In this document: positions 1 through 64,000 of the stretch, one piece after another | Layout of the letters: each line of letters opens with the position of its first letter | Position numbering within the stretch: the first letter of the stretch is position 1 | Assembly: GCF_003258365.1 (NCBI RefSeq) | Contig: NZ_QHKM01000001.1 | Span: forward strand, 248,001 to 312,000 | Reading direction: 5' to 3' | Source: Hymenobacter edaphi | GTDB taxonomy: Bacteria; Bacteroidota; Bacteroidia; Cytophagales; Hymenobacteraceae | DNA: 64,000 nucleotides | Program-made: the position numbers and the translations under genes | The notes under the pieces: model-generated | The model's input: the letters and a program-made list of their open reading frames with translations, nothing else | What the model was told of the DNA's origin: nothing | The model's database searches: none

Positions 1-2685
1 AACCCGGCCCAGAGCTTCAGCCAGCAGATCAACTACATTCCGGACGGCATGGCCGGCTGGGCCGGGTACCTGACCGAGCAGAACCGCTTCAACCTCTACA
101 ACTTCACCCACTGGCAGTACATCGACGTGCTGACCTGGTTCGACGGGCCGGTGGCCATTCCGACGCGGCCCTGGGTGGAAACCGCGCACCGCAACGGCGT
201 GAAGGTCATCGGCACGGTGTTTACCAACGCCGCCGACGTGGCCGCCCTGGTTCAGAAGGACGCCAACAACAACTACATCGGCGCCCAGAAGCTGGTGGAC
301 GTGGCCGCCTACTACGGCTTCGACGGCTGGTTTTTCAACCAGGAAGCCTCCGTGTCGGCTGCCAACGCCGTGGAGCTGCGCAACCTGCTCAAGCGCATTC
401 AGGCCATCAAGCCCGCCGGCCTGGAAATTCACTGGTACGACGCAATGCTGCCCGCCTCGGGCACCGTGTCGTACCAGAACGCGCTGAACGCCAACAACCA
501 GGCCATGCTGCAGGAAGGCACCACCCGCGTGAGCGACGCGATGTTCACGAACTACTTCTGGTCGGGCGCCACCAACATCAACACCTCCGTGACCACGGCC
601 ACGGCCCTGGGCCGCAGCCCCTTCGACGTGTACATGGGCGCCGACCTCTGGCCCAACCGCTCCAACCAGTCGCTGTTTACGCAGTCGGCCTGGCTGGATA
701 ACTACTTCACCGGCGGGGCCGTGGGCCAGCCGCGCCTCTCGCTGGGTTTGTTTGCGGCCAACCTGACCTACAACGGCGGCTTGAACAGCTTCAACACCAA
801 CTCGGCCGACTACGCCGCCTTCTACAACACGGAAGTGCGCGTGTTTGCCGGCAACGACCTGGACATCACCGCCACCGACGCCTCGGGCTGGAAGGGCGTG
901 GGCCACTACGTGCCGGTGCGCAGCGCCATCAATACCTTCCCCTTCGAAACGACGTTCACGGTGGGGCAGGGCAAGATTTTCGCCAACAACGGGCAGGTGC
1001 TGCAGCGCGAGTGGACGGACATGGGCAAGCAAAGCCTGCTGCCCTCGTGGCGCTGGGCCAACACCGGCAACGCCCCGGTGTCGGTGGGCTTCGACTTCAG
1101 CCGCGCCTACTACGGCGGCAACTCCATCAAGCTGGCCGGCAGCCTGTCGGCCTCCACCACCGCCACCGTGAAGCTGTACCAGACCAAGCTGCCCGTGACG
1201 GCGCAGACCAACCTGGACCTGGTGTACAAGCAGGGCGCGGCCGGGGCCTCCAGCTCCAAGCTGCTGCTGTACTTCACCGACAACCTGGCCACGCCGGTGG
1301 TGCTGGACCTGCCGGCCGCCACCGACACGCTCTGGAAAACCAATACCTTCCCGCTGGCCAGCTACGCCGGCCGCGAGCTGGCCATTATCGGGGTGCGGGC
1401 CGCCGCCACCGCCACCGTGGCTGAGTACCGCCTGAACCTGGGCAAGCTGAAAGTGTACAACGGCACCGCCGCGGTGCTGCCCACGGCCGGCTTTACGGCC
1501 AGCGCCACGGCCGTCGGGGTCAATCAGCCGGTGACCTTTAGCAACTCCTCGCTGAACGCGACCAGCTACACCTGGACGTTTACGGGCGGCACGCCCGCCA
1601 GCAGCACGGCCGTGTTTCCGGTGGTGGCCTACGCCGCGCCGGGCACCTACTCGGTGAAGCTGCGCGCCCAGAACGCCGCCGGCCGCGACTCGGTGACGCG
1701 CACCGGCTACATCACCGTGACGGCCGCCGGCCCGAGCACCGGCAACACCGCCCTGCTCTTCGACGGCGCGACGAAGTACGTGAACACCAACGCCGTGAAC
1801 CTGAGCGGCAGCGCCCTGAGCCTGGAGTGCTGGGTGAAGCCGACGGCCTTTAAAACCACCTCGCCGTTTATTTCCAGCCTGATGGGCATCGAAGACGCGG
1901 GCGGCGCCGCCATGCTGCGCCTCGGCGACGTGGGCGTGGCCAACAACAAGGTGCAGTTCATCGTGCAGGTGGGCACCACCCAGCAGAAAGTGACGTCGAC
2001 GGCCACGCTCACGGCGGGCACCTGGTACCACATCGTGGGCACCTACGACGGGAGCAACATGCGCCTGTACATCAATGGGCAGCCGGACGCCACCAAGGCG
2101 CAGACCGGCGCGGCCGTGGCCAACGGCACGTTCTGCCTCGGCCGCAACTACGAAAACCTGCGCGTGCTCAACGGCTCCCTCGACGAAGTGCGCGCCTGGA
2201 AGCGGGCCCTGACCCAAACCGAAATTCAGGCCAACGCCTGCTCGGTCAGCGCTACCTCCACGGCGCTGGAAGCCTACTGGCCGCTCAACGAGGGCTCCGG
2301 CTCGACCACCCTCGACGTGACCGGGCACCAGCACAACGGCACGCTCATCAGCATGACCCCCGCGGACTGGTCGACCAACGTGCCCACGCAGTGCGCCACC
2401 ACCACGGCCGTAACTGCGGGCCGCCAGCCGGCCGGCTTGCAGGTGCTGGTGCTCGGCAACCCCGCCCACGGCAGCCAGGCCACCATCGAGGTGCGCGGCA
2501 CCCAGGGCCAGCCCGCTACGGTGCAGGTGCTCAATACGCTGGGCGCCGTGGTGCAGCAGCTCGCGCTCAAGCCCAGCCTCGACGCGCAGCGCAGCACCCT
2601 GCCGCTGCCCGCCGCCGCCGGCCTCTACGTGGTGCGCGTGCGCACGCCCGCCGGCACGGCCACGGCCAAGCTGCTGAAGCAGTAG
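1..2685 (+). CDS. GH85 endo-beta-N-acetylglucosaminidase with PKD, LamG and T9SS sorting domains (5' partial)
   Basis: The frame is open from base 1, so the signal peptide and start lie upstream; 894 codons are visible. The first part is a glycoside hydrolase family 85 barrel: HWQYIDVLTWF leads into a conserved strand ending GFDGWFFNQE. The N337 and E343 codons (nucleotide positions) form the N-x-E pair used in substrate-assisted cleavage of the chitobiose core of N-glycans. A PKD domain follows at about nt 1480-1730, a LamG/concanavalin-like domain at about nt 1740-2250, and a C-terminal T9SS type A sorting domain ending in the typical GLYVVRV / K-L-L-K-Q pattern. This implies export to the cell surface or medium for use of host or plant glycoproteins. 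The family call is from motifs I recognise; activity is inferred. Confidence 0.88.
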   Translation, partial: NPAQSFSQQINYIPDGMAGWAGYLTEQNRFNLYNFTHWQYIDVLTWFDGPVAIPTRPWVETAHRNGVKVIGTVFTNAADVAALVQKDANNNYIGAQKLVDVAAYYGFDGWFFNQEASVSAANAVELRNLLKRIQAIKPAGLEIHWYDAMLPASGTVSYQNALNANNQAMLQEGTTRVSDAMFTNYFWSGATNINTSVTTATALGRSPFDVYMGADLWPNRSNQSLFTQSAWLDNYFTGGAVGQPRLSLGLFAANLTYNGGLNSFNTNSADYAAFYNTEVRVFAGNDLDITATDASGWKGVGHYVPVRSAINTFPFETTFTVGQGKIFANNGQVLQREWTDMGKQSLLPSWRWANTGNAPVSVGFDFSRAYYGGNSIKLAGSLSASTTATVKLYQTKLPVTAQTNLDLVYKQGAAGASSSKLLLYFTDNLATPVVLDLPAATDTLWKTNTFPLASYAGRELAIIGVRAAATATVAEYRLNLGKLKVYNGTAAVLPTAGFTASATAVGVNQPVTFSNSSLNATSYTWTFTGGTPASSTAVFPVVAYAAPGTYSVKLRAQNAAGRDSVTRTGYITVTAAGPSTGNTALLFDGATKYVNTNAVNLSGSALSLECWVKPTAFKTTSPFISSLMGIEDAGGAAMLRLGDVGVANNKVQFIVQVGTTQQKVTSTATLTAGTWYHIVGTYDGSNMRLYINGQPDATKAQTGAAVANGTFCLGRNYENLRVLNGSLDEVRAWKRALTQTEIQANACSVSATSTALEAYWPLNEGSGSTTLDVTGHQHNGTLISMTPADWSTNVPTQCATTTAVTAGRQPAGLQVLVLGNPAHGSQATIEVRGTQGQPATVQVLNTLGAVVQQLALKPSLDAQRSTLPLPAAAGLYVVRVRTPAGTATAKLLKQ

Positions 2686-2711
2686 CGGGCGGATTCGTCG
2701 GTGCTACGTCG

Positions 2712-2754
2712 CCAAAACGGGGCCCTCACCGCCGTGGTGAGGGGCCCGTTTTGG
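2712..2754. terminator. Bidirectional hairpin terminator
   Basis: A 19-bp stem with one internal mismatch (2712-2730 against 2736-2754) and a 5-base loop lies between the convergent GH85 and acetyltransferase genes. The stem begins with an A-run and ends with a T-run, so it can work on both strands. Confidence 0.8.
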
Positions 2755-2804
2755 TGTCGAACCCGACCCGTTCGGCCGTGGCGCTCCGGTGCCACAACGG
2801 CGGT

Positions 2805-3383
2805 TTAGCCAGCGGCCTCGGGCGGCGTTTCGGCCTGCTTATCGGCGGCCTGCTGCAGCTCCCGCCATTCGTCCTCCAGAATGCCCATTTCCACCAGGCT
2901 CCAGTAAGTGTCGCCGTGGCGCACCACGTCGCGCATCACGCCTTCCTGCCGGAAGCCCGCTTTCAGGTAGCATTTCAGGGCGGCGTGGTTGAAGTCGTAC
3001 ACGCCCAGGCTGATGCGGTGCAGCTGCAGCTCCTCGAAGCCGATGCGCAGCAGGGCCTGCACCATGCGGCGGCACACGCCCTTGCCGCGGGTACACTGGT
3101 TGCCTACCAATACCCGCGTCACGCGCGCCGACCGGTCGCGCTGGCTGATGCTGCCCAGCGAAATATGCCCCACGGCCTCCCCGGTTTTGGTGTCGACGGC
3201 TTTGTAGACGAACACATCGGGATTTCGCAGGTCGTTGGCCCCTTCGATGTACCAGGCCAGGCTTTCCTCGGTGAGCGGATACGAAAACAGGGAGCCCGAC
3301 CATTCCTTCATCAGCCGCTCGCTGTTGATCCATTCGATGAGCTGGCTGAAGTCGGCCGGGGTAAAGCGTTCTAGGCGAATCAT
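2805..3383 (-). CDS. GNAT-family N-acetyltransferase
   Basis: A 192-residue protein of the RimJ/RimL-like GNAT group, predicted to transfer an acetyl group from acetyl-CoA to an amine (ribosomal protein N-terminus, antibiotic or small metabolite). The central acetyl-CoA site is visible as VLVGNQCTRGKGVCRRMV (Q/R-x-x-G-x-G/A type), followed by the typical HRISLGVYDFNHAALKCYLKAGF segment and a C-terminal YWSLVEMGI strand. I chose ATG at 3383; a TTG two codons earlier is possible. It is a lone gene converging on the GH85 gene. The substrate cannot be told from sequence. Confidence 0.85.
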   Translation of the reverse strand: MIRLERFTPADFSQLIEWINSERLMKEWSGSLFSYPLTEESLAWYIEGANDLRNPDVFVYKAVDTKTGEAVGHISLGSISQRDRSARVTRVLVGNQCTRGKGVCRRMVQALLRIGFEELQLHRISLGVYDFNHAALKCYLKAGFRQEGVMRDVVRHGDTYWSLVEMGILEDEWRELQQAADKQAETPPEAAG

Positions 3384-3597
3384 AGGCAAACAGGGGAGGA
3401 GAAAGGCGCGCCGGCGGCCGCCCGACTAAACCCTACGGTTCCAGCCGGGGCACGTTGCACCACCGGCAGCGCCGCCGCCGGCCGGGCCGGGCCCGCACCG
3501 GACCGCGGCCCGAAGGTACCAGGTTGTAATCGGAGCAGCGGCGCCGGCCGCCAAACCAGGCGCGCCCGTAACTTGCGCCGCCCCATTGCTGCCGCCC

Positions 3598-4518
3598 ATG
3601 TCCGTCGCCCGCACCGTCCTGCTCGTTCGCCCCGCCAGCTTCGGCTACAACGCCGAAACGGCCCTTACCAACCACTTCCAGCAACCCCTGACCGGCCTCG
3701 ACGCCGCGGCCGCCCAGCAGCGGGCGCTGGCCGAGTTCGACGCGGCCGTGGCCGCGCTGCGGGCCCGCGGCCTGGAGGTGCTGGTGTTCGACGACACGGC
3801 CGCGCCCGCCAAGCCCGACGCGGTGTTTCCCAACAACTGGCTGACCCTGCACCCCGACGGCCGCGCCTTGCTCTACCCCATGTGCGCCCCCAGCCGCCGG
3901 GCCGAGCGCCGTCCCGACATCCTGGCCGCGCTGGGCCGGCAGTTCCGGCTGCGCGAAATCATCGACTTCTCGCCCTACGAGGCCGAGCAGCGCTACCTCG
4001 AAGGCACCGGCAGCCTCATTTTCGACCATGCGCAGCGCGTGGTCTACGCCGCCCTCTCGCCCCGCACCGACGCCGGGCTGCTGGCCGAGGTGGCCGCGCT
4101 GCTCGGTTACCGCCCCGTGGCCTTTCACGCCGTCGACGGGCAGGGCCAGGCCATTTACCACACCAACGTGATGATGTGCCTGGGTCCCGGCTTTGCCAGC
4201 CTCTGCCTCGAAAGCCTGCCCGACGCGGCGGAGCGGGCCGCGGTGCTGGCCGAGCTCGAAGCCGGCGGCCGCGAAATCGTCGACATCACGCTGGCCCAGG
4301 TGGCGCACTTCGCCGGCAACATGCTCGCGCTGGAATCCGCGGCCGGGCAGCCGCTGCTGGTGCTGTCGCAGAGTGCCCACGACGCGCTGACGCCCGCGCA
4401 GCGGCAGCGGCTGCAGCGCCACTGCGAGCTGCTGCCGCTGCGCATTCCCACCATCGAAACGCTGGGCGGGGGCAGTGCGCGCTGCATGCTGGCCGAAGTG
4501 CTGCTGCCCCGCGCCTGA
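3598..4518 (+). CDS. ctlX: CtlX-type citrulline/arginine-modifying hydrolase (amidinotransferase fold)
   Basis: A 306-residue protein of the guanidino-group-modifying (pentein) superfamily, closest in pattern to CtlX, the Bacteroidota citrulline utilisation hydrolase. Visible features are the N-terminal VLLVRPASFGYN and PDAVFPNNW segments, an EGTGSLIFDH block, the catalytic histidine region YHTNVMM, and the C-terminal GGGSARCM containing the expected nucleophilic cysteine. It probably hydrolyses citrulline or a related ureido/guanidino compound in the cytoplasm. I took ATG 3598 rather than the TTG at 3586. No other arginine-catabolism genes are adjacent, and a strong hairpin follows the stop. 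Confidence 0.82.
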   Translation: MSVARTVLLVRPASFGYNAETALTNHFQQPLTGLDAAAAQQRALAEFDAAVAALRARGLEVLVFDDTAAPAKPDAVFPNNWLTLHPDGRALLYPMCAPSRRAERRPDILAALGRQFRLREIIDFSPYEAEQRYLEGTGSLIFDHAQRVVYAALSPRTDAGLLAEVAALLGYRPVAFHAVDGQGQAIYHTNVMMCLGPGFASLCLESLPDAAERAAVLAELEAGGREIVDITLAQVAHFAGNMLALESAAGQPLLVLSQSAHDALTPAQRQRLQRHCELLPLRIPTIETLGGGSARCMLAEVLLPRA

Positions 4519-4541
4519 GCCGCCTGCCTGCCTAGGACGAG

Positions 4542-4575
4542 AAAAGCCGCCCGGCTGGTAGGCCGGGCGGCTTTT
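4542..4575. terminator. Bidirectional hairpin terminator
   Basis: Perfect 14-bp stem (4542-4555 with 4562-4575), 6-base loop, A-run on the left and T-run on the right. It sits between the ctlX-like gene and the convergent small ORF at 4627-4731. Confidence 0.85.
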
Positions 4576-4626
4576 GCGTTGATGGGCCGGACGGTGACCG
4601 AGGTCAGCCGCCGGCAGTAGCAGATC

Positions 4627-4731
4627 CTACAGGGAGAAAAACAGGGCGCTGGCCGCAGCCAGGCTCATCAGCAGGTACACCACCACGTCGTTGCGGCGGA
4701 CTGCCCGGTTGTATTGGCCGTGCGAAAGCAT
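4627..4731 (-). CDS. Small single-pass membrane protein (34 aa)
   Basis: Reading the minus strand, an ATG at 4731 opens 34 codons to a TAG. The peptide starts MLSHGQYNRAVRRND and then has one hydrophobic stretch (VVVYLLMSLAAASALFFSL) that runs to the C-terminus. This basic N-terminus plus tail helix fits a tail-anchored or single-pass inner-membrane micropeptide. The terminator hairpin at 4542-4575 lies just past its stop with a T-run in the right direction. I do not recognise a family. The codon choice and placement make it more likely than chance, but a random ORF this short cannot be excluded. Confidence 0.45.
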   Translation of the reverse strand: MLSHGQYNRAVRRNDVVVYLLMSLAAASALFFSL

Positions 4732-5034
4732 GAGGTTGGGTTGTTAGGGGCGTCGCCGCAAGGGAATGCCGGAGGGGCTGACCGTCGGGGGCGCTGCGGC
4801 GGCGGTTGGGCCGGCGGCGGGCAGGTAGTGCTAAAACGCGAAACGCCGGGGCAACGGCCACCAATCGGTGTTACCAAAACGTTATGAATCTGGCTATCAA
4901 ACCCGAAGCAGAGCGAATGGTTTATCGAAGCTGGATAAGGGTGGCCGACCCACATCCGATTAGCCCCGAACGCACGCAGGCCCGGGTGGGTGCGCCCGGG
5001 CCTGCAATGAAGGCTGCCTGGCGAAGCGGCCGGT
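4732..5034. other. Intergenic region, no gene seen
   Basis: About 300 bases between the small membrane ORF and mqo. Apart from the mqo terminator hairpin (4976-5005) I see only a short AT-richer stretch (about 4865-4935) that could carry the small ORF's promoter. Confidence 0.5.
4976..5005 (-). terminator. Hairpin downstream of mqo
   Basis: Perfect 11-bp GC-rich stem (4976-4986 with 4995-5005) and 8-base loop starting 30 bases past the mqo stop. There is no clear T-run, so this is a likely but not certain terminator. Confidence 0.6.
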
Positions 5035-6555
5035 TTAGCTGCTGACGGAGGCGTTCAGGCCCAGGACCTCGCCGGTATGGGCGCGGATTTCCTCCACCAG
5101 CTGCGGGTTGTCGTTGAGCGAGAGGCCGAAGGAGGGAATCATCTGCCGGAACTTGGCCTGCCACGCGGGCGTGGCTGCCTGCTGCGGGTAGCAGCGCTGA
5201 ATCAGGCCCAGCATGATGCTCACGGCCGTGGAGGCGCCCGGCGAAGCGCCCAGCAGGGCCGCAATGGAGCCGTCGGCGGCGCTGACGACCTCGGTGCCGA
5301 ATTCGAGCACGCCGCCTTCCTTCTTGTCTTTCTTGATGACCTGCACGCGTTGCCCGGCCAGTTCCAGCTCCCAGTCTTCGGCGCGGGCTTCGGGCAGGTA
5401 CTCGCGCAGAGCGGCCAGGCGGTCTTCGGGCGACTGCCGTACCTGGTTGATGAGGTAGCGGGTGAGCGGAATGTTCTTCAGGCCCGCAATAATCATCGGG
5501 CGCATGTTGCTGAGCTTGATGCTCAGGGGCAGATCCAGGAAGGAGCCTTTCTTCAGGAACTTGGTGCTGAAGCCCGCGTAGGGCCCGAACAGCAGCTCCT
5601 TCTTGCCATTAATCACGCGCGAATCGAGGTGGGGCACCGACATGGGCGGCGAGCCAACGGAGGCTTTGCCGTACACTTTCGCGTCGTGGCGGGCAATGAC
5701 GTCGGGGTTCAGGCATTTCAGCCACTGCCCGCTCACCGGGAAGCCGCCGAAGCCCTGGCCTTCGGGAATGCCCGAGGCGATGAGCAGGGGCAGCGAGCCG
5801 CCGCCCGCGCCGATGAACACGAACGGCGCCCGGAGCTTGAGCTTGTCGCCGGTGGCGCGGTTTTCGGCCCGCACGCCCCAGCGCCCGTCTTCCTTGCGCT
5901 TGATTTTTTCCACCTCGTGGTTGAAGTAGAACGTCACGCCGGGCTTTTCCTGCAAGAGGTAGAACATGCCCCGGGTCAGGGAGCCGAAGTTGACGTCGGT
6001 GCCGAGGTCCATGCGGGTGGCGGCTACGGGCTGCTGCGGGTCGCGGCCTTCCATCACCAGGGGCATCCATTGCCGCAGCTCGGCCGGGTCGGTGCTGAAC
6101 TGCATGCCCCGAAACAAGGGCGACTGAGTGAGGGCCGCGTGGCGCTTGCGCAGGTACTCCACGTTGCTCTCGCCCCACACGAAGCTCAGGTGCGGCACGT
6201 GGTTGATAAAGCGGCTGAGTTCCTTCACCTGGTATTGCTCGGCCAGGTAGGTCCAGAACTGCTTGCTCTGCTCAAACTGCTCGGCAATCTTGATGGCTTT
6301 GCTTGTTTCGATGCTGCCGTCGGGGCGCTCGGGGGTGTAGTTCAGCTCGCAGAAGGCCGAGTGGCCCGTGCCGGCGTTGTTCCAGGCGTCGGAGCTTTCG
6401 GCGGCGGCCACGTCGAGGCGCTCCACCACGGCAATGCGCAGGTCGGGCTGCAATTCCTTGAGCATCAGGCCCAGCGTGGCGCTCATGATGCCCGCCCCGA
6501 TCAGGATAACGTCGGGTTGCAGCTCGGTATCGGCCGAAGAATGGGGAGTATTCAT
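5035..6555 (-). CDS. mqo: Malate:quinone oxidoreductase
   Basis: A 506-residue FAD enzyme that oxidises malate to oxaloacetate and passes the electrons to the quinone pool at the inner face of the cytoplasmic membrane, replacing or supplementing NAD-malate dehydrogenase in the TCA cycle. The N-terminal dinucleotide motif LIGAGIMSATLG (about residues 16-27), the ESSDAWNNAGTGHSAFCELNYTP signature and the late SAADGSIAALLGASPGAST block are all typical of Mqo, and the length matches the family. It is monocistronic, with a hairpin downstream and a long upstream gap. Confidence 0.97.
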   Translation of the reverse strand: MNTPHSSADTELQPDVILIGAGIMSATLGLMLKELQPDLRIAVVERLDVAAAESSDAWNNAGTGHSAFCELNYTPERPDGSIETSKAIKIAEQFEQSKQFWTYLAEQYQVKELSRFINHVPHLSFVWGESNVEYLRKRHAALTQSPLFRGMQFSTDPAELRQWMPLVMEGRDPQQPVAATRMDLGTDVNFGSLTRGMFYLLQEKPGVTFYFNHEVEKIKRKEDGRWGVRAENRATGDKLKLRAPFVFIGAGGGSLPLLIASGIPEGQGFGGFPVSGQWLKCLNPDVIARHDAKVYGKASVGSPPMSVPHLDSRVINGKKELLFGPYAGFSTKFLKKGSFLDLPLSIKLSNMRPMIIAGLKNIPLTRYLINQVRQSPEDRLAALREYLPEARAEDWELELAGQRVQVIKKDKKEGGVLEFGTEVVSAADGSIAALLGASPGASTAVSIMLGLIQRCYPQQAATPAWQAKFRQMIPSFGLSLNDNPQLVEEIRAHTGEVLGLNASVSS

Positions 6556-7043
6556 AAAGTCGGAAAAAGACTTTGGCAGTACGGGAAAGCAGAAAAAAGG
6601 TGGCTACCGCCCAGGTTACCGGCCCGGCCCGCCGGCCGGCATGACAACCGAAGTGGGGCCGTAATTCGGACCGGGCCCGGAACCGCTGATGCGACCCTGG
6701 GCCCGGCTGAAAACGGGTGGGCTGCCGTAGCAAAGCGCCCGAGGCTGGGGCTAGCCCGGCGCCGGGGCGGGCCCAATGGGAGGCCCGGCATTGGCCGGGG
6801 GCTGCAGGGTACGACGCCGGGGACGAGGGCCGGAAAATGCTCCGGGCCCCGTAGCGGGCCGCAAGTCAGGTAGAAAGCACACTTCGCCAAGGCTGAGCGC
6901 GAAAAATCAGAGATGCAACGCGGCGGTGGGAGGGGAGGCCGTCGTCTTGGCGCGGGTGGTGGCGGGGCTCAGCCGGGCAAAGATATCGGGAAACCGAATT
7001 TCCGGGCCACTATATTTAGCCCCACGCCGCATTCCCGTCGCCG
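6556..7043. other. Long GC-rich intergenic region
   Basis: 488 bases between divergent genes (mqo and the membrane protein at 7044). It should hold both promoters; a TATATTTAG-like element about 35 bases before 7044 is the best -7 candidate for the right-hand gene. Several short GC palindromes are present, but I see no convincing gene or RNA. Confidence 0.5.
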
Positions 7044-7547
7044 ATGAAGCCGCCCGTTCTCGCCCCCGCTGCCCGCCGCGCCCTGGCCTCCAGCTTCGTA
7101 CCGGTAGCCCTGACGGCCGGGCTGGTCGCCGGCGTCCTCGATATACTCACCGCCATTGCCGTCTTTGGCTGGCTGCGCGGGCAGGCCACCCCGCTGCAGA
7201 TTCTGCAGTCGGTGGCCAGCGGCGTGTGGGGCCCGGCGGCCTACCAAGGCGGCTGGACGACGGGCCTGGCCGGCCTGGGCCTGCACTTCCTCATTGCGCT
7301 GATCTGGGCCGCGCTGTTCGTGGCCGCCGCCCGCGCCTGGCCCGTGCTGCGTCGGCACTGGGTGCTCAGCGGCGTGCTCTACGGCGCCGGGGTGTGGGCG
7401 CTGATGAACCTGGTGGTGCTGCCTCTGTCGCAGGTGCCGCCGCGGCCACTCACGCCGGTGGGCATAGTCCTGAATATGAGTATTCTGGTACTGATGGTCG
7501 GCCTGCCCGTTGCCGGCATTACGCGCCGCTTCCTCGGCAGCCGGTAA
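7044..7547 (+). CDS. Integral membrane protein, about four TM helices, unknown function
   Basis: A 167-residue hydrophobic protein. Hydrophobic segments fall roughly at residues 18-42, 80-102, 108-130 and 137-158, separated by short loops, with a periplasm/cytosol-sized loop around residues 45-75 containing VWGPAAYQGGW. The pattern (first helix ending in LDILTAIAVFGWLRG and a small-residue-rich second half) recalls uncharacterised membrane proteins of the YagU/DUF1440 type, but I cannot assign it firmly. Single gene, followed by a hairpin terminator. Confidence 0.75.
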   Translation: MKPPVLAPAARRALASSFVPVALTAGLVAGVLDILTAIAVFGWLRGQATPLQILQSVASGVWGPAAYQGGWTTGLAGLGLHFLIALIWAALFVAAARAWPVLRRHWVLSGVLYGAGVWALMNLVVLPLSQVPPRPLTPVGIVLNMSILVLMVGLPVAGITRRFLGSR

Positions 7548-7551
7548 ACGA

Positions 7552-7577
7552 CAAACCCGGCCGCGAAGCCGGGTTTG
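7552..7577. terminator. Hairpin terminator
   Basis: Perfect 10-bp stem (7552-7561 with 7568-7577), loop of 6, directly after the stop at 7547; A-run before and T-run inside the right arm. Confidence 0.75.
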
Positions 7578-7604
7578 GGCAAAGTTGGTCATTGCGGGCA
7601 GGCA

Positions 7605-7718
7605 CTGTAGCGCGGGCTTCGGCCCGCGTTTGGCCGCACGATTGTTGCAGAGCGACGGGAAGCGCGCACCATGGGGTTTATTATATCTGCCGGACGCGGG
7701 CCGAAGCCCGCGCTACAG
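7605..7718. repeat. 114-bp inverted-repeat element with perfect 25-bp ends
   Basis: Arms at 7605-7629 and 7694-7718 are perfect inverted copies, and each arm is itself nearly palindromic (CGCGGGC-TTC-GGCCCGCG). The 64 bases between contain no ORF. It sits in the gap between two convergent genes. The form fits a REP/MITE-like dispersed element rather than a simple terminator. Confidence 0.75.
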
Positions 7719-7732
7719 CGCGCTAAGGCTGC

Positions 7733-8299
7733 CTAGTACCCCAGCGGCGTGCCCAGGCCCGGCGCCGTAGCGCCCTGCGACACCCGCACCCCGCCCGACA
7801 CGGAGAAATTTTCGGTGATGTGGTAGTCGGCGCGCAGGTTCACGCCCTGGCCCAGGTTGCCGCCGAAGCCGGCGTAGGGGTTTACCAGGGCGCCCGGGGT
7901 GGCGGGCGTGAGGTCTTTCCAGGCGCTGCCCGTCAGAAACAGGCGGGGGCTGAGGGCGTAGGTGCCGCCGCCCTGAATCAGGTAATGGTTGGTGCCGGTC
8001 CAGGTGCCGGGGCGCGGGCCGCTTTCAAGGTTGGGGCGGTAAGCGGCGCCGGGCAAGGTGCGCAGGTAGGTGAGGCCACCGAACAGCTGCAGCCGGTTGG
8101 TCAGCTGGTAGTGGGCCTGGGGGCTGAGGTAGGTGGCCGAGCCGTAGCGGCCGGCAAACATGGCGCCCGCGCTGAGGCTGTAGCTTACCCGCGAAGCGGG
8201 GCGCAGGCCCAGCGCCGGGGCTTCGGCCGGCGCGGCAGTTTGGGCCGAAACGGCGGTGGCAGACAGCAAAGACAGCAGGGCGGGCAGGAACAGGCGCAT
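7733..8299 (-). CDS. Secreted outer-membrane beta-barrel-like protein
   Basis: 188 residues starting at ATG 8299 with a clear signal peptide (MRLFLPALLSLLSATAVSA, cleavage near AQT). The mature part is a run of short amphipathic strands with alternating hydrophobic and polar residues, glycine/tyrosine turns and repeated phrases such as NRLQLFGGLTYL, FLTGSAWKDL and NFSVSGGVRVSQG. It ends in a short strand with a terminal aromatic residue (LGY), typical of small outer-membrane barrels. Upstream coding-looking sequence in the same frame belongs to the opposite-strand SDR gene. No specific family is recognised. Confidence 0.75.
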   Translation of the reverse strand: MRLFLPALLSLLSATAVSAQTAAPAEAPALGLRPASRVSYSLSAGAMFAGRYGSATYLSPQAHYQLTNRLQLFGGLTYLRTLPGAAYRPNLESGPRPGTWTGTNHYLIQGGGTYALSPRLFLTGSAWKDLTPATPGALVNPYAGFGGNLGQGVNLRADYHITENFSVSGGVRVSQGATAPGLGTPLGY

Positions 8300-8486
8300 C
8301 GTCAACGGGTGAAAAGGACCTTTGGCCAAGGTACGAAGCCCGGGCCGGAAAGCTGTGGCTTTAACGGCTGCCGGTGCGGGATTGGTGCCGCCGGTCGGCA
8401 CAATTATTCGCCCGGCCGCCAACCAAACGGGGGGCTGGCCGGTATTACCGCCGCTTCGTCCCTGCTTCACCTTTCCTGCCTCTCCC

Positions 8487-9227
8487 ATGAACCTGACCGG
8501 CAACACCATTCTCATCACCGGCGGCGCCTCCGGCATCGGCCTGGCGCTGGCCCAGCGCTTCGTGCAGGCGGGCAGCACGGTCATCGTCTGCGGCCGCCGC
8601 GCCGACAAGCTGCGCGAAGCCCAGCAGCAGGTGCCCGGCCTGCAGGTGCGCACCTGCGACCTGGCCTCGCCCGCCGAGCGCGTGGCCCTGCGCGACTGGG
8701 CCGTCGGGCAATTTCCGCAGCTCAACGTGCTCATCAACAACGCCGGCGTGCAGCGCCGCCTGCAGGTGGCCGACCCGGAAGACTGGGCCGCGCGGCAGCA
8801 GGAAATTGCCATCAACTTTGAGGCGCCGGTCCAGCTGGCGGAGCTGTTCATTCCGCACCTGCGCCAGCAGCCCGCGGCGGCCATCGTCAACGTGACGTCG
8901 GGCCTGGCCTTCACGCCGCCCGCGTTTGCCCCGATTTACGGCGCCACCAAGGCGGCCCTGCACTCCTTTACCGTTGCGCTGCGCCATCAGCTGCGCAATA
9001 CGCGCATCGAGGTGCTGGAAATCGTGCCGCCGGCCGTCAATACCGATCTGGGCGGGGCGGGGCTGCACAATTTCGGTGTGCCGGTGGCTGAGTTTGCCGA
9101 TGCGGTGCTGGCGCGGCTGGCCGCCGGCGAGCTGGAAGTCGGCTTCGGCACCTCCGAGGAGCGCCGCCTGGCCTCGCGCAGCGAGCTGGACGCCGCCACC
9201 GAGGCCATGAACGCCCGCTTCAGCTAA
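8487..9227 (+). CDS. Short-chain dehydrogenase/reductase (DltE-like)
   Basis: 246 residues from ATG 8487. The classical SDR hallmarks are present: TGGASGIG nucleotide-binding turn at residues 11-18, NNAG near residue 90, the catalytic VTSG serine, and YGATK with the active Tyr and Lys. The tail (PPAVNTDLGGAG) resembles DltE-like SDRs of unknown physiological substrate. It probably carries out NAD(P)H-dependent reduction of a small ketone or aldehyde in the cytoplasm. Divergent from the barrel gene at 8299. Confidence 0.9.
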   Translation: MNLTGNTILITGGASGIGLALAQRFVQAGSTVIVCGRRADKLREAQQQVPGLQVRTCDLASPAERVALRDWAVGQFPQLNVLINNAGVQRRLQVADPEDWAARQQEIAINFEAPVQLAELFIPHLRQQPAAAIVNVTSGLAFTPPAFAPIYGATKAALHSFTVALRHQLRNTRIEVLEIVPPAVNTDLGGAGLHNFGVPVAEFADAVLARLAAGELEVGFGTSEERRLASRSELDAATEAMNARFS

Positions 9228-9256
9228 GGCTTGGGCTTGTCTGTAAAACGTTAATC

Positions 9257-9355
9257 AGTAACGAGGAAGAGACGCACCCTTGCGTCTTGGCGCGGCGGGA
9301 TAGTACTTTCTGTCTGACGCGAGGAGACGCAAGGGTGCGTCTCTACCTCGTTGCT
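9257..9355. repeat. 99-bp inverted-repeat element
   Basis: Arms 9257-9287 and 9325-9355 are 31-bp inverted copies with two mismatches, containing GAGACGCACCCTTGCGTCT. It lies between the convergent SDR and MscS genes. It could act as a transcription terminator but is much longer than the usual hairpins here, so I class it as a dispersed element. Confidence 0.75.
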
Positions 9356-9376
9356 ACGAACACAAACAACGCCAGC

Positions 9377-10486
9377 TCACTCCGCGCCGCTGCCCACGAC
9401 GAAGCTGGGCGCCGCGGGGGCGTCCACGCTGGTGCGCGTGCGGGGCAGGCACTCGGGGTAGTGCTGCTGAATAAAGCCCACGAGCCGTTCGCGCACGTCG
9501 CAGCGCAGGTCGAAGGCCTGGCTGGAGCTGGCGGCGCTGACCAGGGCGCGCAGCTCCAGGGTGCGCTCCTTGGAATCGGTGACCTGCAGCACGCACACGC
9601 GCTTGTCCCAGAGCGCGTGGTCGGCCACGATGCGCTGCAGCTCCTGCCGCACCGCGTCGATGGGCAGGGTGTAGTCGGCGTAGATGAACACGGTGCCGAG
9701 CAGCTGCGCGGTGGTGCGCGTCCAGTTCTGGAAAGGCTTCTCGATAAAGTAGTTGAGCGGCAGCACCAACCGCCGCTCGTCCCAGATGCGCAGCACCACG
9801 TAGGTGAAGGTAATTTCCTCGACGCGGCCCCACTCGCCCTCCACCACCAGCACGTCGTCGAGGCGGATGGGCTGGGTGAAGGCAATCTGGAAGCCGGCCA
9901 GCAGGTTGCTGATGCTGCGCTGGGCCGCAAAGCCCACGATAACCGACGCAATGCCCGCCGACGTGAGCAGCCCGGTGCCGATTTTGCGCACCGTGGCGAA
10001 GCTCATCAGAATCAGCGCCACGGCCAGGAAAACGATAAGCGACACCACCAGCTTGCGCACGAACTGCAGCTGGGTGAAGAGCTTGCGCACCCGTAGGTTG
10101 TCGCCGTCGCCCAGACGGTAGTGCTGCTGCACCAGGTCTTCCACCACGTTCACGGTGCGCACCAGGCCCCAGGCGAAAGTGCTGATCAGCAGGGCCTCCA
10201 CCGTGCGCCGCAGCACCTCGAAGGGCTTGGGGCCGAGCGGGGCCAGCGGCAGCAGAAACGACAGCGCCAGCACCGGCAGAAACCACGCGCTGGGTCGCCC
10301 CAGCCAGCGCGCCACCGACTGCGTAAGCAGCGGCGCGTCGGAGCGGCGGTTGTAAACGCGCAACAGCCCGAACAGCAGCCACTTCAGCAGCAGGCCCAGG
10401 CCGAGCCCGCCGAGCACCACGAGGGCGGTATCGAGGAACAGCGAAAGGTGGTAGGGCAGGTTCAGGCCGAGGTCTGAGGACGACAT
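9377..10486 (-). CDS. MscS-family mechanosensitive ion channel
   Basis: 369 residues with hydrophobic helices near residues 15-42, 60-80, 90-105 and 140-160, then the conserved pore-lining TM3 (GLLTSAGIASVIVGFAAQRSISNLLAGF) and the beta domain beginning FTQPIRLDDVLVVEGEWGRVEEITFTYVVLRIWD. A C-terminal cytoplasmic alpha/beta domain follows. Such channels open under membrane tension during hypo-osmotic shock. The slightly larger N-terminal membrane portion than in E. coli MscS (286 aa) fits the YbdG/YnaI-like subgroup. Monocistronic. Confidence 0.93.
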   Translation of the reverse strand: MSSSDLGLNLPYHLSLFLDTALVVLGGLGLGLLLKWLLFGLLRVYNRRSDAPLLTQSVARWLGRPSAWFLPVLALSFLLPLAPLGPKPFEVLRRTVEALLISTFAWGLVRTVNVVEDLVQQHYRLGDGDNLRVRKLFTQLQFVRKLVVSLIVFLAVALILMSFATVRKIGTGLLTSAGIASVIVGFAAQRSISNLLAGFQIAFTQPIRLDDVLVVEGEWGRVEEITFTYVVLRIWDERRLVLPLNYFIEKPFQNWTRTTAQLLGTVFIYADYTLPIDAVRQELQRIVADHALWDKRVCVLQVTDSKERTLELRALVSAASSSQAFDLRCDVRERLVGFIQQHYPECLPRTRTSVDAPAAPSFVVGSGAE

Positions 10487-10654
10487 AGGCGGGTAAGGGA
10501 GCGAGGCGGCACCGCCGCTGGTGCCAGCTGCGTCTACCCCCGGCCCCCGGCAAAGGTTATGCGCTGCCGGTCCGGCGCCCGGCGTTGGCGGCAGGCCAAG
10601 CGGGCGGGTGGCGCCTCACATCATCATGTGAATCAGTAGACTAGCAGGGCGTTC

Positions 10655-10662
10655 TACCTTTG
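10655..10662 (+). promoter_or_regulatory. Bacteroidota -7 promoter element (TAnnTTTG)
   Basis: TACCTTTG matches the TAnnTTTG consensus exactly. It lies 105 bases before the cupin ATG, in a 280-base gap. The matching -33 TTTG is not obvious. Confidence 0.4.
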
Positions 10663-10766
10663 TGCCGAACCGCGCCGAGGCCACCCGGCCGCGCCGGCGC
10701 TACCGCTCATGTTTCGTTTGGCTGCCCGGGGCTGCGTGCCGGCGCGGCCCTCTTCCTTTTTGCCCG

Positions 10767-11348
10767 ATGGCGTACCAGGGACAAACTATCGAAAACCCCT
10801 TTACGGGGCAGAGCCTGCACGTTCTGACCACGGCCCGGCAAACCAGCGGCGCCGCGCTGGTGCTGCAATCCAGCTGGCGCGGGCACGGCAGCGAGCCGGC
10901 GGCCCATTACCACCCCGCGCAGGAAGAGCTGTTCGAGGTGCTGCAGGGCCAGCTCACGGTGCGCCTCGACGGGGAGCTGCGCCGGCTCGGGGCCGGCGAG
11001 CAGCTGCGCATCCGGCCCGGGCAGGTGCATTCGATGTGGAACGAGGCCGCCGAGCGCGCCACCGCCCGCTGGACCACCCGCCCCGCCCTGCGCACCGAGG
11101 ACCTGCTGGAAACCGTGTTTTCGCTGGCCCAGGCCGGGCTGGTCAAGGCCGACGGCGCCCCCGGGCTGCTGCAGGCCTCGGTGCTGCTGCCCGCCTACGA
11201 CCAGGAATTTCGCCTGGCCCGGCCGCCGCGCTGGGTGCAGCGCACGGTGTTCGGGCTGCTGCGGCCGCTGGCGCGCCTCATCGGGCTGAAGGCCACCTAC
11301 AGCACGGGCCAGCCGTGGACCAAGGAAGTAGCCACGGCCCGGGGGTGA
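10767..11348 (+). CDS. Cupin-domain protein
   Basis: 193 residues from ATG 10767. A single conserved cupin barrel occupies about residues 30-100: motif 1 is AAHYHPAQEELFEVLQGQL (metal-binding His residues and Glu) and motif 2 is PGQVHSMWN. The C-terminal half (residues 105-190) is helical and carries a conserved-looking PPRWVQRTVFGLLRPLARLIG segment that may associate with the membrane. Function is unknown; such proteins are often small-molecule sensors or dioxygenases. Upstream in-frame GTG starts would add an unlikely basic leader. Confidence 0.82.
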   Translation: MAYQGQTIENPFTGQSLHVLTTARQTSGAALVLQSSWRGHGSEPAAHYHPAQEELFEVLQGQLTVRLDGELRRLGAGEQLRIRPGQVHSMWNEAAERATARWTTRPALRTEDLLETVFSLAQAGLVKADGAPGLLQASVLLPAYDQEFRLARPPRWVQRTVFGLLRPLARLIGLKATYSTGQPWTKEVATARG

Positions 11349-11406
11349 GTACCCATCGGAACGCCGTGCAGCGCGCAGCAAACCGAAGGTAAACGTAGCC
11401 AGGCGG

Positions 11407-11494
11407 CTCGCGGGCTGATGTGGGTAGTAGCCAGGTGGCAATGGCGTTCATTACGGCCGTGGTCCAGTCCGGGCAACTCGCGAGCTGATGTGGG
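11407..11494. repeat. Short direct repeat pair
   Basis: The 18-base string CTCGCG(G/A)GCTGATGTGGG occurs at 11407-11424 and again at 11477-11494, 70 bases apart in a non-coding gap between the convergent cupin and nicotinamidase genes. No meaning is assigned. Confidence 0.5.
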
Positions 11495-11588
11495 GTATTG
11501 ACCTCAATGAAGAGGATTTTACTGCCTACCAGCTGCCGCGGCTTCGCCCGATAGGACGTGGCGGGCAGGTTACACTGCTGCTGTGCGC

Positions 11589-12200
11589 TCAGCCCAGCAA
11601 CTCCCGGCTGTGCACCACGCGGCCGCCCAGCTGGTGCAGCTCCGCCCTGGCCTGCTCGAAGCCCTCGGGCGAAATGGCGCGGGTCGCGTCTTCGATGACG
11701 AACGTGCTGAAGCCCTGGCCGCGGGCGTCCTTGGCGGAGTAAAACACGCAGTAATCGGCGGCCAGGCCGGCCAGGTACACTTCGGTCACGTCGCGGCCGC
11801 GCAGGTAGGCGGCCAGGCCGGTGCTGCGGCGGTGCCCGTTGTCGAAGAAGCCGCTGTAGCTGTCGATTTCGCGGGCCATGCCCTTGCGGAAGATGGCCTC
11901 GATGCGGTGCTGGTCGAGGGCGGGATGCAGCTCGGCGCCCGCGGTGCCCTGCACGCAGTGGTCGGGCCAGAGCACCTGGGCCAGGCCGTAGAGCTCGATA
12001 CGGTCATACTGCTGCTGGCCGGGGTGGCTGCTGGCAAAGCTCAGGTGCCCGGCCGGGTGCCAGTCCTGAGTAGCCACCACCAGGTCGAAGTGGGGCTGCA
12101 GGCGGTTGACGAGCGGGATGATGTCGGCGCCGCCGGGCACGGCCAGCGCGCCGCCCGGCACGAAATCGTTCTGAATATCAATCAGCAGGAGGGCTTTCAT
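11589..12200 (-). CDS. pncA: Nicotinamidase
   Basis: 203 residues; hydrolyses nicotinamide to nicotinate and ammonia for NAD salvage in the cytoplasm. Isochorismatase-fold hallmarks are clear: LLLIDIQNDFVPGG with catalytic D8, TQDWHPAGHLSF with metal-binding Asp/His, WPDHCVQGTAGAELH, the catalytic Lys in FRKGM, and the nucleophile Cys in GLAADYCV. Length and order match bacterial PncA. ATG 12200 is the natural start; the longer in-frame ORF extends into the opposite-strand-overlapping region and the next gene. Confidence 0.95.
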   Translation of the reverse strand: MKALLLIDIQNDFVPGGALAVPGGADIIPLVNRLQPHFDLVVATQDWHPAGHLSFASSHPGQQQYDRIELYGLAQVLWPDHCVQGTAGAELHPALDQHRIEAIFRKGMAREIDSYSGFFDNGHRRSTGLAAYLRGRDVTEVYLAGLAADYCVFYSAKDARGQGFSTFVIEDATRAISPEGFEQARAELHQLGGRVVHSRELLG

Positions 12201-12322
12201 GGGGGTAGCGGGTACGAGGTAGTGAGTAAACCGAGCAGCCGTAGGACGGCCAGAGCCCGGTGCAACGGGGCGAAAGTACGCGGCTGCCGCGAATGGCCGG
12301 CCGCCCCGATGGGCCGCCTGGG

Positions 12323-12844
12323 CTACGCGTTTTCGCCGAACGGGAAGGTGCGCAGCAGCTCCCAGGGGCCGCCGCGGTAAGCCCACAGCTGCAGGCCGGT
12401 GCCGGTGGCCACGAAGGGCCGGAAGGCGGCCGTCAGCTCGGCCAGCAGGTGGCGGGCCGCATCGGGCGTCACCTTGTTCTGCACCGTCACGTGCGGGCGG
12501 CGGCGCTGCTGGTCCTGGGGCGTGAGGTGGGCCTGCCAGTGCGTCTGCAGCTCGCGGTGCAGGGCCTCGGTAGCGGGGCTGAAGAGGGTGTAGGCCACGC
12601 CGCGCCCCAACGACTGCACCCCGCTGACGTGCAGCTCGATGGGCGGCTGCGCCCGGCAGCGCACGGCCAGGTAAGCTTCGATATTGGCCAGCTCGGGCCC
12701 CGGCAGGTGGTGAAACAGCGTGAGGTGGGCGGCCAGAAAGTTGCGCTCGGGCGGAAAGTACTGCCGGCGCAGCGCGTCGAAAAACGCCTGGGCTTCGGCG
12801 TCGAGCTGCAGGGTCAGGATCAGCGGGGCATCGAGGAGGGGCAT
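12323..12844 (-). CDS. 2'-5' RNA ligase / cyclic phosphodiesterase family protein (ThpR-like)
   Basis: 173 residues with the two HxT/S motifs that define the 2H phosphoesterase fold: HLTLFHHL near residue 40 and HVTVQNKV near residue 118. Members open 2',3'-cyclic phosphates or ligate tRNA halves through 2'-5' bonds in vitro; the physiological role is usually unknown. It lies 3 to 5 kb from a P-loop kinase and a Thg1-like protein, both of which are also RNA-end enzymes, which may be coincidence. ATG 12844 gives the usual family length. Confidence 0.85.
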   Translation of the reverse strand: MPLLDAPLILTLQLDAEAQAFFDALRRQYFPPERNFLAAHLTLFHHLPGPELANIEAYLAVRCRAQPPIELHVSGVQSLGRGVAYTLFSPATEALHRELQTHWQAHLTPQDQQRRRPHVTVQNKVTPDAARHLLAELTAAFRPFVATGTGLQLWAYRGGPWELLRTFPFGENA

Positions 12845-13012
12845 AGACGAAGGACGGCGGAACGACAGGCCGCCCGTTACTGCCTACCCGGCCGCGGCCC
12901 GGAATGTTGCGCCGCACGGGCCGGGCGGCCGGGCTCCGGCCCGTGCGGCGTACCTTGGCGGCCCCGCCGTTGGCCACTGGGTGGCCGCGCCGGGCTGATT
13001 TTTACCGCCGCT

Positions 13013-14440
13013 ATGCTTTTTGGTCGTCAGCCTTCCGCCCGGGCCGCCCTGCGCACTGCCTGGGGCCAGCCCAAAGCCGGGCACCGCAACTTTACCCTCA
13101 TTGCCCGCCACCACCGCATTGCGGCCGCCGAAGCCGGCGCCACCGCGCCGCTCGACGAGGCCACCTGGCAGGACCTGAACCTGGACGAGGTCTTCACCGC
13201 CCTCGACCACTGCCAGAGCCGCGTGGGCCAGCAGTACCTCTACCACCGGCTGCGCACCCCCCGGCAGCAGGCCGCTGAAGTTGCCGATTTCCGGGCCACC
13301 GTGGCGGCCGTGGCCGCCGATGCCGGGCCGCGGGAGGCCGCCCAGCTGGCCCTGCGCCCCTTGCAGCACTACGACGCGTACCACCTCGCCGACCTCTTCG
13401 GGCCCGAGCCGCCCGTCGTGCCGGGCTGGACGCGGGCCGCGCCCTGGCTGGCCCTGGCTTCGGCCGGGCTGCTGCTGGCCAGCGCCTTCGAGCCGGCGTT
13501 TCTGTTCGGGGTGGGGCTGGTGTTTCTCCTCAACCTGCTGCTGCACTACCGCGGCCAGTGCACCATCAATGCCCAGTTGAAGTCGTTGGAGCAGCTCGGC
13601 AACCTGTACCGGGCCGGCCGGGCGCTGGCCGAGGTGCCGCTGCCCGGGCTGGCGGCCGAGGGGCTGCGCTCCGATCTGGCCGCGCTCCGCCCGCTGGTGG
13701 GGCGGCTGGGCTTCGTGGCGCAGTGCAGCCAGGTGCCCACCGTGGAGCTGCTGATGCCGCTGTGGTTGCTGGGGCAGTACCTGAAAATCACCTTCCTGCT
13801 CGATCTAGTGCTGTTTCGGCGCAACGTGGTGGTGCTGCGGGCCCGGCAGACGCCGCTGCGGCGCACGTACGAGGCGCTGGGCTACGTCGACAGCGCCCTG
13901 GCCGTGGCCTCGTGGCAGCGGAGCGTGCCCTTTCACTGCGCCCCCGACTTCACGGCCGCGCCCCAGCAGCTGGCCCTGGCCGACGTGTACCACCCGCTGG
14001 TGCCCGCCTGCGTGCCCAACAGCCTCGCGGTGGACGGGCGCAGCGTGCTGCTTACCGGCTCCAATATGTCGGGCAAAACCACCTTCATGCGCACCGTGGG
14101 CGTCAACGTGGTGCTGGCCCAGGCCGTGGGCTGCTGCCTGGCCCGCGCCTACCGCGCCCCCCTGTTGCGGGTGCGCAGCAGCATTGCCGTGGGCGATAGC
14201 CTTACCGAGGGCAAAAGCTACTACTACCAGGAAGTGGAGGCCGTGCGCCAACTGGTGCAGGCCGCCGACGCGCCCGGGCAGCTGTTCATCCTCGACGAGC
14301 TGTTCAAGGGCACCAATACCGTGGAGCGCATTGCCGTGGCCCAGGCCGTGCTGCAGCACCTGGCCCGCCACGCCACCGTGCTGGCCGCCACCCACGACGG
14401 GGAGCTGACCCCGCTGCTGCACGGCCGCTACGACCTTTAG
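13013..14440 (+). CDS. Membrane-anchored MutS-like ATPase, truncated by an in-frame TAG
   Basis: 475 residues from ATG 13013. The N-terminal helical core (about 50-130) is followed by two hydrophobic helices (about 142-158 and 162-178), a lever/clamp-like region, then a MutS C-terminal ATPase: Walker A GSNMSGKTT at about residue 349, SYYYQEVEAV, Walker B LFILDELFKG at about 424 with catalytic D428/E429, and the ATHDGEL histidine switch. There are no mismatch-recognition domains, as in the small membrane MutS-related proteins of Bacteroidota, whose role is not known. A TAG at 14438-14440 ends the frame just after the ATPase core, where relatives read YDLYHF. See the tail entry. Confidence 0.85.
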   Translation: MLFGRQPSARAALRTAWGQPKAGHRNFTLIARHHRIAAAEAGATAPLDEATWQDLNLDEVFTALDHCQSRVGQQYLYHRLRTPRQQAAEVADFRATVAAVAADAGPREAAQLALRPLQHYDAYHLADLFGPEPPVVPGWTRAAPWLALASAGLLLASAFEPAFLFGVGLVFLLNLLLHYRGQCTINAQLKSLEQLGNLYRAGRALAEVPLPGLAAEGLRSDLAALRPLVGRLGFVAQCSQVPTVELLMPLWLLGQYLKITFLLDLVLFRRNVVVLRARQTPLRRTYEALGYVDSALAVASWQRSVPFHCAPDFTAAPQQLALADVYHPLVPACVPNSLAVDGRSVLLTGSNMSGKTTFMRTVGVNVVLAQAVGCCLARAYRAPLLRVRSSIAVGDSLTEGKSYYYQEVEAVRQLVQAADAPGQLFILDELFKGTNTVERIAVAQAVLQHLARHATVLAATHDGELTPLLHGRYDL

Positions 14441-14635
14441 CACTTCACCGAAACCGTGGCCGCCCACGACCTCGTGTTCGACTTCGTGCTCAAGCCCGGC
14501 CCGCTCACTACCCGCAACGCCATGCGGGTGCTGGCCCTGGCCGGCTACCCGCCCGCAGTGGTAGCCGATGCCCGGGCCGTAGCCGCCCGCCTCGATGAGC
14601 AACAGGCCCAGCGTCCGCCGCTGCTGCCGCAGTAG
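14441..14635 (+). pseudogene. Severed C-terminal 64 codons of the MutS-like gene
   Basis: Directly after the TAG and in the same frame the sequence continues HFTETVAAHDLVFDFVLKPGPL and TTRNAMRVLALAGYPPAVVADA to a second stop at 14633-14635. The KPG...RNA...AGYP pattern is the conserved end of MutS ATPase domains (dimerisation helix-turn-helix). So the original gene ended at 14635, and one base (for example TAC to TAG) accounts for the break. Either the strain has lost full function, the stop is read through, or the base is a sequencing error. Confidence 0.85.
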
Positions 14636-14650
14636 CGCCGGCAACGGGCG

Positions 14651-15538
14651 CTACTGCGGCGCCGGGTTAAAGACTTCCGCCAGCAGTTGCCAGCCCTGAG
14701 GGCCGTGTTGCCAAAGGTGCACGTAGCTGCCGCGGCCGGGCTGCCCGGCGCCGCTGTTCAGGTAAGTGCCATAGGTGTAAGCCAGTTCGCCGGAACGGGC
14801 TACGCGGCCGCCCGCGGGCCGCAGCTGCCGCGGTGCCTCCCGGCCGAGCTGCTGCCGGATGGCGGCCGGCGTGGTCAGCGGCAGGGTTTCTTCGCGCAGC
14901 AGGCGGGCCTGCGGGTGCAGCCGGGCGGCGTAGGCGGGGGCCAGCCCCTGCGCCGCCGTGGCCGCCGACAGCTGCTCATCAAGCTGAGTGGCGGTGCGCA
15001 GCGCCTCGGCGCTGCCGCGCCGGGGCGGCTGGCCGGCGGCCGGGTAGCGGAGGGTGGCCGGCGGCTCGGGGCTGCCGCCGGGGGTGGGGTGGCTGATGCC
15101 GTTATCGAGCAGCCAGCGGTACTGCCCGTTGGGCTGCCGGGCCCAGATGGTGAAAAACTGCCCGTAGGCCACGCGCTGCCCATCGGGCTGCTGCAGGTAC
15201 CAGGGGCCGGTGCTGTAGCCCAGCTCGCCGGAGGCCGCCGCGCCCACCGTGGCCGGACCCCAGCGCAGGCTCGGGTCGGAGGGCGTGGCGGCGGGGCGGC
15301 CGCTCCACACGCTGCGGGCCAGCGCCGGCTCGGCCTGGCTGAACACCACCGCCGAATCGGCCATGTAAGCCAGGAACGCGGCCTTGGTGCCCTCCCGCAG
15401 GGCCAGCGCGGCAAAGGCGCGCTCGGCGGCCGCAATGGCCTGCACGGCCGGCGGGGGCGGGGTCGGTTTCGGGGATTGGGCGGAAGCGGCCAGCGGCAGC
15501 AGGGCGGCCAGGAGCAGGTGGGGTAAGCTTGGTTGCAT
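14651..15538 (-). CDS. Secreted protein with two DUF4440/NTF2-like domains
   Basis: 295 residues from ATG 15538 with a signal peptide (MQPSLPHLLLAALLPLAASA, then QSP). Two SnoaL/DUF4440-like halves are visible: AAERAFAALALREGTKAAFLAYMADSAVVF with GQFFTIWARQPNGQYRWLLD at its end, and a second with AAYAARLHPQARLLREE ending GSYVHLWQHGPQGWQLLAEVF. The closing tryptophan-containing strand of each half (R-W-L-L-D-N, W-Q-L-L-A-E) is characteristic. It is probably a periplasmic binding protein or enzyme with unknown ligand. It converges on the MutS-like gene with 15 bases between the stops. Confidence 0.8.
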   Translation of the reverse strand: MQPSLPHLLLAALLPLAASAQSPKPTPPPPAVQAIAAAERAFAALALREGTKAAFLAYMADSAVVFSQAEPALARSVWSGRPAATPSDPSLRWGPATVGAAASGELGYSTGPWYLQQPDGQRVAYGQFFTIWARQPNGQYRWLLDNGISHPTPGGSPEPPATLRYPAAGQPPRRGSAEALRTATQLDEQLSAATAAQGLAPAYAARLHPQARLLREETLPLTTPAAIRQQLGREAPRQLRPAGGRVARSGELAYTYGTYLNSGAGQPGRGSYVHLWQHGPQGWQLLAEVFNPAPQ

Positions 15539-15652
15539 AGGCGGAGCAATGGGGCGGCAAGCTGCGGATTCGCGGCGGCGGGTGCAACGACATGATGATG
15601 TGAGGCGCGGCGTGACAGCGCCGGTAAGGCTATTGTTTGCTAAACTGCGCCC

Positions 15653-16114
15653 ATGCAGGCCATCATCTTTTGCGGCATTCAGGCCACCGGCAAGTCTACC
15701 TTCTACAAGGAGCGGTTTTTCAACTCCCACCTGCGCCTGAGCCTGGACCTGCTCCGCACCCGCCACCGCGAAGCCCGCCTGCTGCAGCTCTGCCTCGACA
15801 CCCAGGCCCGCTTCGTGGTCGACAACACCAACCCCACGGCCGCCGAGCGGGCCCGCTACATCGGCCCGGCCAAAGCGGCGGGCTACGAAATCGTGGGCTA
15901 CTACTTTCAGTCGGTGCCGCGGGCGGCGCAGCTGCGCAACCGGCAGCGCCCCGCCGCCGAGCAGGTGCCCGACGCGGGCCTGTTCGGCACCGCGGGGCGG
16001 CTGCAGCTGCCCACCTGGGCCGAGGGCTTCGACCAGCTCTACTACGTGCGCATCCGGCCCGAAGGCGGCTTCGCTGTGGAGCCCTGGCAAACCGACCCGC
16101 CCGCGTCTGTATGA
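15653..16114 (+). CDS. P-loop polynucleotide-kinase-like ATPase
   Basis: 153 residues resembling the kinase domain of T4 Pnk/PNKP-type enzymes. Walker A GIQATGKST lies at residues 8-16; FVVDNTNPTAAERARYI is the typical PNK/zeta-toxin-like DNTN block binding the phosphate acceptor; a lid arginine region RNRQRP precedes the C-terminus. There is no phosphatase domain. It is expected to phosphorylate 5'-OH ends of RNA or DNA, or a small molecule. The next gene on the same strand is a Thg1-like nucleotide adder, separated by an inverted-repeat element, so a shared RNA-end repair role is plausible but unproven. Confidence 0.8.
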   Translation: MQAIIFCGIQATGKSTFYKERFFNSHLRLSLDLLRTRHREARLLQLCLDTQARFVVDNTNPTAAERARYIGPAKAAGYEIVGYYFQSVPRAAQLRNRQRPAAEQVPDAGLFGTAGRLQLPTWAEGFDQLYYVRIRPEGGFAVEPWQTDPPASV

Positions 16115-16142
16115 CGACCGGAAGCTTATGCCGCCCATCATT

Positions 16143-16239
16143 TCGAGCTTGTCGAGACATCTCGCTCGATAGTATTCCTTTCGTCGAACGAGGAGTGTAC
16201 TATCCCGCATCAGCACGCGAGATGTCTCGACAAGCTCGA
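16143..16239. repeat. 97-bp inverted-repeat element (family A)
   Basis: Perfect 23-bp arms at 16143-16165 and 16217-16239 (core CGAGCTTGTCGAGACATCTCG). The right arm continues into GACCTGACGTT, which also ends the element at 43923-44084, marking both as members of one family. No ORF inside. Confidence 0.8.
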
Positions 16240-16352
16240 CCTGACGTTCTTGGGCCGTCGGAGCCTGGGCCGCCGGCCGGTTTTCTGCCGCCTGCTCTGC
16301 TGCCCGAACAAATCATAGTTATCCTTCCCCCTCACAGCCCATCTGCGGCCCC

Positions 16353-17123
16353 ATGAAGTTCGACGACCTCGACGCCCGCCTGCGCGTCTTTGAAACCGCC
16401 CACGACCATTGCGCCCTGCCCGGCCTCTACCTGGTGGCCCGCCTCGACGGGCGCGGCTTCACCCGGCTCACCAAGGAAATCCACCGCTTTGAAGCCCCGT
16501 TCGACGAGCGGTTTCGGGATATGATGGTGCGGACCGTGGAGCACCTGATGCAGTGCGGCTTCCGCGTCAGCTACGGCTTTACGCAGAGCGACGAAATTTC
16601 CCTGCTGCTCGACCCGGCCGAGGACACCTTCGGGCGGAAGCTGCGCAAGCTGATTTCGGTGCTGGCGGGCGAGGCCTCGGCCCGGTTCACCCAGCAGCTC
16701 GGCGCCGTAGCCTGCTTCGACTGCCGCATCTCGCAGCTGCCGCGCCCCGCCGACGTGGTCGACTACTTCCGCTGGCGGCAGGAAGACGCCCACCGCAACT
16801 CCCTGAACGCGCACTGCTACTGGCTGCTGCGCGGCCTGGGCCACGACGTGGCCCAGGCCACGGCCCGGGTCAAGGGCCTGGGTGTGGGGGCCAAGAACGA
16901 GCTGCTGTTTCAGCACGGGGTCAACTACAACGAGCTGCCCGCCTGGCAGAAGCGCGGCGTGGGCGTGTACTGGGCCTCGCGGCTCAAGGACGCCTTCGAC
17001 CCCATCCGGCAGCAGCCGGTGCAGGTGACGCGCCGCGCCCTGCACGTCGATTACCAGCTGCCCCTCGGGGCCGACTACGCCGCCCTGCTCCGGCCCTGGC
17101 TGCGCCCCGCCGACGAAGCGTAG
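16353..17123 (+). CDS. Thg1-like tRNA guanylyltransferase / 3'-5' polymerase
   Basis: 256 residues matching tRNA(His) guanylyltransferase family proteins. The metal-binding motif VARLDGRGFTRLTKE places D32, and FTQSDEISLLL gives D80/E81, the same spacing as D29 and D76/E77 in human THG1. The HRNSLNAHCYWLLR block is also family-typical. Bacterial Thg1-like proteins (TLPs) usually repair 5'-truncated tRNAs by templated 3'-to-5' addition rather than adding G-1. Preceded by a kinase gene and followed by a DUF3052-like gene 19 bases later, probably in one transcript with the latter. Confidence 0.93.
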   Translation: MKFDDLDARLRVFETAHDHCALPGLYLVARLDGRGFTRLTKEIHRFEAPFDERFRDMMVRTVEHLMQCGFRVSYGFTQSDEISLLLDPAEDTFGRKLRKLISVLAGEASARFTQQLGAVACFDCRISQLPRPADVVDYFRWRQEDAHRNSLNAHCYWLLRGLGHDVAQATARVKGLGVGAKNELLFQHGVNYNELPAWQKRGVGVYWASRLKDAFDPIRQQPVQVTRRALHVDYQLPLGADYAALLRPWLRPADEA

Positions 17124-17142
17124 AATCTGTTAAGTTGCCGCC

Positions 17143-17598
17143 ATGAAATCCGCCGTCGACAAACTCCAGATCAAGCCCGGGGCCGTGGTGGGCCTGCTGG
17201 GCCTGCCCGCCGAGCTGCAGCCCGCCCTGGCCGACCTTTGGGAGCGGGCCACCGTGGAAGCCGTGCTGGCCCCCACCGTGCCCTTCACCACCGTGCTGGC
17301 CTTTGCCACCCGGCTGCCGGAAGTGGAGGCGCTGGCCGCCCAGCTCGGGCACGCCCCCGGCGACGTGGCCGTGTGGGTGGCCTACCCCAAGGGCACTTCC
17401 AAAAAGTACCGCTGCGAGTTCAACCGCGACACCGGCTGGGCCGCCCTGGGCGCCGCCGGCTTCGAGCCCGTCAGCCAGGTCGCCATCGATGAGGATTGGT
17501 CGGCGCTGCGCTTCCGGCGGGTGGAGTACATCAAGAAAATGACCCGCGGCGGCGCTATTTCGGCCGTGGGCAAGGAGCGGATTGGGCAGAAAGAGTAG
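17143..17598 (+). CDS. DUF3052-like protein
   Basis: 151 residues, about 40-150 resembling DUF3052: the VAVWVAYPKGTSKKYRCEFNRDTGWAALGAAGFEPVSQ stretch followed by AIDEDWSALRFRRVEYIKKM is the conserved block ending in the D-x-x-W-S-A-L-R-F motif. The function of DUF3052 is unknown. It begins 19 bases after the Thg1-like gene and probably shares its transcript. There is no signal peptide and no membrane segment, so it should be cytoplasmic. Confidence 0.8.
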   Translation: MKSAVDKLQIKPGAVVGLLGLPAELQPALADLWERATVEAVLAPTVPFTTVLAFATRLPEVEALAAQLGHAPGDVAVWVAYPKGTSKKYRCEFNRDTGWAALGAAGFEPVSQVAIDEDWSALRFRRVEYIKKMTRGGAISAVGKERIGQKE

Positions 17599-17682
17599 CC
17601 GACACTGGGCAATAAGAAGCTGCGGGGGGCGTTAGATCAGCAGACGGAACGGTCGGCCGAAGACTATACTAGGAACAGGGCT

Positions 17683-18105
17683 ATGCGTTTGCTACTTGCA
17701 TTTTGTCTGCTGCCGCTGGTTGGCATGGCGCAGCCCCAGCCCTTGTTGGGCACTGATGACAACCCGCTGCTGACGATGCCGGAAGCCCGTTTTCTGGACT
17801 CCCTGCTGCGCGACAAGCGCCAGAACTTCACTTTTGCCCACAAGCGCATTGCCTTTCTATCGGGCAGCAGCGGTACGGTGATTGAAACCAAAAGCCGCGT
17901 TTTCAAGCATCATATCCTGCCTTGGACCTCCGAGGGCGCCACTCCCGTGCTGCAGCTGGTACCCCTGACGGAAGCCGAAAAGCAGGCCTCGGGCGGCTAC
18001 GACGCCTTGCTGATGAGTTGGGCAAAACTCCAGCTCGGCCCGGTGCGGAAGCAGCGCATGATTCGGGAACTGGGGCAGGCCGCTCGGGCCGGAGCGGTAC
18101 GCTGA
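17683..18105 (+). CDS. Small secreted protein of unknown function
   Basis: 140 residues with a signal peptide (MRLLLAFCLLPLVGMA, cut before QPQ). The mature part is soluble, begins with PLLGTDDNPLLTMPEARFLDSLLRDKR, and has a central KRIAFLSGSSGTVIETKSRVF segment that looks like a beta hairpin. The C-terminus is helical and basic. No family recognised. Single gene between the DUF3052-like gene and hutI. Confidence 0.7.
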   Translation: MRLLLAFCLLPLVGMAQPQPLLGTDDNPLLTMPEARFLDSLLRDKRQNFTFAHKRIAFLSGSSGTVIETKSRVFKHHILPWTSEGATPVLQLVPLTEAEKQASGGYDALLMSWAKLQLGPVRKQRMIRELGQAARAGAVR

Positions 18106-18204
18106 ACCGGCCGTGCCCTGACCCGGCCCGCGCAGGGGCGGCCGGTGCCTGGGAGCAAAAGCAGCCGGCCGCGTACTTTTGGTTTCTCACCAGCTCGCGC
18201 CGCT

Positions 18205-19470
18205 ATGCCCCAGCCGTACTCCCTGCTTTTCTGCCATGCCGCCCAGGTGCTCACCCTGGCCGGTGGCCCCTCCGATAAGCCCCTGACCGGCGCCGACCTC
18301 AGCGAATGGCGCATCATCGAGCACGGCTACGTGGCCTGCCTGGGCGACACCATTGCCGCCGTGGGGCCCATGGGTGAGCTGGACGCGGGCCGCATCGGGC
18401 CCGAAACGCGCATCGTGGACGTCTCGGGCCGGGTGCTGATGCCGGGGCTGGTGGAGTGCCACACCCACCTGGTGTTCGGTGGCAACCGCGCCGACGAGTT
18501 TCAGCGCAAGCTGCAGGGCGAGTCTTACCTCGACATCCTGGCCTCGGGCGGGGGTATCCTGAGCACCGTGCGCAAAACCCGCGCCGCCACCGATGAGGAG
18601 CTGCTGCAGAGCGCCCTGCACCACCTGGAAGGCTTCCGCCGCTACGGCATCACCACCCTCGAAGCCAAGAGCGGCTACGGCCTCGACGCCGAAACCGAGC
18701 TGCGCCTCGTGCACGTGGCCCAGGAGGCCGGTCGTCGCCAGCCCGTGCGCGTGGTGCCCACCTTCCTTGGCGCCCACGTGCCCGGCCCCGAGTACAAGGG
18801 GCGCCCCGCCGAGTACCTAGACATGCTGGCTGCCGACGTGTTGCCCCAGCTCGACCCCGCCGCGGTGCCTTTCGTGGATATTTTCTGCGAGGAAGGCGCT
18901 TTTTCGGTGGCGGACTCGCGGCGCTACCTGCAGCGGGCCCGGGAGCTGGGCTTCGGGCTGAAAATCCACGCCGAGCAGCTGCACGAGCTGGGCGGCTGCC
19001 AGATGGCCGCCGGGCTGGGCGCCGTCAGCGTGGACCACTGCGACTACCTCACGCCCGCCGGGGCCGCCGAAGTGGCTGCCGCGGGCCAGGGCCGCACCGT
19101 GGCGGTGCTCTTGCCGCTGGTGCCGCTGTACCTGCGCCAGGAAAAGTACGCCCCCGGCCGGCAGTTCATTGAGGCAGGCCTGCCCGTGGCGCTGAGCACC
19201 GACTTCAACCCCGGCTCCTGCCCGAGCAAAAACCTCTGGCTGGCCCTGCAGGTGGCCTGTCTCAAGATGGGCCTGACCCCGCGCGAGGCCCTGGCCGCCG
19301 TGACGCTCAACGCTGCCTGGGCCATCGGGCAGCAGGCCAGCTGCGGCTCCCTAGAGCCCGGCAAGCGCGCCGACCTGCTGGTGCTCCACGTGCCCGACTA
19401 CCGCGAATTGCCCTACTGGCTGGGCGAAAACCCGGTGGCGCAGGTCGTTATCGGCGGCGAGCTGCTCTGA
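18205..19470 (+). CDS. hutI: Imidazolonepropionase
   Basis: 421 residues; third step of histidine degradation, hydrolysing 4-imidazolone-5-propanoate to N-formimino-glutamate. Amidohydrolase metal site H86-x-H88 in VECHTHLVFGG, then the family block NRADEFQRKLQG, the TLEAKSGYGL substrate loop, HAEQLHELGG (metal/substrate His) and LSTDFNPGSCPS with the catalytic Asp. Length is usual for HutI. No hutH/U/G is adjacent, so the pathway genes are elsewhere or dispersed, as is common in Bacteroidota. ATG 18205 is preferred over an in-frame upstream start. Confidence 0.96.
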   Translation: MPQPYSLLFCHAAQVLTLAGGPSDKPLTGADLSEWRIIEHGYVACLGDTIAAVGPMGELDAGRIGPETRIVDVSGRVLMPGLVECHTHLVFGGNRADEFQRKLQGESYLDILASGGGILSTVRKTRAATDEELLQSALHHLEGFRRYGITTLEAKSGYGLDAETELRLVHVAQEAGRRQPVRVVPTFLGAHVPGPEYKGRPAEYLDMLAADVLPQLDPAAVPFVDIFCEEGAFSVADSRRYLQRARELGFGLKIHAEQLHELGGCQMAAGLGAVSVDHCDYLTPAGAAEVAAAGQGRTVAVLLPLVPLYLRQEKYAPGRQFIEAGLPVALSTDFNPGSCPSKNLWLALQVACLKMGLTPREALAAVTLNAAWAIGQQASCGSLEPGKRADLLVLHVPDYRELPYWLGENPVAQVVIGGELL

Positions 19471-19656
19471 GGGCCGCCGGGCCGCGCCCAGCAACCCGCC
19501 GCCCCAAGGCGCTGGCCGCGCCCGGTCAGGGCCTGCTTCCGGGGCGCCGGCCCGGCAGTGAACGGGCCGGTCCTGCGCTGAGCGTCGAATTGGCGGCAGA
19601 ACCTAGCGTCCGGCTGCCGCGGCTATTTGATGCTGCCGAGAAATGCTGCCAACCAA

Positions 19657-19685
19657 AAAGGCCGCCCGAAGCTCGGACGGCCTTT
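19657..19685 (-). terminator. Hairpin terminator
   Basis: 13-bp stem with one mismatch (19657-19669 with 19673-19685), 3-base loop, flanked by an A5 run on the left, which reads as a T-run for the minus-strand lipoprotein gene ending at 19741. Confidence 0.75.
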
Positions 19686-19740
19686 CCCAATAAGCACAAT
19701 CATCTCGAAATACGGCGAGTCGGATAGGGTAAGTAAAAGC

Positions 19741-20679
19741 TTAGGGCTGGCGGATAAGGGCAGCAGCCTGCTCGGGCGTGACGGCCTCGAAGGCGGGCCG
19801 CAGCACCAGCCCCCGCCGCACCGTGACCTGCTGCGTGCTCAGCAGCAGCTGCCCCGACTGGCTGCGCAGGGCCACCACCCTGAGCGGGGTGTTGGGGGCA
19901 ATGCCGTACAATTCCATCAGGCGGGTCTGGGAGTTCCACTTCATCTGGAAGGCCCCGCTGCGCTGCGTGGGCAGCAGGTACACCCGCGTCGAGGCGTCGC
20001 CGTCCACGTTGGCGCGCAGCAGGGTGGTGTCGGCGGGGCTGCTCGTCCACAGGCGCCCCACGCTGAACCAGCCCAGCGTGTCGGTCCAGGCCCGCGTCTG
20101 AAAGGTGCGGGCGCCGCTGCCGTTGGTGCCGGGGCGCACCTGCACCGTGTCCTGGGCCCAGGTGGTGGTGAGGCCCCCGCCGCCCGCCACGATGCCCGTC
20201 CACGACGACTGATCGGTCGGGGAGGAGTTGACGGGCGCCACCATGTTCATCGTCAGGAAGCGGCCGGGGCGCAGGCGCAGCGCGTTGGCGCCCTGCCGGG
20301 CCGTGATGCGAAAGTGGCCGCCGGCCTCCAGGGGCCGCCAGAACGCCGAGCTGGGCAATGCGCTGAGCACCATCTGCTGGGTGGTGTTCAGCAGCTGCAC
20401 GCGCAGCTCCACCGTGCCCCCCACCGGCGCGCCCGACGCCAGCATAAAGGACCCGGCCGGCACCACCACGGTCGAGCCGTCGAGCAGGTACACGGTCTGC
20501 GTCTGCCCGCTGTTGACCTCGGCCAGCTGCACCGGGGCGCCGAACAGCCGGTGAAAGGCCGCCACCGACGCCACGCCCGGCGCCACCGGCTCGCACACGA
20601 GTAGCCCTTCGTCGGCCTGGTCGCAGCCCGTGAGCAGGGCGGCGCCCAGCAGCCACGGAGTCAGGAGGGAGTATTTCAT
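19741..20679 (-). CDS. Lipoprotein of unknown function
   Basis: 312 residues from ATG 20679. A lipoprotein signal is clear: MKYSLLTPWLLGAALLTGC with the lipobox LLTGC, followed by DQADEG (acidic residues after Cys favour surface or outer-membrane display in Bacteroidota). The mature part is beta-rich: TVYLLDGSTVVVPAGSFMLASGAPVGGTVELRVQLLN resembles carboxypeptidase-like or ZU5-like beta sandwiches. The end of the protein has another strand-rich domain. It is transcribed towards hutI, downstream of the sigma/barrel pair with a 27-base gap, so it is probably the third gene of that operon. Confidence 0.82.
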   Translation of the reverse strand: MKYSLLTPWLLGAALLTGCDQADEGLLVCEPVAPGVASVAAFHRLFGAPVQLAEVNSGQTQTVYLLDGSTVVVPAGSFMLASGAPVGGTVELRVQLLNTTQQMVLSALPSSAFWRPLEAGGHFRITARQGANALRLRPGRFLTMNMVAPVNSSPTDQSSWTGIVAGGGGLTTTWAQDTVQVRPGTNGSGARTFQTRAWTDTLGWFSVGRLWTSSPADTTLLRANVDGDASTRVYLLPTQRSGAFQMKWNSQTRLMELYGIAPNTPLRVVALRSQSGQLLLSTQQVTVRRGLVLRPAFEAVTPEQAAALIRQP

Positions 20680-20706
20680 AGCAATGCGCGTGAGAACAGC
20701 CAAAAA

Positions 20707-22647
20707 TCAGGGACGGTGAGCGTCGAACAGCCAGCCCACCTGCAGCCCCGCCGACCAGGTGCCGCGCCCGCCGCTGCGGGTGCCCGCCGTCGGGGAGTAA
20801 GTGGCGGCGGGGCGAAGCAGCAGGGTGGAGCGCAGACCCAGGGCGTAATCCAGGCCCAGGCTGGCCGTCAGGGCCAGGCTCACCGGCGCAAACGGCCCGG
20901 CGCCCGCGCGGCGCTGGGATTGCTCCTGGCAGTGGCAGTCGTCGATCTGGGTGAGGTAGTCGCCGCTAAGCAGCCAGCTGGCCGTGGCGCCCAGGCCCAG
21001 CACCGGCTGCCAGCGAATAAAGGGCGTGCGCGGGTGCCACTCCACGGCCAGGGGCAGCGTCAGGTACTGCTGCGCCAGCCGGTAGCGCTGGCGCTGGCGG
21101 CTTAGCACCGAATCGATAAGGCCGTAGCTGACCAGGCGCAGCGTATCGGGGCCGCCGGGGTTGTTGCGAATGACGAGCTGCGTGCTGCTGCCCCAGTACG
21201 ACTGGCGCTTTTCCACCGCTACGGTGGCTTCCTGGCGGCTCAGCGCGTAGCCCAGCCCACCCCGCACTGCCAGGGCCCGGCTGAAGCGGTAGCGGGCCGT
21301 CAGCTCGGCCGAAGCGCCGGGCAGGCGGCGCAGGGGCACCCGGGCCGAGAGGCTGTCGGCCCGGCGCGGGGCCACGGCAGTGCCCAGCAGCAGGCCCAGG
21401 CTCAGGCGCGCCGGCCGCAGCCGGCGCAACGAGTCGCGCGGGCCGGCGGGCGGCGGCAGGGGCGTGGGCAGCGGGGCGGCGGGGGCCAGTAGCAGCTGCG
21501 CCGTCAGTCCGCCCAGCTGCGACTCGTCTTCGCGGCGGCGCAGTTGGTCCGGCGTACGGTCAGCTGCCGTTTCAGGCGCAACGCCCGCCGCCGCAGCCGT
21601 CGGCCGGCTGGCCGACGCGGCCTTCGCAGCTGCGGGTTGCGTAGGGTTCGGTTTGGTTGAGTTCGGGTTGCCCGGGACTACCGCGCCTAAAGCAATTGAT
21701 GGCGCTTCATGCCCGGTCGGAGCCAGCGTGCCCGGCGCGGCCGGGGGCTGCCCCGCCGGCGTGTGCGCTGCCGCAAGCGGCTCGGCGGCCGAAGCCGGCG
21801 GCTGCGCGGCCGGCTGAGTCGAGGACTGTGCAGCCGTCGGCGCCGGTTCTGGCGCTGCGCCCGACCGCGCCGAAGCGCCCGTAGCGGTACTCCTGGTCGA
21901 GGCATCGGCGGCCGCGTTCGGCGCATCGGTGGGCGGGGCGTTCTGGAGGCGGTGGGGCAGCCGGCGGCGCCGGCTGGCTGCCGCTACGATGAGCTGGCTG
22001 CGCGACGACCGGCGACGAGCCGAAGCCGCTCGCCGAGGCCGCGCGGCCGCTTCCGCGGCGCTGTAGCCGGTGCTATCCGTCGTCGCGCCCTCCGGTGCCG
22101 CGCCGGCCAGTCGCCCGGGTTTGGGGCGCCGGCTGGGGCTGAGGCCCGTAGTCTGGCGGGGGGGCGTTGGGGTCGTGGTAAGCCGACGGGTGGCACCCGC
22201 GCCGGCCGTGCGAGCAGCCGCCGGCCCCGCAGTGGAGGAAGCAGTGGAAGCCGCGGCCGCCTCCGGCGCGGCTGAGCCCGCCGCGGCTGCGCCGGAGGCG
22301 GCCGACGGTGCATGCGAGTCGCCGGCCACCGCCGGGTGGTCTGACGAGCGACCCGGTGCGGCGGCCCGGCCGGGGGATGCGGCGGAAAGGGCAGGAGGGG
22401 TGGCCCCCGAATTCACGGTGCCGCGCCGGGCCTGCCAGCGTAGAAGCACCGCCGCGGGAATCAGTAGCAGCAACGCCAGCAGCAGCAAGCGGTGGCGCGG
22501 GGCGCGGCGCCACCACGGAACGCGGGGCGGTGCGGGCGGCAGCTTCGGCGCAATACCGGCCCACCCCCCGGCCGGGAGTGGCTCCTCGTAATCGTGCAGC
22601 CGATTACGCAGGGCGTCGTAGAACGGATCGGTTTCGGGCGCGCTCAT
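20707..22647 (-). CDS. TM protein with long Ala/Pro-rich linker and C-terminal beta-barrel, coupled to ECF sigma
   Basis: 646 residues. The N-terminal about 45 residues are cytoplasmic (APETDPFYDALRNRLHDYEEPLPAGGW, a motif common at the N-terminus of Bacteroidota sigma-linked membrane proteins). One TM helix follows (LLLLALLLLIPAAVLL, about residues 50-68). Then come about 330 residues of low-complexity Ala/Pro/Ser/Thr/Arg sequence and a C-terminal barrel of about 200 residues with SLGLLLGTAVAP, YRFSRALAVRGGLGYALS and a final SAGLQVGWLFDAHRP strand. The ATG overlaps the sigma gene TGA (ATGA), so translation is coupled. It is inferred to be an anti-sigma or signalling protein that could connect the inner and outer membranes. 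Confidence 0.75.
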   Translation of the reverse strand: MSAPETDPFYDALRNRLHDYEEPLPAGGWAGIAPKLPPAPPRVPWWRRAPRHRLLLLALLLLIPAAVLLRWQARRGTVNSGATPPALSAASPGRAAAPGRSSDHPAVAGDSHAPSAASGAAAAGSAAPEAAAASTASSTAGPAAARTAGAGATRRLTTTPTPPRQTTGLSPSRRPKPGRLAGAAPEGATTDSTGYSAAEAAARPRRAASARRRSSRSQLIVAAASRRRRLPHRLQNAPPTDAPNAAADASTRSTATGASARSGAAPEPAPTAAQSSTQPAAQPPASAAEPLAAAHTPAGQPPAAPGTLAPTGHEAPSIALGAVVPGNPNSTKPNPTQPAAAKAASASRPTAAAAGVAPETAADRTPDQLRRREDESQLGGLTAQLLLAPAAPLPTPLPPPAGPRDSLRRLRPARLSLGLLLGTAVAPRRADSLSARVPLRRLPGASAELTARYRFSRALAVRGGLGYALSRQEATVAVEKRQSYWGSSTQLVIRNNPGGPDTLRLVSYGLIDSVLSRQRQRYRLAQQYLTLPLAVEWHPRTPFIRWQPVLGLGATASWLLSGDYLTQIDDCHCQEQSQRRAGAGPFAPVSLALTASLGLDYALGLRSTLLLRPAATYSPTAGTRSGGRGTWSAGLQVGWLFDAHRP

Positions 22648-23195
22648 GAGCATTGAAAGCGTTGACGGGCCGCTAGGCGTGCTTCCAGCAGCTTGCGGGC
22701 CCGTGAAAGTTGGGATTTGCTGGTGCCTTCCGAAATGCCCAGCATTTCGGCTATTTCGGCGTGGGCATAGCCCTCCACCGCGAATAGATTCAGCACCACG
22801 CGGCAGCCTTCGGGCAGGGTGCCCACCAGCGCCAGCAATTCCGTCATGGAGAGGTGGTCGAGCGCGTCGCCGTTGGTTTCGGCCACGGCCGGGGCTTCGT
22901 CCCACGACACGTGCAGGCCCGGCGCCTGGCGCTGCCGCCACGCGTGCAACGCCGTGTTGACGGCGATGCGCCGAGCCCAGGCCTCAAAGGGGCCTTGCCC
23001 GGTAAACTGGTGAATTCGGGTGAAAATTTTAACAAAGACGTTCTGCAGCACTTCCTCAGCCTCTTCCCGGTTGGGGCAGTAGCGCAGGCACACGCCAAAC
23101 AGCCGGCCGCCCAGCCGCTCATACAGCGCCTGCTGAGCCGCCGAGCGGCCCTGGCGGCACTGTTCCACAAGCTCGTCAATGGACACTGGGGGCAT
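22644..23195 (-). CDS. ECF-type RNA polymerase sigma factor
   Basis: 183 residues from ATG 23195. Region 2 is visible as ALYERLGGRLFGVCLRYCPNREEAEEVLQNVFVKIFTRIHQF, and FEAWARRIAVNTALHAWRQ follows. Region 4 is LLALVGTLPEGCRVVLNLFAVEGYAHAEIAEMLGISEGTSKSQLSRARKLL with a good helix-turn-helix. It directs RNA polymerase to an envelope or stress regulon. An upstream ATG at 23327 would add 44 residues unlike any sigma factor, so I chose 23195. Stop overlaps the next gene start. The adjacent membrane protein is its likely regulator. Confidence 0.92.
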   Translation of the reverse strand: MPPVSIDELVEQCRQGRSAAQQALYERLGGRLFGVCLRYCPNREEAEEVLQNVFVKIFTRIHQFTGQGPFEAWARRIAVNTALHAWRQRQAPGLHVSWDEAPAVAETNGDALDHLSMTELLALVGTLPEGCRVVLNLFAVEGYAHAEIAEMLGISEGTSKSQLSRARKLLEARLAARQRFQCS

Positions 23196-23688
23196 AGCAA
23201 CGCGGAGCGGGGCGGTCCGCTCCGGTACGGAGCCGCCGAGCCGGGCAGCTAAGAGTTCGGGGCCCGTGTCAAGAGATGACCCGGAAGCGGTAGCGGGGGT
23301 TGGAACGCGGCTCACAAAATTCCGCATATCAGCGTTCCGGCGTGGCTAAGTCTGGGGTAAGCAGATGGGCGTAAGGTAAGTATAAAGCCAAAAAAAGGGT
23401 CAGGCGAACTGGTGTCAATGCGTTAAGGAGGGCCGGTGTGCGGGCCGCAGCCCTTGCAGACGTGGGCCGGGGCCCGGTGCGCAGCCCGGTTGTCGGGCCA
23501 AGGGGGGAGAGCGGCGGCGCGGCGGCCGGTAAAGAGCGTGTGGTGAGCAATGGTTACGTCACGGAATCAGGCGAAATAGCGGGAAGACTGCTGGCTTGGC
23601 CCGTCGGGGGGCAGCCGGCGCAAAACCGGCCACCCTCCGCGGGAAACAGCGCACGAGCGATTAAACGAAGCGGATGGTAGGATAATGA
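23196..23688. other. Intergenic region upstream of the sigma gene
   Basis: 493 bases between two minus-strand genes (sigma factor and the T9SS cargo). It must contain the sigma operon promoter; an AT-rich patch at about 23370-23400 is the best location. No ORF looks real, and I see no strong hairpin after the sigma gene's upstream neighbour. Confidence 0.45.
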
Positions 23689-25341
23689 TTAGCGGGTCAG
23701 GTGCATCAGGCGCACCGTCTGTTGTCCTTGGGGAAAGCGGGCCAGGTAGACGCCGGCGGGCAGGCCGGGGGCCGGGCGCCAGGTCAGCGACGCCTCCGGG
23801 CCGGCGCCGGCGGGCACGGGCAGGCGCTCCACCACGCGGCCGAGCTGGTCGACCACTTCCACCGCGCTGGCGGCGGCCGTCGGGCGGGCCAGGGAGAAGC
23901 TTACCTGCTCGGCAAAGGGGTTCGGAAAGGCCGAGCTGACCACCTGTTTGGCCGGGCCGTGGCTGCTGAGCGTGGTGTTGGTCACGCGGAAAGCCAGGGT
24001 CTGCATCTCAAACCCGCGCACCGGGCAGTTGTCGTCGTCGGCCCGTACCGTCACGTAATAGGTGCCCGTGGGCAGCGTGGCGGGCGGGGAAAACTCCACC
24101 GCCAGCGTGGTTGCGCCGGTTTGGGTGATGGACACCCCGGGCACGCTCATGTGGTTGGCCGTGAAGAGCACGCGCTGGCCTGCGTTGGCGTCGGTGGCCG
24201 TCAGCACCAGGGAGGTGGCAGCGCCGGCGCGCACCGGAATCGGCGTGGCCAGGGCCACCGCGCCCGTCATGCCGTACACCTGCATGGTGCTGGCGAAGCG
24301 CGGCATCTGGTTTTGCCCGCAGTCGTACACGTTCACGAAAATTTCGCGGCGGGTGCTGCCGATGTGCTGGAACGCACCGTTGAGGCGGCGGTACTCGTCC
24401 ACCTTCACCGACAGGGCGTATTTGTTCAGGCCCTGGCTGGAGGCCGAGCCGGCCGTGTAGGCAATGGGGGTAAAGCGCAGCGTGCCGTTGGCCGCGTCGA
24501 GCAGGAAGTAGGGCGTGGCGGTGCGCACCGGGCAGGCGCCCGTCAGCTGGGCCGAGGGCAGCGGATACGTGGCCGACAACATGGTGGCCGGCATGGCGGC
24601 CGTGCAGCCCGTGCCGATGGAGTAGTTGCCGCCAATGGGCGCGGCCGGGTACACGCTGGGCGTGTTGCAGTCGGTCAGCGGGCTCACCAGCGAGTAGGCC
24701 AGCGAGTCGCCGTCGGCGTCGAAGGCGCCCAGGTTCAGCGAAATGGCCTGCTGCCAGCCCACGAAGGCGGCCGGCAGGGCGCCAAAGTTCGGGGAGCTAT
24801 TCGTAATCGTGGTGACTTGGCCGCCGGCCTGGATCTGGTTGTTGAACACGGCCTCGAACACGATGTTGGTGTTGCCGCCGATGTTGGCCAGGGTCGGGCG
24901 GGCGTTTTCCACCACGCTCATCGTCCACGTGGGAGCCGTGGCCAGCGTAACGGTGCCCACGTAGAGGTTTTCCTCGTAGTTATCGGGCCCCGAGGCGGAG
25001 CAGACGCCGGTGGTGGTGGCGCAGTACTGATTGCCATAGACGGGCAGGCCCTGCCGCGTCAGCGTTGCCGAGGTATTGCGCGAGTCGTTGCTGTTGCACG
25101 AGGTGACGGGCGTGCCCACGCGGGCATTCAGCGTAAGCGAAGTCGGCGCGTCGATGCCGCTGCAGTCGCGGAAAAAGCGGCAGGTCACCTTGTAGAGGTT
25201 CGGCCGCACGGGGTTGTACTGGTTGCCGATGTACTCGTAGCGCAGGTCGCCGCCCTGCGCGTGCGAGGCGCGGGCTTCGTAGCTGCCCAGGCCCAGCAGG
25301 GAGAGCAGGGTCAGGGCCGCTTTGGGTAAAAGGTGTTTCAT
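23689..25341 (-). CDS. Secreted adhesin-like protein with T9SS C-terminal domain
   Basis: 550 residues from ATG 25341. A signal peptide (MKHLLPKAALTLLSLLGLGSYEARA) precedes SHAQGGDLRYEYIG, a start common to large secreted Bacteroidota proteins with tandem beta-sandwich domains. Cysteine pairs (FFRDCSGID, SCNSND, CATTTGVCS) suggest a disulfide-stabilised first domain, followed by cadherin/Ig-like repeats (LGAFDADGDSLAYSLVSPL, VLTATDANAGQRVLFTAN). The last about 85 residues are a T9SS type A sorting domain (SAFPNPFAEQVSFSL, GLPAGVYLARF). Probably a surface adhesin or matrix component; ligand unknown. Confidence 0.85.
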   Translation of the reverse strand: MKHLLPKAALTLLSLLGLGSYEARASHAQGGDLRYEYIGNQYNPVRPNLYKVTCRFFRDCSGIDAPTSLTLNARVGTPVTSCNSNDSRNTSATLTRQGLPVYGNQYCATTTGVCSASGPDNYEENLYVGTVTLATAPTWTMSVVENARPTLANIGGNTNIVFEAVFNNQIQAGGQVTTITNSSPNFGALPAAFVGWQQAISLNLGAFDADGDSLAYSLVSPLTDCNTPSVYPAAPIGGNYSIGTGCTAAMPATMLSATYPLPSAQLTGACPVRTATPYFLLDAANGTLRFTPIAYTAGSASSQGLNKYALSVKVDEYRRLNGAFQHIGSTRREIFVNVYDCGQNQMPRFASTMQVYGMTGAVALATPIPVRAGAATSLVLTATDANAGQRVLFTANHMSVPGVSITQTGATTLAVEFSPPATLPTGTYYVTVRADDDNCPVRGFEMQTLAFRVTNTTLSSHGPAKQVVSSAFPNPFAEQVSFSLARPTAAASAVEVVDQLGRVVERLPVPAGAGPEASLTWRPAPGLPAGVYLARFPQGQQTVRLMHLTR

Positions 25342-25845
25342 AGAACGTGTGGTTGGGAAAGGGGTAAGCGGATGCAAAAAAATTAACAACTCGCCTTAAA
25401 GAGGCGCTGGATACGCGGGACGAAACCTGGCCGCGGGCGAACCGTAGCAGTGGGGTTTCAGCGGGCATGACCCCGCGTAGCCGGGGCGGGTTGGAACCCG
25501 CCGAAAAAAAAGTTGTCAACCACCGGCGCGGCCCGGGTGGGCCGGTGGGGCAGGGGCTTTTCAGGGCGAATTGGCCCGGGCCGGTACTGGCCGGCCGGGC
25601 CCGCGGCAAAAGCAGGGCAGCGGGCCTGATGGACCGGTGCGGTGCGCTGAATGAGAGGGGAAAACGAGCAAAATACCGGCGAATGATAGCCGGGGCAATA
25701 TGCGGGATAGTTGCCGGATTTGTATTTTTCCGATTCCGGTATTTTTCGCGCAACCCATTTCGTCCCGGCCGCGCCGCCGGCCGCGGCCGGATGTGGTAGC
25801 TTCGCCCGCCCCGATACCCGCACGCTTCCTCTCCCTCGCTTCGCC
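25342..25845. other. 504-bp divergent intergenic region
   Basis: Separates the T9SS cargo (leftward) from the PhzF operon (rightward) and should hold both promoters. Short palindromes are present (for example GGCGGGTTGGAACCCGCC near 25485-25502 next to an A8 run), but the T-run is on the wrong side for a terminator. No gene seen. Confidence 0.5.
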
Positions 25846-26646
25846 ATGATGCTTCCGCTCTACCAGGTCGACGCCTTTACCGACCACGTCTTCGCCGGCA
25901 ACCCCGCCGCCGTGTGCCCCCTTACCGAGTGGCTGCCGGCCGACACCATGCAGGCCATTGCGGCCGAAAACAACCTGGCCGAAACGGCGTTTTTTGTGCC
26001 CCGCGCCGGCACCGCGGCCGAGTACGAGCTGCGCTGGTTTACGCCCGCCGTGGAGGTAGCCCTGTGCGGCCACGCCACCCTGGCCACGGCCCACGTGCTG
26101 TTTCGCCACCTCGGCGCCCCCGCCGCCGAGCTGACGTTTCACTCCCAGAGCGGCCCCTTGCACGTGCGCCAGCAGGCGCACACCGGCCGCCTCACCCTCG
26201 ACTTTCCGGCCCAGCCGCCCCGGCCCCTCGGCCCGCACCCCGACGGCCTCATCGACGGGCTGCGGGCCACGCCCCTGCGCATCCTCGCTGGCCCTGACCT
26301 GATTGCCGTGTTCGACACCGAAGCCGAGGTGCGCGCCCTGCGCCCCCACATGCTGCACCTGGCCAAGGTGGAGTACCGCGGCATCATTGCCACGGCGCCC
26401 GGCAGCGGCGAAATCGACTTTGTGTCGCGCTTTTTCGGCCCTCGCGTGGGCGTGCCCGAAGACCCCGTCACCGGCTCGGCCCACACCCAGCTGGTGCCGT
26501 ACTGGGCCGAGCGCCTGGGCAAAACCGAGCTGCGCGCCCGGCAGGTATCGGCCCGCGGCGGGGAGCTGTGGTGCGAGCTGCGCGGCGAGCGGGTGCTGAT
26601 GAGCGGCGCGGCGGTGACGTACCTGAAGGGCGAAATCGAGTGGTGA
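25846..26646 (+). CDS. PhzF-family isomerase/epimerase-like protein
   Basis: 266 residues of the PhzF/diaminopimelate-epimerase fold. The start LPLYQVDAFTDHVFAGNPAAVC and AAENNLAETAFF (catalytic Glu by family analogy) are diagnostic. Other family blocks are LRWFTPAVEVALCGHATLATAHVLF and the late RFFGPRVGVPEDPVTGSAH. The reaction is probably an isomerisation of a small acid, but the substrate is unknown and no phenazine genes are present. First gene of a tight cluster: its TGA overlaps the next gene's GTG. Confidence 0.93.
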   Translation: MMLPLYQVDAFTDHVFAGNPAAVCPLTEWLPADTMQAIAAENNLAETAFFVPRAGTAAEYELRWFTPAVEVALCGHATLATAHVLFRHLGAPAAELTFHSQSGPLHVRQQAHTGRLTLDFPAQPPRPLGPHPDGLIDGLRATPLRILAGPDLIAVFDTEAEVRALRPHMLHLAKVEYRGIIATAPGSGEIDFVSRFFGPRVGVPEDPVTGSAHTQLVPYWAERLGKTELRARQVSARGGELWCELRGERVLMSGAAVTYLKGEIEW

Positions 26647-27050
26647 GCCGGGGGGCGGAATCAACGACCAGCCGGTGGCCCGCCGCCCGGACCTACGCCC
26701 TGGCGGCCGTGTGGCTCGTCAACGGGCTGCTGTGCAAGGTGCTGCTGCTGGTGCCCCGGCATCAGCACATCGTGGCCCGCATCCTGGGCGCTGACTACGC
26801 CGGGCCGCTCACCCGCCTGATCGGGCTGGCCGAAATCGGCATGGCCGTGTGGGTGCTCAGCGGCATCCGGCGGCGGCTGTGCGTGCTGACGCAGATGGCC
26901 CTGGTGCTGCTGATGAACCTGCTGGAATACATCCTGGCGCCCGACCTGCTGCTCTGGGGCCGGCTGAATCTGCTGTTTGCGGCCTTATTTGTGCTGGCCC
27001 TGTACTACTACGAGTTTCGGCGGCCCGCGCCCCGGGCCGTCCGCCGCTGA
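26643..27050 (+). CDS. DoxX-like membrane protein
   Basis: 135 residues starting at GTG 26643, which overlaps the phzF stop (GTGA). Four hydrophobic helices are visible; the segment ALAAVWLVNGLLCKVLLLVPRHQHIVARILG followed by LTRLIGLAEIGMAVWVLSG is the DoxX-like (DoxX_3) pattern. Located in the inner membrane; function unknown, with DoxX relatives linked to redox or quinone processes. Its own stop overlaps the next start (TGATG), so it is part of a coupled operon. Confidence 0.85.
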   Translation: MSRGAESTTSRWPAARTYALAAVWLVNGLLCKVLLLVPRHQHIVARILGADYAGPLTRLIGLAEIGMAVWVLSGIRRRLCVLTQMALVLLMNLLEYILAPDLLLWGRLNLLFAALFVLALYYYEFRRPAPRAVRR

Positions 27051-27774
27051 TGCTGCGCCACCACCCCTTCGCCGTGGAGGCCCTGCTGGCCCGCACCACC
27101 GTGCTGACGTACGCCGCCCCCGCCGCCGCGCTGCAGCCGCTGCTGCCCCCCTGCCTCGCGCTCGATGCCCTCGACGGGCAGGGCTTCGTGGCGGTGGCCC
27201 TGGTGCAGACGCGCCAGCTACGCCCCCGCGGACTGCCGGCCTGGCTGGGGCAGGATTTCTTCCTGATCGGCTACCGGCTGCTGGTGCGCTACACATCCGC
27301 GGCCGGCCGGCGGCTGCGCGGCCTCTACGTGCTGCGCTCCGAGACGGACCGCCGGCGCATGACGTTGCTGGGCAACGCACTGACCAGCTACGGCTACGTC
27401 ACGGTGGATATCGGCAGCACGCCACGGGCAGCCGGCAGCGCATTCACTCCACTCGGTCGGGGCTGGATATTGTGGTCGACCACGCCGAAGCGCCGCCGCT
27501 GCCGGCCGGCTCGCCCTTTGCCAGCTGGGCGCAGGCCCGCCGCTACGCCGGGCCGCTGCCGTTCACGTTTGCCTACCACGCCCCCGAGCGGCAGGTGGTC
27601 ATCGTGGAGGGCCGGCGCGAAGACTGGGTGCCCCGGCCGGTGCGCGTGGTGGAGGCGCTGGTGCCGTTTCTGGCGCAGCTGAGCGCGGAGCCCCTCACCC
27701 TGGCCAGCGCCTTCGTCACCGAAAATATTCCCTACCACTGGCAAAAAGGCCGCGCCGAGCAATGGAACGGGTAA
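27050..27774 (+). pseudogene. DUF2071 protein disrupted by a frameshift
   Basis: The ATG at 27050 opens a good DUF2071 N-terminal half (HHPFAVEALLARTTVLTYAAP, then GFVAVALVQTRQLRPRGLP, FFLIGYRLLVRY, GLYVLRSETDRRRMTLLGN). The matching C-terminal half (SGLDIVVDHAEAPPLPAGS, FASWAQARRYAGPLPF, VVIVEGRREDW) is in the next frame back and ends at TAA 27772-27774. The switch is near 27430-27450 and is explained by loss of one base. The gene is therefore broken in this sequence, either truly or by a sequencing error; both halves keep coding-like codon use. Function of DUF2071 is unknown. Confidence 0.85.
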
Positions 27775-28526
27775 GAAGCCCCTGGGAAGGCACCTGGAAC
27801 ATCGTGCGCTTCAACTGGCCCTTCTACGCCGGGGCGGCAGCTGCCTGCGCGCTGCTATGGCTGCTGGGGGCCGGGCTGCACCAGCCCCTGGCCTGGTGGC
27901 TCCGGCTGGCTGCGCTGGGCGTGGCCGGGGCCGCGCTGGCTTCGCTGCTCGTGTCGGCCTACGTGTACGACGGCTCGGGGATGTACCGGCTGGACTGGCT
28001 GCGCGGGGTGGCCCCGCCGCGCCCGGCCGCCGTGGTCAACGTCCACGCGGGCTTCGACGAGAGCAGCCACCTGCTGCAGCACTACCTGCGGCCGGCCTCG
28101 CTCACGGTGCTGGATTTCTACGACCCCGCCGCCCACACCGAGCCGGCCATTCGGCGGGCGCGCCGCGCCCGCCCGGCCTTTCCCGGCACCCGGGCGGTGC
28201 CCACCAGCCAGCTGCCCCTGCCCGCCCAGGCCGCCGACCTGGTGCTGCTGCTGCTGGCCGCCCACGAAATCCGCCACGAGGCCGAGCGCACCGCTTTCTT
28301 CCGCGAAGCCGGCCGCATCACCCGGCCCGGCGGACGCATTGTGGTGGTGGAGCACCTGCGCGACGCGACCAACTTCCTGGCCTACAGCTTCGGGGCGTTT
28401 GATTTTTACTCGGGGCGGTCCTGGCGACGCGTGTTTGGGCGGGCGGGCCTGCGCGTGGTGCGCGAGCAGAAAATCACTCCCTTCGTGTCTGTTTTCATTC
28501 TCACCCATGCTGATTCTGCAGGTTAA
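27762..28526 (+). CDS. Membrane-anchored class I SAM-dependent methyltransferase
   Basis: 254 residues. The N-terminus has two hydrophobic helices (about residues 18-42 and 45-66), followed by a methyltransferase type 11-like domain. The expected GxGxG motif I is degenerate: AAVVNVHAGFDESSHLL, with VLDFYDP as the following strand; post-motif regions LPLPAQAADLVLLLLAAHEIRHEAERTAFFREAGRITRPGGRIVVVEHLRD are clearly typical. It probably methylates a lipid or quinone-like substrate at the membrane. Starts 13 bases inside the DUF2071 frame and overlaps the next gene by 20 bases. Confidence 0.82.
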   Translation: MERVRSPWEGTWNIVRFNWPFYAGAAAACALLWLLGAGLHQPLAWWLRLAALGVAGAALASLLVSAYVYDGSGMYRLDWLRGVAPPRPAAVVNVHAGFDESSHLLQHYLRPASLTVLDFYDPAAHTEPAIRRARRARPAFPGTRAVPTSQLPLPAQAADLVLLLLAAHEIRHEAERTAFFREAGRITRPGGRIVVVEHLRDATNFLAYSFGAFDFYSGRSWRRVFGRAGLRVVREQKITPFVSVFILTHADSAG

Positions 28527-28911
28527 GCTGCTGGGCCTGGTGCTGGTGCTGCTAGCCGTGGCCCACGCGGGCTTTCCGCGCTACTTCAACTGGGCCGGCG
28601 AGCTGCGGGCGGTAAGCCTCATCAACCGGCAGATGATGTACATCCACACCCTGTTCATTGCCCTGGCGGTGCTGCTGATGGGCCTGCTGTGCCTGCTGTG
28701 CGCCCCGGAGCTGGTGGCTACCGCGCTGGGCCGCAAGGTGTGCCTGGGACTGGGCCTGTTCTGGCTGGCGCGCCTGCTGGTGCAGTTTGTGGGCTATTCG
28801 CCGGCGCTCTGGCGGGGGCAGCGCTTCGAAACCGCCGTCCACGTGGGGTTTGCCCTGCTCTGGACGTACCTGACGGCGGTTTTCTTCGTTGTGGCCTGGG
28901 GCCGGGCCTGA
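28507..28911 (+). CDS. Small membrane protein (four TM), unknown
   Basis: 134 residues from ATG 28507, overlapping the methyltransferase gene by 20 bases. Hydrophobic segments at about 5-20, 45-68, 78-95 and 110-130; the loop has PRYFNWAGELRAVSLINRQMMYIHTLFIALAVLLMG, which has the look of uncharacterised proteins next to methyltransferases in Cytophagales. Last gene of the PhzF cluster; the overlaps argue that all five genes are co-translated. Family not recognised. Confidence 0.75.
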   Translation: MLILQVKLLGLVLVLLAVAHAGFPRYFNWAGELRAVSLINRQMMYIHTLFIALAVLLMGLLCLLCAPELVATALGRKVCLGLGLFWLARLLVQFVGYSPALWRGQRFETAVHVGFALLWTYLTAVFFVVAWGRA

Positions 28912-29073
28912 GCAGCCAGCCGGCGCTTCCGACCCGAAATAACCGCCTTCCGCCGCCCGCGTACCCCCCGGGCCGCAGCCAATCCGCCGGCAATTGCGAC
29001 TTTTGGGGCACGAGGCGCGGGGAAACGCATGTTGCAGCAGTGGCCCCGACCCAATTCTGAGCCCACACAATCA

Positions 29074-29490
29074 ATGGATATTATGAGCGAATCAGCCGCG
29101 GCGCTGAACCCCCGGCGCATCGTGCCGGTCGACGAAACCGACTACCAGGCCGTGCACAACCTGCGCCGCGCCCGCGAGGAGCAGGTGCTGGCCGTGCTCG
29201 ATGACCTGCTGGCCTGGACGCAGGTCGGCAACTCGGCCATAACCCGGGGCGTGGGCGAGGTGCTGGCGCAGCACTTTCCCGCCATCCGGCCGGCGGTGCT
29301 CCGGGTGCTGCGCGGCGCCGATGCCGGCTGGCAATACTTTTTCCTGGGCCTCGTCGTCGGGCCGGTGCTGCGCGCGCACACCGACCAGGAAATCGTGCGG
29401 GAACTGCGCCGCCTGGCCCAGCAGCCGGCGGCCAGCGGGCCCGCCGCGGAGCGGGCGCGGGCGCTGCTCGACGAGCTGGGGCTGGGCTAG
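29074..29490 (+). CDS. DUF5071-family protein
   Basis: 138 residues from ATG 29074 (ATG 29083 is an equally good start). The pattern VLAVLDDLLAWTQVGNSAITRGVGEVLAQHFPAIRPAVLRVLRG, then AGWQYFFLGLVVGPV matches DUF5071, a small HEAT-like helical family often found in contexts near toxins or as bacterial orphans. No signal peptide. It converges on ruvC with 8 bases between stops. Confidence 0.75.
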   Translation: MDIMSESAAALNPRRIVPVDETDYQAVHNLRRAREEQVLAVLDDLLAWTQVGNSAITRGVGEVLAQHFPAIRPAVLRVLRGADAGWQYFFLGLVVGPVLRAHTDQEIVRELRRLAQQPAASGPAAERARALLDELGLG

Positions 29491-29498
29491 AATAGAAG

Positions 29499-30137
29499 CT
29501 AGGCCGCCGGCTTCTTGCGGGCGGCCACGGCTTTTTTGCCGGCCACCGGCGCGGCCAGCTTGCCGGGGTTGTCGGCCAGGAACTTGCCCCAGCTCTTGCC
29601 GCCGGCCTGCACGTTGTTGCCCTTCTGGTGGTGGTGGCACATGGCCACGGCCAGCGCGTCGGTGGCGTCGAAGAACTTCGGCGCGTCCTCCGCGGGCAGG
29701 TTCAGCGTCTGGCGCAGCATGGCCGCCACCTGCTCCTTGCTGGCCGCGCCCGAGCCCGTCACCGACTGCTTGACCTTGGTGGGGGCGTACTCCACGTAGG
29801 GAATCTGGCGGGAAAGGCAGGCGGCAATGGCCACGCCCTGCGCCCGGCCTAGCTTCAACATACTCTGTACGTTGGCCCCGTAAAAAGGCGCTTCGATGGC
29901 CAGCTCGTCGGGCAGGAACTCCTCGATCAGCTCGATCATGCGGTCGAAGATCTTCTTTAGCTTTACGGCGTGATTGGACCCAAACGCCTTGAGATTGATG
30001 ACGTCGTAGCGCAGCACCTGCACGCGCTGCCCGGTAACCTCAATCACGGCGTAGCCCATAATCTGGGTGCCGGGGTCGACGCCCATGATAATCTTGGGCA
30101 GGTCGGGCAGGGGAGCGGAGGGGAGGAAAGCGGCCAT
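29499..30137 (-). CDS. ruvC: Crossover junction endodeoxyribonuclease RuvC
   Basis: 212 residues; resolves Holliday junctions after RuvAB branch migration. Catalytic acids are in IIMGVDPGTQIMGYAV (D), ELAIEAPFYG (E) and the C-terminal FFDATDALAVAMCHH (D/H). The core is the usual about 190 residues; the extra C-terminal tail (AAPVAGKKAVAARKKPAA) is basic and low-complexity and may bind DNA. Its start at ATG 30137 is close to the divergent flippase-like gene, so a shared promoter region is likely. Confidence 0.95.
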   Translation of the reverse strand: MAAFLPSAPLPDLPKIIMGVDPGTQIMGYAVIEVTGQRVQVLRYDVINLKAFGSNHAVKLKKIFDRMIELIEEFLPDELAIEAPFYGANVQSMLKLGRAQGVAIAACLSRQIPYVEYAPTKVKQSVTGSGAASKEQVAAMLRQTLNLPAEDAPKFFDATDALAVAMCHHHQKGNNVQAGGKSWGKFLADNPGKLAAPVAGKKAVAARKKPAA

Positions 30138-30206
30138 GTACCCCAAAGTTACGCAACGAAACCCCGGCACGCGGCCCGCGCCCGGCGGCAGCGCCTGCGC
30201 CCCTGG

Positions 30207-31172
30207 GTGGTGGCCGGCAAGCTGGCCGTGACGGCTCTCACGCTGTGGCTGCTGTGGCAGTCGGTGGTGGCCGACCGGGCCACGGCCGCCGCCTGGCGCG
30301 GCCTGCTCACCGATGCCCAGCGTGGGCCCGCGCTGGCGGCCCTGCTGCTGGTGCCCCTCAACTGGGCCCTCGAAGCCTGGAAGTGGTGGCGGCTGGCCCG
30401 GCACCTGGAGCCGGTGTCCTTCGCACGCAGCTTCCGGGCGGTGCTCACCGGCCTCACCTTGGGCTTTGTGACGCCCAACCGCGTGGGCGACTACGCCGGC
30501 CGCTTGCTCGAACTGAAAAACCGCCGCCCCGAAGCCCTGGGCGCCGTGTTTCTGGGCCGCTACTGTCAGCTGGTCATCACCCTGCTGGCCGGCTCGGGGG
30601 GCGTGCTCTACTTCGTGCTGCGCTACCTGGGGCCGCAGTACCCGCTGGTGGCCGCCGGCCTGGGCCTGACGGCCGTGCTCGGCAACGCCCTGGTGCTGCT
30701 GCCGCTCTACCGCAGCCGCCTGCTGCTCACGGCCGTGCTGCAGTGGCGGCCGCTGCGGCGCTTTCAGCGCTACACGGCCAACCTGCCGCATTACCCCACC
30801 GCGGTACTAAATCAGGTGCTGCTGCTCTCGGGCCTGCGCTACGGCGTGTTCACGGCCCAGTTTGGGCTGCTGCTGGCGGCGTACGGAGCCAAGGTGCCGC
30901 TGGGCGCTGCGCTGGCCGCCATTGCCGGCACCTTCCTGCTGAAGTCGCTGGTACCCTCGCTCAACGCTCTCACCGACGTGGGCGCGCGGGAGCTGTCGGC
31001 CACGCACCTGTTCGGGCTGCTGGGGCTGCCGGTGCTGCCGGTGCTGTCGGCCAGCCTGAGCTTGTGGGTGCTCAACATTGCCCTGCCCAGCGCCGCCGGC
31101 TTGCTGTTCGTGCTGCGCCTGAAGGTGTTGCGCCGCAGCCACCGCCGCCCACCCGCCGGGCCGGCCGCATGA
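30207..31172 (+). CDS. Flippase-like (lysylphosphatidylglycerol synthase TM region) membrane protein
   Basis: About 321 residues from a GTG at 30207 (30210 also possible; there is no ATG near). It has eight or more hydrophobic helices and the family signature RSFRAVLTGLTLGFVTPNRVGDYAGRLLELKNRRP of UPF0104/AglD-type proteins. These act as lipid or glycolipid flippases or as the membrane domain of aminoacyl-phosphatidylglycerol synthases. The ATGA overlap with the following glycosyltransferase suggests a joint role in moving or building a glycolipid. The first about 25 residues are uncertain. Confidence 0.82.
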   Translation: MVAGKLAVTALTLWLLWQSVVADRATAAAWRGLLTDAQRGPALAALLLVPLNWALEAWKWWRLARHLEPVSFARSFRAVLTGLTLGFVTPNRVGDYAGRLLELKNRRPEALGAVFLGRYCQLVITLLAGSGGVLYFVLRYLGPQYPLVAAGLGLTAVLGNALVLLPLYRSRLLLTAVLQWRPLRRFQRYTANLPHYPTAVLNQVLLLSGLRYGVFTAQFGLLLAAYGAKVPLGAALAAIAGTFLLKSLVPSLNALTDVGARELSATHLFGLLGLPVLPVLSASLSLWVLNIALPSAAGLLFVLRLKVLRRSHRRPPAGPAA

Positions 31173-32365
31173 GCGGGGGCCATTGGCTGGGGCTGCTGCT
31201 GTGCTTGCCTCCTGCCCTCTACGCATTGAAATTCTGGCGCTACCGCCGGGCCTGGCTGCGCCTCGGCCAGCCCGATACAACCAATCCGTCAGCTGATGAG
31301 AAGGGGCAACCCTTGCCAGCTGGCCCGCAGGCTTCGGTCATCATTGCGGCCCGCAACGAGGCTCACGCTTTGCCCGATCTACTGGCCGACCTGCGCCGGC
31401 AAACCTGGCAAGGGGAGGGCGGCCCGCGGTTCGAGGTCATCGTGGCCGACGACCACTCCACCGACGGCACGGCCGAGGTAGTGCGTCAGGCCGCGGCTGG
31501 CCGCGGCTTCCCGCTTCGGCTACTCTCCCTGGCCGAGCTGCCCGGCCGACCCACCGGCAAAAAAGCCGCCGTGGAAGCCGCCCTAGCCGTAGCCCGGGCG
31601 CCCTGGGTGGTCTGCACCGATGCCGACTGCCGGGTGCCGGAGGGGTGGCTGCAAGCCTACGCCCCGTATTTCGGGCAGGATGCGGTGCAGTTCGTGAGCG
31701 GGCCGGTGCTGCTGACCGGCGCGGGGCTGCTGGCCGGTTTGCAGGGCCTGGAGCTGACTGCCCTGGTGGGCACCGGCGCCGCCAGCATTGCCGCCGGGGC
31801 GCCCACCATGTGCAACGGGGCCAACCTGGCCTACCGCCGCGCCGCCTTTGCCGAGGTCGGGGGCTTCCGCGGCAACGACCACCTGCCCAGCGGCGACGAC
31901 GAGTTTCTGCTGCACAAGCTGGCGGCCCGCCACCCGCAGGGCATCCGCTTCGTGCCGCACCCCGCCGCTACCGTGCGCACCGCCGCTCAGCCCAGCCTCG
32001 GCACCCTGCTGCAGCAGCGGGTGCGCTGGGCCAGCAAGTGGCGGCACTACCAGCCGGGCGGGGCCTCGCGCGGGCTGGCGTTGCTGGTGCTGGGGGCCAA
32101 TGTGAGCTTGTACCTGCTGCCGCTGCTGTTGCTCTGGCAGCCGGTGGCCTGGCCTTGGGTGGTAGCCGGCTGGGCGCTCAAGCTCGGGGCCGACGGGCTG
32201 TTTCTGACGCCGGTGCTGGGCTTTCTCGGGCGGCGGCGCTGGCTGTGGCTGGTGCCGCTGCTGCAGCTGCTGTATCCGCCCTACGCGCTGGCCGTGGGGC
32301 TGCTGGGGCTGCGCGGCGGGTATCAGTGGAAGGGGCGGCAGGTCGGCAACGGCCCGGCTGCTTAA
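31169..32365 (+). CDS. Glycosyltransferase family 2 (membrane)
   Basis: 398 residues. An N-terminal TM helix precedes a GT-A domain with ASVIIAARNEAHALPDLLADLRRQTW, VIVADDHSTDGTAEVV, VVCTDADCRVPEGWL (DxD) and later CNGANLAYRRAAFAEVGGF, SGDDEFLLHK and QRVRWASKWRHY, where the QxxRW motif marks processive or membrane GT2 enzymes. Two to four C-terminal TM helices follow. Probably glycosylates a lipid carrier or surface polymer. Start ATG overlaps the upstream flippase-like gene's TGA. Confidence 0.9.
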   Translation: MSGGHWLGLLLCLPPALYALKFWRYRRAWLRLGQPDTTNPSADEKGQPLPAGPQASVIIAARNEAHALPDLLADLRRQTWQGEGGPRFEVIVADDHSTDGTAEVVRQAAAGRGFPLRLLSLAELPGRPTGKKAAVEAALAVARAPWVVCTDADCRVPEGWLQAYAPYFGQDAVQFVSGPVLLTGAGLLAGLQGLELTALVGTGAASIAAGAPTMCNGANLAYRRAAFAEVGGFRGNDHLPSGDDEFLLHKLAARHPQGIRFVPHPAATVRTAAQPSLGTLLQQRVRWASKWRHYQPGGASRGLALLVLGANVSLYLLPLLLLWQPVAWPWVVAGWALKLGADGLFLTPVLGFLGRRRWLWLVPLLQLLYPPYALAVGLLGLRGGYQWKGRQVGNGPAA

Positions 32366-32514
32366 CCAGCAACCCAAGACTGCGTTCGGCATTGGCCGGG
32401 CGCTATTGAACCTGCCGGGCAACGGCGCACAAATCCGCGAAAAAGCTTGGCGGCCAACGCTGCCGCTGCTACTTTTTGGCCGATTTCAATGTGCCCGAAT
32501 TAGCCCCGTTTGCC

Positions 32515-33054
32515 ATGTCCCGTAATGCCCTGACGCTGGTATTTCCAGCCGCCGTTGCGCTGCTCGTGTGCAGCCTTGTCGTATTGTTTCTGACGGCTAC
32601 CGGCCTGGAGCCGGGGCCTAGGTGGACGACTGAACCAGAACAAGCAGAAGCGGGTGGCTGCGGTGTGATTGACAAACCAGTGGTGAAGCCGGACTCTTTG
32701 CAACTGAACCAACTGGGTATAACGCCCTCGGATCTGGCCGCCGGCGACGCCCTGTTTAAAAGCAACTGCGCCCAGTGCCACGCCGTCAACGACGTGGTCG
32801 TCGGACCGGCCCTGGCTGGCCTCGACAAGCGCCGGCCCATGCCCTGGATTATCAAGTGGGTGAAAAACTCCAGTAAGGTTATTGCCAGCGGCGACGAGTA
32901 CGCGGTGAAAATCTTCAACCAGTACCAGAAGCAGCAGATGCCCAGCTTCGCCCTCAGCGACGAGGAAATCGGGCAAATCATCACGTACGTCCGCAGTCAG
33001 CAGGGTACCGCTGGACCAGCCATGTACGCCCCGCAGGCTGTGGCTGCTAATTAA
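32515..33054 (+). CDS. Membrane-anchored cytochrome c, mono-heme
   Basis: 179 residues from ATG 32515. An uncleaved or signal-anchor helix (FPAAVALLVCSLVVLFLTATG, residues 10-30) is followed by a linker and a class I cytochrome c domain. The heme motif is C85-A-Q-C-H89 (FKSNCAQCHAV), with the Met ligand probably at 142 (QQMPSF) and the closing helix SDEEIGQIITYVRSQ. It carries electrons on the periplasmic side, for example to a terminal oxidase. No partner oxidoreductase is adjacent. The longer upstream start (TTG 32476) is unlikely. Confidence 0.9.
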   Translation: MSRNALTLVFPAAVALLVCSLVVLFLTATGLEPGPRWTTEPEQAEAGGCGVIDKPVVKPDSLQLNQLGITPSDLAAGDALFKSNCAQCHAVNDVVVGPALAGLDKRRPMPWIIKWVKNSSKVIASGDEYAVKIFNQYQKQQMPSFALSDEEIGQIITYVRSQQGTAGPAMYAPQAVAAN

Positions 33055-33107
33055 GTCCGACTCCTCGGGTCCGAAACCGGAACTTCGCATTCCTGCCCGG
33101 CCAATGA

Positions 33108-33115
33108 TACCTTTG
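33108..33115 (+). promoter_or_regulatory. Bacteroidota -7 promoter element (TAnnTTTG)
   Basis: TACCTTTG exactly matches TAnnTTTG, 27 bases before the GTG start at 33142; a TTCG about 24 bases upstream is a weak -33 candidate. This fits a short 5' leader. Confidence 0.5.
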
Positions 33116-33141
33116 CCGCATCATCCGCTGAGCTTCCCGCC

Positions 33142-33399
33142 GTGACCGACGCCGAATTCGATATCCTCGACGAGCTGTACTTCGTCGCTTCCTTTCCCGA
33201 CCTGCTGCAGCGCACCAGGCTGCCCGCCGCCGAGCTGGAGCAGGGCCTGCGCGGCCTGCTGGAGCAGGGCCTGATTCGCTGCTACTGGCCCGACCCCGAC
33301 ACCGAGCTGGCCTACGAGCCGACGTCCTTCGGCGCCCTGCGGCAGGATTGCTTTTTCCTGGCCTCCAAGGAAGGCCTGCTGCAGCACAACACGCGCTGA
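33142..33399 (+). CDS. Small hypothetical protein, possible winged-helix
   Basis: 85 residues from GTG 33142. The N-terminus (TDAEFDILDELYFVASFPDLLQRTRLPAAELEQGLRGLLEQGLIRCYW) looks like a small winged-helix or MarR-like fold without a clear DNA-binding signature. The end is QDCFFLASKEGLLQHN. The stop overlaps the permease start (TGATG), so the two are co-translated and it may regulate or fold with the permease. Confidence 0.72.
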   Translation: MTDAEFDILDELYFVASFPDLLQRTRLPAAELEQGLRGLLEQGLIRCYWPDPDTELAYEPTSFGALRQDCFFLASKEGLLQHNTR

Positions 33400-34571
33400 T
33401 GGCGGCTCCCGTGCTGACCCCGACGGCCGCGCCGGTGCGCACGCCCGGCTACTACGTGCGCCGGCGCCTGCTGCGCAACGCCCCGGCCATGGCCGGCGCC
33501 GGGTTTATTCTGCTCTGCACCCTGGTGGCGCTGCTGGGCTACCTCGTCCTGCCCGACGCCTCGCCCGACGCCAACAACAGCCTGGTGCAGCTGCAGAAGC
33601 AGCCGCCCGGCTTCCGGGCCACCCTGCTGCGCCTGCCCCTCACCGACTCGGTCGGGGAGGCCCCCGGCCTCGGCGGGCGCTGGCTGGGCGGCGCGCCCCT
33701 GCGCTACGAGGAAGTGCCCATCGGCGGCTGGCAGGTGCAGGGTGATACGCTGGTGGCGCAGCCGTTTCAGGCCAAAGGCACATTGCCCGAGCCGGCGCGC
33801 CGCTACGCGCTGAGCCGCATCACCGGGCACGCCGGTCCGGCCGCCGCGCTGCGGGCCGAAATCGAGCAGGAGCATATCAGCCAGCGCACCTACTGGCTGG
33901 GCACCGACAAAGCCGGCCGCGACGAGCTGAGCCGCCTCTTGCTGGGCACGCGCATTTCGCTGGGCATCGGGCTGGTGGCGGTGCTCATCTCGCTGGTCAT
34001 CGGCGTGACGGTGGGCGCGGTGGCGGGCTACACCGGCGGCTGGCTCGACTCGCTGCTGCTGGGTGTGATGACGGTGGTGTGGAGCATTCCGGGCATCATG
34101 CTGGTCATTGCCATTTCGCTGGCCTTCGGCTCCAAAGGCGTGTGGACCAGCTTCGTAGCCGTGGGCCTGACCATGTGGGTGGATGTGGCGCGGGTGGTGC
34201 GCGGGCAGATGCTGAGCCTGCGCGAGAAAACCTTCGTGGAGGCCGGCCGCGTACTAGGCCTGCCGACGAGCCGCCTGCTGATCCGTCACTTGCTGCCCAA
34301 CCTGCTCGGCCCGCTCATTGTCATTGCCACCTCCAACTTTGCCGCCGCCATCCTGCTCGAAGCCGGCCTGAGCTTCCTCGGGCTGGGCGTGCAGCCGCCG
34401 GCCCCCTCGTGGGGCCTGATGGTCAACGAAGGCTTCCAACTACTGGGCACCCAGGCCGGTTTGTGGCTCACGCTGCTGCCCGGCACGGCTATTAGCCTGC
34501 TGGTGCTTAGCTTTAACCTGCTCGGCAATGGCCTGCGCGACGCCTACGACCCCAAAACACCCCTTCAGTAG
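33399..34571 (+). CDS. ABC transporter permease, DppC/OppC type
   Basis: 390 residues of the binding-protein-dependent permease family. Residues about 20-50 are the first TM, then an unusually long about 120-residue external loop (DASPDANNSLVQLQKQPP to EQEHISQRTYWLGTDKAGRDELSRLLLG). Six-helix core with the EAA loop ARVVRGQMLSLREKTFVEAGRVLGLPTSRLLIRHLLPNLLGP. Such proteins import di- or oligopeptides or nickel. No DppB, ATPase or binding protein gene is adjacent, so it is an orphan half that must pair with a distant partner. Confidence 0.9.
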   Translation: MAAPVLTPTAAPVRTPGYYVRRRLLRNAPAMAGAGFILLCTLVALLGYLVLPDASPDANNSLVQLQKQPPGFRATLLRLPLTDSVGEAPGLGGRWLGGAPLRYEEVPIGGWQVQGDTLVAQPFQAKGTLPEPARRYALSRITGHAGPAAALRAEIEQEHISQRTYWLGTDKAGRDELSRLLLGTRISLGIGLVAVLISLVIGVTVGAVAGYTGGWLDSLLLGVMTVVWSIPGIMLVIAISLAFGSKGVWTSFVAVGLTMWVDVARVVRGQMLSLREKTFVEAGRVLGLPTSRLLIRHLLPNLLGPLIVIATSNFAAAILLEAGLSFLGLGVQPPAPSWGLMVNEGFQLLGTQAGLWLTLLPGTAISLLVLSFNLLGNGLRDAYDPKTPLQ

Positions 34572-34668
34572 GGTAGGAGGGTAAGAGGGTGTGAGGGTAG
34601 GAGTTGAGTTAATTTCAACTTCAAGCCTAAACCTCCTCCCTACCTCCTGAACTCTTACCCTCCTACCC
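34571..34668. repeat. 98-bp inverted repeat of GGGTAGGAGGGTAAGAG type
   Basis: Perfect 17-bp arms at 34571-34587 and 34652-34668. The intervening sequence has further GAGGGTAGGAG / CTCCTCC copies, giving a purine-rich left half and a pyrimidine-rich right half. Lies between the permease and the phosphatase. Confidence 0.75.
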
Positions 34669-34684
34669 CCATACCCTACATTCC

Positions 34685-35953
34685 ATGCCCGATACCCTGC
34701 GCCCGCTCACCAAGGAAGAGCACCTGCTGCTGAAGCTGAAGGAACGGGAACTGGCCGCTCTGCTGGAAATCACGCAGTCCATCAACGGCGAGCCCAGCGA
34801 CGAAAACCTCTACAAGATTTTCCAGTTTACGCTGCTGGGCCAGCTCGGCGTGCGGCAGCTGGCCGTGTACGTGGTGGAGGACGGGCAGTGGCGCTGCGCG
34901 GTGGCCTTCGGGCCCGGCATTCCTGATTTCCGCGGCATTGTGCTGCCCGAGCAGCTGCAGCGCTTTCCGCCCGAGCACCCGGTGGAAGTGGCCGACCTGG
35001 AGCTGGGCAAGCCTTGGTTTCACTTTGCCTCGGTGCTGCCCGTGCGCCAGAGCGACCAGCTGCTGGGCCTGGTGTTCATCGGGCTGCCGCACCAGAACTA
35101 CACCGCCACGGCCGAGGCCCGGCGCGAAGCCGTGTCATTTATCGAGTCGCTGAGCCAGATTCTGCTGGGCGCGGTGTCGTCGCGGCGGCTGGTGCGCCAG
35201 CAGGTGCAGGCCGCGGCGGTGCGCAAGGAAATCGAAATTGCCCAGGAAGTGCAGGCCATGCTCTTCCCCAACAAGCTGCCCAACGACGCGCAAGTGGCCG
35301 TGCACGCCACCTACGTGCCCCACACCGCCGTCGGCGGCGACTTCTACGACGTGGTGCCCATCGACAAGGAGCGGTTCCTTTTCTGCGTGGCCGACGTGTC
35401 GGGCAAGGGCGTGGGGGCTTCTTTGCTGATGTCGAACTTCCAGGCCGGGCTGCGCACCTTGCTGCGTCAGCGGGCCGAACTGTCGACGGTGGTCAGCGAG
35501 CTGAACAACCTCATCTTCCGCAATTCCGGCGGCGACCGGTTTATCACCGCCTTCTTCGGCGTATACCACCGCACCACGCGCGAGCTGGAGTACGTCAACG
35601 CCGGCCACAACGACCCGCTGCTGCTGCCCGACGTGGGCCAGGGCCCGTCGCAGGTGCTCAAAACCGGCACCATCATGCTCGGCGTGATGGACGAGCTGCC
35701 CATGCTGAAAGTGGGCCGCGTGCCCGTGCCCCCGCACAGCACCCTGCTCAACTACACCGACGGCCTGACCGAAGTGTTCAACGAGGCCGGCGACGAATTC
35801 GGGGAGGAAGGCGTGCTGCAGACCATGCAGGAGCACCGCTACCTGCCCCTGCCCAAGCTGCACGATGAGCTGCTGCGCCGCATCACCGCCTTCAACGTGA
35901 AGGGCACGCACTACGCCGACGACATCACCATCCTGACCTGCCGCTTCCGATGA
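34685..35953 (+). CDS. GAF-like plus PP2C (SpoIIE/RsbU) serine phosphatase
   Basis: 422 residues. N-terminal GAF-like sensing domain at about 20-175 (LAALLEITQSINGEPSDENLYKIFQF). A linker helix (QQVQAAAVRKEIEIAQEVQAMLFP) leads to the SpoIIE phosphatase at about 200-420 with VGGDFYDVVPIDKERFLFCVADVSGKGVGASLLMS, YVNAGHNDPLLL and GTHYADDITILTC, containing the metal-binding Asp residues. Family members dephosphorylate anti-sigma antagonist or other serine phosphates in partner-switching. No STAS or kinase gene is adjacent. The stop overlaps the next gene (ATGA). Confidence 0.92.
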   Translation: MPDTLRPLTKEEHLLLKLKERELAALLEITQSINGEPSDENLYKIFQFTLLGQLGVRQLAVYVVEDGQWRCAVAFGPGIPDFRGIVLPEQLQRFPPEHPVEVADLELGKPWFHFASVLPVRQSDQLLGLVFIGLPHQNYTATAEARREAVSFIESLSQILLGAVSSRRLVRQQVQAAAVRKEIEIAQEVQAMLFPNKLPNDAQVAVHATYVPHTAVGGDFYDVVPIDKERFLFCVADVSGKGVGASLLMSNFQAGLRTLLRQRAELSTVVSELNNLIFRNSGGDRFITAFFGVYHRTTRELEYVNAGHNDPLLLPDVGQGPSQVLKTGTIMLGVMDELPMLKVGRVPVPPHSTLLNYTDGLTEVFNEAGDEFGEEGVLQTMQEHRYLPLPKLHDELLRRITAFNVKGTHYADDITILTCRFR

Positions 35954-36618
35954 GCCGGCGCGGGTGGCTCCTCTGGGCCGGGCTAAACTTGGTCGTGGTG
36001 GCCGGCGGGGCCCTAAGCACTTGGACGGATACTTACTGCTGGTTCGGCGGCGCGTGCGCCGACGAGTTGGCCGCTCCTTTGCAGCGCATCGGCTGGGGCA
36101 ACGCGGCGCGCTGGCTCTTGCTCGTCAACAGTGCCTGGCTGCTGGGATACTGGGGGCGGCATCGGCGCTACTTCCCGGCCATCGGCAGCGCCTTAATGCT
36201 GGGGCTGGCGTACGGCCCGCTCCACGCCTGGCTGAATCAGCAGCTGGCGCCCGATTACTACGCGGTGCTGTGCCACGAGCAAGTGGGCGAGGGCTACAGA
36301 GGCGACACTATTGAGCAGGCCGGGCTGGCCATTGGGCCTTATCTGTTGCAGTCGGCCCGAAATGCGCAGGCCCGGGAGCGACGCCACGCCCTGGCGGGCT
36401 TGGGTAAACTGGATTATCAACCCGGCTTACCGCTGCTCGACAGCATTGCCCGCAACGCAACGGAACCCGACTTCATCCGCGCGGATGCTTTGCAGGCCTT
36501 ACGCCTGATGACAAGCCGCGAGGCGCAACAAGCAGCCCAGCGGCTGAAGCAGCAGGCCGCCCAGGATCCAACGGTGCAAGCCGTGGTCGGGATGGTAGAT
36601 GCTTGGGCGGCCACTTAA
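35950..36618 (+). CDS. Membrane protein with HEAT-like C-terminal repeats
   Basis: 222 residues with hydrophobic helices near 7-25, 45-65 and 76-95, then a cytosolic or periplasmic helical part. The latter (RRHALAGLGKLDYQPGLPLLDSIARNATEPDFIRADALQALRLMTSREAQQAAQRL) has the repeat spacing of HEAT/PBS-lyase-like repeats. Function unknown. Translationally coupled to the phosphatase by an ATGA overlap, so it may be its membrane partner. Confidence 0.7.
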   Translation: MSRRGWLLWAGLNLVVVAGGALSTWTDTYCWFGGACADELAAPLQRIGWGNAARWLLLVNSAWLLGYWGRHRRYFPAIGSALMLGLAYGPLHAWLNQQLAPDYYAVLCHEQVGEGYRGDTIEQAGLAIGPYLLQSARNAQARERRHALAGLGKLDYQPGLPLLDSIARNATEPDFIRADALQALRLMTSREAQQAAQRLKQQAAQDPTVQAVVGMVDAWAAT

Positions 36619-36691
36619 TAAGTGGCTGCCGCTTCATGCATTGGTCACGCGGCGGCCAAACCGCTTAATTGCCCGATACTGGCTTCAGACT

Positions 36692-37267
36692 ATGGATACT
36701 GCCACCGATATTCCCGCCATTATTGCCCACATCCGTCAGGCGCTTGACGAGTCTTTTGCGCGCCTCGATGCGTGGTTCGATCATCCCGAAGCCGAGCGGC
36801 AGTACCGCCCGCGCAACGGCGGCTGGACCGCCGATGAAATACTGGAACACGTCGGGCTGACCAACCACTTCCTGCTCATTCTTATCGACAAGGGCGCCGC
36901 CAAAGCCCTGAAAAACCAGGCCGGCCTGGACCTCGCCACCGAGCTGCGGGGCTACCAGTTTGCCGACCCACGCCTGGACGAAATCGGCCTGCACAAGTCG
37001 TTTGAGTGGATGCGGCCCGCCCATATGGAGCCCACGGGCTCGAAGCCCCGGGCCGAAGTGCGCCAGCAACTGCGCGAGCAGCTTCGGCACTGCCACCGCG
37101 TGCTCGATGCGCTGCCTAACGGTGAAGGCGTGCTCTACCGCACCACCATGACGGTCAACGAGCTGGGCAAAATTGATGTGTACCAATACGTGTACTTTCT
37201 GGCCCGGCACGCCGAGCGTCACCTCACGCAGCTGGCCCGCATCCGGCAGGAGCACGCGGCGGATTAG
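36692..37267 (+). CDS. DinB-family (DfsB-like) metal-binding protein
   Basis: 191 residues of the DinB four-helix-bundle fold. GGWTADEILEHVGLTNHFLLILI holds the first metal-binding His and HAERHLTQLARI the last; the middle helix (REQLRHCHRVLDALPNGEG) completes the bundle. Members act as thiol transferases (bacillithiol/mycothiol-dependent) or are uncharacterised. Start chosen at ATG 36692. The stop overlaps the O-antigen ligase stop by four bases (convergent). Confidence 0.87.
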   Translation: MDTATDIPAIIAHIRQALDESFARLDAWFDHPEAERQYRPRNGGWTADEILEHVGLTNHFLLILIDKGAAKALKNQAGLDLATELRGYQFADPRLDEIGLHKSFEWMRPAHMEPTGSKPRAEVRQQLREQLRHCHRVLDALPNGEGVLYRTTMTVNELGKIDVYQYVYFLARHAERHLTQLARIRQEHAAD

Positions 37268-38724
37268 CTGTTGAGTTGCTGCGCGGCAGGTTCTTCCAGC
37301 CATTCCCGGCACTTTATCAGCACGGCCAGGCTGATGAAGAAGAACGAGCCGATTTTGTCGACTTCGATAAGCTCATTCAGCGTGAGGTGAAAGATGATGA
37401 CTACCAGCGACAGGGTGGCGGCCAGCACCACCGGGCGCAGGGCCCGGCGGGCGGCGGCGCGGTGGTAGAGGTTTTCGGCCGTAATCAGGGCCACGCAGAG
37501 CAGCAGCGCAAACAGCACGAAGCCCGGCACGCCCTGCTCGGCCAGCTGCAGCAGGAAGTAGTTGTGGGTGGTGGAGTGCTCCGGGTTGTCCGACACGTAG
37601 GTACGGAAGCTCTTGACGGTGTAGCGCTTGTACTCGGGGTAGAAGGTGGAGGGGCCGCTGCCGGTCAGGGGCTTGTCCGACACCATGCGGGCGGCGGCCA
37701 CCCAGCGGTACACCCGTTCCATGCCCGACACGTCCTGCAGCTTGTAGGTGGCTTCCAGGTGCTTCTCGAAGTTGCCGCCGTTGAAGATGGTCTTCTCGAA
37801 GTCCGGGGCGTAGAGCATGTAGTTGTTTTGCTGCACGAAGTAGCCCGCCCCGCCGGCCACCCCGATCAGGGCGCCCAGCAGCACCCAGCGCGTGAGGCGC
37901 AGGCGCATTATTCCGTAGAAAATGGCCGCAATCGGAATGGAGAGGATGGAGGCGCGGGTGTAGGAAATCAGCAGGCCGAACACGAGCACCGCCACCGCCA
38001 GCTGCCAGCCGCGGCGCGGCATGCCCTGCGCCGCGCGGGCGCCATAAAACGCGTAGGGCAGCAGCAGCGCCAGCACCGTGGCGTAGATAACGTGGTTGAT
38101 GTAGAAGGGCTGAATGGCCCAGTTGATGTCGGCAAACCCGAAGCCCTTGGTGGCGTGCCGGGCGGCCGTGTAGAGCACCGTGAGGCAGGCACCGCCCGCG
38201 TGGCAGGCCGCCACGCGCCACACGTCGGCGGGGCGGCGCAGCACCATGAGCGTGATAAAGAGGAAGGGCCCGAGGTACCAGGTCTTGGCCAGCAGGTACT
38301 TCACCGACTTGGTGCTGTCCACTGAAAACAGCGTGGACACGCAGGCCCAGAGCAGCATCAGGCCCAGGATGACCACCACCGGGTGCAGCAGCTCGCGCCG
38401 CGTCAGGCCGGTGCGGCCCGCCAGCACGGCCACGCCCAGGCAGCCCAGCAGCACCAGCATCAGCGGCTCGGAGGGCACGTCCAGCGTGAGGGAGCCCAGG
38501 TGCAGCTCCTGCGAAAGCGCCAGCGTGCTCAGCAGCAGGTAGTACAGCCAGCGCCAGTCGACGAGCAGCACGCCCACGCCCACCACGGCCAGGGCCGGCG
38601 CCACGCCCAGCGGCGTGCGGGCCAGCAGCGCCACCGCCCCGCCGCCCACCAGCAGCAGCACGAAGGCCACGAACACCCGCTCCGGGGTGTCGCGCGGGGT
38701 GAGGCGGGCCAGCCAAGTGTTCAT
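37264..38724 (-). CDS. O-antigen ligase family membrane protein
   Basis: 486 residues and about eleven hydrophobic helices. The conserved Wzy_C/WaaL block is the long periplasmic loop around ERVYRWVAAARMVSDKPLTGSGPSTF through SDNPEHSTTHNYFLLQLAEQGVPGFVLFALLL, with the H-N-x-x-L motif typical of ligases or polymerases. It probably joins polysaccharide chains to a lipid acceptor or polymerises repeat units. Upstream in the same direction is the Wzz-like chain-length gene (5-base gap), so the two form an operon. Confidence 0.9.
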   Translation of the reverse strand: MNTWLARLTPRDTPERVFVAFVLLLVGGGAVALLARTPLGVAPALAVVGVGVLLVDWRWLYYLLLSTLALSQELHLGSLTLDVPSEPLMLVLLGCLGVAVLAGRTGLTRRELLHPVVVILGLMLLWACVSTLFSVDSTKSVKYLLAKTWYLGPFLFITLMVLRRPADVWRVAACHAGGACLTVLYTAARHATKGFGFADINWAIQPFYINHVIYATVLALLLPYAFYGARAAQGMPRRGWQLAVAVLVFGLLISYTRASILSIPIAAIFYGIMRLRLTRWVLLGALIGVAGGAGYFVQQNNYMLYAPDFEKTIFNGGNFEKHLEATYKLQDVSGMERVYRWVAAARMVSDKPLTGSGPSTFYPEYKRYTVKSFRTYVSDNPEHSTTHNYFLLQLAEQGVPGFVLFALLLCVALITAENLYHRAAARRALRPVVLAATLSLVVIIFHLTLNELIEVDKIGSFFFISLAVLIKCREWLEEPAAQQLNS

Positions 38725-38729
38725 TTTCG

Positions 38730-39821
38730 TTACGCGTGTTGGGCGGGCTGCGCAGCGGAGGGGCGCCCGACGTTGCGGCGGTACAGCTCCAGCAGCGTAA
38801 TCACAATCACCGACAGCGCGAAGGTGATGAGCACCGACGAGGCCACAATCAGCCAGCGGATGGGCTTGGACTTGCGGGCGGCCGGGTAGGCTTTCTGCAC
38901 CACGTACAGCGACGAAATGCGCCCCTTGATGGCCAGGTCGGCCGTTTCGTAGGCCGAGCGGGCGCCCACCAGGCGGCTCTGCAGGTCGTTGAAGCGCGCG
39001 TAGAGGGTCGTCATCGAGTCGGTGCCCTGCACGTAGCTTTCCAGGTTGATGACGTTGCCCCCGTCGGCGTGGGTAAGCGCGTGCAGGGCGCGGCGCAGCT
39101 CGTTGGCCTCGCCGCGGTTACCGGCGGCCTCGGCCCGGCGCAGCGCCGTCTCGGTCTTGATGATTTCCATGCCCAGGTAGCGCGACTGCTGCTCCAGGCC
39201 GAAGATGCCGTAGCGGCGGCGGCCTTCCAGCAGGGCCTTGCGGGTGCGGTCGTACTCCTGCTGCAGGAACTTGTAGCGGGTGCCGTAGAGGCCGAGCACG
39301 CGGCGGCGGTTTTCCAGCGTGAGCTGCTGGTTGAACGAGTCGATGACGCTGACCAGCGTGTTGGCGACCTGCGCGGCCAGGTGCTTGTCCTTGTCCTGAA
39401 AGGTCAGCTCGATGGCGTCGCGGTCGGTGTGCACGATGCTCAGGTTGCCGCTGAACTCATCCAAGGCGGCCTGATCGGCCATTTCGTCGCCGATTTTGCC
39501 GGCCTTGTAGTGCTGATGCAGCCGGAATTTCTGGATGGCGTACTCGGCCACCGGCTGCGAGTTGCCGATGGTGATGACGCGGTCGATGTCCTCGGTGCGC
39601 CCGCTCAGCTCCAGCTTGCCGCCCTCGATGACGATGCGGTCGGGGTCGGTGGTCTGCGGGTTGGTGGGGTAGAAGACGGCCGTCGACTTAAAGATATTGG
39701 GCAGCAGCAGGGCCACCACGATGCTCACGACGGCGGCCAGGGCCACGGCCCCGAGCACCAGGTACTTCCAACGGTTAACAATCGGCCAAAGGCCCAATAA
39801 AGAGTACGGGCGTGCGGACAT
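38730..39821 (-). CDS. Wzz-type chain-length determinant protein
   Basis: 363 residues. An N-terminal TM (YLVLGAVALAAVVSIVVALLLP, about residues 20-40) and a C-terminal TM (IRWLIVASSVLITFALSVIVITLLELY, near 325-350) enclose a periplasmic domain with long helices (about 160-270). This Wzz/PCP topology sets polysaccharide length with the adjacent ligase/polymerase. It lacks a cytoplasmic tyrosine kinase domain, so it is the PCP-1-like form. Divergent from the flippase gene. Confidence 0.88.
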   Translation of the reverse strand: MSARPYSLLGLWPIVNRWKYLVLGAVALAAVVSIVVALLLPNIFKSTAVFYPTNPQTTDPDRIVIEGGKLELSGRTEDIDRVITIGNSQPVAEYAIQKFRLHQHYKAGKIGDEMADQAALDEFSGNLSIVHTDRDAIELTFQDKDKHLAAQVANTLVSVIDSFNQQLTLENRRRVLGLYGTRYKFLQQEYDRTRKALLEGRRRYGIFGLEQQSRYLGMEIIKTETALRRAEAAGNRGEANELRRALHALTHADGGNVINLESYVQGTDSMTTLYARFNDLQSRLVGARSAYETADLAIKGRISSLYVVQKAYPAARKSKPIRWLIVASSVLITFALSVIVITLLELYRRNVGRPSAAQPAQHA

Positions 39822-39863
39822 GTAGCGCAAAAAGAGGAATCCAGCCCGGCGCGGGGCAGCACC

Positions 39864-41378
39864 GTGGCGGCCGGACTCGGCAAAGCTACCACAAAAACCG
39901 GGTACGCGCGGCTTTTTGGTAGCTTTGCGGCCCACCTTCCTGCCCCAGCCATCAAACGCTTTTTCGGAAATATCAGCCTGGCCGTTTTGCTCAACCTGCT
40001 CGTGAAGCCGGGCTGGGTGCTGGCCGAAAACGTGGTGCAGGACCGCATCGGCAACGCGGCCTTCGGCACGTTTGCGGCCTTGCTGAACTTCGCGCTGGTG
40101 CTGGCCTCGGTGTCCGACCTGGGCATCACCCAGCACACCACCAAGCGCGTGGCGGCCGAGCCGGGCTTTCTGCCGGAGTATTTCCCCACGGTGCTGCCGC
40201 TGCGCGGGGCGCTGAGCGTGGTGTTTCTGGCCGTGATGGTGGCGGGTGGCTGGCTGATGGGCTACCGCGGCCACACCCTCACGCTGCTGGCCCTGATCGG
40301 GGCGGGCCTGCTGCTGACGCAGTACGCGCAGTTTCTGCGCGGGGCGGTGCAGGCCCACCAGCACTTCCGCACCGACGCCTGGCTGTCGGTGCTGGAAAAG
40401 GCCCTGATGCTCGGGCTGGTGCTGGCCCTGCTGCCCATTGGCATCACCCTGGACCGCTACGTGACGGTGCGCACCGCCGCCGCGGGCTTCACCTTCGTGC
40501 TGCTCTACGCGCTGGTCACGCGGCTGTTCGGGCGGGTGCCCTGGCGGCCGCGCCGCGCCCAGGCCGGCGAGCTGCTGCGCGGCAGCCTGCCCTTCGCCCT
40601 CATCACCCTGCTCTACGGTATGAATGAGCGCATCGACATGCTGATGATCGAGCGGCTGGCTTCGCCCCAGGAAGCGGGCTACTACGCCGGCGCCTACCGC
40701 TGGGTCGACGCCATCATGATGTACCTCTGGACGGTGCTGCCGCTGTTCTTCGCCAAGTTTGCCCACTCCTTGCACCGCCGCGAAGAGCAGCGCGAGCTGC
40801 TCTGGTTCGGGCAGCGGGTGGCCACCGTGCCGCTGCTGTTCGTGGTGGCCTTCGTGCTCTTTCACGGCGAGTTGCTCTTTTTCCAGTTCCGGCACAGCAC
40901 CCCCGCCGAGCTGGCCCGCATGACCTTGTGCGCCCAGTTGCTGTTTCTGAACGTGCTGGTGCACGCCTTTTTCGCCATCTACAGCACCCTGCTCACCAGC
41001 ACCTCGCACGAGCGGCCGGTGAGCTGGCTGGTGGCCCTGAGCATCGCGCTGAACATCGGGCTGAACGTGCTGCTGCTGCCGCGCTACGGGGCCGTGGCCG
41101 GGGCCCTGAACACGCTGATCTGCGCCATTATCGTGTCGGGCGGCTACGTGTGGCTGGTGCGCCAGCGCGCCGGCGTGGCCGTGCCCTGGAGCCTGCTGGC
41201 CCGGCTCGGGCTGACCTTCGGCGGCCTCTGCGCCCTGTGGTACGCCCTGCAAGCCTACGCCGGCCTGCCCTGGCTGGCGGAAAGCATTCTGGCGGGCCTG
41301 GCCTTCGTGGCGCTGCTGTTTCTGACGGGCGTGCTGCGGGTAGGGGAGTTGCGTGGGGCATTGAAATCCAGGAGCTGA
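39864..41378 (+). CDS. Oligosaccharide flippase family protein (start uncertain)
   Basis: Up to 504 residues with about 12-14 hydrophobic helices. The body resembles Wzx/MATE-like flippases: LAENVVQDRIGNAAFGTFAALLNFALVLASVSDLGI and a second half with LYGMNERIDMLMIERLASPQEAGYYAGAYRW. The coordinates use the GTG at 39864, but a TAnnTTTG element at 39920-39927 lies after it. Relatives begin M-K-R-x-F-G-N-I-S, here I-K-R-F-F-G-N-I-S at ATC 39951, so translation may really start near 39951. It moves lipid-linked sugar units across the membrane for the polysaccharide locus. Confidence 0.8.
   Translation: MAAGLGKATTKTGYARLFGSFAAHLPAPAIKRFFGNISLAVLLNLLVKPGWVLAENVVQDRIGNAAFGTFAALLNFALVLASVSDLGITQHTTKRVAAEPGFLPEYFPTVLPLRGALSVVFLAVMVAGGWLMGYRGHTLTLLALIGAGLLLTQYAQFLRGAVQAHQHFRTDAWLSVLEKALMLGLVLALLPIGITLDRYVTVRTAAAGFTFVLLYALVTRLFGRVPWRPRRAQAGELLRGSLPFALITLLYGMNERIDMLMIERLASPQEAGYYAGAYRWVDAIMMYLWTVLPLFFAKFAHSLHRREEQRELLWFGQRVATVPLLFVVAFVLFHGELLFFQFRHSTPAELARMTLCAQLLFLNVLVHAFFAIYSTLLTSTSHERPVSWLVALSIALNIGLNVLLLPRYGAVAGALNTLICAIIVSGGYVWLVRQRAGVAVPWSLLARLGLTFGGLCALWYALQAYAGLPWLAESILAGLAFVALLFLTGVLRVGELRGALKSRS
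39920..39927 (+). promoter_or_regulatory. Bacteroidota -7 element inside the annotated flippase start
   Basis: TAGCTTTG matches TAnnTTTG. Its place 24 bases before the conserved I-K-R-F-F-G-N-I-S start argues that the GTG at 39864 is not the real start. Confidence 0.45.
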
Positions 41379-41493
41379 TGCCGTTCTCAGACGTTATTAG
41401 CCCGCAGAGGACGCCGAAGTTTGCGCAAAAGACGCGAAGGTCGTTCGGCATTCATTCGGCACATTCCATCACATTCGGCCACATTCCCGCACC
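41379..41493. repeat. Small intergenic repeat cluster
   Basis: Contains CGCAGAGGACGC-CGAAG-TTTGCGCAAAAGACGCGAAGG (a string type often seen scattered in Bacteroidota genomes) and three tandem-like CATTCGGCACATTC copies (about 41450-41485). It is placed directly before the GT4 gene start. Confidence 0.5.
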
Positions 41494-42636
41494 TTGAATA
41501 TCGCCGTCAACACCCGCTTCCTGCTGCCCGGCGACCAGCTCGAAGGCATCGGGCGCTTCACCTACGAAACGCTGCGGCGCCTGGTGCAGCAGCACCCGGA
41601 GCACACGTTTCACTTCCTGTTCGACCGCGCCTACGACCCGCGCTACTTGTTCGGGCCGAACGTGGTGCCGCACGTGCTCGGCCCGCCGGCCCGGCACCCG
41701 CTGCTGTTCGTGGCCTGGTTTGAGGGCGCGGTGGCCGCGTGGCTGCGCCGCCACCGCCCGGCTGTGCTGCTGAGCCCGGACGGCTTCACCACGCTCCGCA
41801 CCGCGGTGCCGCGCGTGACGGTGGTGCACGACCTGGCCTTTGAGCACTTTCCGCAGGACGTGAGCTGGCTGGTGCGCCGGTACTACCACTTCTTTTTCCC
41901 GCGCTTCGTGCGCGCCTCGCGGCGCCTCGTGGCCGTGTCGGAAGCCACCCGGCAGGACGTGGTGCAGACCTACGGCATCGATCCGCAGCGCATCGACATC
42001 GTGTACAACGCGGCCGACGCGCACTTCCGGCCCCTGCCCGCGGCGGCGCAGCCGGCGGTGCGCCAGCAGTTCAGCGGCGGGCGGCCCTACATCCTGTTTG
42101 TGGGGGCCCTGCAGCCGCGCAAGAACCTGGTGAACCTGCTGCGCGCCTTCGACCAGTTCAAAACCCAGACCGGCTCCGACACCCAGCTGCTCATCGTGGG
42201 GCGCAAGGCCTGGAAAGCCGGCCCCATCTTCGACGTGTACCAGCAGATGCAGCACCAGCCGGCCGTGCACCTCACCGGCCGCGTGTCCGACCAGGAGCTG
42301 GTGCAGCTCTACGGGGCCGCCCGCGCCTGCGCCTACGTGCCGTATTTCGAGGGTTTTGGCATCCCGATAGTGGAAGCTCAACAGAGCGGCTGCCCCGTGC
42401 TGACCTCTGACCGCAGCTCCATGCCCGAGGTGGCCGGCCCCGGCGGCGCGCTATTGGCCGATCCGTTTTCCGTCGATGAGCTGGCTGCCGCCCTCGCCCG
42501 CCTGGATGCCGACGAGCCGCTGCGGGCCCAGCTGATTCGGCAGGGGTTTGCAAACGTGCGCCGCTTCAGCTGGGAGGAAAGCGCCCGGCGGCTGTGGGCG
42601 AGTATCGAAGCCGCTGTCGGTGAAGGTGGTAAATAA
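41494..42636 (+). CDS. Glycosyltransferase family 4
   Basis: 380 residues starting at TTG 41494 (NIAVNTRFLLPGDQLEGIGRFT follows). Two Rossmann halves of GT-B; the C-terminal half shows ILFVGALQPRKNLVNLLRAF, LLIVGRKAWK, HLTGRVSDQELVQLYGAARACAYVPYFEGFGIPIVEAQQSGCPVLTSDRSSMPEV. The E-G-F-G-x-x-x-x-E motif is the nucleotide-sugar site of GT4. Retaining sugar transfer in polysaccharide synthesis. Confidence 0.94.
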   Translation: MNIAVNTRFLLPGDQLEGIGRFTYETLRRLVQQHPEHTFHFLFDRAYDPRYLFGPNVVPHVLGPPARHPLLFVAWFEGAVAAWLRRHRPAVLLSPDGFTTLRTAVPRVTVVHDLAFEHFPQDVSWLVRRYYHFFFPRFVRASRRLVAVSEATRQDVVQTYGIDPQRIDIVYNAADAHFRPLPAAAQPAVRQQFSGGRPYILFVGALQPRKNLVNLLRAFDQFKTQTGSDTQLLIVGRKAWKAGPIFDVYQQMQHQPAVHLTGRVSDQELVQLYGAARACAYVPYFEGFGIPIVEAQQSGCPVLTSDRSSMPEVAGPGGALLADPFSVDELAAALARLDADEPLRAQLIRQGFANVRRFSWEESARRLWASIEAAVGEGGK

Positions 42637-42671
42637 GCTTACTGATTTGATAAACTATCTTAATAAATGGC

Positions 42672-43169
42672 TTAATGCTCGCTCATAAAGCCAGCTAGAA
42701 AGCAATCCTCCTCGATTAGGCGTTGTTCTAGTAATAGGAGCAACTGCAATACGCTCTGTTCCGGTGCTTCCAGCCCGCGCCTGAAAGCCTGTAACTCCGG
42801 CAGCGGCATCGAAAAATACTGGCGCAGCTCCCGGAGCATGAGGGGCTGCCGGTCCCGTTCCGCGACCCGCTGCTCAAAGTACTGCAGCCGCTGCTGTAGC
42901 TTTCGGAGCGCGGAAAAATCAGCCCAGCCAATTTCCTGAACCCTCTGGCTGCGCTTGTCGATGACGTAGCCCGGCGCGCCGGCAAACTGCATACCCCGTT
43001 CCGCGAAGGGAAGGCCCGGACGAGACGCTATGCAGTTGTCAAAGTACCACCAGTGGCGGTACTCCACCGGTTGGCCCACTACCCAGTAGTAATCAGGATG
43101 CAGCGGTGTTTCGGCGTTGCATTGCGCAATGTGGCGTTGGGCCGCGCCAAGAGCCTCTTCTCGAGTCAT
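42672..43169 (-). CDS. YrhB / immunity protein 35-like domain protein
   Basis: 165 residues from ATG 43169. The start MTREEALGAAQRHI, DYYWVVGQPVEYRHWWYFDNC and GAPGYVIDKRSQRVQEIGW match the YrhB/Imm35 fold, used as immunity proteins against polymorphic toxins and as a chaperone-like E. coli protein. The C-terminal about 80 residues are helical and acidic and are not part of the fold. No toxin gene lies next to it; it stands alone, opposite in direction to the polysaccharide genes. The assignment is by pattern; a role is inferred. Confidence 0.65.
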   Translation of the reverse strand: MTREEALGAAQRHIAQCNAETPLHPDYYWVVGQPVEYRHWWYFDNCIASRPGLPFAERGMQFAGAPGYVIDKRSQRVQEIGWADFSALRKLQQRLQYFEQRVAERDRQPLMLRELRQYFSMPLPELQAFRRGLEAPEQSVLQLLLLLEQRLIEEDCFLAGFMSEH

Positions 43170-43276
43170 GGAGCCGAAGATGGGGGAGCAGCCATGAAGA
43201 TGCACGAAATTCGGCTACCGGCCAGTCTGCGCGGGTGGCCTTACCTTCGCGCCGCCACCATTCTTCCTCCTGCTTC

Positions 43277-43906
43277 ATGCGCCTGCACCGCCTGCCCGAC
43301 GTGATGCACCGCTGGCTGCCCGGCGCCGTCTGGCAGGGCCCGGCCGCCGCGCAGCCCACCGTGTACCTCACCTTCGACGACGGCCCCATTCCCGAGGAAA
43401 CGCCCTGGGTACTGGAGCAGCTGGCGCGCTTCGATGCGAAAGGGCTGTTTTTCTGCGTGGGCGACAATGTGGAGCGGCACCCCGAGGTGGCCCGGCAGGT
43501 GCTGGCCGGCGGCCACCAGCTCGGCAACCACACCCACCACCACCGCAGCGGCTGGAGCACCCCGCGCCCCGAGTACCTGCGGGAGGTAGCCCGCTGCCAG
43601 CAGGCCCTCGACGCGCTGCAGCCCGGCGCCCGGCGCTTTTTCCGCCCGCCCTACGGCCGCATCACGCCCCGCCTGCACCGCACCCTGCACCCCGAGTACC
43701 AGGTAGTGATGTGGGACCTGCTCACCTGCGACTACGACCGCGCCTACGCCCCCGAGCGCTGCCTGCACGACGCGCTGCGCTTCACCCGCCCCGGCGCGGT
43801 GGTCGTATTTCACGATAGCCTCAAGGCCAGCCCCAACCTGCGCTACGTGCTGCCGCGCTACCTCGAAGCCCTGAGCGAGCAGGGCTACCGCTTCGGCGCG
43901 CTGTAG
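43277..43906 (+). CDS. Polysaccharide deacetylase (NodB domain)
   Basis: 209 residues from ATG 43277. NodB motifs are in order: VYLTFDDGPIPEETP (catalytic base D and metal D), GNHTHHHRSG (metal His pair), FFRPPYGRI, VMWDLLTCDYDR and VVVFHDSLKA (catalytic His). It removes acetyl groups from GlcNAc in chitin, peptidoglycan or exopolysaccharide. There is no signal peptide, so the substrate may be cytosolic or the start may be misjudged. In the polysaccharide locus it would modify its product. Confidence 0.94.
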   Translation: MRLHRLPDVMHRWLPGAVWQGPAAAQPTVYLTFDDGPIPEETPWVLEQLARFDAKGLFFCVGDNVERHPEVARQVLAGGHQLGNHTHHHRSGWSTPRPEYLREVARCQQALDALQPGARRFFRPPYGRITPRLHRTLHPEYQVVMWDLLTCDYDRAYAPERCLHDALRFTRPGAVVVFHDSLKASPNLRYVLPRYLEALSEQGYRFGAL

Positions 43907-43922
43907 CATGCCGCGCCTGCTG

Positions 43923-44084
43923 AACGTGAGGTCTGAGCGAAGCCGAGACATCTTGCGGGATGGTAATTCCAATCGTCAGGCCCCCTGCGGGCATCAGCCC
44001 GCGAGATGCCTGGGCCTTGCCTGATGCGCGGCACGACGTTCAACGACGCCCGCAAGATGCCTCGGCTTCGCTCGACCTGACGTT
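43923..44084. repeat. 162-bp inverted-repeat element (family A)
   Basis: Arms at 43923-43959 and 44049-44084 are 36-37 bp imperfect inverted copies around GCGAAGCCGAGACATCTTGC. They share GAGATGtCTCG...GCTCGACCTGACGTT with the element at 16143-16239. A third partial copy lies inside at about 43997-44040. Non-coding. Confidence 0.8.
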
Positions 44085-44116
44085 TTACTAGTTTGATAAT
44101 CAAAAACTCCTTTTAA

Positions 44117-45226
44117 TTGCCCTTGGTCCTCCTGCTCGCCTTCTTTCTCGGCTGGTTTGCCGTGCTGTTGGGCTCCTGGCTGCTGTTTAGCCGCCGCCGG
44201 GCGCCGCAGGGCGGGCCGCTGCCCGGTCCGCCGCCGCGGGTGAGCATCCTCATTGCGGCCCGCAACGAAGAAGCCGCCATCGGCCGCTGCCTGCAGAGCG
44301 TCCGGGCCCTCGATTACCCGCCCGAGTGCCTGGAAGTGCTGCTCGGCGACGACGCCAGCACCGACCAGACGGCCGCCGTGGCCCAGGCGGCCATGCAGGG
44401 CTTCGCCGGCAGCTTCCGCATCCTGAGTATCACCGACACGCTGGGCTCGGCCCGCGGCAAGGCCAACGTGCTGGCCCACCTGGCCCGCGCCGCCTCCACC
44501 GACGTGTTCCTCATCACCGATGCCGACATCAGCCTGCCCGCCAGCTGGGTGCGGGGCCTGGTGGGCCACCTGCGCCCGGGCCTGGGCACCGTCACGGGCC
44601 TCACGCTGGTGGCGGGTCCGCGCCTGTTCGACCGGCTGCAGGGCCTCGACTGGCTGATGTCGCTGGCTTTGGTGCAGATGGTATCGGACCGCGGGCAGCC
44701 GGTCACGGCCATGGGCAACAACATGCTCATCACCCGCGACGCCTACGAGGCCGTGGGCGGCTACGAAAGCCTGCCGTTTTCCGTGACGGAGGACTACGAG
44801 CTATTCCGGGCCGTGCTGGCCAAGGGCTTCGGCTGGCTGAACCTGTTCGAGCCCGCCGTGCTGGCCGAGTCCTTGCCGGTGGCCACCTGGCGCGGGCTGC
44901 TGCACCAGCGGCGGCGCTGGCTGCGCGGGGTAGAGGGGCTGCCCTGGCACATTCAGCTCGGCCTGATTTACTACGCCGGCTACTACCCCGCGCTGCTGCT
45001 GGCCGCCGGGCTCTGGGGCGGGGCGGCCGTGCTGGGCATCCTCGCCGCCAAAATGCTGGCCCAGGGCCTGCTGGCCGGCAGCGCCTACCGCAAAGTGGGC
45101 CGCCGCGCCCCGCTGCACCTGCTGCCGCTGTTCGAGCTCTACACGCTGGCCGTCACTGCCGGCCTCACCGGCTTCCGCTTCAGCCGCCGCCCCTTCGAGT
45201 GGAAAGGCCGCCGGTATTCGCGGTGA
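44117..45226 (+). CDS. Glycosyltransferase family 2, membrane
   Basis: 369 residues from TTG 44117. An N-terminal TM is followed by GT-A: RVSILIAARNEEAAIGRCL, LLGDDASTDQT, VFLITDADISLPASWV (DxD), TAMGNNMLITRDAYEAVGGY, TEDYELF and HQRRRWLRG, where Q-R-R-R-W-L is the QxxRW motif, and three C-terminal TM helices. It probably makes a beta-linked polymer or a glycolipid. Last gene of the polysaccharide locus. The start follows an inverted-repeat element, so the true promoter is near 44090. Confidence 0.92.
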   Translation: MPLVLLLAFFLGWFAVLLGSWLLFSRRRAPQGGPLPGPPPRVSILIAARNEEAAIGRCLQSVRALDYPPECLEVLLGDDASTDQTAAVAQAAMQGFAGSFRILSITDTLGSARGKANVLAHLARAASTDVFLITDADISLPASWVRGLVGHLRPGLGTVTGLTLVAGPRLFDRLQGLDWLMSLALVQMVSDRGQPVTAMGNNMLITRDAYEAVGGYESLPFSVTEDYELFRAVLAKGFGWLNLFEPAVLAESLPVATWRGLLHQRRRWLRGVEGLPWHIQLGLIYYAGYYPALLLAAGLWGGAAVLGILAAKMLAQGLLAGSAYRKVGRRAPLHLLPLFELYTLAVTAGLTGFRFSRRPFEWKGRRYSR

Positions 45227-45432
45227 CACGTGACTTATAACACGTAACAGGTTTTGGGGAATGAACGGTGGCACGGGTGACGGGCTGCCGGCCATTTCCA
45301 GTGCCGACCTGCCCGGGGCTGAACCGCGCCACGCGGTATGCCTACCCGCAACCGGTCCCACGTCACCCCGCTCCTGCATCACCCCGTCACCTGATTACCC
45401 AAAACCCGTCACCTGTTACTTGTCACGTGTTA
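45223..45432. repeat. About 210-bp inverted-repeat region
   Basis: Left segment GTGACACGTGACTTATAAC...GGTTTTGGG (45223-45258) is matched by the inverted right segment ending ...TTGTCACGTGTTAC at 45432, with variable middles. The right side also has repeated CACCCCGTCACC / GTCACCTG units. The left end overlaps the GT2 stop. Confidence 0.6.
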
Positions 45433-45437
45433 CCCAC

Positions 45438-45445
45438 TAGCTTTG
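45438..45445 (+). promoter_or_regulatory. Bacteroidota -7 promoter element before tatD
   Basis: TAGCTTTG matches TAnnTTTG, 49 bases before the GTG start at 45494. Confidence 0.5.
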
Positions 45446-45493
45446 CCCAATCGTCCACAACATCCGGGAAATCCGGAAAATTCGTCTAAATCC

Positions 45494-46261
45494 GTGGTCC
45501 TGACCGATTCCCACGCCCACATCTACGCCGAGCAGTTCAAGCCGGACCGCGACGCGGCGCTGGAGCGGGCCTACGCCGCCGGCGTGCGCACCATCCTGAT
45601 GCCCAACATCGACCACACCAGCATCGACGTGATGCTGGAGACGGAGGCGCGGCACCCCGGCCACTGCCGGGCCATGATGGGCCTGCACCCCTGCCACGTG
45701 CTCAAAGGCTTCGAGCAGGAGCTGTACCGGGTGGAAGACTGGCTCTCGAAGCGCCCGTTCGTGGCGGTGGGGGAGTGCGGCGTGGATCTGTACTGGGACA
45801 AAACCACCCTGGCCTGGCAGCAGGAGGCGCTGAAAGTGCAGCTGGACCTGGCCAAAAAGCACCAGCTGCCCATCGTGCTGCACACCCGCGACGCCTTCGA
45901 CGAAACCGCCGCGCTGGTGGAAGCCGCTCAGGATGGCACGCTCACCGGCGTGTTCCACTGCTTTTCGGGCACGAAGGAGGAAGCCGAGCGAGCCGTCAGG
46001 CTGGGCTTCAAGCTCGGCATCGGCGGGGTGGCCACGTTCAAGAACGGCGGCCTCGATAAGGTGCTGCCCCACGTCGGGCTGGAGCACCTGCTGCTGGAAA
46101 CCGACTGCCCCTACCTGGCGCCCGTGCCCCACCGCGGCAAGCGCAACGAGCCCAGCTACCTGCCCCTCATTGCCCAGCGCGTGGCCGATTTGCTGCAGCG
46201 CGACGTAGCCGAAATAGCCGAAGCCACCACCCGCAACGCCGCGGCGCTGTTCAAGCTGTGA
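45494..46261 (+). CDS. tatD: TatD-family metal-dependent hydrolase
   Basis: 255 residues from GTG 45494. TDSHAHIYAEQF holds the metal-binding HxH; CHVLKGFEQE, VGECGVDLYWDKTT, HTRDAFDET, GVFHCFSGT and LLETDCPYLAPVPHRGKRNEP complete the metal site and are diagnostic. TatD enzymes are Mg-dependent 3'-5' DNases or related hydrolases in the cytoplasm. I reject the TTG at 45443, which would start inside the promoter element. The ansA gene follows in the same direction, a common pairing in this phylum. Confidence 0.95.
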   Translation: MVLTDSHAHIYAEQFKPDRDAALERAYAAGVRTILMPNIDHTSIDVMLETEARHPGHCRAMMGLHPCHVLKGFEQELYRVEDWLSKRPFVAVGECGVDLYWDKTTLAWQQEALKVQLDLAKKHQLPIVLHTRDAFDETAALVEAAQDGTLTGVFHCFSGTKEEAERAVRLGFKLGIGGVATFKNGGLDKVLPHVGLEHLLLETDCPYLAPVPHRGKRNEPSYLPLIAQRVADLLQRDVAEIAEATTRNAAALFKL

Positions 46262-46347
46262 GCTGGTGAAATGGCGAACTGGTGCGTTGACGTGCAGCTT
46301 GCCCCGCCAGAACAGCAACTCACCAGTTCACCCTCTCACAAACTCAC
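46259..46347. repeat. 89-bp imperfect hairpin element
   Basis: GTGAGCTGGTGAAATGGCGAACTGGTG (46259-46285) is roughly inverted by CACCAGTTCACCCTCTCACAAACTCAC (46321-46347). It fills the gap between tatD and ansA. GGTGAA/TGGTGA simple-repeat character. Confidence 0.6.
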
Positions 46348-46349
46348 TT

Positions 46350-47453
46350 TTGGAGCCTCAGATAATTGTTGAAGCCCCGGCCACAGCGGCCGCGGAGCGG
46401 CCCGCCTCGGTGCTGGTGGTGTACACCGGCGGCACGGTGGGCATGTCGGTCAATAAGCGCGGCGAGCTGGTGCCGATGAACTTCAGCCAGATCCAGAAGC
46501 TGGTGCCCGAAATGCGCCAGCTCACCATGCAGGTGTCGGTGCTGAGCTTGCCCGAGCCCATCGACTCGAGCAACGTGACGCCCGCCGAGTGGCTGCTGCT
46601 GGCCGGCATCCTGCAGCAGCACTACGCGCACTACGACGGCTTCGTGGTGCTGCACGGCACCGATACCATGGCCTACTCGGCCGCGGCGCTGAGCTACCTG
46701 CTGGAGAACCTGGGCAAGCCCGTCATCTTCACCGGGGCGCAGGTGCCGGTGGGCCGCATCCGCACCGATGCCCGCCGCAACCTGGTGACGGCCCTGGAAA
46801 TTGCCGCCGCCCGCCACCCCCGCGCCGGCACCGTGCGCGTGCCCGAGGTGTGCGTGTTCTTCAACGACGTGCTCATCCGCGGCTGCCGGGCCAAGAAGGT
46901 GGAAAGCCAGCGCTACTCGGCCTTCAAGAGCGAGAATTACCCGCCGCTGGCCCACGCCGGCATCGAGCTGGAATTCGACGACAGCCTGGTGCGCCTGCTG
47001 CCCGGCGGCCCCCTGCGCGTACACCCGCAGCTCGAAGACCGCGTGGTCGTGCTCAAGCTCTTCCCCGGTATCACCGAGCGCACCGTGCGCTGCATCCTCG
47101 GTGCCGACGACCTGCGCGGCTGCGTGCTCGAAACCTACGGCTCGGGCAACGCACCCACCAGCCCGTGGTTTCTGGAGTGCCTGCGCGAAGCCACCGAGCG
47201 GGGCGTGTTCATCCTCAACGTGAGCCAGTGCGAGGAGGGCCGCGTCATCCAGGGCCGCTACGAAACCAGCGCCCACCTCACCGACCTCGGCGTCATCGGC
47301 GGCGAGGACATTACCACCGAGGCGGCCATCACCAAGCTCATGTATGTGCTCGGTTTGGGCCGCGACGCGCACACCACGCGCCAGCTGCTACTGAGCGACT
47401 TGCGCGGCGAAATCTCGCTCGGCCAGGCCACCAGCACCAGGATCCGCTTCTAG
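46350..47453 (+). CDS. ansA: Type I L-asparaginase
   Basis: 367 residues from TTG 46350 (EPQIIVEAPAT). The asparaginase threonines are in VVYTGGTVGMSV and VVLHGTDTMAYSA, with the lysine-containing FTGAQVPVGRIRTDARRN next. Length and order match the cytoplasmic EcAI-like type. Hydrolyses Asn to Asp and ammonia. In-frame upstream codons (to 46266) lie within the hairpin element and are not coding. Confidence 0.93.
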   Translation: MEPQIIVEAPATAAAERPASVLVVYTGGTVGMSVNKRGELVPMNFSQIQKLVPEMRQLTMQVSVLSLPEPIDSSNVTPAEWLLLAGILQQHYAHYDGFVVLHGTDTMAYSAAALSYLLENLGKPVIFTGAQVPVGRIRTDARRNLVTALEIAAARHPRAGTVRVPEVCVFFNDVLIRGCRAKKVESQRYSAFKSENYPPLAHAGIELEFDDSLVRLLPGGPLRVHPQLEDRVVVLKLFPGITERTVRCILGADDLRGCVLETYGSGNAPTSPWFLECLREATERGVFILNVSQCEEGRVIQGRYETSAHLTDLGVIGGEDITTEAAITKLMYVLGLGRDAHTTRQLLLSDLRGEISLGQATSTRIRF

Positions 47454-47506
47454 CGGCTTGCAGATGTGCCAAATGCCGCGTTACTTTGCGCAGCTTTCCG
47501 CAACCT

Positions 47507-47594
47507 AGAGAGGTGTCCGAGTGGTCGAAGGAGCACGCCTGGAAAGTGTGTATGGCCCAAAAGGTCATCGTGGGTTCGAATCCCATCCTCTCTG
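47507..47594 (+). tRNA. tRNA-Ser (anticodon GGA)
   Basis: 88 bases with a 7-bp acceptor stem AGAGAGG / CCTCTCT, the anticodon stem CACGC / GTGTG enclosing loop CTGGAAA (anticodon GGA), a long variable arm (class II) and a T-loop GGTTCGAATCC. No CCA is encoded after the discriminator G. Confidence 0.95.
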
Positions 47595-47598
47595 CAGC

Positions 47599-47629
47599 AA
47601 AGCCCGTTCCTACTTCAGGAACGGGCTTT
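47599..47629 (+). terminator. tRNA terminator
   Basis: Perfect 12-bp stem (47599-47610 with 47618-47629), 7-base loop and a following T-run, 5 bases after the tRNA. Confidence 0.9.
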
Positions 47630-47777
47630 TTGCTTGCGCAGCGTGCCGCAAAAAGGGCATCGGCGGCGGTTCTGCCCGCCGGCTGACCCCGGGCGGGCGG
47701 CACGGCGGCGGCTCACCGGTGGGCGGCGAAGTCCCCGGTTGATAGCTTGCCGGGAAGGATGGCGCGGCCTTAAACGG

Positions 47778-47807
47778 CCGCGGCCGCTCCCCCTGGAGCG
47801 GCCGCGG
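47778..47807 (-). terminator. GC-rich hairpin downstream of the RCC1 gene
   Basis: Perfect 13-bp GC stem (47778-47790 with 47795-47807), loop of 4, 30 bases past the stop of the minus-strand gene at 47838. The run of A/T at 47771-47774 reads GTTTAA on the minus strand. Confidence 0.65.
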
Positions 47808-47837
47808 CGGTGAAATAAACAAGACAAACCCACGGCC

Positions 47838-48800
47838 TTACTCGCGCACGAGCCGGACGCTTGCCCGCTGGCGCCCTTGCTGCACGCGCAGCAGGTAGAC
47901 GCCGGCGGGCAGCGCCGCTGCCGCCGACCACCCCAGCTCCGCTGAGCCCGGCAGTTGCCGCTGCAGGCGCACGCGGCCCGTGGCGTCGACCACGCTGAGC
48001 GTGAGCGGCCCGGCCGGAGGCGCCGTTACGCGCAGCCGCGGGCCCGCGGCGCCGAAGCGCGTGGGCCAGGCCGTCAGTTGCAGCCCGGCGGCCGCGCCGG
48101 GCGCCGCCGCGCGCACCGGCAGCGCCATGCCGGCAAACAGCAGCAGGGGCTCCACGCTGAACTTCGGGGCCCCGAGCTGCCCGTACTGGTTGTCGCCCCA
48201 GGCCCAGAGCGTGCCGTCGGTGCGCAGGGCCAGGGTGGAGTTCCACCCGGCGCTTACGCTTTGCCAGCCGGCGCTGGTGCCGACCTGCGCCGGCGTGTCC
48301 CGGCCGCTGCTGGCCGCCCCGTCGCCGAGCTGGCCCAGGCCGTTGTAGCCCCAGGTCCAGAGCGTGCCGTCCGATTTAAGGGCCACCGTGTGGGTGCCGC
48401 CGGCACTCACTTTCAGCCAGGTGGTAGCCGTGCCGATTTGCTGGGGAGTGGTCTGGCCGAGGCTGGTGCCGTTGCCGAGCTGGCCGAAGCGGTTGTGGCC
48501 CCAGGTCCAGAGCGTGCCGTCCTGGCGCAGGGCCACGGTGTGGTAGCTCCCGACGGCCACGCTGCGCCAGGCGCGGCCAGTGCCGACCTGCACCGGCGTG
48601 ACTTTGTCGCCGACTGTCCCGTCGCCGAGCTGGCCGTATTGATTGCGGCCCCAGGCCCAGAGCGTGCCGTCGGCCTTGACCACCGCTGAGTGGGAGGTAG
48701 CCATGGCCTGCGCGTGGGCTTGACCAGCCAGCAGCACCAGAAAGCAGGAAATCAGCAGCCCGCGTAACAACGCCGGCCAACCGGGTAGAGGTACTCGCAT
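47838..48800 (-). CDS. RCC1-repeat protein with T9SS sorting domain
   Basis: 320 residues. A signal peptide (LISCFLVLLAGQAHAQ) is followed by four RCC1-type repeats: SAVVKADGTLWAWGRNQYGQLGDG, TVALRQDGTLWTWGHNRFGQLGNG, TVALKSDGTLWTWGYNGLGQLGDG and TLALRTDGTLWAWGDNQYGQLG, each about 50 residues. Full RCC1 propellers have seven blades, so this has about half. The C-terminal 80 residues (LRVTAPPAGPLTLSVVDATGRVRLQRQL, GVYLLRVQQGRQRASVRLVRE) form a T9SS type A sorting signal. Secreted; role unknown. Confidence 0.88.
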   Translation of the reverse strand: MRVPLPGWPALLRGLLISCFLVLLAGQAHAQAMATSHSAVVKADGTLWAWGRNQYGQLGDGTVGDKVTPVQVGTGRAWRSVAVGSYHTVALRQDGTLWTWGHNRFGQLGNGTSLGQTTPQQIGTATTWLKVSAGGTHTVALKSDGTLWTWGYNGLGQLGDGAASSGRDTPAQVGTSAGWQSVSAGWNSTLALRTDGTLWAWGDNQYGQLGAPKFSVEPLLLFAGMALPVRAAAPGAAAGLQLTAWPTRFGAAGPRLRVTAPPAGPLTLSVVDATGRVRLQRQLPGSAELGWSAAAALPAGVYLLRVQQGRQRASVRLVRE

Positions 48801-49297
48801 AGAAGATGGGTTGCGGCGCCCCGAACCGGCCTTGGGGTGATGATAAAGTACCCGAGTCGGGCGGCTTGCTCGTGATTAATCAGGGCAAGGTAAAGGACGG
48901 TCGGCAAACCGCCATGCGTCGGAGCAGCACCGCCGGCCCCGGTCGGCCGGGAGCAAATCCGCTCCTCGCCTGACGCCCCGGCCCCCGCCGTCCTGCCCGG
49001 TGCACGTCCGGTTGTGGCGGGGAATGAATGGCCGCGCAGGGGCACCGCACCGGTTGCGCAACGCGCCGGCGGGCGGGGTGGGCTTCGGGCTTCCCGGCGG
49101 CGGGCGCCGGGCCCGGGCGCCCGAAAGAAGGTATCTTACCCGGGTCGTGGCGGTGGGGGCGGCTTCCGGCCGGCCGTGGCGAAACAGGCCGGCTGCGGTT
49201 CCGCACCCGGAGCCCCGCTTTTCGAATACCCGGACGCAGGACCGCTGCCCCGGCCACCAAGTCAACGCCGGCCCGCGCGGCCGGCCCACTCCGCACC
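48801..49297. other. 497-bp divergent intergenic region
   Basis: Between the RCC1 gene (leftward) and the hybrid kinase (rightward); the promoters of both should be here. AT-richer bases at 48835-48890 are the best candidate for the RCC1 promoter. No gene or strong hairpin seen. Confidence 0.45.
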
Positions 49298-52063
49298 ATG
49301 ACGGAAAGCGAAACAAATGATTCGGGCCGCACGAAGGCCCGGCCGGATATGGAAGTTGCCGTCGGCCTGCAGGGCCGCATCCTGGCCTGCAACGAGGCGG
49401 CGCTGACGCTCACGGGCGCGGCCCGCGACACCTTGGTGGGGGCCGAGTTCTTTGGCTTGTTTACCGAGCCCGACGCCGTGCGCGAGCTGCACCAGCAGGT
49501 CGTGACCCGGGGGGCGGTCAGCGACGTGCCGTTCGTGCTGCGCCCGGCCCAAAACACGCCGGCCCCGGTGCTCATCAGCGGCGCAGCAACCAGGGACGAG
49601 GCGGGCCAGGCCGCGGGCGCGGTGTACCAGGTCCGCAATGCGGCCGAGCCAAACTGGGCTACGGCGCTGGGGCTGGCCAACCAGGAGCTGGCATTTCAGC
49701 AGCGCGAAAAGGCCAAACGGGCCGATGAGCTCAGCCTGGCCAACGAGGAACTGGCCTTTCAAAACGCGGAAAAGGAGAAGCGCGCCCAGGAATTGCGCGC
49801 CGCGAACCGGGAGTTGGCCTTTCAAAACGACGAAAAGGAAAAGCGGGCGGCCGAGCTTAGCATTGCCAACCGGGAGCTGGCGTTTCAGAACGACGAGAAG
49901 GAAAAGCGCGCCCAGGAGCTGCTCATTGCCAACCGGGAGCTGGCCTTCCAGAACGCGGAAAAGGAAAAGCGGGCCCAGGAGCTGGTGGTGGCCAACCGGG
50001 AGCTGGCCTTTCAGAACGAGGAGAAGGTGAAGCGGGCGGCCGAGCTGCGCGTGGCCAACTACGCCCGCGGCCTGATCGAGGCCAGCCGCGACCCGCTGGT
50101 GACCATCAGCCCGGAAGGCAAAATCACGGACATGAACCAGGCCACCGTGAACATCACCGGGCTGGCGCGGGACCAGCTCATCGGCTCCGACTTTTTCGTC
50201 TACTTCACCGATCCGCAGATGGCGCGCGAGGTGTACCAGGAGGTGTTTGCCCGGGGCACGGTGGCCGACGCGCCCCTGACCCTGCGCCACCAGGGCGGCA
50301 AGCTCACGGACGTGCTCTTCAACGGCTCGGTGTACCGCAACGACGAAGGGCGGGTGCTGGGCGTGGTGATTGTGGCCCGCGACGTGACCGAGCAGAAGCG
50401 CATTGCCACGGAGCTGATCGAGGCCCGGTTTGCGGCCGAGCGCGCCACCGTGCTGGCCGAAGAGGCCCGGGCCAAAGCCGAAAGCGCGGTGAAGGCCAAG
50501 CAGCAGTTTCTGAGCAACATGAGCCACGAAATCCGCACGCCCATGAACGCCATCATCGGCTTCACGAAGGTGGTGCTGAAAACCGACCTGACCGACAAGC
50601 AGCGCGAGTACCTGACGGCCATCAAGCTCAGCGGCGACACGCTCATCGTGCTCATCAACGACATCCTGGACCTGGCCAAGGTGGACGCGGGCAAGATGAC
50701 CTTCGAGCAGATTCCGTTCCGGCTGGCCGCCTCGGTGGCGGCCATGGTACACCTGTTCGAAGCCAAGTGCCAGGAAAAAAACCTGGCCCTGGTGCTCGAC
50801 TACGACCCGCGCATTCCGGACGTGCTGCTGGGCGACCCGGTGCGCCTGCACCAGATCATCCTCAACCTGGTGAGCAACGCCGTCAAGTTTACCAGCGCCG
50901 GCAGCATCACCGTGAGCGTGCGGCGGCTGGTGCAGGACCAGGACCACGTCATCCTGGAGTTTGCCGTCACCGACACCGGCATCGGCATCGAGCAGGCCCA
51001 GCTGAGCGCCGTGTTCGACGACTTTCAGCAGGCCAGCAGCGGCACCGCCCGCCTGTACGGCGGCACGGGGCTGGGGCTGGCCATTGTGAAAAACCTGGTG
51101 GAGGCGCAGGGCGGCACCGTCCACGTAAAAAGCACGGTGGGCGCGGGCTCGACCTTCGGCTTCGTGCTGCGCTTCGGCAAAACCACCGCCCTGCCGGAGG
51201 CCGACTCGCCCCCGGCCATCGAGCTGGAAACGGGGCTGCAGCACGTGCGCATCCTGGTGGTGGAGGACATTGCCCTGAACCAGCTGCTGATGAAAACCCT
51301 GCTGGAAGACTTCGGCTTTCACATGGACGTGGCCGCCGACGGAAGCCAGGCCCTGGAAATGCTGCGCGCCGCCTCCTACGACCTGGTGCTCATGGACCTG
51401 CAGATGCCGGTCATGAACGGGTTCGAGGCCACGGCCTATATCCGGCAGGAGCTGCGCCTGACCGTCCCCATCATTGCCCTCACGGCCGATGTGACGTCGG
51501 TGGACGTGGAGAAATGCAAGGCCGTGGGCATGAACGACTACATCACCAAACCCATCGACGACCGGCTGCTCTACAGCAAAATCATCAAGTTTCTGAAGCA
51601 GGGAGCCCCGGCGGCTCCGGCCGCAGCCACCCCGGCCGCCGAGGCCCCGCCGCAGCCCCGCCCGTGCGTCAACCTGGATTACCTGAAACGCATCACCAAA
51701 AGCGACGCGCGCCTGGCGGAAATGATTGGCCTCTACCTGCAGGAAATTCCGCAGCTGGTGCAGGCCGTGAAAAAGGCCTTGGCCGACAAGGACTGGCCGG
51801 GCCTGAAGCTCGCCGCGCATTCGCTCATTCCCACCTTTGCCACCGTGGGCATGCCGCCGGAATTCGAGCTCATCACCAAATCCATGCAGGGCACGGCCGA
51901 GCAGCTGCTGGCCAGCGGCACCGGCCCCAGCCAGGACACCATGATTGAGCTCCTCGCCGCGTTTTCCAAAATCGAAGCCGTCTGCGCCCTGGCCGCCCGC
52001 GAGCTGGAGGAAAAGCTGCGGGCACTAACCCCGCCCGCCCCCCCGGCACCGGAGGCGCAGTAG
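49298..52063 (+). CDS. Hybrid sensor histidine kinase: PAS, 21-residue coiled-coil repeats, PAS, HK, receiver, Hpt
   Basis: 921 residues from ATG 49298. A PAS domain (about 15-115) is followed by six 21-residue repeats (about 127-252, heptad-periodic), then a second PAS (about 256-370). HisKA has the phosphoacceptor H410 in FLSNMSHEIRTPMNAIIGF; HATPase_c has NLVSNAVKF, DTGIGI and GGTGLGLAIVKNLV. A receiver domain follows with phospho-Asp D700 (VLMDLQMPVMNG) and an Hpt domain with H841 (AAHSLIPTF). All phosphorelay steps up to a final receiver are present. There is no TM, so it senses a cytoplasmic signal. No output regulator is adjacent. Confidence 0.95.
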   Translation: MTESETNDSGRTKARPDMEVAVGLQGRILACNEAALTLTGAARDTLVGAEFFGLFTEPDAVRELHQQVVTRGAVSDVPFVLRPAQNTPAPVLISGAATRDEAGQAAGAVYQVRNAAEPNWATALGLANQELAFQQREKAKRADELSLANEELAFQNAEKEKRAQELRAANRELAFQNDEKEKRAAELSIANRELAFQNDEKEKRAQELLIANRELAFQNAEKEKRAQELVVANRELAFQNEEKVKRAAELRVANYARGLIEASRDPLVTISPEGKITDMNQATVNITGLARDQLIGSDFFVYFTDPQMAREVYQEVFARGTVADAPLTLRHQGGKLTDVLFNGSVYRNDEGRVLGVVIVARDVTEQKRIATELIEARFAAERATVLAEEARAKAESAVKAKQQFLSNMSHEIRTPMNAIIGFTKVVLKTDLTDKQREYLTAIKLSGDTLIVLINDILDLAKVDAGKMTFEQIPFRLAASVAAMVHLFEAKCQEKNLALVLDYDPRIPDVLLGDPVRLHQIILNLVSNAVKFTSAGSITVSVRRLVQDQDHVILEFAVTDTGIGIEQAQLSAVFDDFQQASSGTARLYGGTGLGLAIVKNLVEAQGGTVHVKSTVGAGSTFGFVLRFGKTTALPEADSPPAIELETGLQHVRILVVEDIALNQLLMKTLLEDFGFHMDVAADGSQALEMLRAASYDLVLMDLQMPVMNGFEATAYIRQELRLTVPIIALTADVTSVDVEKCKAVGMNDYITKPIDDRLLYSKIIKFLKQGAPAAPAAATPAAEAPPQPRPCVNLDYLKRITKSDARLAEMIGLYLQEIPQLVQAVKKALADKDWPGLKLAAHSLIPTFATVGMPPEFELITKSMQGTAEQLLASGTGPSQDTMIELLAAFSKIEAVCALAARELEEKLRALTPPAPPAPEAQ
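49676..50053 (+). repeat. Six tandem 63-bp repeats coding for a coiled coil
   Basis: Each unit codes for A-N-R-E-L-A-F-Q-N-(D/A/E)-E-K-E-K-R-A-(A/Q)-E-L-x-x, exactly 21 residues (three heptads), so the helix register is preserved across copies. Recombination between copies could change the signalling helix length. Confidence 0.9.
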
Positions 52064-52254
52064 CCCCGCCGGCCGGGCCGTTGTTGGTGCGCTCAACGGG
52101 AGGCTGCCACGCGCCTCGCGGCAGTGCCAGCGGCCGGGCTGGCGCAGGTGGCCCCGGCACCGAGCGCGGCGCGCACCGCCAACCGGCTCCGGCCGCCAGG
52201 ACCTTGCCTGACCACCGGAGCCGGATGCACGAGCCGTAGCGGCGCCAGCCGCTC

Positions 52255-52575
52255 CGCGTAGCCGGGCCAAACTCCTCGCAGTGAATGGCTTCGCGGAGCA
52301 CGCCCAGGGTCGTCGGGTCCGGCACCTGCTTGCGGATAAAGGGCGCCGGGCCGCACACGTAGTAGTCGGCTGCGGGCGGCCAGATACCGCCGTTGAGCGG
52401 CTGCCGATAGATCCACGATGCCCGCGTAGTGCCCGGCGCCGGCGCGTCGGAGAAGAGGTGCTGCTGCGGGTTGCCGTAGCGGGCGGCCCAGTCGGCCACC
52501 GGCCCGCAGCGGGCGTGCACCGCGGCGTTGCGGCCGCCGGGCACCCACACGATGTCGCGGGGCTGCCGCTGCGCC
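52255..52575 (-). pseudogene. Remnant of a flavohemoglobin / NO dioxygenase C-terminus
   Basis: On the minus strand, an open stretch reads RDIVWVPGGRNAAVHA, then about 60 residues ending ADYYVCGPAPFIRKQ and LREAIHCEEFGPAT. These are the C-terminal marks of the Hmp reductase domain: the H-A/G-x-R-N-x-x-V-H-A NAD site, the Y-x-C-G-P-x-P-F-[MIL] motif and the closing I-H-x-E-x-F-G-P. The globin and FAD-binding parts and a start codon are missing, so this is a decayed fragment. It lies just past a universal stress gene in the stress block. Confidence 0.7.
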
Positions 52576-52614
52576 CAGGATGACCGGCGGCTTATCGGCC
52601 CAAGCTGGCCGGCG

Positions 52615-53439
52615 TCAGTGCATGGTGGGAAGCACCAGCACGGGCACGGGGCTGTGCTGCAGCAGCTGGGCCGTGACGCTGCGGTGAAACAGCCCGTCGA
52701 GGAAGGTATGCGGGCGGGCCAGCACCACCAGCAGGTCGGCCTGCAGCTCGGCCACCGCGTGCACGATGCCGGCGGCGGTGGCTTCCTCGCGCACTTCGTA
52801 GAGGCTGTTGTCGGAAAGCGGGCCGAACAGCTCGCAGCGGCGCACGGCCTCGAAGCCCACCGTGGCCCGCGAGGGACCGTGCGCCGGGCCCACGTGGACC
52901 ACCGTAGTACGGGGCTGCCAGCGGGCAATCAGCTCGCCCAGGGCCAGCGACTCGGGCGTGAGCCAGAAGCCGTGGCCGTCGGCGGCCACCACGAGGCGGC
53001 GCGGCGGGGCGTCGGCGGGCCAGCTTTCGGGCACCAGCAGCAGGGGGTAGCGGGCCGTTTGCAGAATGGGGCCGGCCTGGAGGCGCAGCAGGCGCTCCAC
53101 CAGCGTGCTGTGCTGCTCGCGGCCCAGCGCCAGCAGCAGGGGGTGGTGCTGGGCTACCACCTCGGCCACGGCGTCGCTGAGCATATCGACGGAGAGGTGG
53201 GTTTCGGTGGGCAGTTCCAGCTGCCGGGCGCGGGCGGCCAGCTCGGCCAGCACCCGCTTGCGGCTTTGCAGCACCAGGGGCAGCGTCACCATGGCGGCCT
53301 CGGGCTCCAGCAGCGGGTCTTGGTACACGTGCAGCAGCACCAGGCGGCCATCGACCTGCCCGGCCAGCTGAATGGTGTAGCGCAGCGCCCGCTCGGCGGC
53401 GGGCGAAAAATCGGTGAGAACAACGAAGGCGGGGTGCAT
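52615..53439 (-). CDS. Tandem universal stress protein (UspA x2)
   Basis: 274 residues with two UspA domains: FVVLTDFSPAAERALRYTIQLAGQVDGRLVLLHVYQ at the start, and RRLVVAADGHGFWLTPESLALGELIAR in the second half, closing with ELQADLLVVLARPHTFLDGLFHRSVTAQLLQHSPVPVLVLP. The H-R-S-V-T motif near the end is shared by all three USPs in this block. The ATP-binding G-x2-G-x9-G pattern is weak, so it may not bind ATP. Probably a cytoplasmic protein protecting cells in low oxygen or nutrient stress. Confidence 0.9.
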   Translation of the reverse strand: MHPAFVVLTDFSPAAERALRYTIQLAGQVDGRLVLLHVYQDPLLEPEAAMVTLPLVLQSRKRVLAELAARARQLELPTETHLSVDMLSDAVAEVVAQHHPLLLALGREQHSTLVERLLRLQAGPILQTARYPLLLVPESWPADAPPRRLVVAADGHGFWLTPESLALGELIARWQPRTTVVHVGPAHGPSRATVGFEAVRRCELFGPLSDNSLYEVREEATAAGIVHAVAELQADLLVVLARPHTFLDGLFHRSVTAQLLQHSPVPVLVLPTMH

Positions 53440-53513
53440 GGCGGCAGGGGGATGGGAAGGAGGAGGGCGGTGGAGCGGGGCAGGCGCCAGCGGGCAGGCG
53501 CCGGGGGGCGGGG

Positions 53514-53729
53514 TCAGCGCTGCCAGGGGCGGTGGGTGCTCAGGCCCAGCAGGCCGTAGAGCGGGCAGTAGCCGGTGGCGCCGGTCAGCAGCAGAAACAG
53601 GGGAATGAGCAGCCACGCCAGCATTTCGGGGCCGCTGAACTGGTTGCCGAGCACCAGCAGGCCGGCGGCAATTGCCGCCGCCAGCGCGATGCGAATCACC
53701 CGGTCGTAGGAGCCAATGTTCTGAGTCAT
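53514..53729 (-). CDS. DUF2892 (YgaP-like) inner membrane protein
   Basis: 71 residues from ATG 53729. The start QNIGSYDRVIRIALAAAIAAGLLVLGNQ, second helix MLAWLLIPLFLLLTGATGYCPLYGLLGLST matches DUF2892, in which the G-x-C-P-x-Y-x-x-L-G motif is conserved. Two TM helices, role unknown; in other organisms it is fused or next to rhodanese domains, suggesting a sulfur or thiol link. Sits between the BON and USP genes of the stress block. Confidence 0.87.
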   Translation of the reverse strand: MTQNIGSYDRVIRIALAAAIAAGLLVLGNQFSGPEMLAWLLIPLFLLLTGATGYCPLYGLLGLSTHRPWQR

Positions 53730-53804
53730 GACGGAAAGCGAAAAAAGGTTGGACACAAGCCGGAGGGAAAAGCCGGGGCGCCGTGCGCGTTGCCGGGGCG
53801 GCGC

Positions 53805-55016
53805 TCAGGCCACTAGGGGCGGCGGAACATCGGCCGCCGCGGCTGGCCGCGGCGGCCGGCTGGTATGCGCCTGCACCAGCAGCGCGTTGACGACGCTGAG
53901 CACGCCGGCCGTGCCGACGGCCAGCTCCTGCAGGCGGGCTTTCTCGAAGTGCCCGGGCACGGTGCCGTGCAGGATGGCGCGGCCGTGCTCGACCGCCCAG
54001 TTCACCGGCAGGGCCTGCACGTAGGCATCGTGGGCCTGCGCCCGGTGCAGGCTGTGGAGCAGCTCCGCATCGTCGGGCAGGCGGCGCGGCCACACGCGCA
54101 GGTGGTTGTTGACGTGCCAGATGCCGGTGGCATTGCGGGCGTCCTGCTCGGCGGCCTGGCGGGCGCGCACGGTGCTCACGGCCCCGTTCAGCGTAGCCAC
54201 GCCGTTGACGACCTCCACGGCGGGCAGGTCGGTGCCCAGGCGCTCATCCAGCTGCCAGGCGTCGTGAATGGCCTGCGCGCTGTCGCCGTCGGGCACGCGC
54301 AGGCGCGGGGCCCGGGGCTGGGCGGCCGGTCGCGCCCATACGCCCACGGCCAGCTGCCCGGCGTCGACGGCGGTGGCGCCGGCGGCCCAGGCCGTGGCCA
54401 CCAGCCGGCTGCGGGTGCAGTCCGAGTCGACGGCCCCGCGCAGGCGCACCCGGCCGCGCTGCACCTGCACGTCCACGCCGTCGGCGCGCAGGTAGGCGTC
54501 CCAGGTGAGCTGCTCGTCGAGGTAAAGGCTCAGGTCGGCGTCGCTGATGCCCTGCGCGGCGGTGCAGGTCAGGCGGTCCTGCACGTGCCAGATGCCCACC
54601 ACCTGCTTCACCACGCGCAGCAGCCACTGCTTGACTACCCACGAATCGACCACGCCGCTCAGGGTGGCGGTGGCGTGCTGCACCGCGAGCTGCACGGCGG
54701 GGTGGGGGCCGCATTCCGCCGCCAGCAGGGCCGCGGCCCGTTGCTGCAGCAGCTCGTCGGGCAGGTCGGCCGTGCGCATCTGCAGCTCGTTGACGACGCC
54801 GCGCACGCCGCCGACGGCCCGGGCCAGCTCCTCGGCGCGCTCCAGCGACAGAAGGTTGTCGGTGAAGCCCGTCAGGCGCACGATGCCCCGCACCACGGCC
54901 ACCTGAATGCGGGTGTCGTGCACGCCGGGCTTGAGGGTGTATTGCCGGTGGACGGCGGCGGCCAGCTCCGCATCAGCGGGCGGCGGCAGGGAAAGGGTGT
55001 CGAGCAGGTGATTCAT
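53805..55016 (-). CDS. Protein with five tandem BON domains
   Basis: 403 residues made of repeats of about 70 residues. BON pattern D-x-x-I-x-x-A-V-x-x-G-x-V-x-L-x-G is visible in TRIQVAVVRGIVRLTGFTDN, VQLAVQHATATLSGVVDS, VDVQVQRGRVRLRGAVDS, VEVVNGVATLNGAVST and VNWAVEHGRAILHGTVPG. BON domains bind phospholipid or envelope partners, usually in the periplasm (OsmY), but no signal peptide is present here. In Bacteroidota such soluble BON proteins sit with USP genes. The upstream region carries the dyad at 55093-55104. Confidence 0.88.
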   Translation of the reverse strand: MNHLLDTLSLPPPADAELAAAVHRQYTLKPGVHDTRIQVAVVRGIVRLTGFTDNLLSLERAEELARAVGGVRGVVNELQMRTADLPDELLQQRAAALLAAECGPHPAVQLAVQHATATLSGVVDSWVVKQWLLRVVKQVVGIWHVQDRLTCTAAQGISDADLSLYLDEQLTWDAYLRADGVDVQVQRGRVRLRGAVDSDCTRSRLVATAWAAGATAVDAGQLAVGVWARPAAQPRAPRLRVPDGDSAQAIHDAWQLDERLGTDLPAVEVVNGVATLNGAVSTVRARQAAEQDARNATGIWHVNNHLRVWPRRLPDDAELLHSLHRAQAHDAYVQALPVNWAVEHGRAILHGTVPGHFEKARLQELAVGTAGVLSVVNALLVQAHTSRPPRPAAAADVPPPLVA

Positions 55017-55092
55017 GGGGCAACAGGCTGTGGAGTAAGTGAATATCCATGTTTGCTGGTCCTGATTCCATGACGTGCGTTACCCGAATTCG

Positions 55093-55104
55093 TGACTTAT
55101 ATCA
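55093..55104 (-). promoter_or_regulatory. CRP/FNR-like dyad, site A
   Basis: TGACTTATATCA, a TGA-N6-TCA dyad, 77 bases before the BON start. It overlaps the stop of the upstream USP gene. Confidence 0.55.
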
Positions 55105-55977
55105 TGCCGTCGACCGGTCGAAATCGGCGGCCAGGGGCACGGCATCGGCTTCGACGACCGGCAGCAGCAGCACCGGCACGGGGCTGCGCTCCACCACCGC
55201 GGCCGTCACGCTGCGGTGAAACAGCTCGCCGAGGTAGCTGCGCGAGCGGGCCAGCAAGACCAGCAGGTCGGCGCCGACTTGCGCGGCCGCGCTCAGCAGG
55301 CCGGTGGGCGCATCGGGGGCCAGGCAGCCGCGCAGCTCCACGGCGGCCGCGGGGGCCAGCAGGCCGCTGTCCTGCACCGCCCGCAAGGCCCGGGCGCAGC
55401 CCGCGTCGTCCTCCACCGCCGACACGTAGGCGACGGTGAAATCGGCCCCCAGCGACTGGAGCAGCCCGGTGGCGGCTTCGCTGGTCGGGGCCAGGCCAAA
55501 GGCTTCGGGGTCGGCGGCGATGAGCACGCGCTGCGGCAGGTCGGCCGCGGCGGCGGCTTCGGGCACGAGCAGCACCGGAAACTGGGCGGCCCGCAGCAGC
55601 TCCAGCGCGGCCGTGCTCAGCGGCCCGGCGTCGGCGAGGCCGGGGGCGGGCAGGCCCAGCACAAACAGGGCCGGGGCGTAGCGCTGCGTCAGGGCCGGGA
55701 GCATGGCCGGGAGCAGGTCGGTCACCAGCTCCACCGTGGCGGGGGCCCGGAGCTGCCCGGCCAGCTGGCGCAGCAGCGCCGCCGCGTCGGCATCCTGGGC
55801 CAGCTCCTGGCGGCGCCAGGCTTCCCCGGCAAACATGTAGGGGTCGTAGAGCGAGGCGCGGTGGGCGTGCAGCAGCAGCAGCTGGCCGCCCTGGGCGCTG
55901 GCCAGGGCGTCGGCGTAGCGCAGGGCCCGCTGCCCGGCCGGGTAAAAGCTGGCGAGAACAAGGAAGGTAAAGGCCAT
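55102..55977 (-). CDS. Tandem universal stress protein (UspA x2)
   Basis: 291 residues. UspA 1 begins FTFLVLASFYPAGQRALRYADALASAQGGQLLLLHAHRA, UspA 2 begins about residue 150 (PQRVLIAADPEAFGLAPTSEAATGLLQSLGADFTVAYVS) and ends LGELFHRSVTAAVVERSPVPVLLLPVV. Like the other two members it lacks the full ATP-binding motif. Follows the 56008 USP gene with a 30-base gap, so the two form an operon. Probably arose by duplication of the same ancestral tandem USP. Confidence 0.9.
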   Translation of the reverse strand: MAFTFLVLASFYPAGQRALRYADALASAQGGQLLLLHAHRASLYDPYMFAGEAWRRQELAQDADAAALLRQLAGQLRAPATVELVTDLLPAMLPALTQRYAPALFVLGLPAPGLADAGPLSTAALELLRAAQFPVLLVPEAAAAADLPQRVLIAADPEAFGLAPTSEAATGLLQSLGADFTVAYVSAVEDDAGCARALRAVQDSGLLAPAAAVELRGCLAPDAPTGLLSAAAQVGADLLVLLARSRSYLGELFHRSVTAAVVERSPVPVLLLPVVEADAVPLAADFDRSTA

Positions 55978-56007
55978 GGCGGCAGGGAAAAAACGATGGC
56001 GGAGAGC

Positions 56008-56868
56008 TTAGTCGGCGGCGGGCAGCAGCAGCAGCGGCACGGGGCAGGAGCGCAGCAGGCGGCTGGTGACGCTGCGGTGAAACAGCGCGCTCAGGAAGCT
56101 GTGGCGCCGGGCAATGAGCACCAGCAGGTCGGCGCGGGTGAGGGCCACGGCCTGCAGCAGGCCGGCCACCGGCGAGTGGTGCCGGATGGCTTCGACGTGG
56201 AGGTGGCCGGCAGCGGCCAGCCCGGCGGCCTGCACCTGCTGCCGGGCCGTGGCGCACACCGCGTCTTCCGCCGCCGCCGACACGGTGGCCACCGTCAGGC
56301 GCGGGGCCAGCTGCCGGAGCAGCTGTAGGGCCGGGCCGGGGTGCTCCAGGCTGAACGGGTCCCCGTCGGCCCCCACCAGCGCGTGCGTGGGCAGGGCCGC
56401 GCCCCGGTAGGCCTCCGGCACGATGAGCAGCGGAAACTCGCCGCTGCGCAGCACGTCCAGCACGGCCTGGCTGACGGGCACGTCCTGCACGGCCTCGGTC
56501 GCCAGGCCGAGCACGAACACGGCCGGGGCATAGCGGTGGAGCAGGGCGGCGGCCGTGCTCAGCTGCAGATCGGGCACCAGCTCGATGCTGGTGGGCACGT
56601 ACACCTCGTCGGCCAGGGTTTGCACGGCCGTGCGCAGCTCCCCGTCGCGCTCCTTGCCGGGCTGGTCGAGCAGCTCTCCCTCGAGCACCGAAACCTCCCG
56701 CACGTGCAGCAGCACGAGCTGGGCCCCCAGCGGGGCAGCCAGCTCGGCCGCGTAGCGCACGGCCCGGTGCGCGGCGGGGAAGAAATTGGTCAGCACAATA
56801 AACGACAGGGGCTTAAGCTCGCCCGCCGGCGGCGCCGAGGGTGCGTTTTGGATCTGGTTCAGGGTCAT
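56008..56868 (-). CDS. Tandem universal stress protein (UspA x2)
   Basis: 286 residues from ATG 56868 (an upstream ATG at 56925 would add 19). First domain: FIVLTNFFPAAHRAVRYAAELAAPLGAQLVLLHVREVS; second: ALVGADGDPFSLEHPGPALQLLRQLAPRLTVATVS, ending LSALFHRSVTSRLLRSCPVPLLLLPAAD. First gene of the USP pair; its upstream region holds the dyad at 56973-56984, so it is a likely primary target of the stress regulator. Confidence 0.9.
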   Translation of the reverse strand: MTLNQIQNAPSAPPAGELKPLSFIVLTNFFPAAHRAVRYAAELAAPLGAQLVLLHVREVSVLEGELLDQPGKERDGELRTAVQTLADEVYVPTSIELVPDLQLSTAAALLHRYAPAVFVLGLATEAVQDVPVSQAVLDVLRSGEFPLLIVPEAYRGAALPTHALVGADGDPFSLEHPGPALQLLRQLAPRLTVATVSAAAEDAVCATARQQVQAAGLAAAGHLHVEAIRHHSPVAGLLQAVALTRADLLVLIARRHSFLSALFHRSVTSRLLRSCPVPLLLLPAAD

Positions 56869-56972
56869 GGCCAAAGCAGGTAAGGTGAACGGGTGTTGAC
56901 GAGGACGAGCATTGCCCGGCCGCATCGGCCGGCTGCCTGGTAAAGGTGGCTCCGTGCCCAGGTTGTCAGCAA

Positions 56973-56984
56973 TGATTTATGTCA
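56973..56984 (-). promoter_or_regulatory. CRP/FNR-like dyad, site B
   Basis: Reads TGACATAAATCA on the minus strand, identical to site C. 105 bases before the ATG of the USP gene at 56868. Confidence 0.6.
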
Positions 56985-57013
56985 GCCAGGAAATTGCCGC
57001 AAGCAGTGCGGGT

Positions 57014-58534
57014 TCAGGGTTGAGGCGGGGCCGTGGCCAGGGCCCGGCGCAGGGCGGCGTCGCGCCGGTAGATATCGGGGTAGAAGCGCAGCCGGCCCTG
57101 CGCCACGCCGCAAGTAGCGTAGCACACGTGCAGGGGCATGGGCCGGCGCAGCCACACGTTGCGGGCGCGGGCGTCGCGGGCGCAGGTGGCCTCGTCGGGG
57201 AGCTGCACCGGGCGGTCCTCGCGGCGCAGCAGGTAGGCGGCCAGGCGCATGGGCTCGGCCACCCGCATGCAGCCGTGGCTGAGGGCCCGCTGCGGCTGCT
57301 CGAAAAGCTGGCGCGCGGGCGTGTCGTGCAGGTACACGGCATAGGGGTTCGGGAAGCGGAACACGATGTTGCCCAGGGCGTTGTCGCAGCCCGCCGTCTG
57401 GCGGATGATGTAGGCGAAGTTGCGGGCCGTCACCCGCGACCAGGCCACCCGCCACGGGTCGAGCAGCCGGCCGCGGCGGTCGTAGAGCGCGTAGTGGTTG
57501 CGGGCCAGGTAGCCGGGGTCGGTCTGCACGCGCGGCAGGATTTCCTTGGTGGCAATGGAGCGCGGCACGTACCAGTCGGGGGCCAGGGTGAAGTACAGAA
57601 TCTGGCTGCTGAGCGTGGGCGAGGGCGTCTGGGGCTTGCCCACCACCACGCGGTGCTGCTGCCGCACGGAGTCGGCGCGCACCACCAGCAGCTCGAAGGC
57701 GGGCAGGTTGACGAGCACGTACTCCGAGTCGGGCAGCGCCTGCCAGCGCCAGCGTTCCAGGTTCAGGGCCACCTGCTCGTAGCGGGCCTGCCAGCGGGCC
57801 GCCGAATCGGGGGAAACCGGCTCGCGCAGCCACCGGGCCAGGGCCGCCTGCAGCCGGCGGTACTCGCGGTGCCGGGGCTGGCAGCCGAGCACCGCCGCCC
57901 GCACGTCGGCGGCGGCCAGGGCCTGGCGCAGGGTATCGGCGGGGCTGAACGGGGTGCCGCTGGCGCGCTCCGCGGGCGAGGGTGTGGCGGGGCGCAGCCG
58001 GCCGCGGTGCAGGTCGCGCATCAAGCTCAGGGCGGCGTCGCTCAAATACACCTCGAAGCGGGCCTGCCGCGCCGGCCGCTGCGCATCGGCGGGGCCGGCC
58101 AGCGAGTCGCGCAGGGCCTGCAGGCGCGGCAGCTCGTAGTACGCCGGCTGCAGCCCGTAGGCCGGCGCCTGCTCCAGCAGGGTCAGCAGGGCCCCGGCCG
58201 CGGGCGCGGGCGCGCCGCCGGCGCGCGTCCAGACGGGTGTCGGTACCGGCCCGTAGAGCGCCCGCACGGCCTCCGCGCTCTGCAGGCGGGGCCGGCCGGC
58301 GGTCCGCACCGTGTCCAGCAGTACCCGCAGCCAGTGCGCCACCGGCGTTTCGCCCGGCAGCACGGCGTCCACCGCCACGGCCCGCACGGGCAGCCCGGGG
58401 GATACCGCCAACGGCGCCGCTACGGGCTCATCGGGGCGCCGCGGCGCCGCCAGCCACCAGCCGATCAGCAGCAGCCCGGCGGCGTACAGGGCCGGGCGCG
58501 TCAGGTGGCTGAGCAGGGAGTCGAAGGTTTTCAC
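57014..58534 (-). CDS. L,D-transpeptidase, YcbB/LdtD-like
   Basis: 506 residues from GTG 58534, which overlaps the dehydrogenase stop (GTGA). An N-terminal TM (ALYAAGLLLIGWWLAAP) anchors it with the rest in the periplasm. A helical scaffold domain follows and the YkuD catalytic domain is near residues 300-450: QHRVVVGKPQTPSPTLSSQI, then LHDTPARQLFEQPQRALSHGCMRV with the catalytic H-x14-17-S-H-G-C. It forms 3-3 cross-links in peptidoglycan or attaches proteins to it, an adaptation to stress or stationary phase. The match to YcbB includes the large insert. Confidence 0.93.
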   Translation of the reverse strand: MKTFDSLLSHLTRPALYAAGLLLIGWWLAAPRRPDEPVAAPLAVSPGLPVRAVAVDAVLPGETPVAHWLRVLLDTVRTAGRPRLQSAEAVRALYGPVPTPVWTRAGGAPAPAAGALLTLLEQAPAYGLQPAYYELPRLQALRDSLAGPADAQRPARQARFEVYLSDAALSLMRDLHRGRLRPATPSPAERASGTPFSPADTLRQALAAADVRAAVLGCQPRHREYRRLQAALARWLREPVSPDSAARWQARYEQVALNLERWRWQALPDSEYVLVNLPAFELLVVRADSVRQQHRVVVGKPQTPSPTLSSQILYFTLAPDWYVPRSIATKEILPRVQTDPGYLARNHYALYDRRGRLLDPWRVAWSRVTARNFAYIIRQTAGCDNALGNIVFRFPNPYAVYLHDTPARQLFEQPQRALSHGCMRVAEPMRLAAYLLRREDRPVQLPDEATCARDARARNVWLRRPMPLHVCYATCGVAQGRLRFYPDIYRRDAALRRALATAPPQP

Positions 58535-59556
58535 GGCGAGCAAACGGGCTGCAGCACCGGCGGGGCCGGCTGCAATTCGTGGGCGGCGGGCTGACCCTGC
58601 GCCCAGGCGTCGAGGTGGTCGACGGTGGTGGTGGCAATGTTGCCCAGCGCCTCCCGGGTGAGGAAGGCCTGGTGGCCAGTCACCAGCACGTTGGGCTGTT
58701 GCAGCAGCTTGTCCAGCAGCGGGTCGGGGGTGGCTTCCTGGCGGTGGTCTTCGAAGAAAAGGCCGCGCTCATGCTCGTACACATCGAGGCCCAGGTAGCC
58801 GAGCCGGCCCGACTGCAGGGCGGCCAGCGCGGCGGCCGTGTCGAGCACCGCCCCGCGCCCGGTGTTGATGAGCATGGCCCCGGGCTTGAACTGGGCCAGC
58901 AGGTCGGCATCGATCAGGTGGCGCGTTTCAGCGCTAAGCGGGGCGTGCACCGAAATGATGTCGGAAGCCGCGCACAGCTCGGGCAATGACACGTAGCGCA
59001 GGCCGGTGCGCTGGCTCAGGGCCGGGTCGGGCTGCACGTCGTAGCCCAGCAGGCGGCAGCCGAAGCCGTGCAGGATACCCGCCAGCACCCCGCCGATGCG
59101 CCCGCAGCCGATGAGGCCCACGGTTTTGCCGTGCAGGTCGAAGCCCACCAGTCCGTCGAGGCGGTAGTCGTGGCGGCGCAGCTGCTGGTCGGCCTGGCGC
59201 AGGCGGCGGTTCAGGGCCAGCATCAGGGCCACGGCGTGCTCGGCCACGGCGTAGGGCGAGTAGGCGGGCACGTTGGCCACGCGCAGGCCCAGGCGGGCGG
59301 CAGCCGGCAGGTCTACCTGGTCGTGGCCGGCGGCGCGCACGGCCACGTAGCGCACGCCCAGTTCGGCCAGGCGCGCCAGCACCGGGGCCGAGGCATCGTC
59401 GCTGGTAAAGAGGGCCACGGCCTGGCTGCCGGCGGCCTGGGCCGCGGTGCCGAGGGAAAGCGGCGTTTCCACAAAGCGCAGCGCATGCCGCCCGGCCGCC
59501 GCGGCGGTGAGGTGGGGCTGCTCGTAGGCGTGGGCGCTGAAAACGGTGACGTGCAT
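58531..59556 (-). CDS. D-2-hydroxyacid dehydrogenase (D-lactate dehydrogenase, LdhA-like)
   Basis: 341 residues. NAD-binding GLIGCGRIGGVLAGILHGFG, then the catalytic set: R in INTGRGAVLDT, E in YEHERGLFF and H in VTGHQAFLTREAL. FVETPLSL, AVRAAGHDQVD and SPYAVAEHAVAL are LdhA hallmarks, so it is probably a fermentative NADH-dependent pyruvate to D-lactate reductase. This fits oxygen limitation. Overlaps the L,D-transpeptidase start and is the first gene of that pair; the dyad at 59811 lies about 255 bases upstream. Confidence 0.93.
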   Translation of the reverse strand: MHVTVFSAHAYEQPHLTAAAAGRHALRFVETPLSLGTAAQAAGSQAVALFTSDDASAPVLARLAELGVRYVAVRAAGHDQVDLPAAARLGLRVANVPAYSPYAVAEHAVALMLALNRRLRQADQQLRRHDYRLDGLVGFDLHGKTVGLIGCGRIGGVLAGILHGFGCRLLGYDVQPDPALSQRTGLRYVSLPELCAASDIISVHAPLSAETRHLIDADLLAQFKPGAMLINTGRGAVLDTAAALAALQSGRLGYLGLDVYEHERGLFFEDHRQEATPDPLLDKLLQQPNVLVTGHQAFLTREALGNIATTTVDHLDAWAQGQPAAHELQPAPPVLQPVCSP

Positions 59557-59664
59557 GAGCAAGGGGAAGTTAGTTGATTGGGATGTAAGGTGTTTTGAAT
59601 GAGCTGCTTGAATGGTTTTGCTTAAACAATGACAGCAGATTTGGCGTCAGCCCGGACGTAGCCG

Positions 59665-59823
59665 TCACAGCCCGGTGAACAGCACGTCGGACGCGCCGTA
59701 TTCGGGCACTGTTACGTTGGGCCAGCCCCGTTCCAGGCGCAGCGCCTGGGCCAGGCAGGCGGCGGCCGGCAACGGGTAACAAGTATACCGGAGCCCACGC
59801 AGAAAAAAGATGACATAAATCAT
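59665..59823 (-). CDS. Candidate small protein (52 aa), uncertain
   Basis: Minus-strand ATG at 59823 opens 52 codons to TGA at 59665. The peptide has a short hydrophobic N-terminus (MIYVIFFLRGLRY), two Cys (TCYPLPAAACLAQAL) and the run LERGWPNVTVPEYGASDVLF. The codon use is GC3-rich like real genes nearby. The ATG lies inside dyad C, so if real the mRNA would be nearly leaderless. It may be a small stress-linked protein or a chance ORF in the leader of ldhA. Confidence 0.35.
   Translation of the reverse strand: MIYVIFFLRGLRYTCYPLPAAACLAQALRLERGWPNVTVPEYGASDVLFTGL
59811..59822 (-). promoter_or_regulatory. CRP/FNR-like dyad, site C
   Basis: TGACATAAATCA with flanking A...TT, identical in core to site B. 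It lies upstream of the dehydrogenase/L,D-transpeptidase operon. Confidence 0.6.
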
Positions 59824-60145
59824 TGAATAACACGATACTTGTGCTGGTTTTGGGCGGCAGGAGCTGCGTGCTGGACGGCTGATCGGTACGGAGCCCGCGG
59901 GGCCGGCCCCGACCGGACCCGGCGGGTTTCCGCGGGCCGCCAGCCGGGTGCTGGGTGGCCGCGTCGTAAGCGTAAGTGCCTGCTTGACAACGCACCGCTT
60001 TGCCCCGGCAGCAGCCGGGCGCCGCGGCCGGGGCCGAATCGGCAGCCAAGCTCGGCCTTGTGCCGTATGAGGAAGCACCAGCCGGCCGGCTGCGCGTGCA
60101 GGCCGCCGGCACCGTTTTCGTCCCATTCCTTTACTACCCAGCAGC
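59824..60145. other. 322-bp divergent intergenic region
   Basis: Between the stress block and the small acidic-protein gene at 60146. Only short palindromes seen; the promoter of the right-hand gene should be here. Confidence 0.45.
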
Positions 60146-60499
60146 ATGGCTACCACGCCCGACCCCGCTCAGTCCTCCTCGCCCAATGCCGCCGAGGAGC
60201 CGAAGCGCCCCAACCCCAGCAACAGCGGCGCCAACGATAACCCCGACGAGTTCAGCGAATTCCGCAAGCCCAACGCGCCCGGCACCGAAGACTACAGCTC
60301 GGAAAGCCGCCGGGCCGACCCCCGCGAGCAGCCCGGCCACGTGGAGCAAAACCAGGACCCCGACGCCGTAGCCGCCGCCCAGAACGCCGGCAACGACGAG
60401 CAGCGCGCCGCCTGGAAGGCCGACGACCCGCGCTACGGCAGCGGCCACCGCCCCGGCACCCAGCGCAGCCCCGCCGACGGCGGCGAAGACGCCGACTAA
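60146..60499 (+). CDS. Acidic, disordered hypothetical protein
   Basis: 117 residues rich in Pro, Asp, Glu, Asn and Gly with no hydrophobic segment (for example EEPKRPNPSNSGANDNPDEF, DYSSESRRADPREQPGHVEQ). It is probably intrinsically disordered and hydrophilic, in the manner of stress-protective hydrophilin-like proteins; this is an inference. No family seen. A perfect 20-bp hairpin terminates it. Confidence 0.75.
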   Translation: MATTPDPAQSSSPNAAEEPKRPNPSNSGANDNPDEFSEFRKPNAPGTEDYSSESRRADPREQPGHVEQNQDPDAVAAAQNAGNDEQRAAWKADDPRYGSGHRPGTQRSPADGGEDAD

Positions 60500-60510
60500 G
60501 CACCCGGCCG

Positions 60511-60555
60511 AACGCAAAAGGCCCGCCGACACTGCGTCGGCGGGCCTTTTGCGTT
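60511..60555. terminator. Perfect 20-bp hairpin terminator
   Basis: Stem 60511-60530 with 60536-60555, loop of 5, A4 run on the left arm and T4 run on the right, shared by the two convergent genes. Confidence 0.92.
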
Positions 60556-60569
60556 AATGGAAAGCGAGG

Positions 60570-61163
60570 TTAGCGGGGGCCGAGCTGGCTGGTCACCTCC
60601 GGGCTCAGCGGCGACACGGCCGGGCCGAAGTAGTGCGTCAGGCGGCCGTCGGGCCCGACGAGGTACTTGGCGAAGTTCCAGTCGGGGGCCTGCTCGTTCC
60701 AGCCGTTGCGGCGGGCGTCGCTGAGCCACTGGTACACGGTGTTTTGCTGGGGCTGCTTCACCACCACGCTCTTCTTCATCAGCGGGAAGGACACGCCGAA
60801 ATTCACCTGGCAGAACTGGCTGATGGCGTGGTCGTCGGCCTGTTCCTGCTCGCGGAAGTCGTTGGCCGGAAAGCCGAGCACCACCAGCTGGTCGCCGTAC
60901 TGCTCCTGCAGCTGCTGCAACTCGGCGTACTGGTTGGTGTAGCCGCAGTTCGAGGCCGTGTTCACCAGCAGCACCTGCTTGCCCTTCAGGTCCCGGAAGG
61001 GCAGGGGCTGGCCCGAGTTCAGGGTGCCCGCCAGGTCGTAGAACGAGGCCGGGGCGGCGGCGCGCTGTTTGTTTTCCAGCACCTTGCCCCGCTGGCCCGA
61101 TTTGCTCAGGCGCATGATCAGGGGGTACAGCAGCTTAAGTAAGGTTTGGCGGAAGGAGGCCAT
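60570..61163 (-). CDS. Glutathione peroxidase family (thiol peroxidase)
   Basis: 197 residues. The peroxidatic motif VNTASNCGYTNQYAELQQLQEQY uses Cys in place of selenocysteine. FPANDFREQEQADD and the WNFAKYLVGPDG motif complete the catalytic tetrad (Cys, Gln, Trp, Asn). Bacterial enzymes of this type reduce peroxides using thioredoxin. A N-terminal extension of about 40 residues beyond the usual 160 contains an amphipathic/hydrophobic stretch (LLKLLYPLIMRLSK). Confidence 0.94.
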   Translation of the reverse strand: MASFRQTLLKLLYPLIMRLSKSGQRGKVLENKQRAAAPASFYDLAGTLNSGQPLPFRDLKGKQVLLVNTASNCGYTNQYAELQQLQEQYGDQLVVLGFPANDFREQEQADDHAISQFCQVNFGVSFPLMKKSVVVKQPQQNTVYQWLSDARRNGWNEQAPDWNFAKYLVGPDGRLTHYFGPAVSPLSPEVTSQLGPR

Positions 61164-61232
61164 AGGCAGAAGTCAGGCGTGAATGAACGCTGCAAGGTAC
61201 TCTGCCCGCGCGGCCCGGGTTGCGGGGCGGGG

Positions 61233-62354
61233 CTACTGCCCGCCTTTGGGCGTGTGGAAGCTGGCCGTGTCGCGGTAGTAAAAGCCGGCCAGCGTGGTCA
61301 CGAAGGCGTACCGGCCGCAGGTGTTGACGGAGGTAATCTGGTTGGTGGCCAGCCCATCGTTGTCCAGCTCCGTGAACACCAGGTCGTTGTTGCGGAAGCG
61401 CACGCGCCACAGCTGCGCCTGAAACGTGGCGTAGAGGGCGGCCCCCACGTTGTGAAAGGTGAGCAGCGCGTAGTCGGTGCCGGCCAGGCTGCGCAGCGGC
61501 GCCCAGGTTTCGCCCTGGTCGTCGGACACGACCAGCGTGGTCCCGCTCAGCGCGCAGAGGCGGTTTTGCAGGGTAAACATCTGCGTGACGAAGCCGTTGA
61601 CGCCCGGCGCGGGGCCGTGGCCAAAGGCCTTGACGCTGCCCGTGGTATCGACCCGGAAAAACTGCCCGCCCAGCGACACGAAAAACTTGTGGTGATAAGC
61701 CGCCGCGAAGTAGCCCGCCTGCACAAACCCGGTCCCGGCCGGCGCCGGCCGCAGGACCAGCGGGCGGGTGCTTTTCAGCTCCAGCGACTCGCCGGGGCGG
61801 AAGCCGGCTATGGGCCCCACCCGCAGCAGGCTGCACTGCTGCCAGGCGCTGGTGCCCTCGGTGGGGGCCAGCACGTAGCGCCCGTCGACGACCGGGTAGC
61901 CCGAGTTGCCGAGCTGCGGCAGCGGAAAGGCCTTGTTCGTGGCCGGGTCGGTGGAATAGGTGGGGCGGAAGGTAAACCGGGCAATGTTGGACACCGGCGA
62001 GGCGGTGAGAAACACCGCCAGCAGGTTGTAATCCTGCAGCAGGACCCCGACGGTGGGGGTAATGGTCGGGGGCACCAGGTAGCCGTAGGTCGGCAGTCCG
62101 TTCAGAAAAGCGCCGTTGAGGCCGCGGTTGAGCCGGCGGGGCTTCACGTACCAGAGCGCCGTGTTGCTGGCCACCACCAGCGTCGAGTCGTTTTGGCGGG
62201 CCGAGGTCAGCAGCAGGCGGTTGTAGCTCGTCAGCGACGAGTCCAGCGTCCAGGACCGGGCCGGGGCGGGCTCCGCCACAAGCTTGATCCGTTCCTTGGT
62301 GCAGGCGCCGGTCAGCAGGGCCAGCAGGAGCAATAAACACGACAAACGGGACAT
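61233..62354 (-). CDS. Lipoprotein with beta-propeller-like repeats
   Basis: 373 residues. A lipoprotein signal peptide (MSRLSCLLLLLALLTGAC, lipobox LTGAC) precedes a series of about seven short repeats of strand-rich sequence; one has the BNR/sialidase-like VVSDDQGETWAPLRSL (Asp-box S-x-D-x-G-x-T-W). Other blades are YNRLLLTSARQNDSTLVVASNTALWYV and QNRLCALSGTTLVVSDDQ. Probably a surface or periplasmic sensing or binding protein. Function unknown. Confidence 0.8.
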   Translation of the reverse strand: MSRLSCLLLLLALLTGACTKERIKLVAEPAPARSWTLDSSLTSYNRLLLTSARQNDSTLVVASNTALWYVKPRRLNRGLNGAFLNGLPTYGYLVPPTITPTVGVLLQDYNLLAVFLTASPVSNIARFTFRPTYSTDPATNKAFPLPQLGNSGYPVVDGRYVLAPTEGTSAWQQCSLLRVGPIAGFRPGESLELKSTRPLVLRPAPAGTGFVQAGYFAAAYHHKFFVSLGGQFFRVDTTGSVKAFGHGPAPGVNGFVTQMFTLQNRLCALSGTTLVVSDDQGETWAPLRSLAGTDYALLTFHNVGAALYATFQAQLWRVRFRNNDLVFTELDNDGLATNQITSVNTCGRYAFVTTLAGFYYRDTASFHTPKGGQ

Positions 62355-62490
62355 GCGAATCGGCGTTAAGGCAGGATAGAAACCGCCGCAATATCGGATG
62401 CGCCCGGCATTTTCGGGCCGCGGCCGACGCGGGGCCGGCGCGCGGCCCGTACCTTTAGCGGGCCTGCCCCCCGATTACCCCAGCCCCTGC

Positions 62491-63204
62491 GTGGACGATT
62501 ACCTGCTCTTCGTGGACACCGAAACCACCGGCCTGCCGCGCCGCTGGGACCAGCCCTACGCCTCGGGCCAGTGGCCCCACGTGGCGCAGCTGGCCTGGCA
62601 GCTCTACACCGCCGCGGGCGACTTTGTGAAGGAAGAAAACCACTTCCTGCAGATTCCGGTGGGCACCATGCCCGCCGCCGCCGTGGCCGTGCACGGCATC
62701 ACGCCGGCGTTTCTGCACCAGCACGGGCAGGCGCCCGGCCCGGTGCTGCAGCGCCTGCTGGCCGATCTGGCGCGGTTTCAGCCGCGCGTCGTCGGCTACT
62801 TTCTGCAGCTCGATTTTCACGTCATCGGGGCGGCGCTGCACCGCGCCGGGCTGCCCAACCCGCTGCCCGCCCTGCCGCAGTTTTGCACCATGAAAGTCAG
62901 CGGCCGCCCCGACGACGGCACCCACCGCCGCTACCGCCGCCTGGCCGAGCTGCACGAGCTGCTGCTGGGCCAGGCGCTGCCCCGCCTGCACGACGCGCGC
63001 GAGGACGCCGCCGCCACCGCCCGCTGCTTTTTTGAGCTGCAGCGCCTCGGCCGCATCCCGCCCGCCGTACTCCGCGGGCAGCCGCCGCTGAGCCCGCCTA
63101 CCGGCCCGCCGCCCGCCGTTTGGCCGCCCCGCTCCTTGCTGCTCGTGGGCGGTGCCCTGCTTCTCGTTCTGCTTTTTCTAGCCCTGCTATGGATACTCGT
63201 TTAG
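62491..63204 (+). CDS. DnaQ-like 3'-5' exonuclease with a C-terminal TM
   Basis: 237 residues from GTG 62491 (DDYLLFVDTETTGLP). DEDDh motifs: D and E in FVDTETTG, the HGITPAFL loop, a D in YFLQLDFHVIGAAL and HDAREDAAATARC. The last about 25 residues (RSLLLVGGALLLVLLFLALLWILV) form a TM helix, unusual in this family. The stop overlaps the next gene by 16 bases; exonuclease plus cNMP/CBS pairs are seen in many bacteria, hinting at a shared nucleotide-signalling role. Confidence 0.88.
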   Translation: MDDYLLFVDTETTGLPRRWDQPYASGQWPHVAQLAWQLYTAAGDFVKEENHFLQIPVGTMPAAAVAVHGITPAFLHQHGQAPGPVLQRLLADLARFQPRVVGYFLQLDFHVIGAALHRAGLPNPLPALPQFCTMKVSGRPDDGTHRRYRRLAELHELLLGQALPRLHDAREDAAATARCFFELQRLGRIPPAVLRGQPPLSPPTGPPPAVWPPRSLLLVGGALLLVLLFLALLWILV

Positions 63205-64000
63205 CCTTTCTGCGCACCGTGGAGCCCTTTGCCTTCCTGCCCGACGAGGTGCTGGCCGGCGTGGTGGAGCTGCTGGAGGAAGTGAAGCACCCCAAGGAAA
63301 CCCTGCTCTACCAGCAGGACGTGTCGAAGCTGCGCCACCTCGACATCGTGGTAGAGGGCGCCTACGACACGTTTTTCCTCGACAGCGAGCAGCGCCAGCG
63401 CCTGCCCGAGGTGTACGGCCCGGGCACCAGCTACGGGGGCATGTCCATTTTGCTCAACAAGAAGCGCAGCCTGCGCACCGTGGTGGCCCGCGCCGGCACC
63501 CGGGTGCTGCAGCTGCCGCGCCGCGACTTCCGGGCCCTGTGCCTGGCCTACGAGCCGTTCTTTCAGTACTTCACCCACCGCTTCGGCCAGCGCATGCTCG
63601 ACGACGAGTACGCGCACTTCGTCAAGCCCGCCTCGCCGCCGGAGGAGAATTTCCTCGTCGCCGACCAGCTCTTCTCTCGCCGCATCGACTCGCTGGAAGT
63701 GCGGCCCATTGTGGCCTGCCCGGCCAGCACGCCCATTTTTCAGGTGGCCCGGCGCATGGCCACCACCAAGGTCAGCTGCCTGTTCGTGACCGACGAGAGC
63801 GGCGACAACCTCACGGGCTACTGCACCGACATCACCCTGCGCGACGCGGTGGTGGCCAAGTGCCTCGACGCCCAGCGGCCGGTGGGCGAGGTGGCGGCCA
63901 CCCCGCTGGTGTCCATTGCCAGCGCGGCCTACGTGCACGAGGCCATCCTGCTCATGTTTCAGACCAAGACGCGCTACCTGCTGGTGGAGCGCGCGGGGCG
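63189..64000 (+). CDS. cNMP-binding/CBS domain protein (DUF294-type), 3' partial
   Basis: ATG 63189, running past the window end (270 complete codons visible). Residues about 10-125 are a cyclic-nucleotide-binding domain (FAFLPDEVLAGVVELLEEVKH, GTSYGGMSILLNKKRSLRTVVA), and from about 165 begins a CBS pair (PASTPIFQVARRMATTKVSCLFVTDESG, GYCTDITLRDAVV, VHEAILLMFQTKTRYLLVE). Full-length relatives continue with a DUF294 nucleotidyltransferase-like domain. It probably senses cNMP or adenylates. The upstream exonuclease overlaps and is co-translated. Confidence 0.88.
   Translation, partial: MDTRLAFLRTVEPFAFLPDEVLAGVVELLEEVKHPKETLLYQQDVSKLRHLDIVVEGAYDTFFLDSEQRQRLPEVYGPGTSYGGMSILLNKKRSLRTVVARAGTRVLQLPRRDFRALCLAYEPFFQYFTHRFGQRMLDDEYAHFVKPASPPEENFLVADQLFSRRIDSLEVRPIVACPASTPIFQVARRMATTKVSCLFVTDESGDNLTGYCTDITLRDAVVAKCLDAQRPVGEVAATPLVSIASAAYVHEAILLMFQTKTRYLLVERAG

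Follow-up and report, generated by a model that had tools for sequence, protein, structure and literature searches.

Which regulator, and which signal, might act on three near-identical dyads that lie in front of stress genes of Hymenobacter edaphi? The window analysed here, a stretch of 64,000 nucleotides, holds the pattern TGAC[AT]TA[AT]ATCA at 55093-55104 (site A), 56973-56984 (site B) and 59811-59822 (site C). A scan of the whole window found no other copy, as a preliminary description of this DNA had claimed, and the maximum count in 100 dinucleotide-preserving shuffles of the window was 0. The distances that it gave to the BON gene (77 bp from site A), the USP gene (105 bp from site B) and the dehydrogenase gene (255 bp from site C) agree with our called starts, which are approximate, as the home-made gene caller behind them rests on codon usage and had 10 genes of the window as its training set. 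Its proposed genome-wide scan returned 4 matches in 6.04 Mb, 3 of them within 4.7 kb, against 0 for the reversed-pattern control, and BON, USP or dehydrogenase/L,D-transpeptidase genes are found downstream of all four. Two of the four sites lie outside any called gene, and site A overlaps the final 3 bases of one. The three window copies are near-palindromes, so their strand is not meaningful.

Taking motif, conservation, a fixed 23-nt spacing, genome-wide targets and candidate regulators together, we consider it likely that the three dyads are FNR/FixK-type operators that place three stress operons, BON-YgaP-USP, USP-USP and dehydrogenase-L,D-transpeptidase (the last headed by the stub of a beta-CASP nuclease gene), in a low-oxygen regulon. 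As parts of this best explanation we infer where transcription starts, that the dyads are bound, in which direction they act, that oxygen is the signal and which regulator is at work.

Across 8 genus genomes the exact 12-mer occurs 17 times versus 1 in the control, and at 12 of these loci the site is followed by a BON, USP or LDT/dehydrogenase gene, counting one USP gene behind a globin-like gene (L021), one broken BON gene (L024) and one USP gene 440 bp away (L025). One further locus (L031) has a beta-CASP gene, and four (L023, L026, L030 and L032) have none of these neighbours within their 3-kb loci. Outside the genus, controls are similar in size in many genomes and the queried genes are present at only 3 of 30 fetched loci, and we rejected the 12-mer as a general regulatory unit on these grounds. 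In H. jeollabukensis one inner base is changed at each of the three sites. Given that 5/5 genomes agree at three of the four inner bases of site A, the 12-mer may mark an AT-rich subclass of dyads. The looser pattern TGAYNTANRTCA has 13 sites versus 6 for the control in the H. edaphi genome; of the 9 that are not exact matches, 8 are inside called genes, including a low-score ORF (L006) and the first bases of an ORF (L011). TGA-N6-TCA is found 15 times in the window versus 4.3 expected, 12 of them away from the three sites, and hence this spacing alone is not diagnostic.

The predicted general unit is TGAY-N4-RTCA, the core of FNR/FixK operators and not of CRP operators, conserved at orthologous sites and retaining an AT-rich centre in the stress-block copies. 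The outer T and A of the FNR box (TTGAY-N4-RTCAA) are not kept: among 30 genus class II sites, many of them orthologous, T stands at position -1 in 17% and C in 60%, A stands at position +1 in 10%, and the outer pair is absent from all of sites A, B and C. Hence, the claim made here is for an FNR-type core and not for a canonical FNR box. The dyads had been described as CRP/FNR-like, of which the FNR part stands and the CRP part does not. Operators for cAMP-CRP have the same TGA-N6-TCA spacing, but the TGTGA half-site of TGTGA-N6-TCACA is absent from A, B and C, the targets are respiratory and stress genes, and the sensor domains of the candidate regulators lack, by eye, the Glu and Arg residues with which CRP contacts cAMP. 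We rejected cAMP-CRP on half-site and regulator sequence and regard it as very unlikely.

What ties the FNR-type core to promoters is its distance to the Bacteroidota -7 box, TAnnTTTG. The dyad followed after 23 nt by NANNYTTG has 60 matches versus 0 in controls and is present in 8/8 genus genomes. With the spacer left free between 10 and 38 nt and starts limited to TGAC, we found 94 matches versus 26 in controls, 34 of them at spacer 23 and at most 8 at any other length. Class-wide, the 23-nt rule retrieves 204 sites in 37 genomes versus 6 in controls. The published sigma-A -7 box of Flavobacterium spans -12 to -5 (literature consulted: PMC7713065, PMC9723704, PMC9239204 and PMC4999443), and on this basis a -7 box 23 nt downstream would put the dyad centre at -41.5, a class II position relative to predicted start sites. 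When oxygen falls, an activator of the Crp/Fnr family would occupy the dyad and adjoin RNA polymerase on the -7 box. The fixed distance to the core promoter is seen for the genus pattern and at site C; site B is weak and site A distal, with -7 elements that deviate from TAnnTTTG.

Site C (TGATTTATGTCA, minus strand) has 11/12 columns invariant in 4/4 aligned genomes, and exactly 23 nt after it lies the -7 box TATACTTG (59780..59787, minus strand), in which 8/8 columns are invariant in the same number of genomes versus 6/40 upstream and 1/37 downstream. Site C has the geometry proposed for class II sites. In alignments of orthologous loci three elements stand out as conservation islands: dyad A, dyad C and the -7 box that follows the latter. 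These islands and the fixed spacing, along with the zero counts in shuffles and the reversed control, make it extremely improbable that the sites are AT-rich strings which arose by chance against a GC-rich background, despite the abundance of TGA-N6-TCA in the window and the near-background frequency of the 12-mer outside the genus. The dehydrogenase/L,D-transpeptidase pair had been named as the target of site C, which is in part a misreading. The pair is there, with a D-2-hydroxyacid dehydrogenase (58531..59556, minus strand; PF02826, PF00389) as the now first intact gene and an L,D-transpeptidase (57014..58543, minus strand; PF03734, PF20142), but in H. jeollabukensis a gene for a beta-CASP nuclease comes first behind the promoter, and of this metallo-hydrolase gene H. 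edaphi has only a stub, 33 C-terminal residues (59668..59766, minus strand; 88% identical).

Site B (TGACATAAATCA, minus strand) is an exact match before two tandem USP genes (56008..56868 and 55102..55977, both minus strand), and H. jeollabukensis has TGACAGAAATCA at its position. Its -7-like element (56941..56949, minus strand), which reads CCACCTTT if placed at 23 nt and CACCTTTA if placed at 24 nt, matches TAnnTTTG poorly. Site B would probably be of class II, though weak. Site A (TGATATAAGTCA, minus strand) has 9/12 columns invariant in 5/5 aligned genomes versus 1/40 upstream. A proximal dyad, TAACGCACGTCA (55071..55082, minus strand), lies 22 bp downstream; it reads TAAY-N4-RTCA in 5/5 aligned genomes, with 6/12 columns invariant, and in one of the five (L025) the gene found downstream is USP rather than BON. 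After a further 23 nt comes a weak -7 box, GATATTCA (55040..55047, minus strand), where the other four aligned genomes have GATATTTA, GACATTTG, GATTTTGG and CAACTTGC. From these alignments, the two dyads form a conserved tandem pair in which site A is the predicted distal one, and it would sit at about -63.5 as partner of the weaker proximal dyad, expected at -41.5. Downstream lie genes for a BON-domain protein (53805..55016; PF04972, 5 stretches), a YgaP-like transmembrane protein (53514..53729; PF11127) and a tandem USP protein (52615..53439; PF00582), all on the minus strand, and their spacing suggests one unit.

The signal is best read from the other targets. In the H. edaphi genome, class II sites precede genes for a CcoI-type ATPase, CcoNO (COX1 + FixO), a fatty-acid hydroxylase, a desaturase and Pta, and the genus pattern likewise precedes cbb3 oxidase genes (ccoNO, ccoI), USP, desaturase and pta. 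Given that genes for cbb3 oxidase and USP follow the same dyad with its fixed 23-nt spacing across the genus, as in an FNR/FixK regulon, low oxygen as the likely signal is well supported, and so is the earlier proposal of a single regulon, here one of FNR-type operators. That proposal had allowed for nitric oxide as well, citing an Hmp remnant beside the block. The flavohaemoglobin piece is real, seen by PDB comparison where a Pfam search of the two ORFs around it gave no match, but it is only a C-terminal portion, the syntenic H. jeollabukensis locus leaves no room for it (neighbouring genes 29 bp apart), and we linked no dyad to it. A nitric-oxide responsive regulator of the DNR/NnrR/HcpR type would fit the adjoining remnant and the globin-like genes (by eye) after dyads in relatives (L096, L100), and Fe-S FNR proteins can respond to NO too. 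However, the targets in H. edaphi include cbb3 assembly and structural genes, and its PF13545 matches above the cut-off are one FNR and two receiver-CRP hybrids only, with three weaker matches besides that might include a regulator of this type. Hence, NO-specific control is not favoured and we consider it unlikely.

Two regulators are candidates for the low-oxygen response: a four-cysteine FNR (L014), and a hybrid of receiver and CRP-type output (REC-cNMP-HTH_Crp) encoded beside a FixL-like PAS kinase and a cbb3 operon. Regulators were counted as PF13545 matches, and among HTH_Crp_2 proteins no type but the hybrid is above cut-off in all 8 genus genomes. The PAS domain of the kinase has FixL as the best 7 of 16 PDB rows, followed by DosP, and in the alignments the proximal His and the distal Arg of the FixL heme domain are both matched. 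L014 has the recognition helix ETASR and cysteines in CxxC...C and VVC, and the four Cys columns are kept in 12/12 FNR rows, two of which are identical (L150 of G005 and L132 of Hymenobacter sp. CRA2), so that genome sets may overlap. It is similar over residues 11-232 of 237 to Aliivibrio/E. coli FNR (PDB 5cvr/5e44 group) and shares the E-x-x-S-R helix, but the candidate has a longer second-to-third cysteine spacing than solved FNR. The preferred activator would be the hybrid, with FNR acting on overlapping sites.

That the classical FNR alone controls the sites while the hybrid has other targets is possible, and we hold it to be the less probable reading. Besides its helix and cysteines, it draws on a class II site that follows the FNR gene in H. 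edaphi (C21:309816) and on the CRA2 homologue inside the stress island, where a dyad lies between it and the BON gene. However, G001 and G003 lack such an FNR and yet have 6 and 5 class II sites, whose targets include USP genes, cbb3 genes and, by eye, globin genes; their sole PF13545 match clearly above cut-off is the hybrid (G001 has one borderline match more). In genus g5, class II sites average 4.48 in the 31 genomes with REC-CRP versus 1.25 in the 12 without (p = 7e-6), a link that is confounded by relatedness and loss of linked targets. Among the g5 REC-CRP genomes FNR makes no difference (4.68 versus 4.00, p = 0.67), but in g3 it does (18.0 versus 14.8 sites, p = 0.005). Genomes with neither candidate have 7 (G012), 6 (G068), 10 (G088), 4 (G053) and 0 (G010) sites. 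Full-length REC-CRP homologues occur in 23 of 37 sampled class genomes, with 6.2 sites per genome versus 4.4 without one. Co-occurrence does not settle which regulator acts.

With the hybrid as preferred activator, we give about even weight to a shortened FixLJ-FixK cascade in Hymenobacteraceae, and perhaps in many other class members: a FixL-like heme-PAS kinase would phosphorylate REC-CRP, which would bind FNR-type dyads at -41.5, sharing them with FNR, and turn on the high-affinity oxidase and the USP/BON/cell-wall islands. The FixL-FixJ-FixK cascade (PMC4999443) likewise has a FixL-like PAS kinase, a response regulator and a Crp/Fnr DNA-binding output, with cbb3 genes (fixNO, fixG, fixI type) as neighbours and targets. 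Unlike there, receiver and CRP-type output are here in one protein with no FixJ-type output domain, so the FixJ step would be skipped. The FnrN/FixK (Fnr) regulon of Sphingopyxis granuli, an alphaproteobacterium and thus of another phylum than Hymenobacter, shares the TGAY-N4-RTCA core, and according to PMC7713065 both ccoN and uspA of that organism have an Fnr box, TTGAc/t-N4-g/aTCAA, at -41.5, resembling the position and the ccoN and usp targets proposed here. Unlike in that account, here the outer T/A is not conserved, the -7 box is the Bacteroidota TAnnTTTG, BON, L,D-transpeptidase and beta-CASP genes stand behind the sites, and tandem dyads lie 22-23 bp apart. In the open-access literature, which leaves most subscription journals outside, we found nothing on Hymenobacter FNR/USP or microaerobic cbb3 control, nor on a Bacteroidetes Fnr/cbb3 regulon motif or receiver-CRP regulators with cbb3. 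If the proposal is right, the box and its fixed 23-nt spacing make a simple rule by which promoters under oxygen control could be predicted class-wide, a testable signal is at hand for the BON and USP genes in these bacteria, and two regulators are named.

Two smaller features surround site C. A low-scoring 53-aa ORF over it (59665-59823) was rejected as a gene, its start lying in the dyad and its end in the beta-CASP stub. On the other strand, 11 nt from the dyad, lies a divergent -7-like box, GATACTTG (59834..59841, plus strand), which recurs with unchanged spacing where G002, G005 and G006 have the matching site and is possibly a repressed promoter toward 60146-60499.

TGAC[AT]TA[AT]ATCA occurs in the window at 55093-55104 (site A), 56973-56984 (site B) and 59811-59822 (site C) and nowhere else, as the preliminary description had stated, and its maximum count in 100 shuffles of the window was 0. 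The three sites precede the BON, USP-USP and dehydrogenase/L,D-transpeptidase operons, all on the minus strand. The whole-genome scan proposed there bore out the pattern: in the Hymenobacter edaphi genome (6.04 Mb on 43 contigs) it occurs four times, vs none for the reversed pattern, and the fourth copy lies 117 bp upstream of a second BON gene. Across eight genomes of the genus we found 17 copies vs 1 control, G001 being the sole genome without one; outside the genus, counts of the exact 12-mer come close to background. Downstream of the site, 12 of the 17 genus loci have a BON, USP or L,D-transpeptidase/dehydrogenase gene, and these 12 include L021 (USP behind a globin-like gene), L024 (BON broken) and L025 (USP 440 bp away). 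A further locus, L031, has a beta-CASP gene, and L023, L026, L030 and L032 have no gene of any of these kinds. The BON copy of G006 at L024 (1719-2121) is recovered only as several tblastn pieces, and a TGATATATGTCA dyad still stands upstream.

Among named loci, the nearest match to the BON gene is that of Hymenobacter jeollabukensis (L131), at 91% identity in a search that may omit records very close to the window's own genome; there the block is syntenic and dyads occupy the same three positions. The window and H. jeollabukensis read TGATATAAGTCA and TGATATACGTCA at site A, TGACATAAATCA and TGACAGAAATCA at site B, and TGATTTATGTCA and TGATTAATGTCA at site C, so that TGAY and RTCA are retained with a single inner-base change at each site. 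Because cbb3-type sites of the genus carry other centres (for example TGACGTTCGTCA), the general unit is the FNR/FixK box core TGAY-N4-RTCA. Copies in the stress block retain an AT-rich centre, and three of the four inner bases of site A are invariant in all five aligned genomes.

Conservation also extends to a promoter-like element. Among four genomes aligned at site C, invariant columns number 11 of 12 in the dyad and 8 of 8 in TATACTTG, with 6 of 40 upstream and 1 of 37 downstream; TATACTTG starts exactly 23 nt past the dyad and is similar to the -7 box of Bacteroidota. The combined pattern TGAYNNNNRTCA-N23-NANNYTTG gave 60 matches vs 0 reversed controls and is present in all eight genus genomes. 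When the spacer was left free from 10 to 38 (TGAC starts only; 94 matches, 26 controls), spacer 23 received 34 matches and every other spacer at most 8; seven of the eight matches at spacer 12 belong to one repeated sequence family. One element with this shorter spacing, TGACGTCNGTCAACGGTTTCAATCTAAATTTG (G000:C28:408446-408477; dyad, 12-nt spacer, AAATTTG), is conserved in seven of the eight genomes and is arranged differently from the class II sites. For the sigma-A box TAnnTTTG, mapping in Flavobacterium psychrophilum gave -12 to -5 (PMC9723704), and with a 23-nt spacer the centre of the dyad would then fall at -41.5, which is the class II position. Site A is accompanied by a second, weaker dyad (TAAY-N4-RTCA), 22 bp further downstream, in all five aligned genomes (invariant columns 9/12 in the first dyad and 6/12 in the second; 1/40 upstream, 1/10 between, 4/36 downstream). 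A weak -7 box comes 23 nt after this second dyad (GATATTCA in the window, GACATTTG in Hymenobacter sp. CRA2, L132), which makes site A the distal dyad of two. Spacings of 22-23 bp between dyads also occur upstream of ccoI, upstream of ccoNO and behind the FNR gene of H. edaphi. Site B has only a poor -7-like element.

Nine class II sites were found in H. edaphi. Six of them stand before the site C operon and the genes for CcoNO, a CcoI-type ATPase, a Pta-type phosphate acetyltransferase, a fatty-acid hydroxylase and a fatty-acid desaturase; the other three stand before genes whose proteins had no Pfam match. Thirty of the 60 genus loci were fetched, and none of their 43-bp sites lies wholly within a called gene. 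Their targets, named with Pfam at L093 alone and by eye in the remaining relatives, include ccoN, ccoI and USP genes. By eye, the gene after the site is globin-like at L100 and also at L096, the latter without a Pfam match, and the cbb3 region of H. edaphi has a Pfam-supported globin behind a small membrane protein gene. A stricter pattern gave 204 matches vs 6 controls in 37 genomes of the class (34 positive), and 39 matches in 26 genomes vs 5 controls among 111 genomes outside it. At L125 (6039-8301), the FNR gene is followed by a class II site and then by genes for small proteins that look alike by eye; the one tested was Pfam negative.

Three HTH_Crp_2 proteins of H. edaphi exceed the cut-off and three are weaker. 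L014 is FNR-like: it has the helix ETASR, and all 12 aligned rows examined (two of them identical) keep its four cysteine columns. L015 and L016 are hybrids with the domain order receiver-cNMP-HTH_Crp. L015 adjoins the cbb3 operon and also a kinase; the PAS domain of this kinase is most similar to FixL, then to DosP, with the heme His and Arg of FixL aligned. Of these types, L015 alone occurs in every one of the eight genus genomes (80-100% identity). In G001 and G003 it is the only clear regulator (G001 has one borderline match), and yet they carry 6 and 5 class II sites. At L127 (18970-18981) a dyad, TGACGAATATCA, precedes the gene of the FixL-like kinase by 92 bp, possibly for autoregulation. 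The stress island of Hymenobacter sp. CRA2 contains an FNR homologue, and a dyad lies between this gene and a BON gene.

With regulator presence called by E-value thresholds chosen for this analysis, and with counts confounded by relatedness and loss of linked targets, mean sites in genus set g5 were 4.68 with both regulators (n = 22), 4.00 with the hybrid alone (n = 9), 1.50 with FNR alone (n = 8) and 0.75 with neither (n = 4; hybrid present vs absent, p = 7e-6). Set g3 averaged 18.0 with both (n = 23) vs 14.8 with the hybrid alone (n = 18, p = 0.005), and its two genomes with neither had 6 and 10. Sets g4 and g6 together averaged 8.9 with the hybrid (n = 21), the three genomes lacking it having 0, 7 and 4, and the class sample averaged 6.2 with a full-length hybrid (n = 23) vs 4.4 without (n = 14). 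Sites persist even in genomes with neither regulator, which makes an additional regulator or an overlooked homologue likely.

In the proposed mechanism, which infers the binding step, the response to oxygen and the activator itself, low oxygen would activate the hybrid, via the FixL-like kinase, and/or FNR, and the activator would bind the dyad at -41.5 and recruit polymerase. The proposal of a CRP- or FNR-type regulon responding to low oxygen or nitric oxide is well supported for low oxygen and not specifically for nitric oxide, and its CRP part is rejected. The closest experimental parallel found is the Sphingopyxis Fnr regulon, with boxes at -41.5 before ccoN and uspA (PMC7713065). The case here is a variation on the FNR/FixK theme, with the promoter geometry of Bacteroidota and a hybrid protein as candidate regulator.

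In H. jeollabukensis the site C promoter is followed by genes for a beta-CASP metallo-hydrolase, the dehydrogenase and the L,D-transpeptidase. The 255-bp leader seen in the window arises because the beta-CASP gene is reduced to a C-terminal stub (59668-59766, minus strand; last 33 residues only, 88% identity). Four genomes also have a -7-like box on the opposite strand, 11 nt away from the dyad; speculatively, a protein bound at site C would more likely block than activate it. A flavohaemoglobin C-terminal remnant (52260-52580, minus strand; aligned to PDB 1cqx residues 287-399, E 3.9e-13) lies between USP3 and a histidine kinase, and the syntenic H. jeollabukensis locus leaves no room for it. 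A gene for a cNMP-binding and CBS-domain protein (63189-63998, plus strand) continues past the window end.
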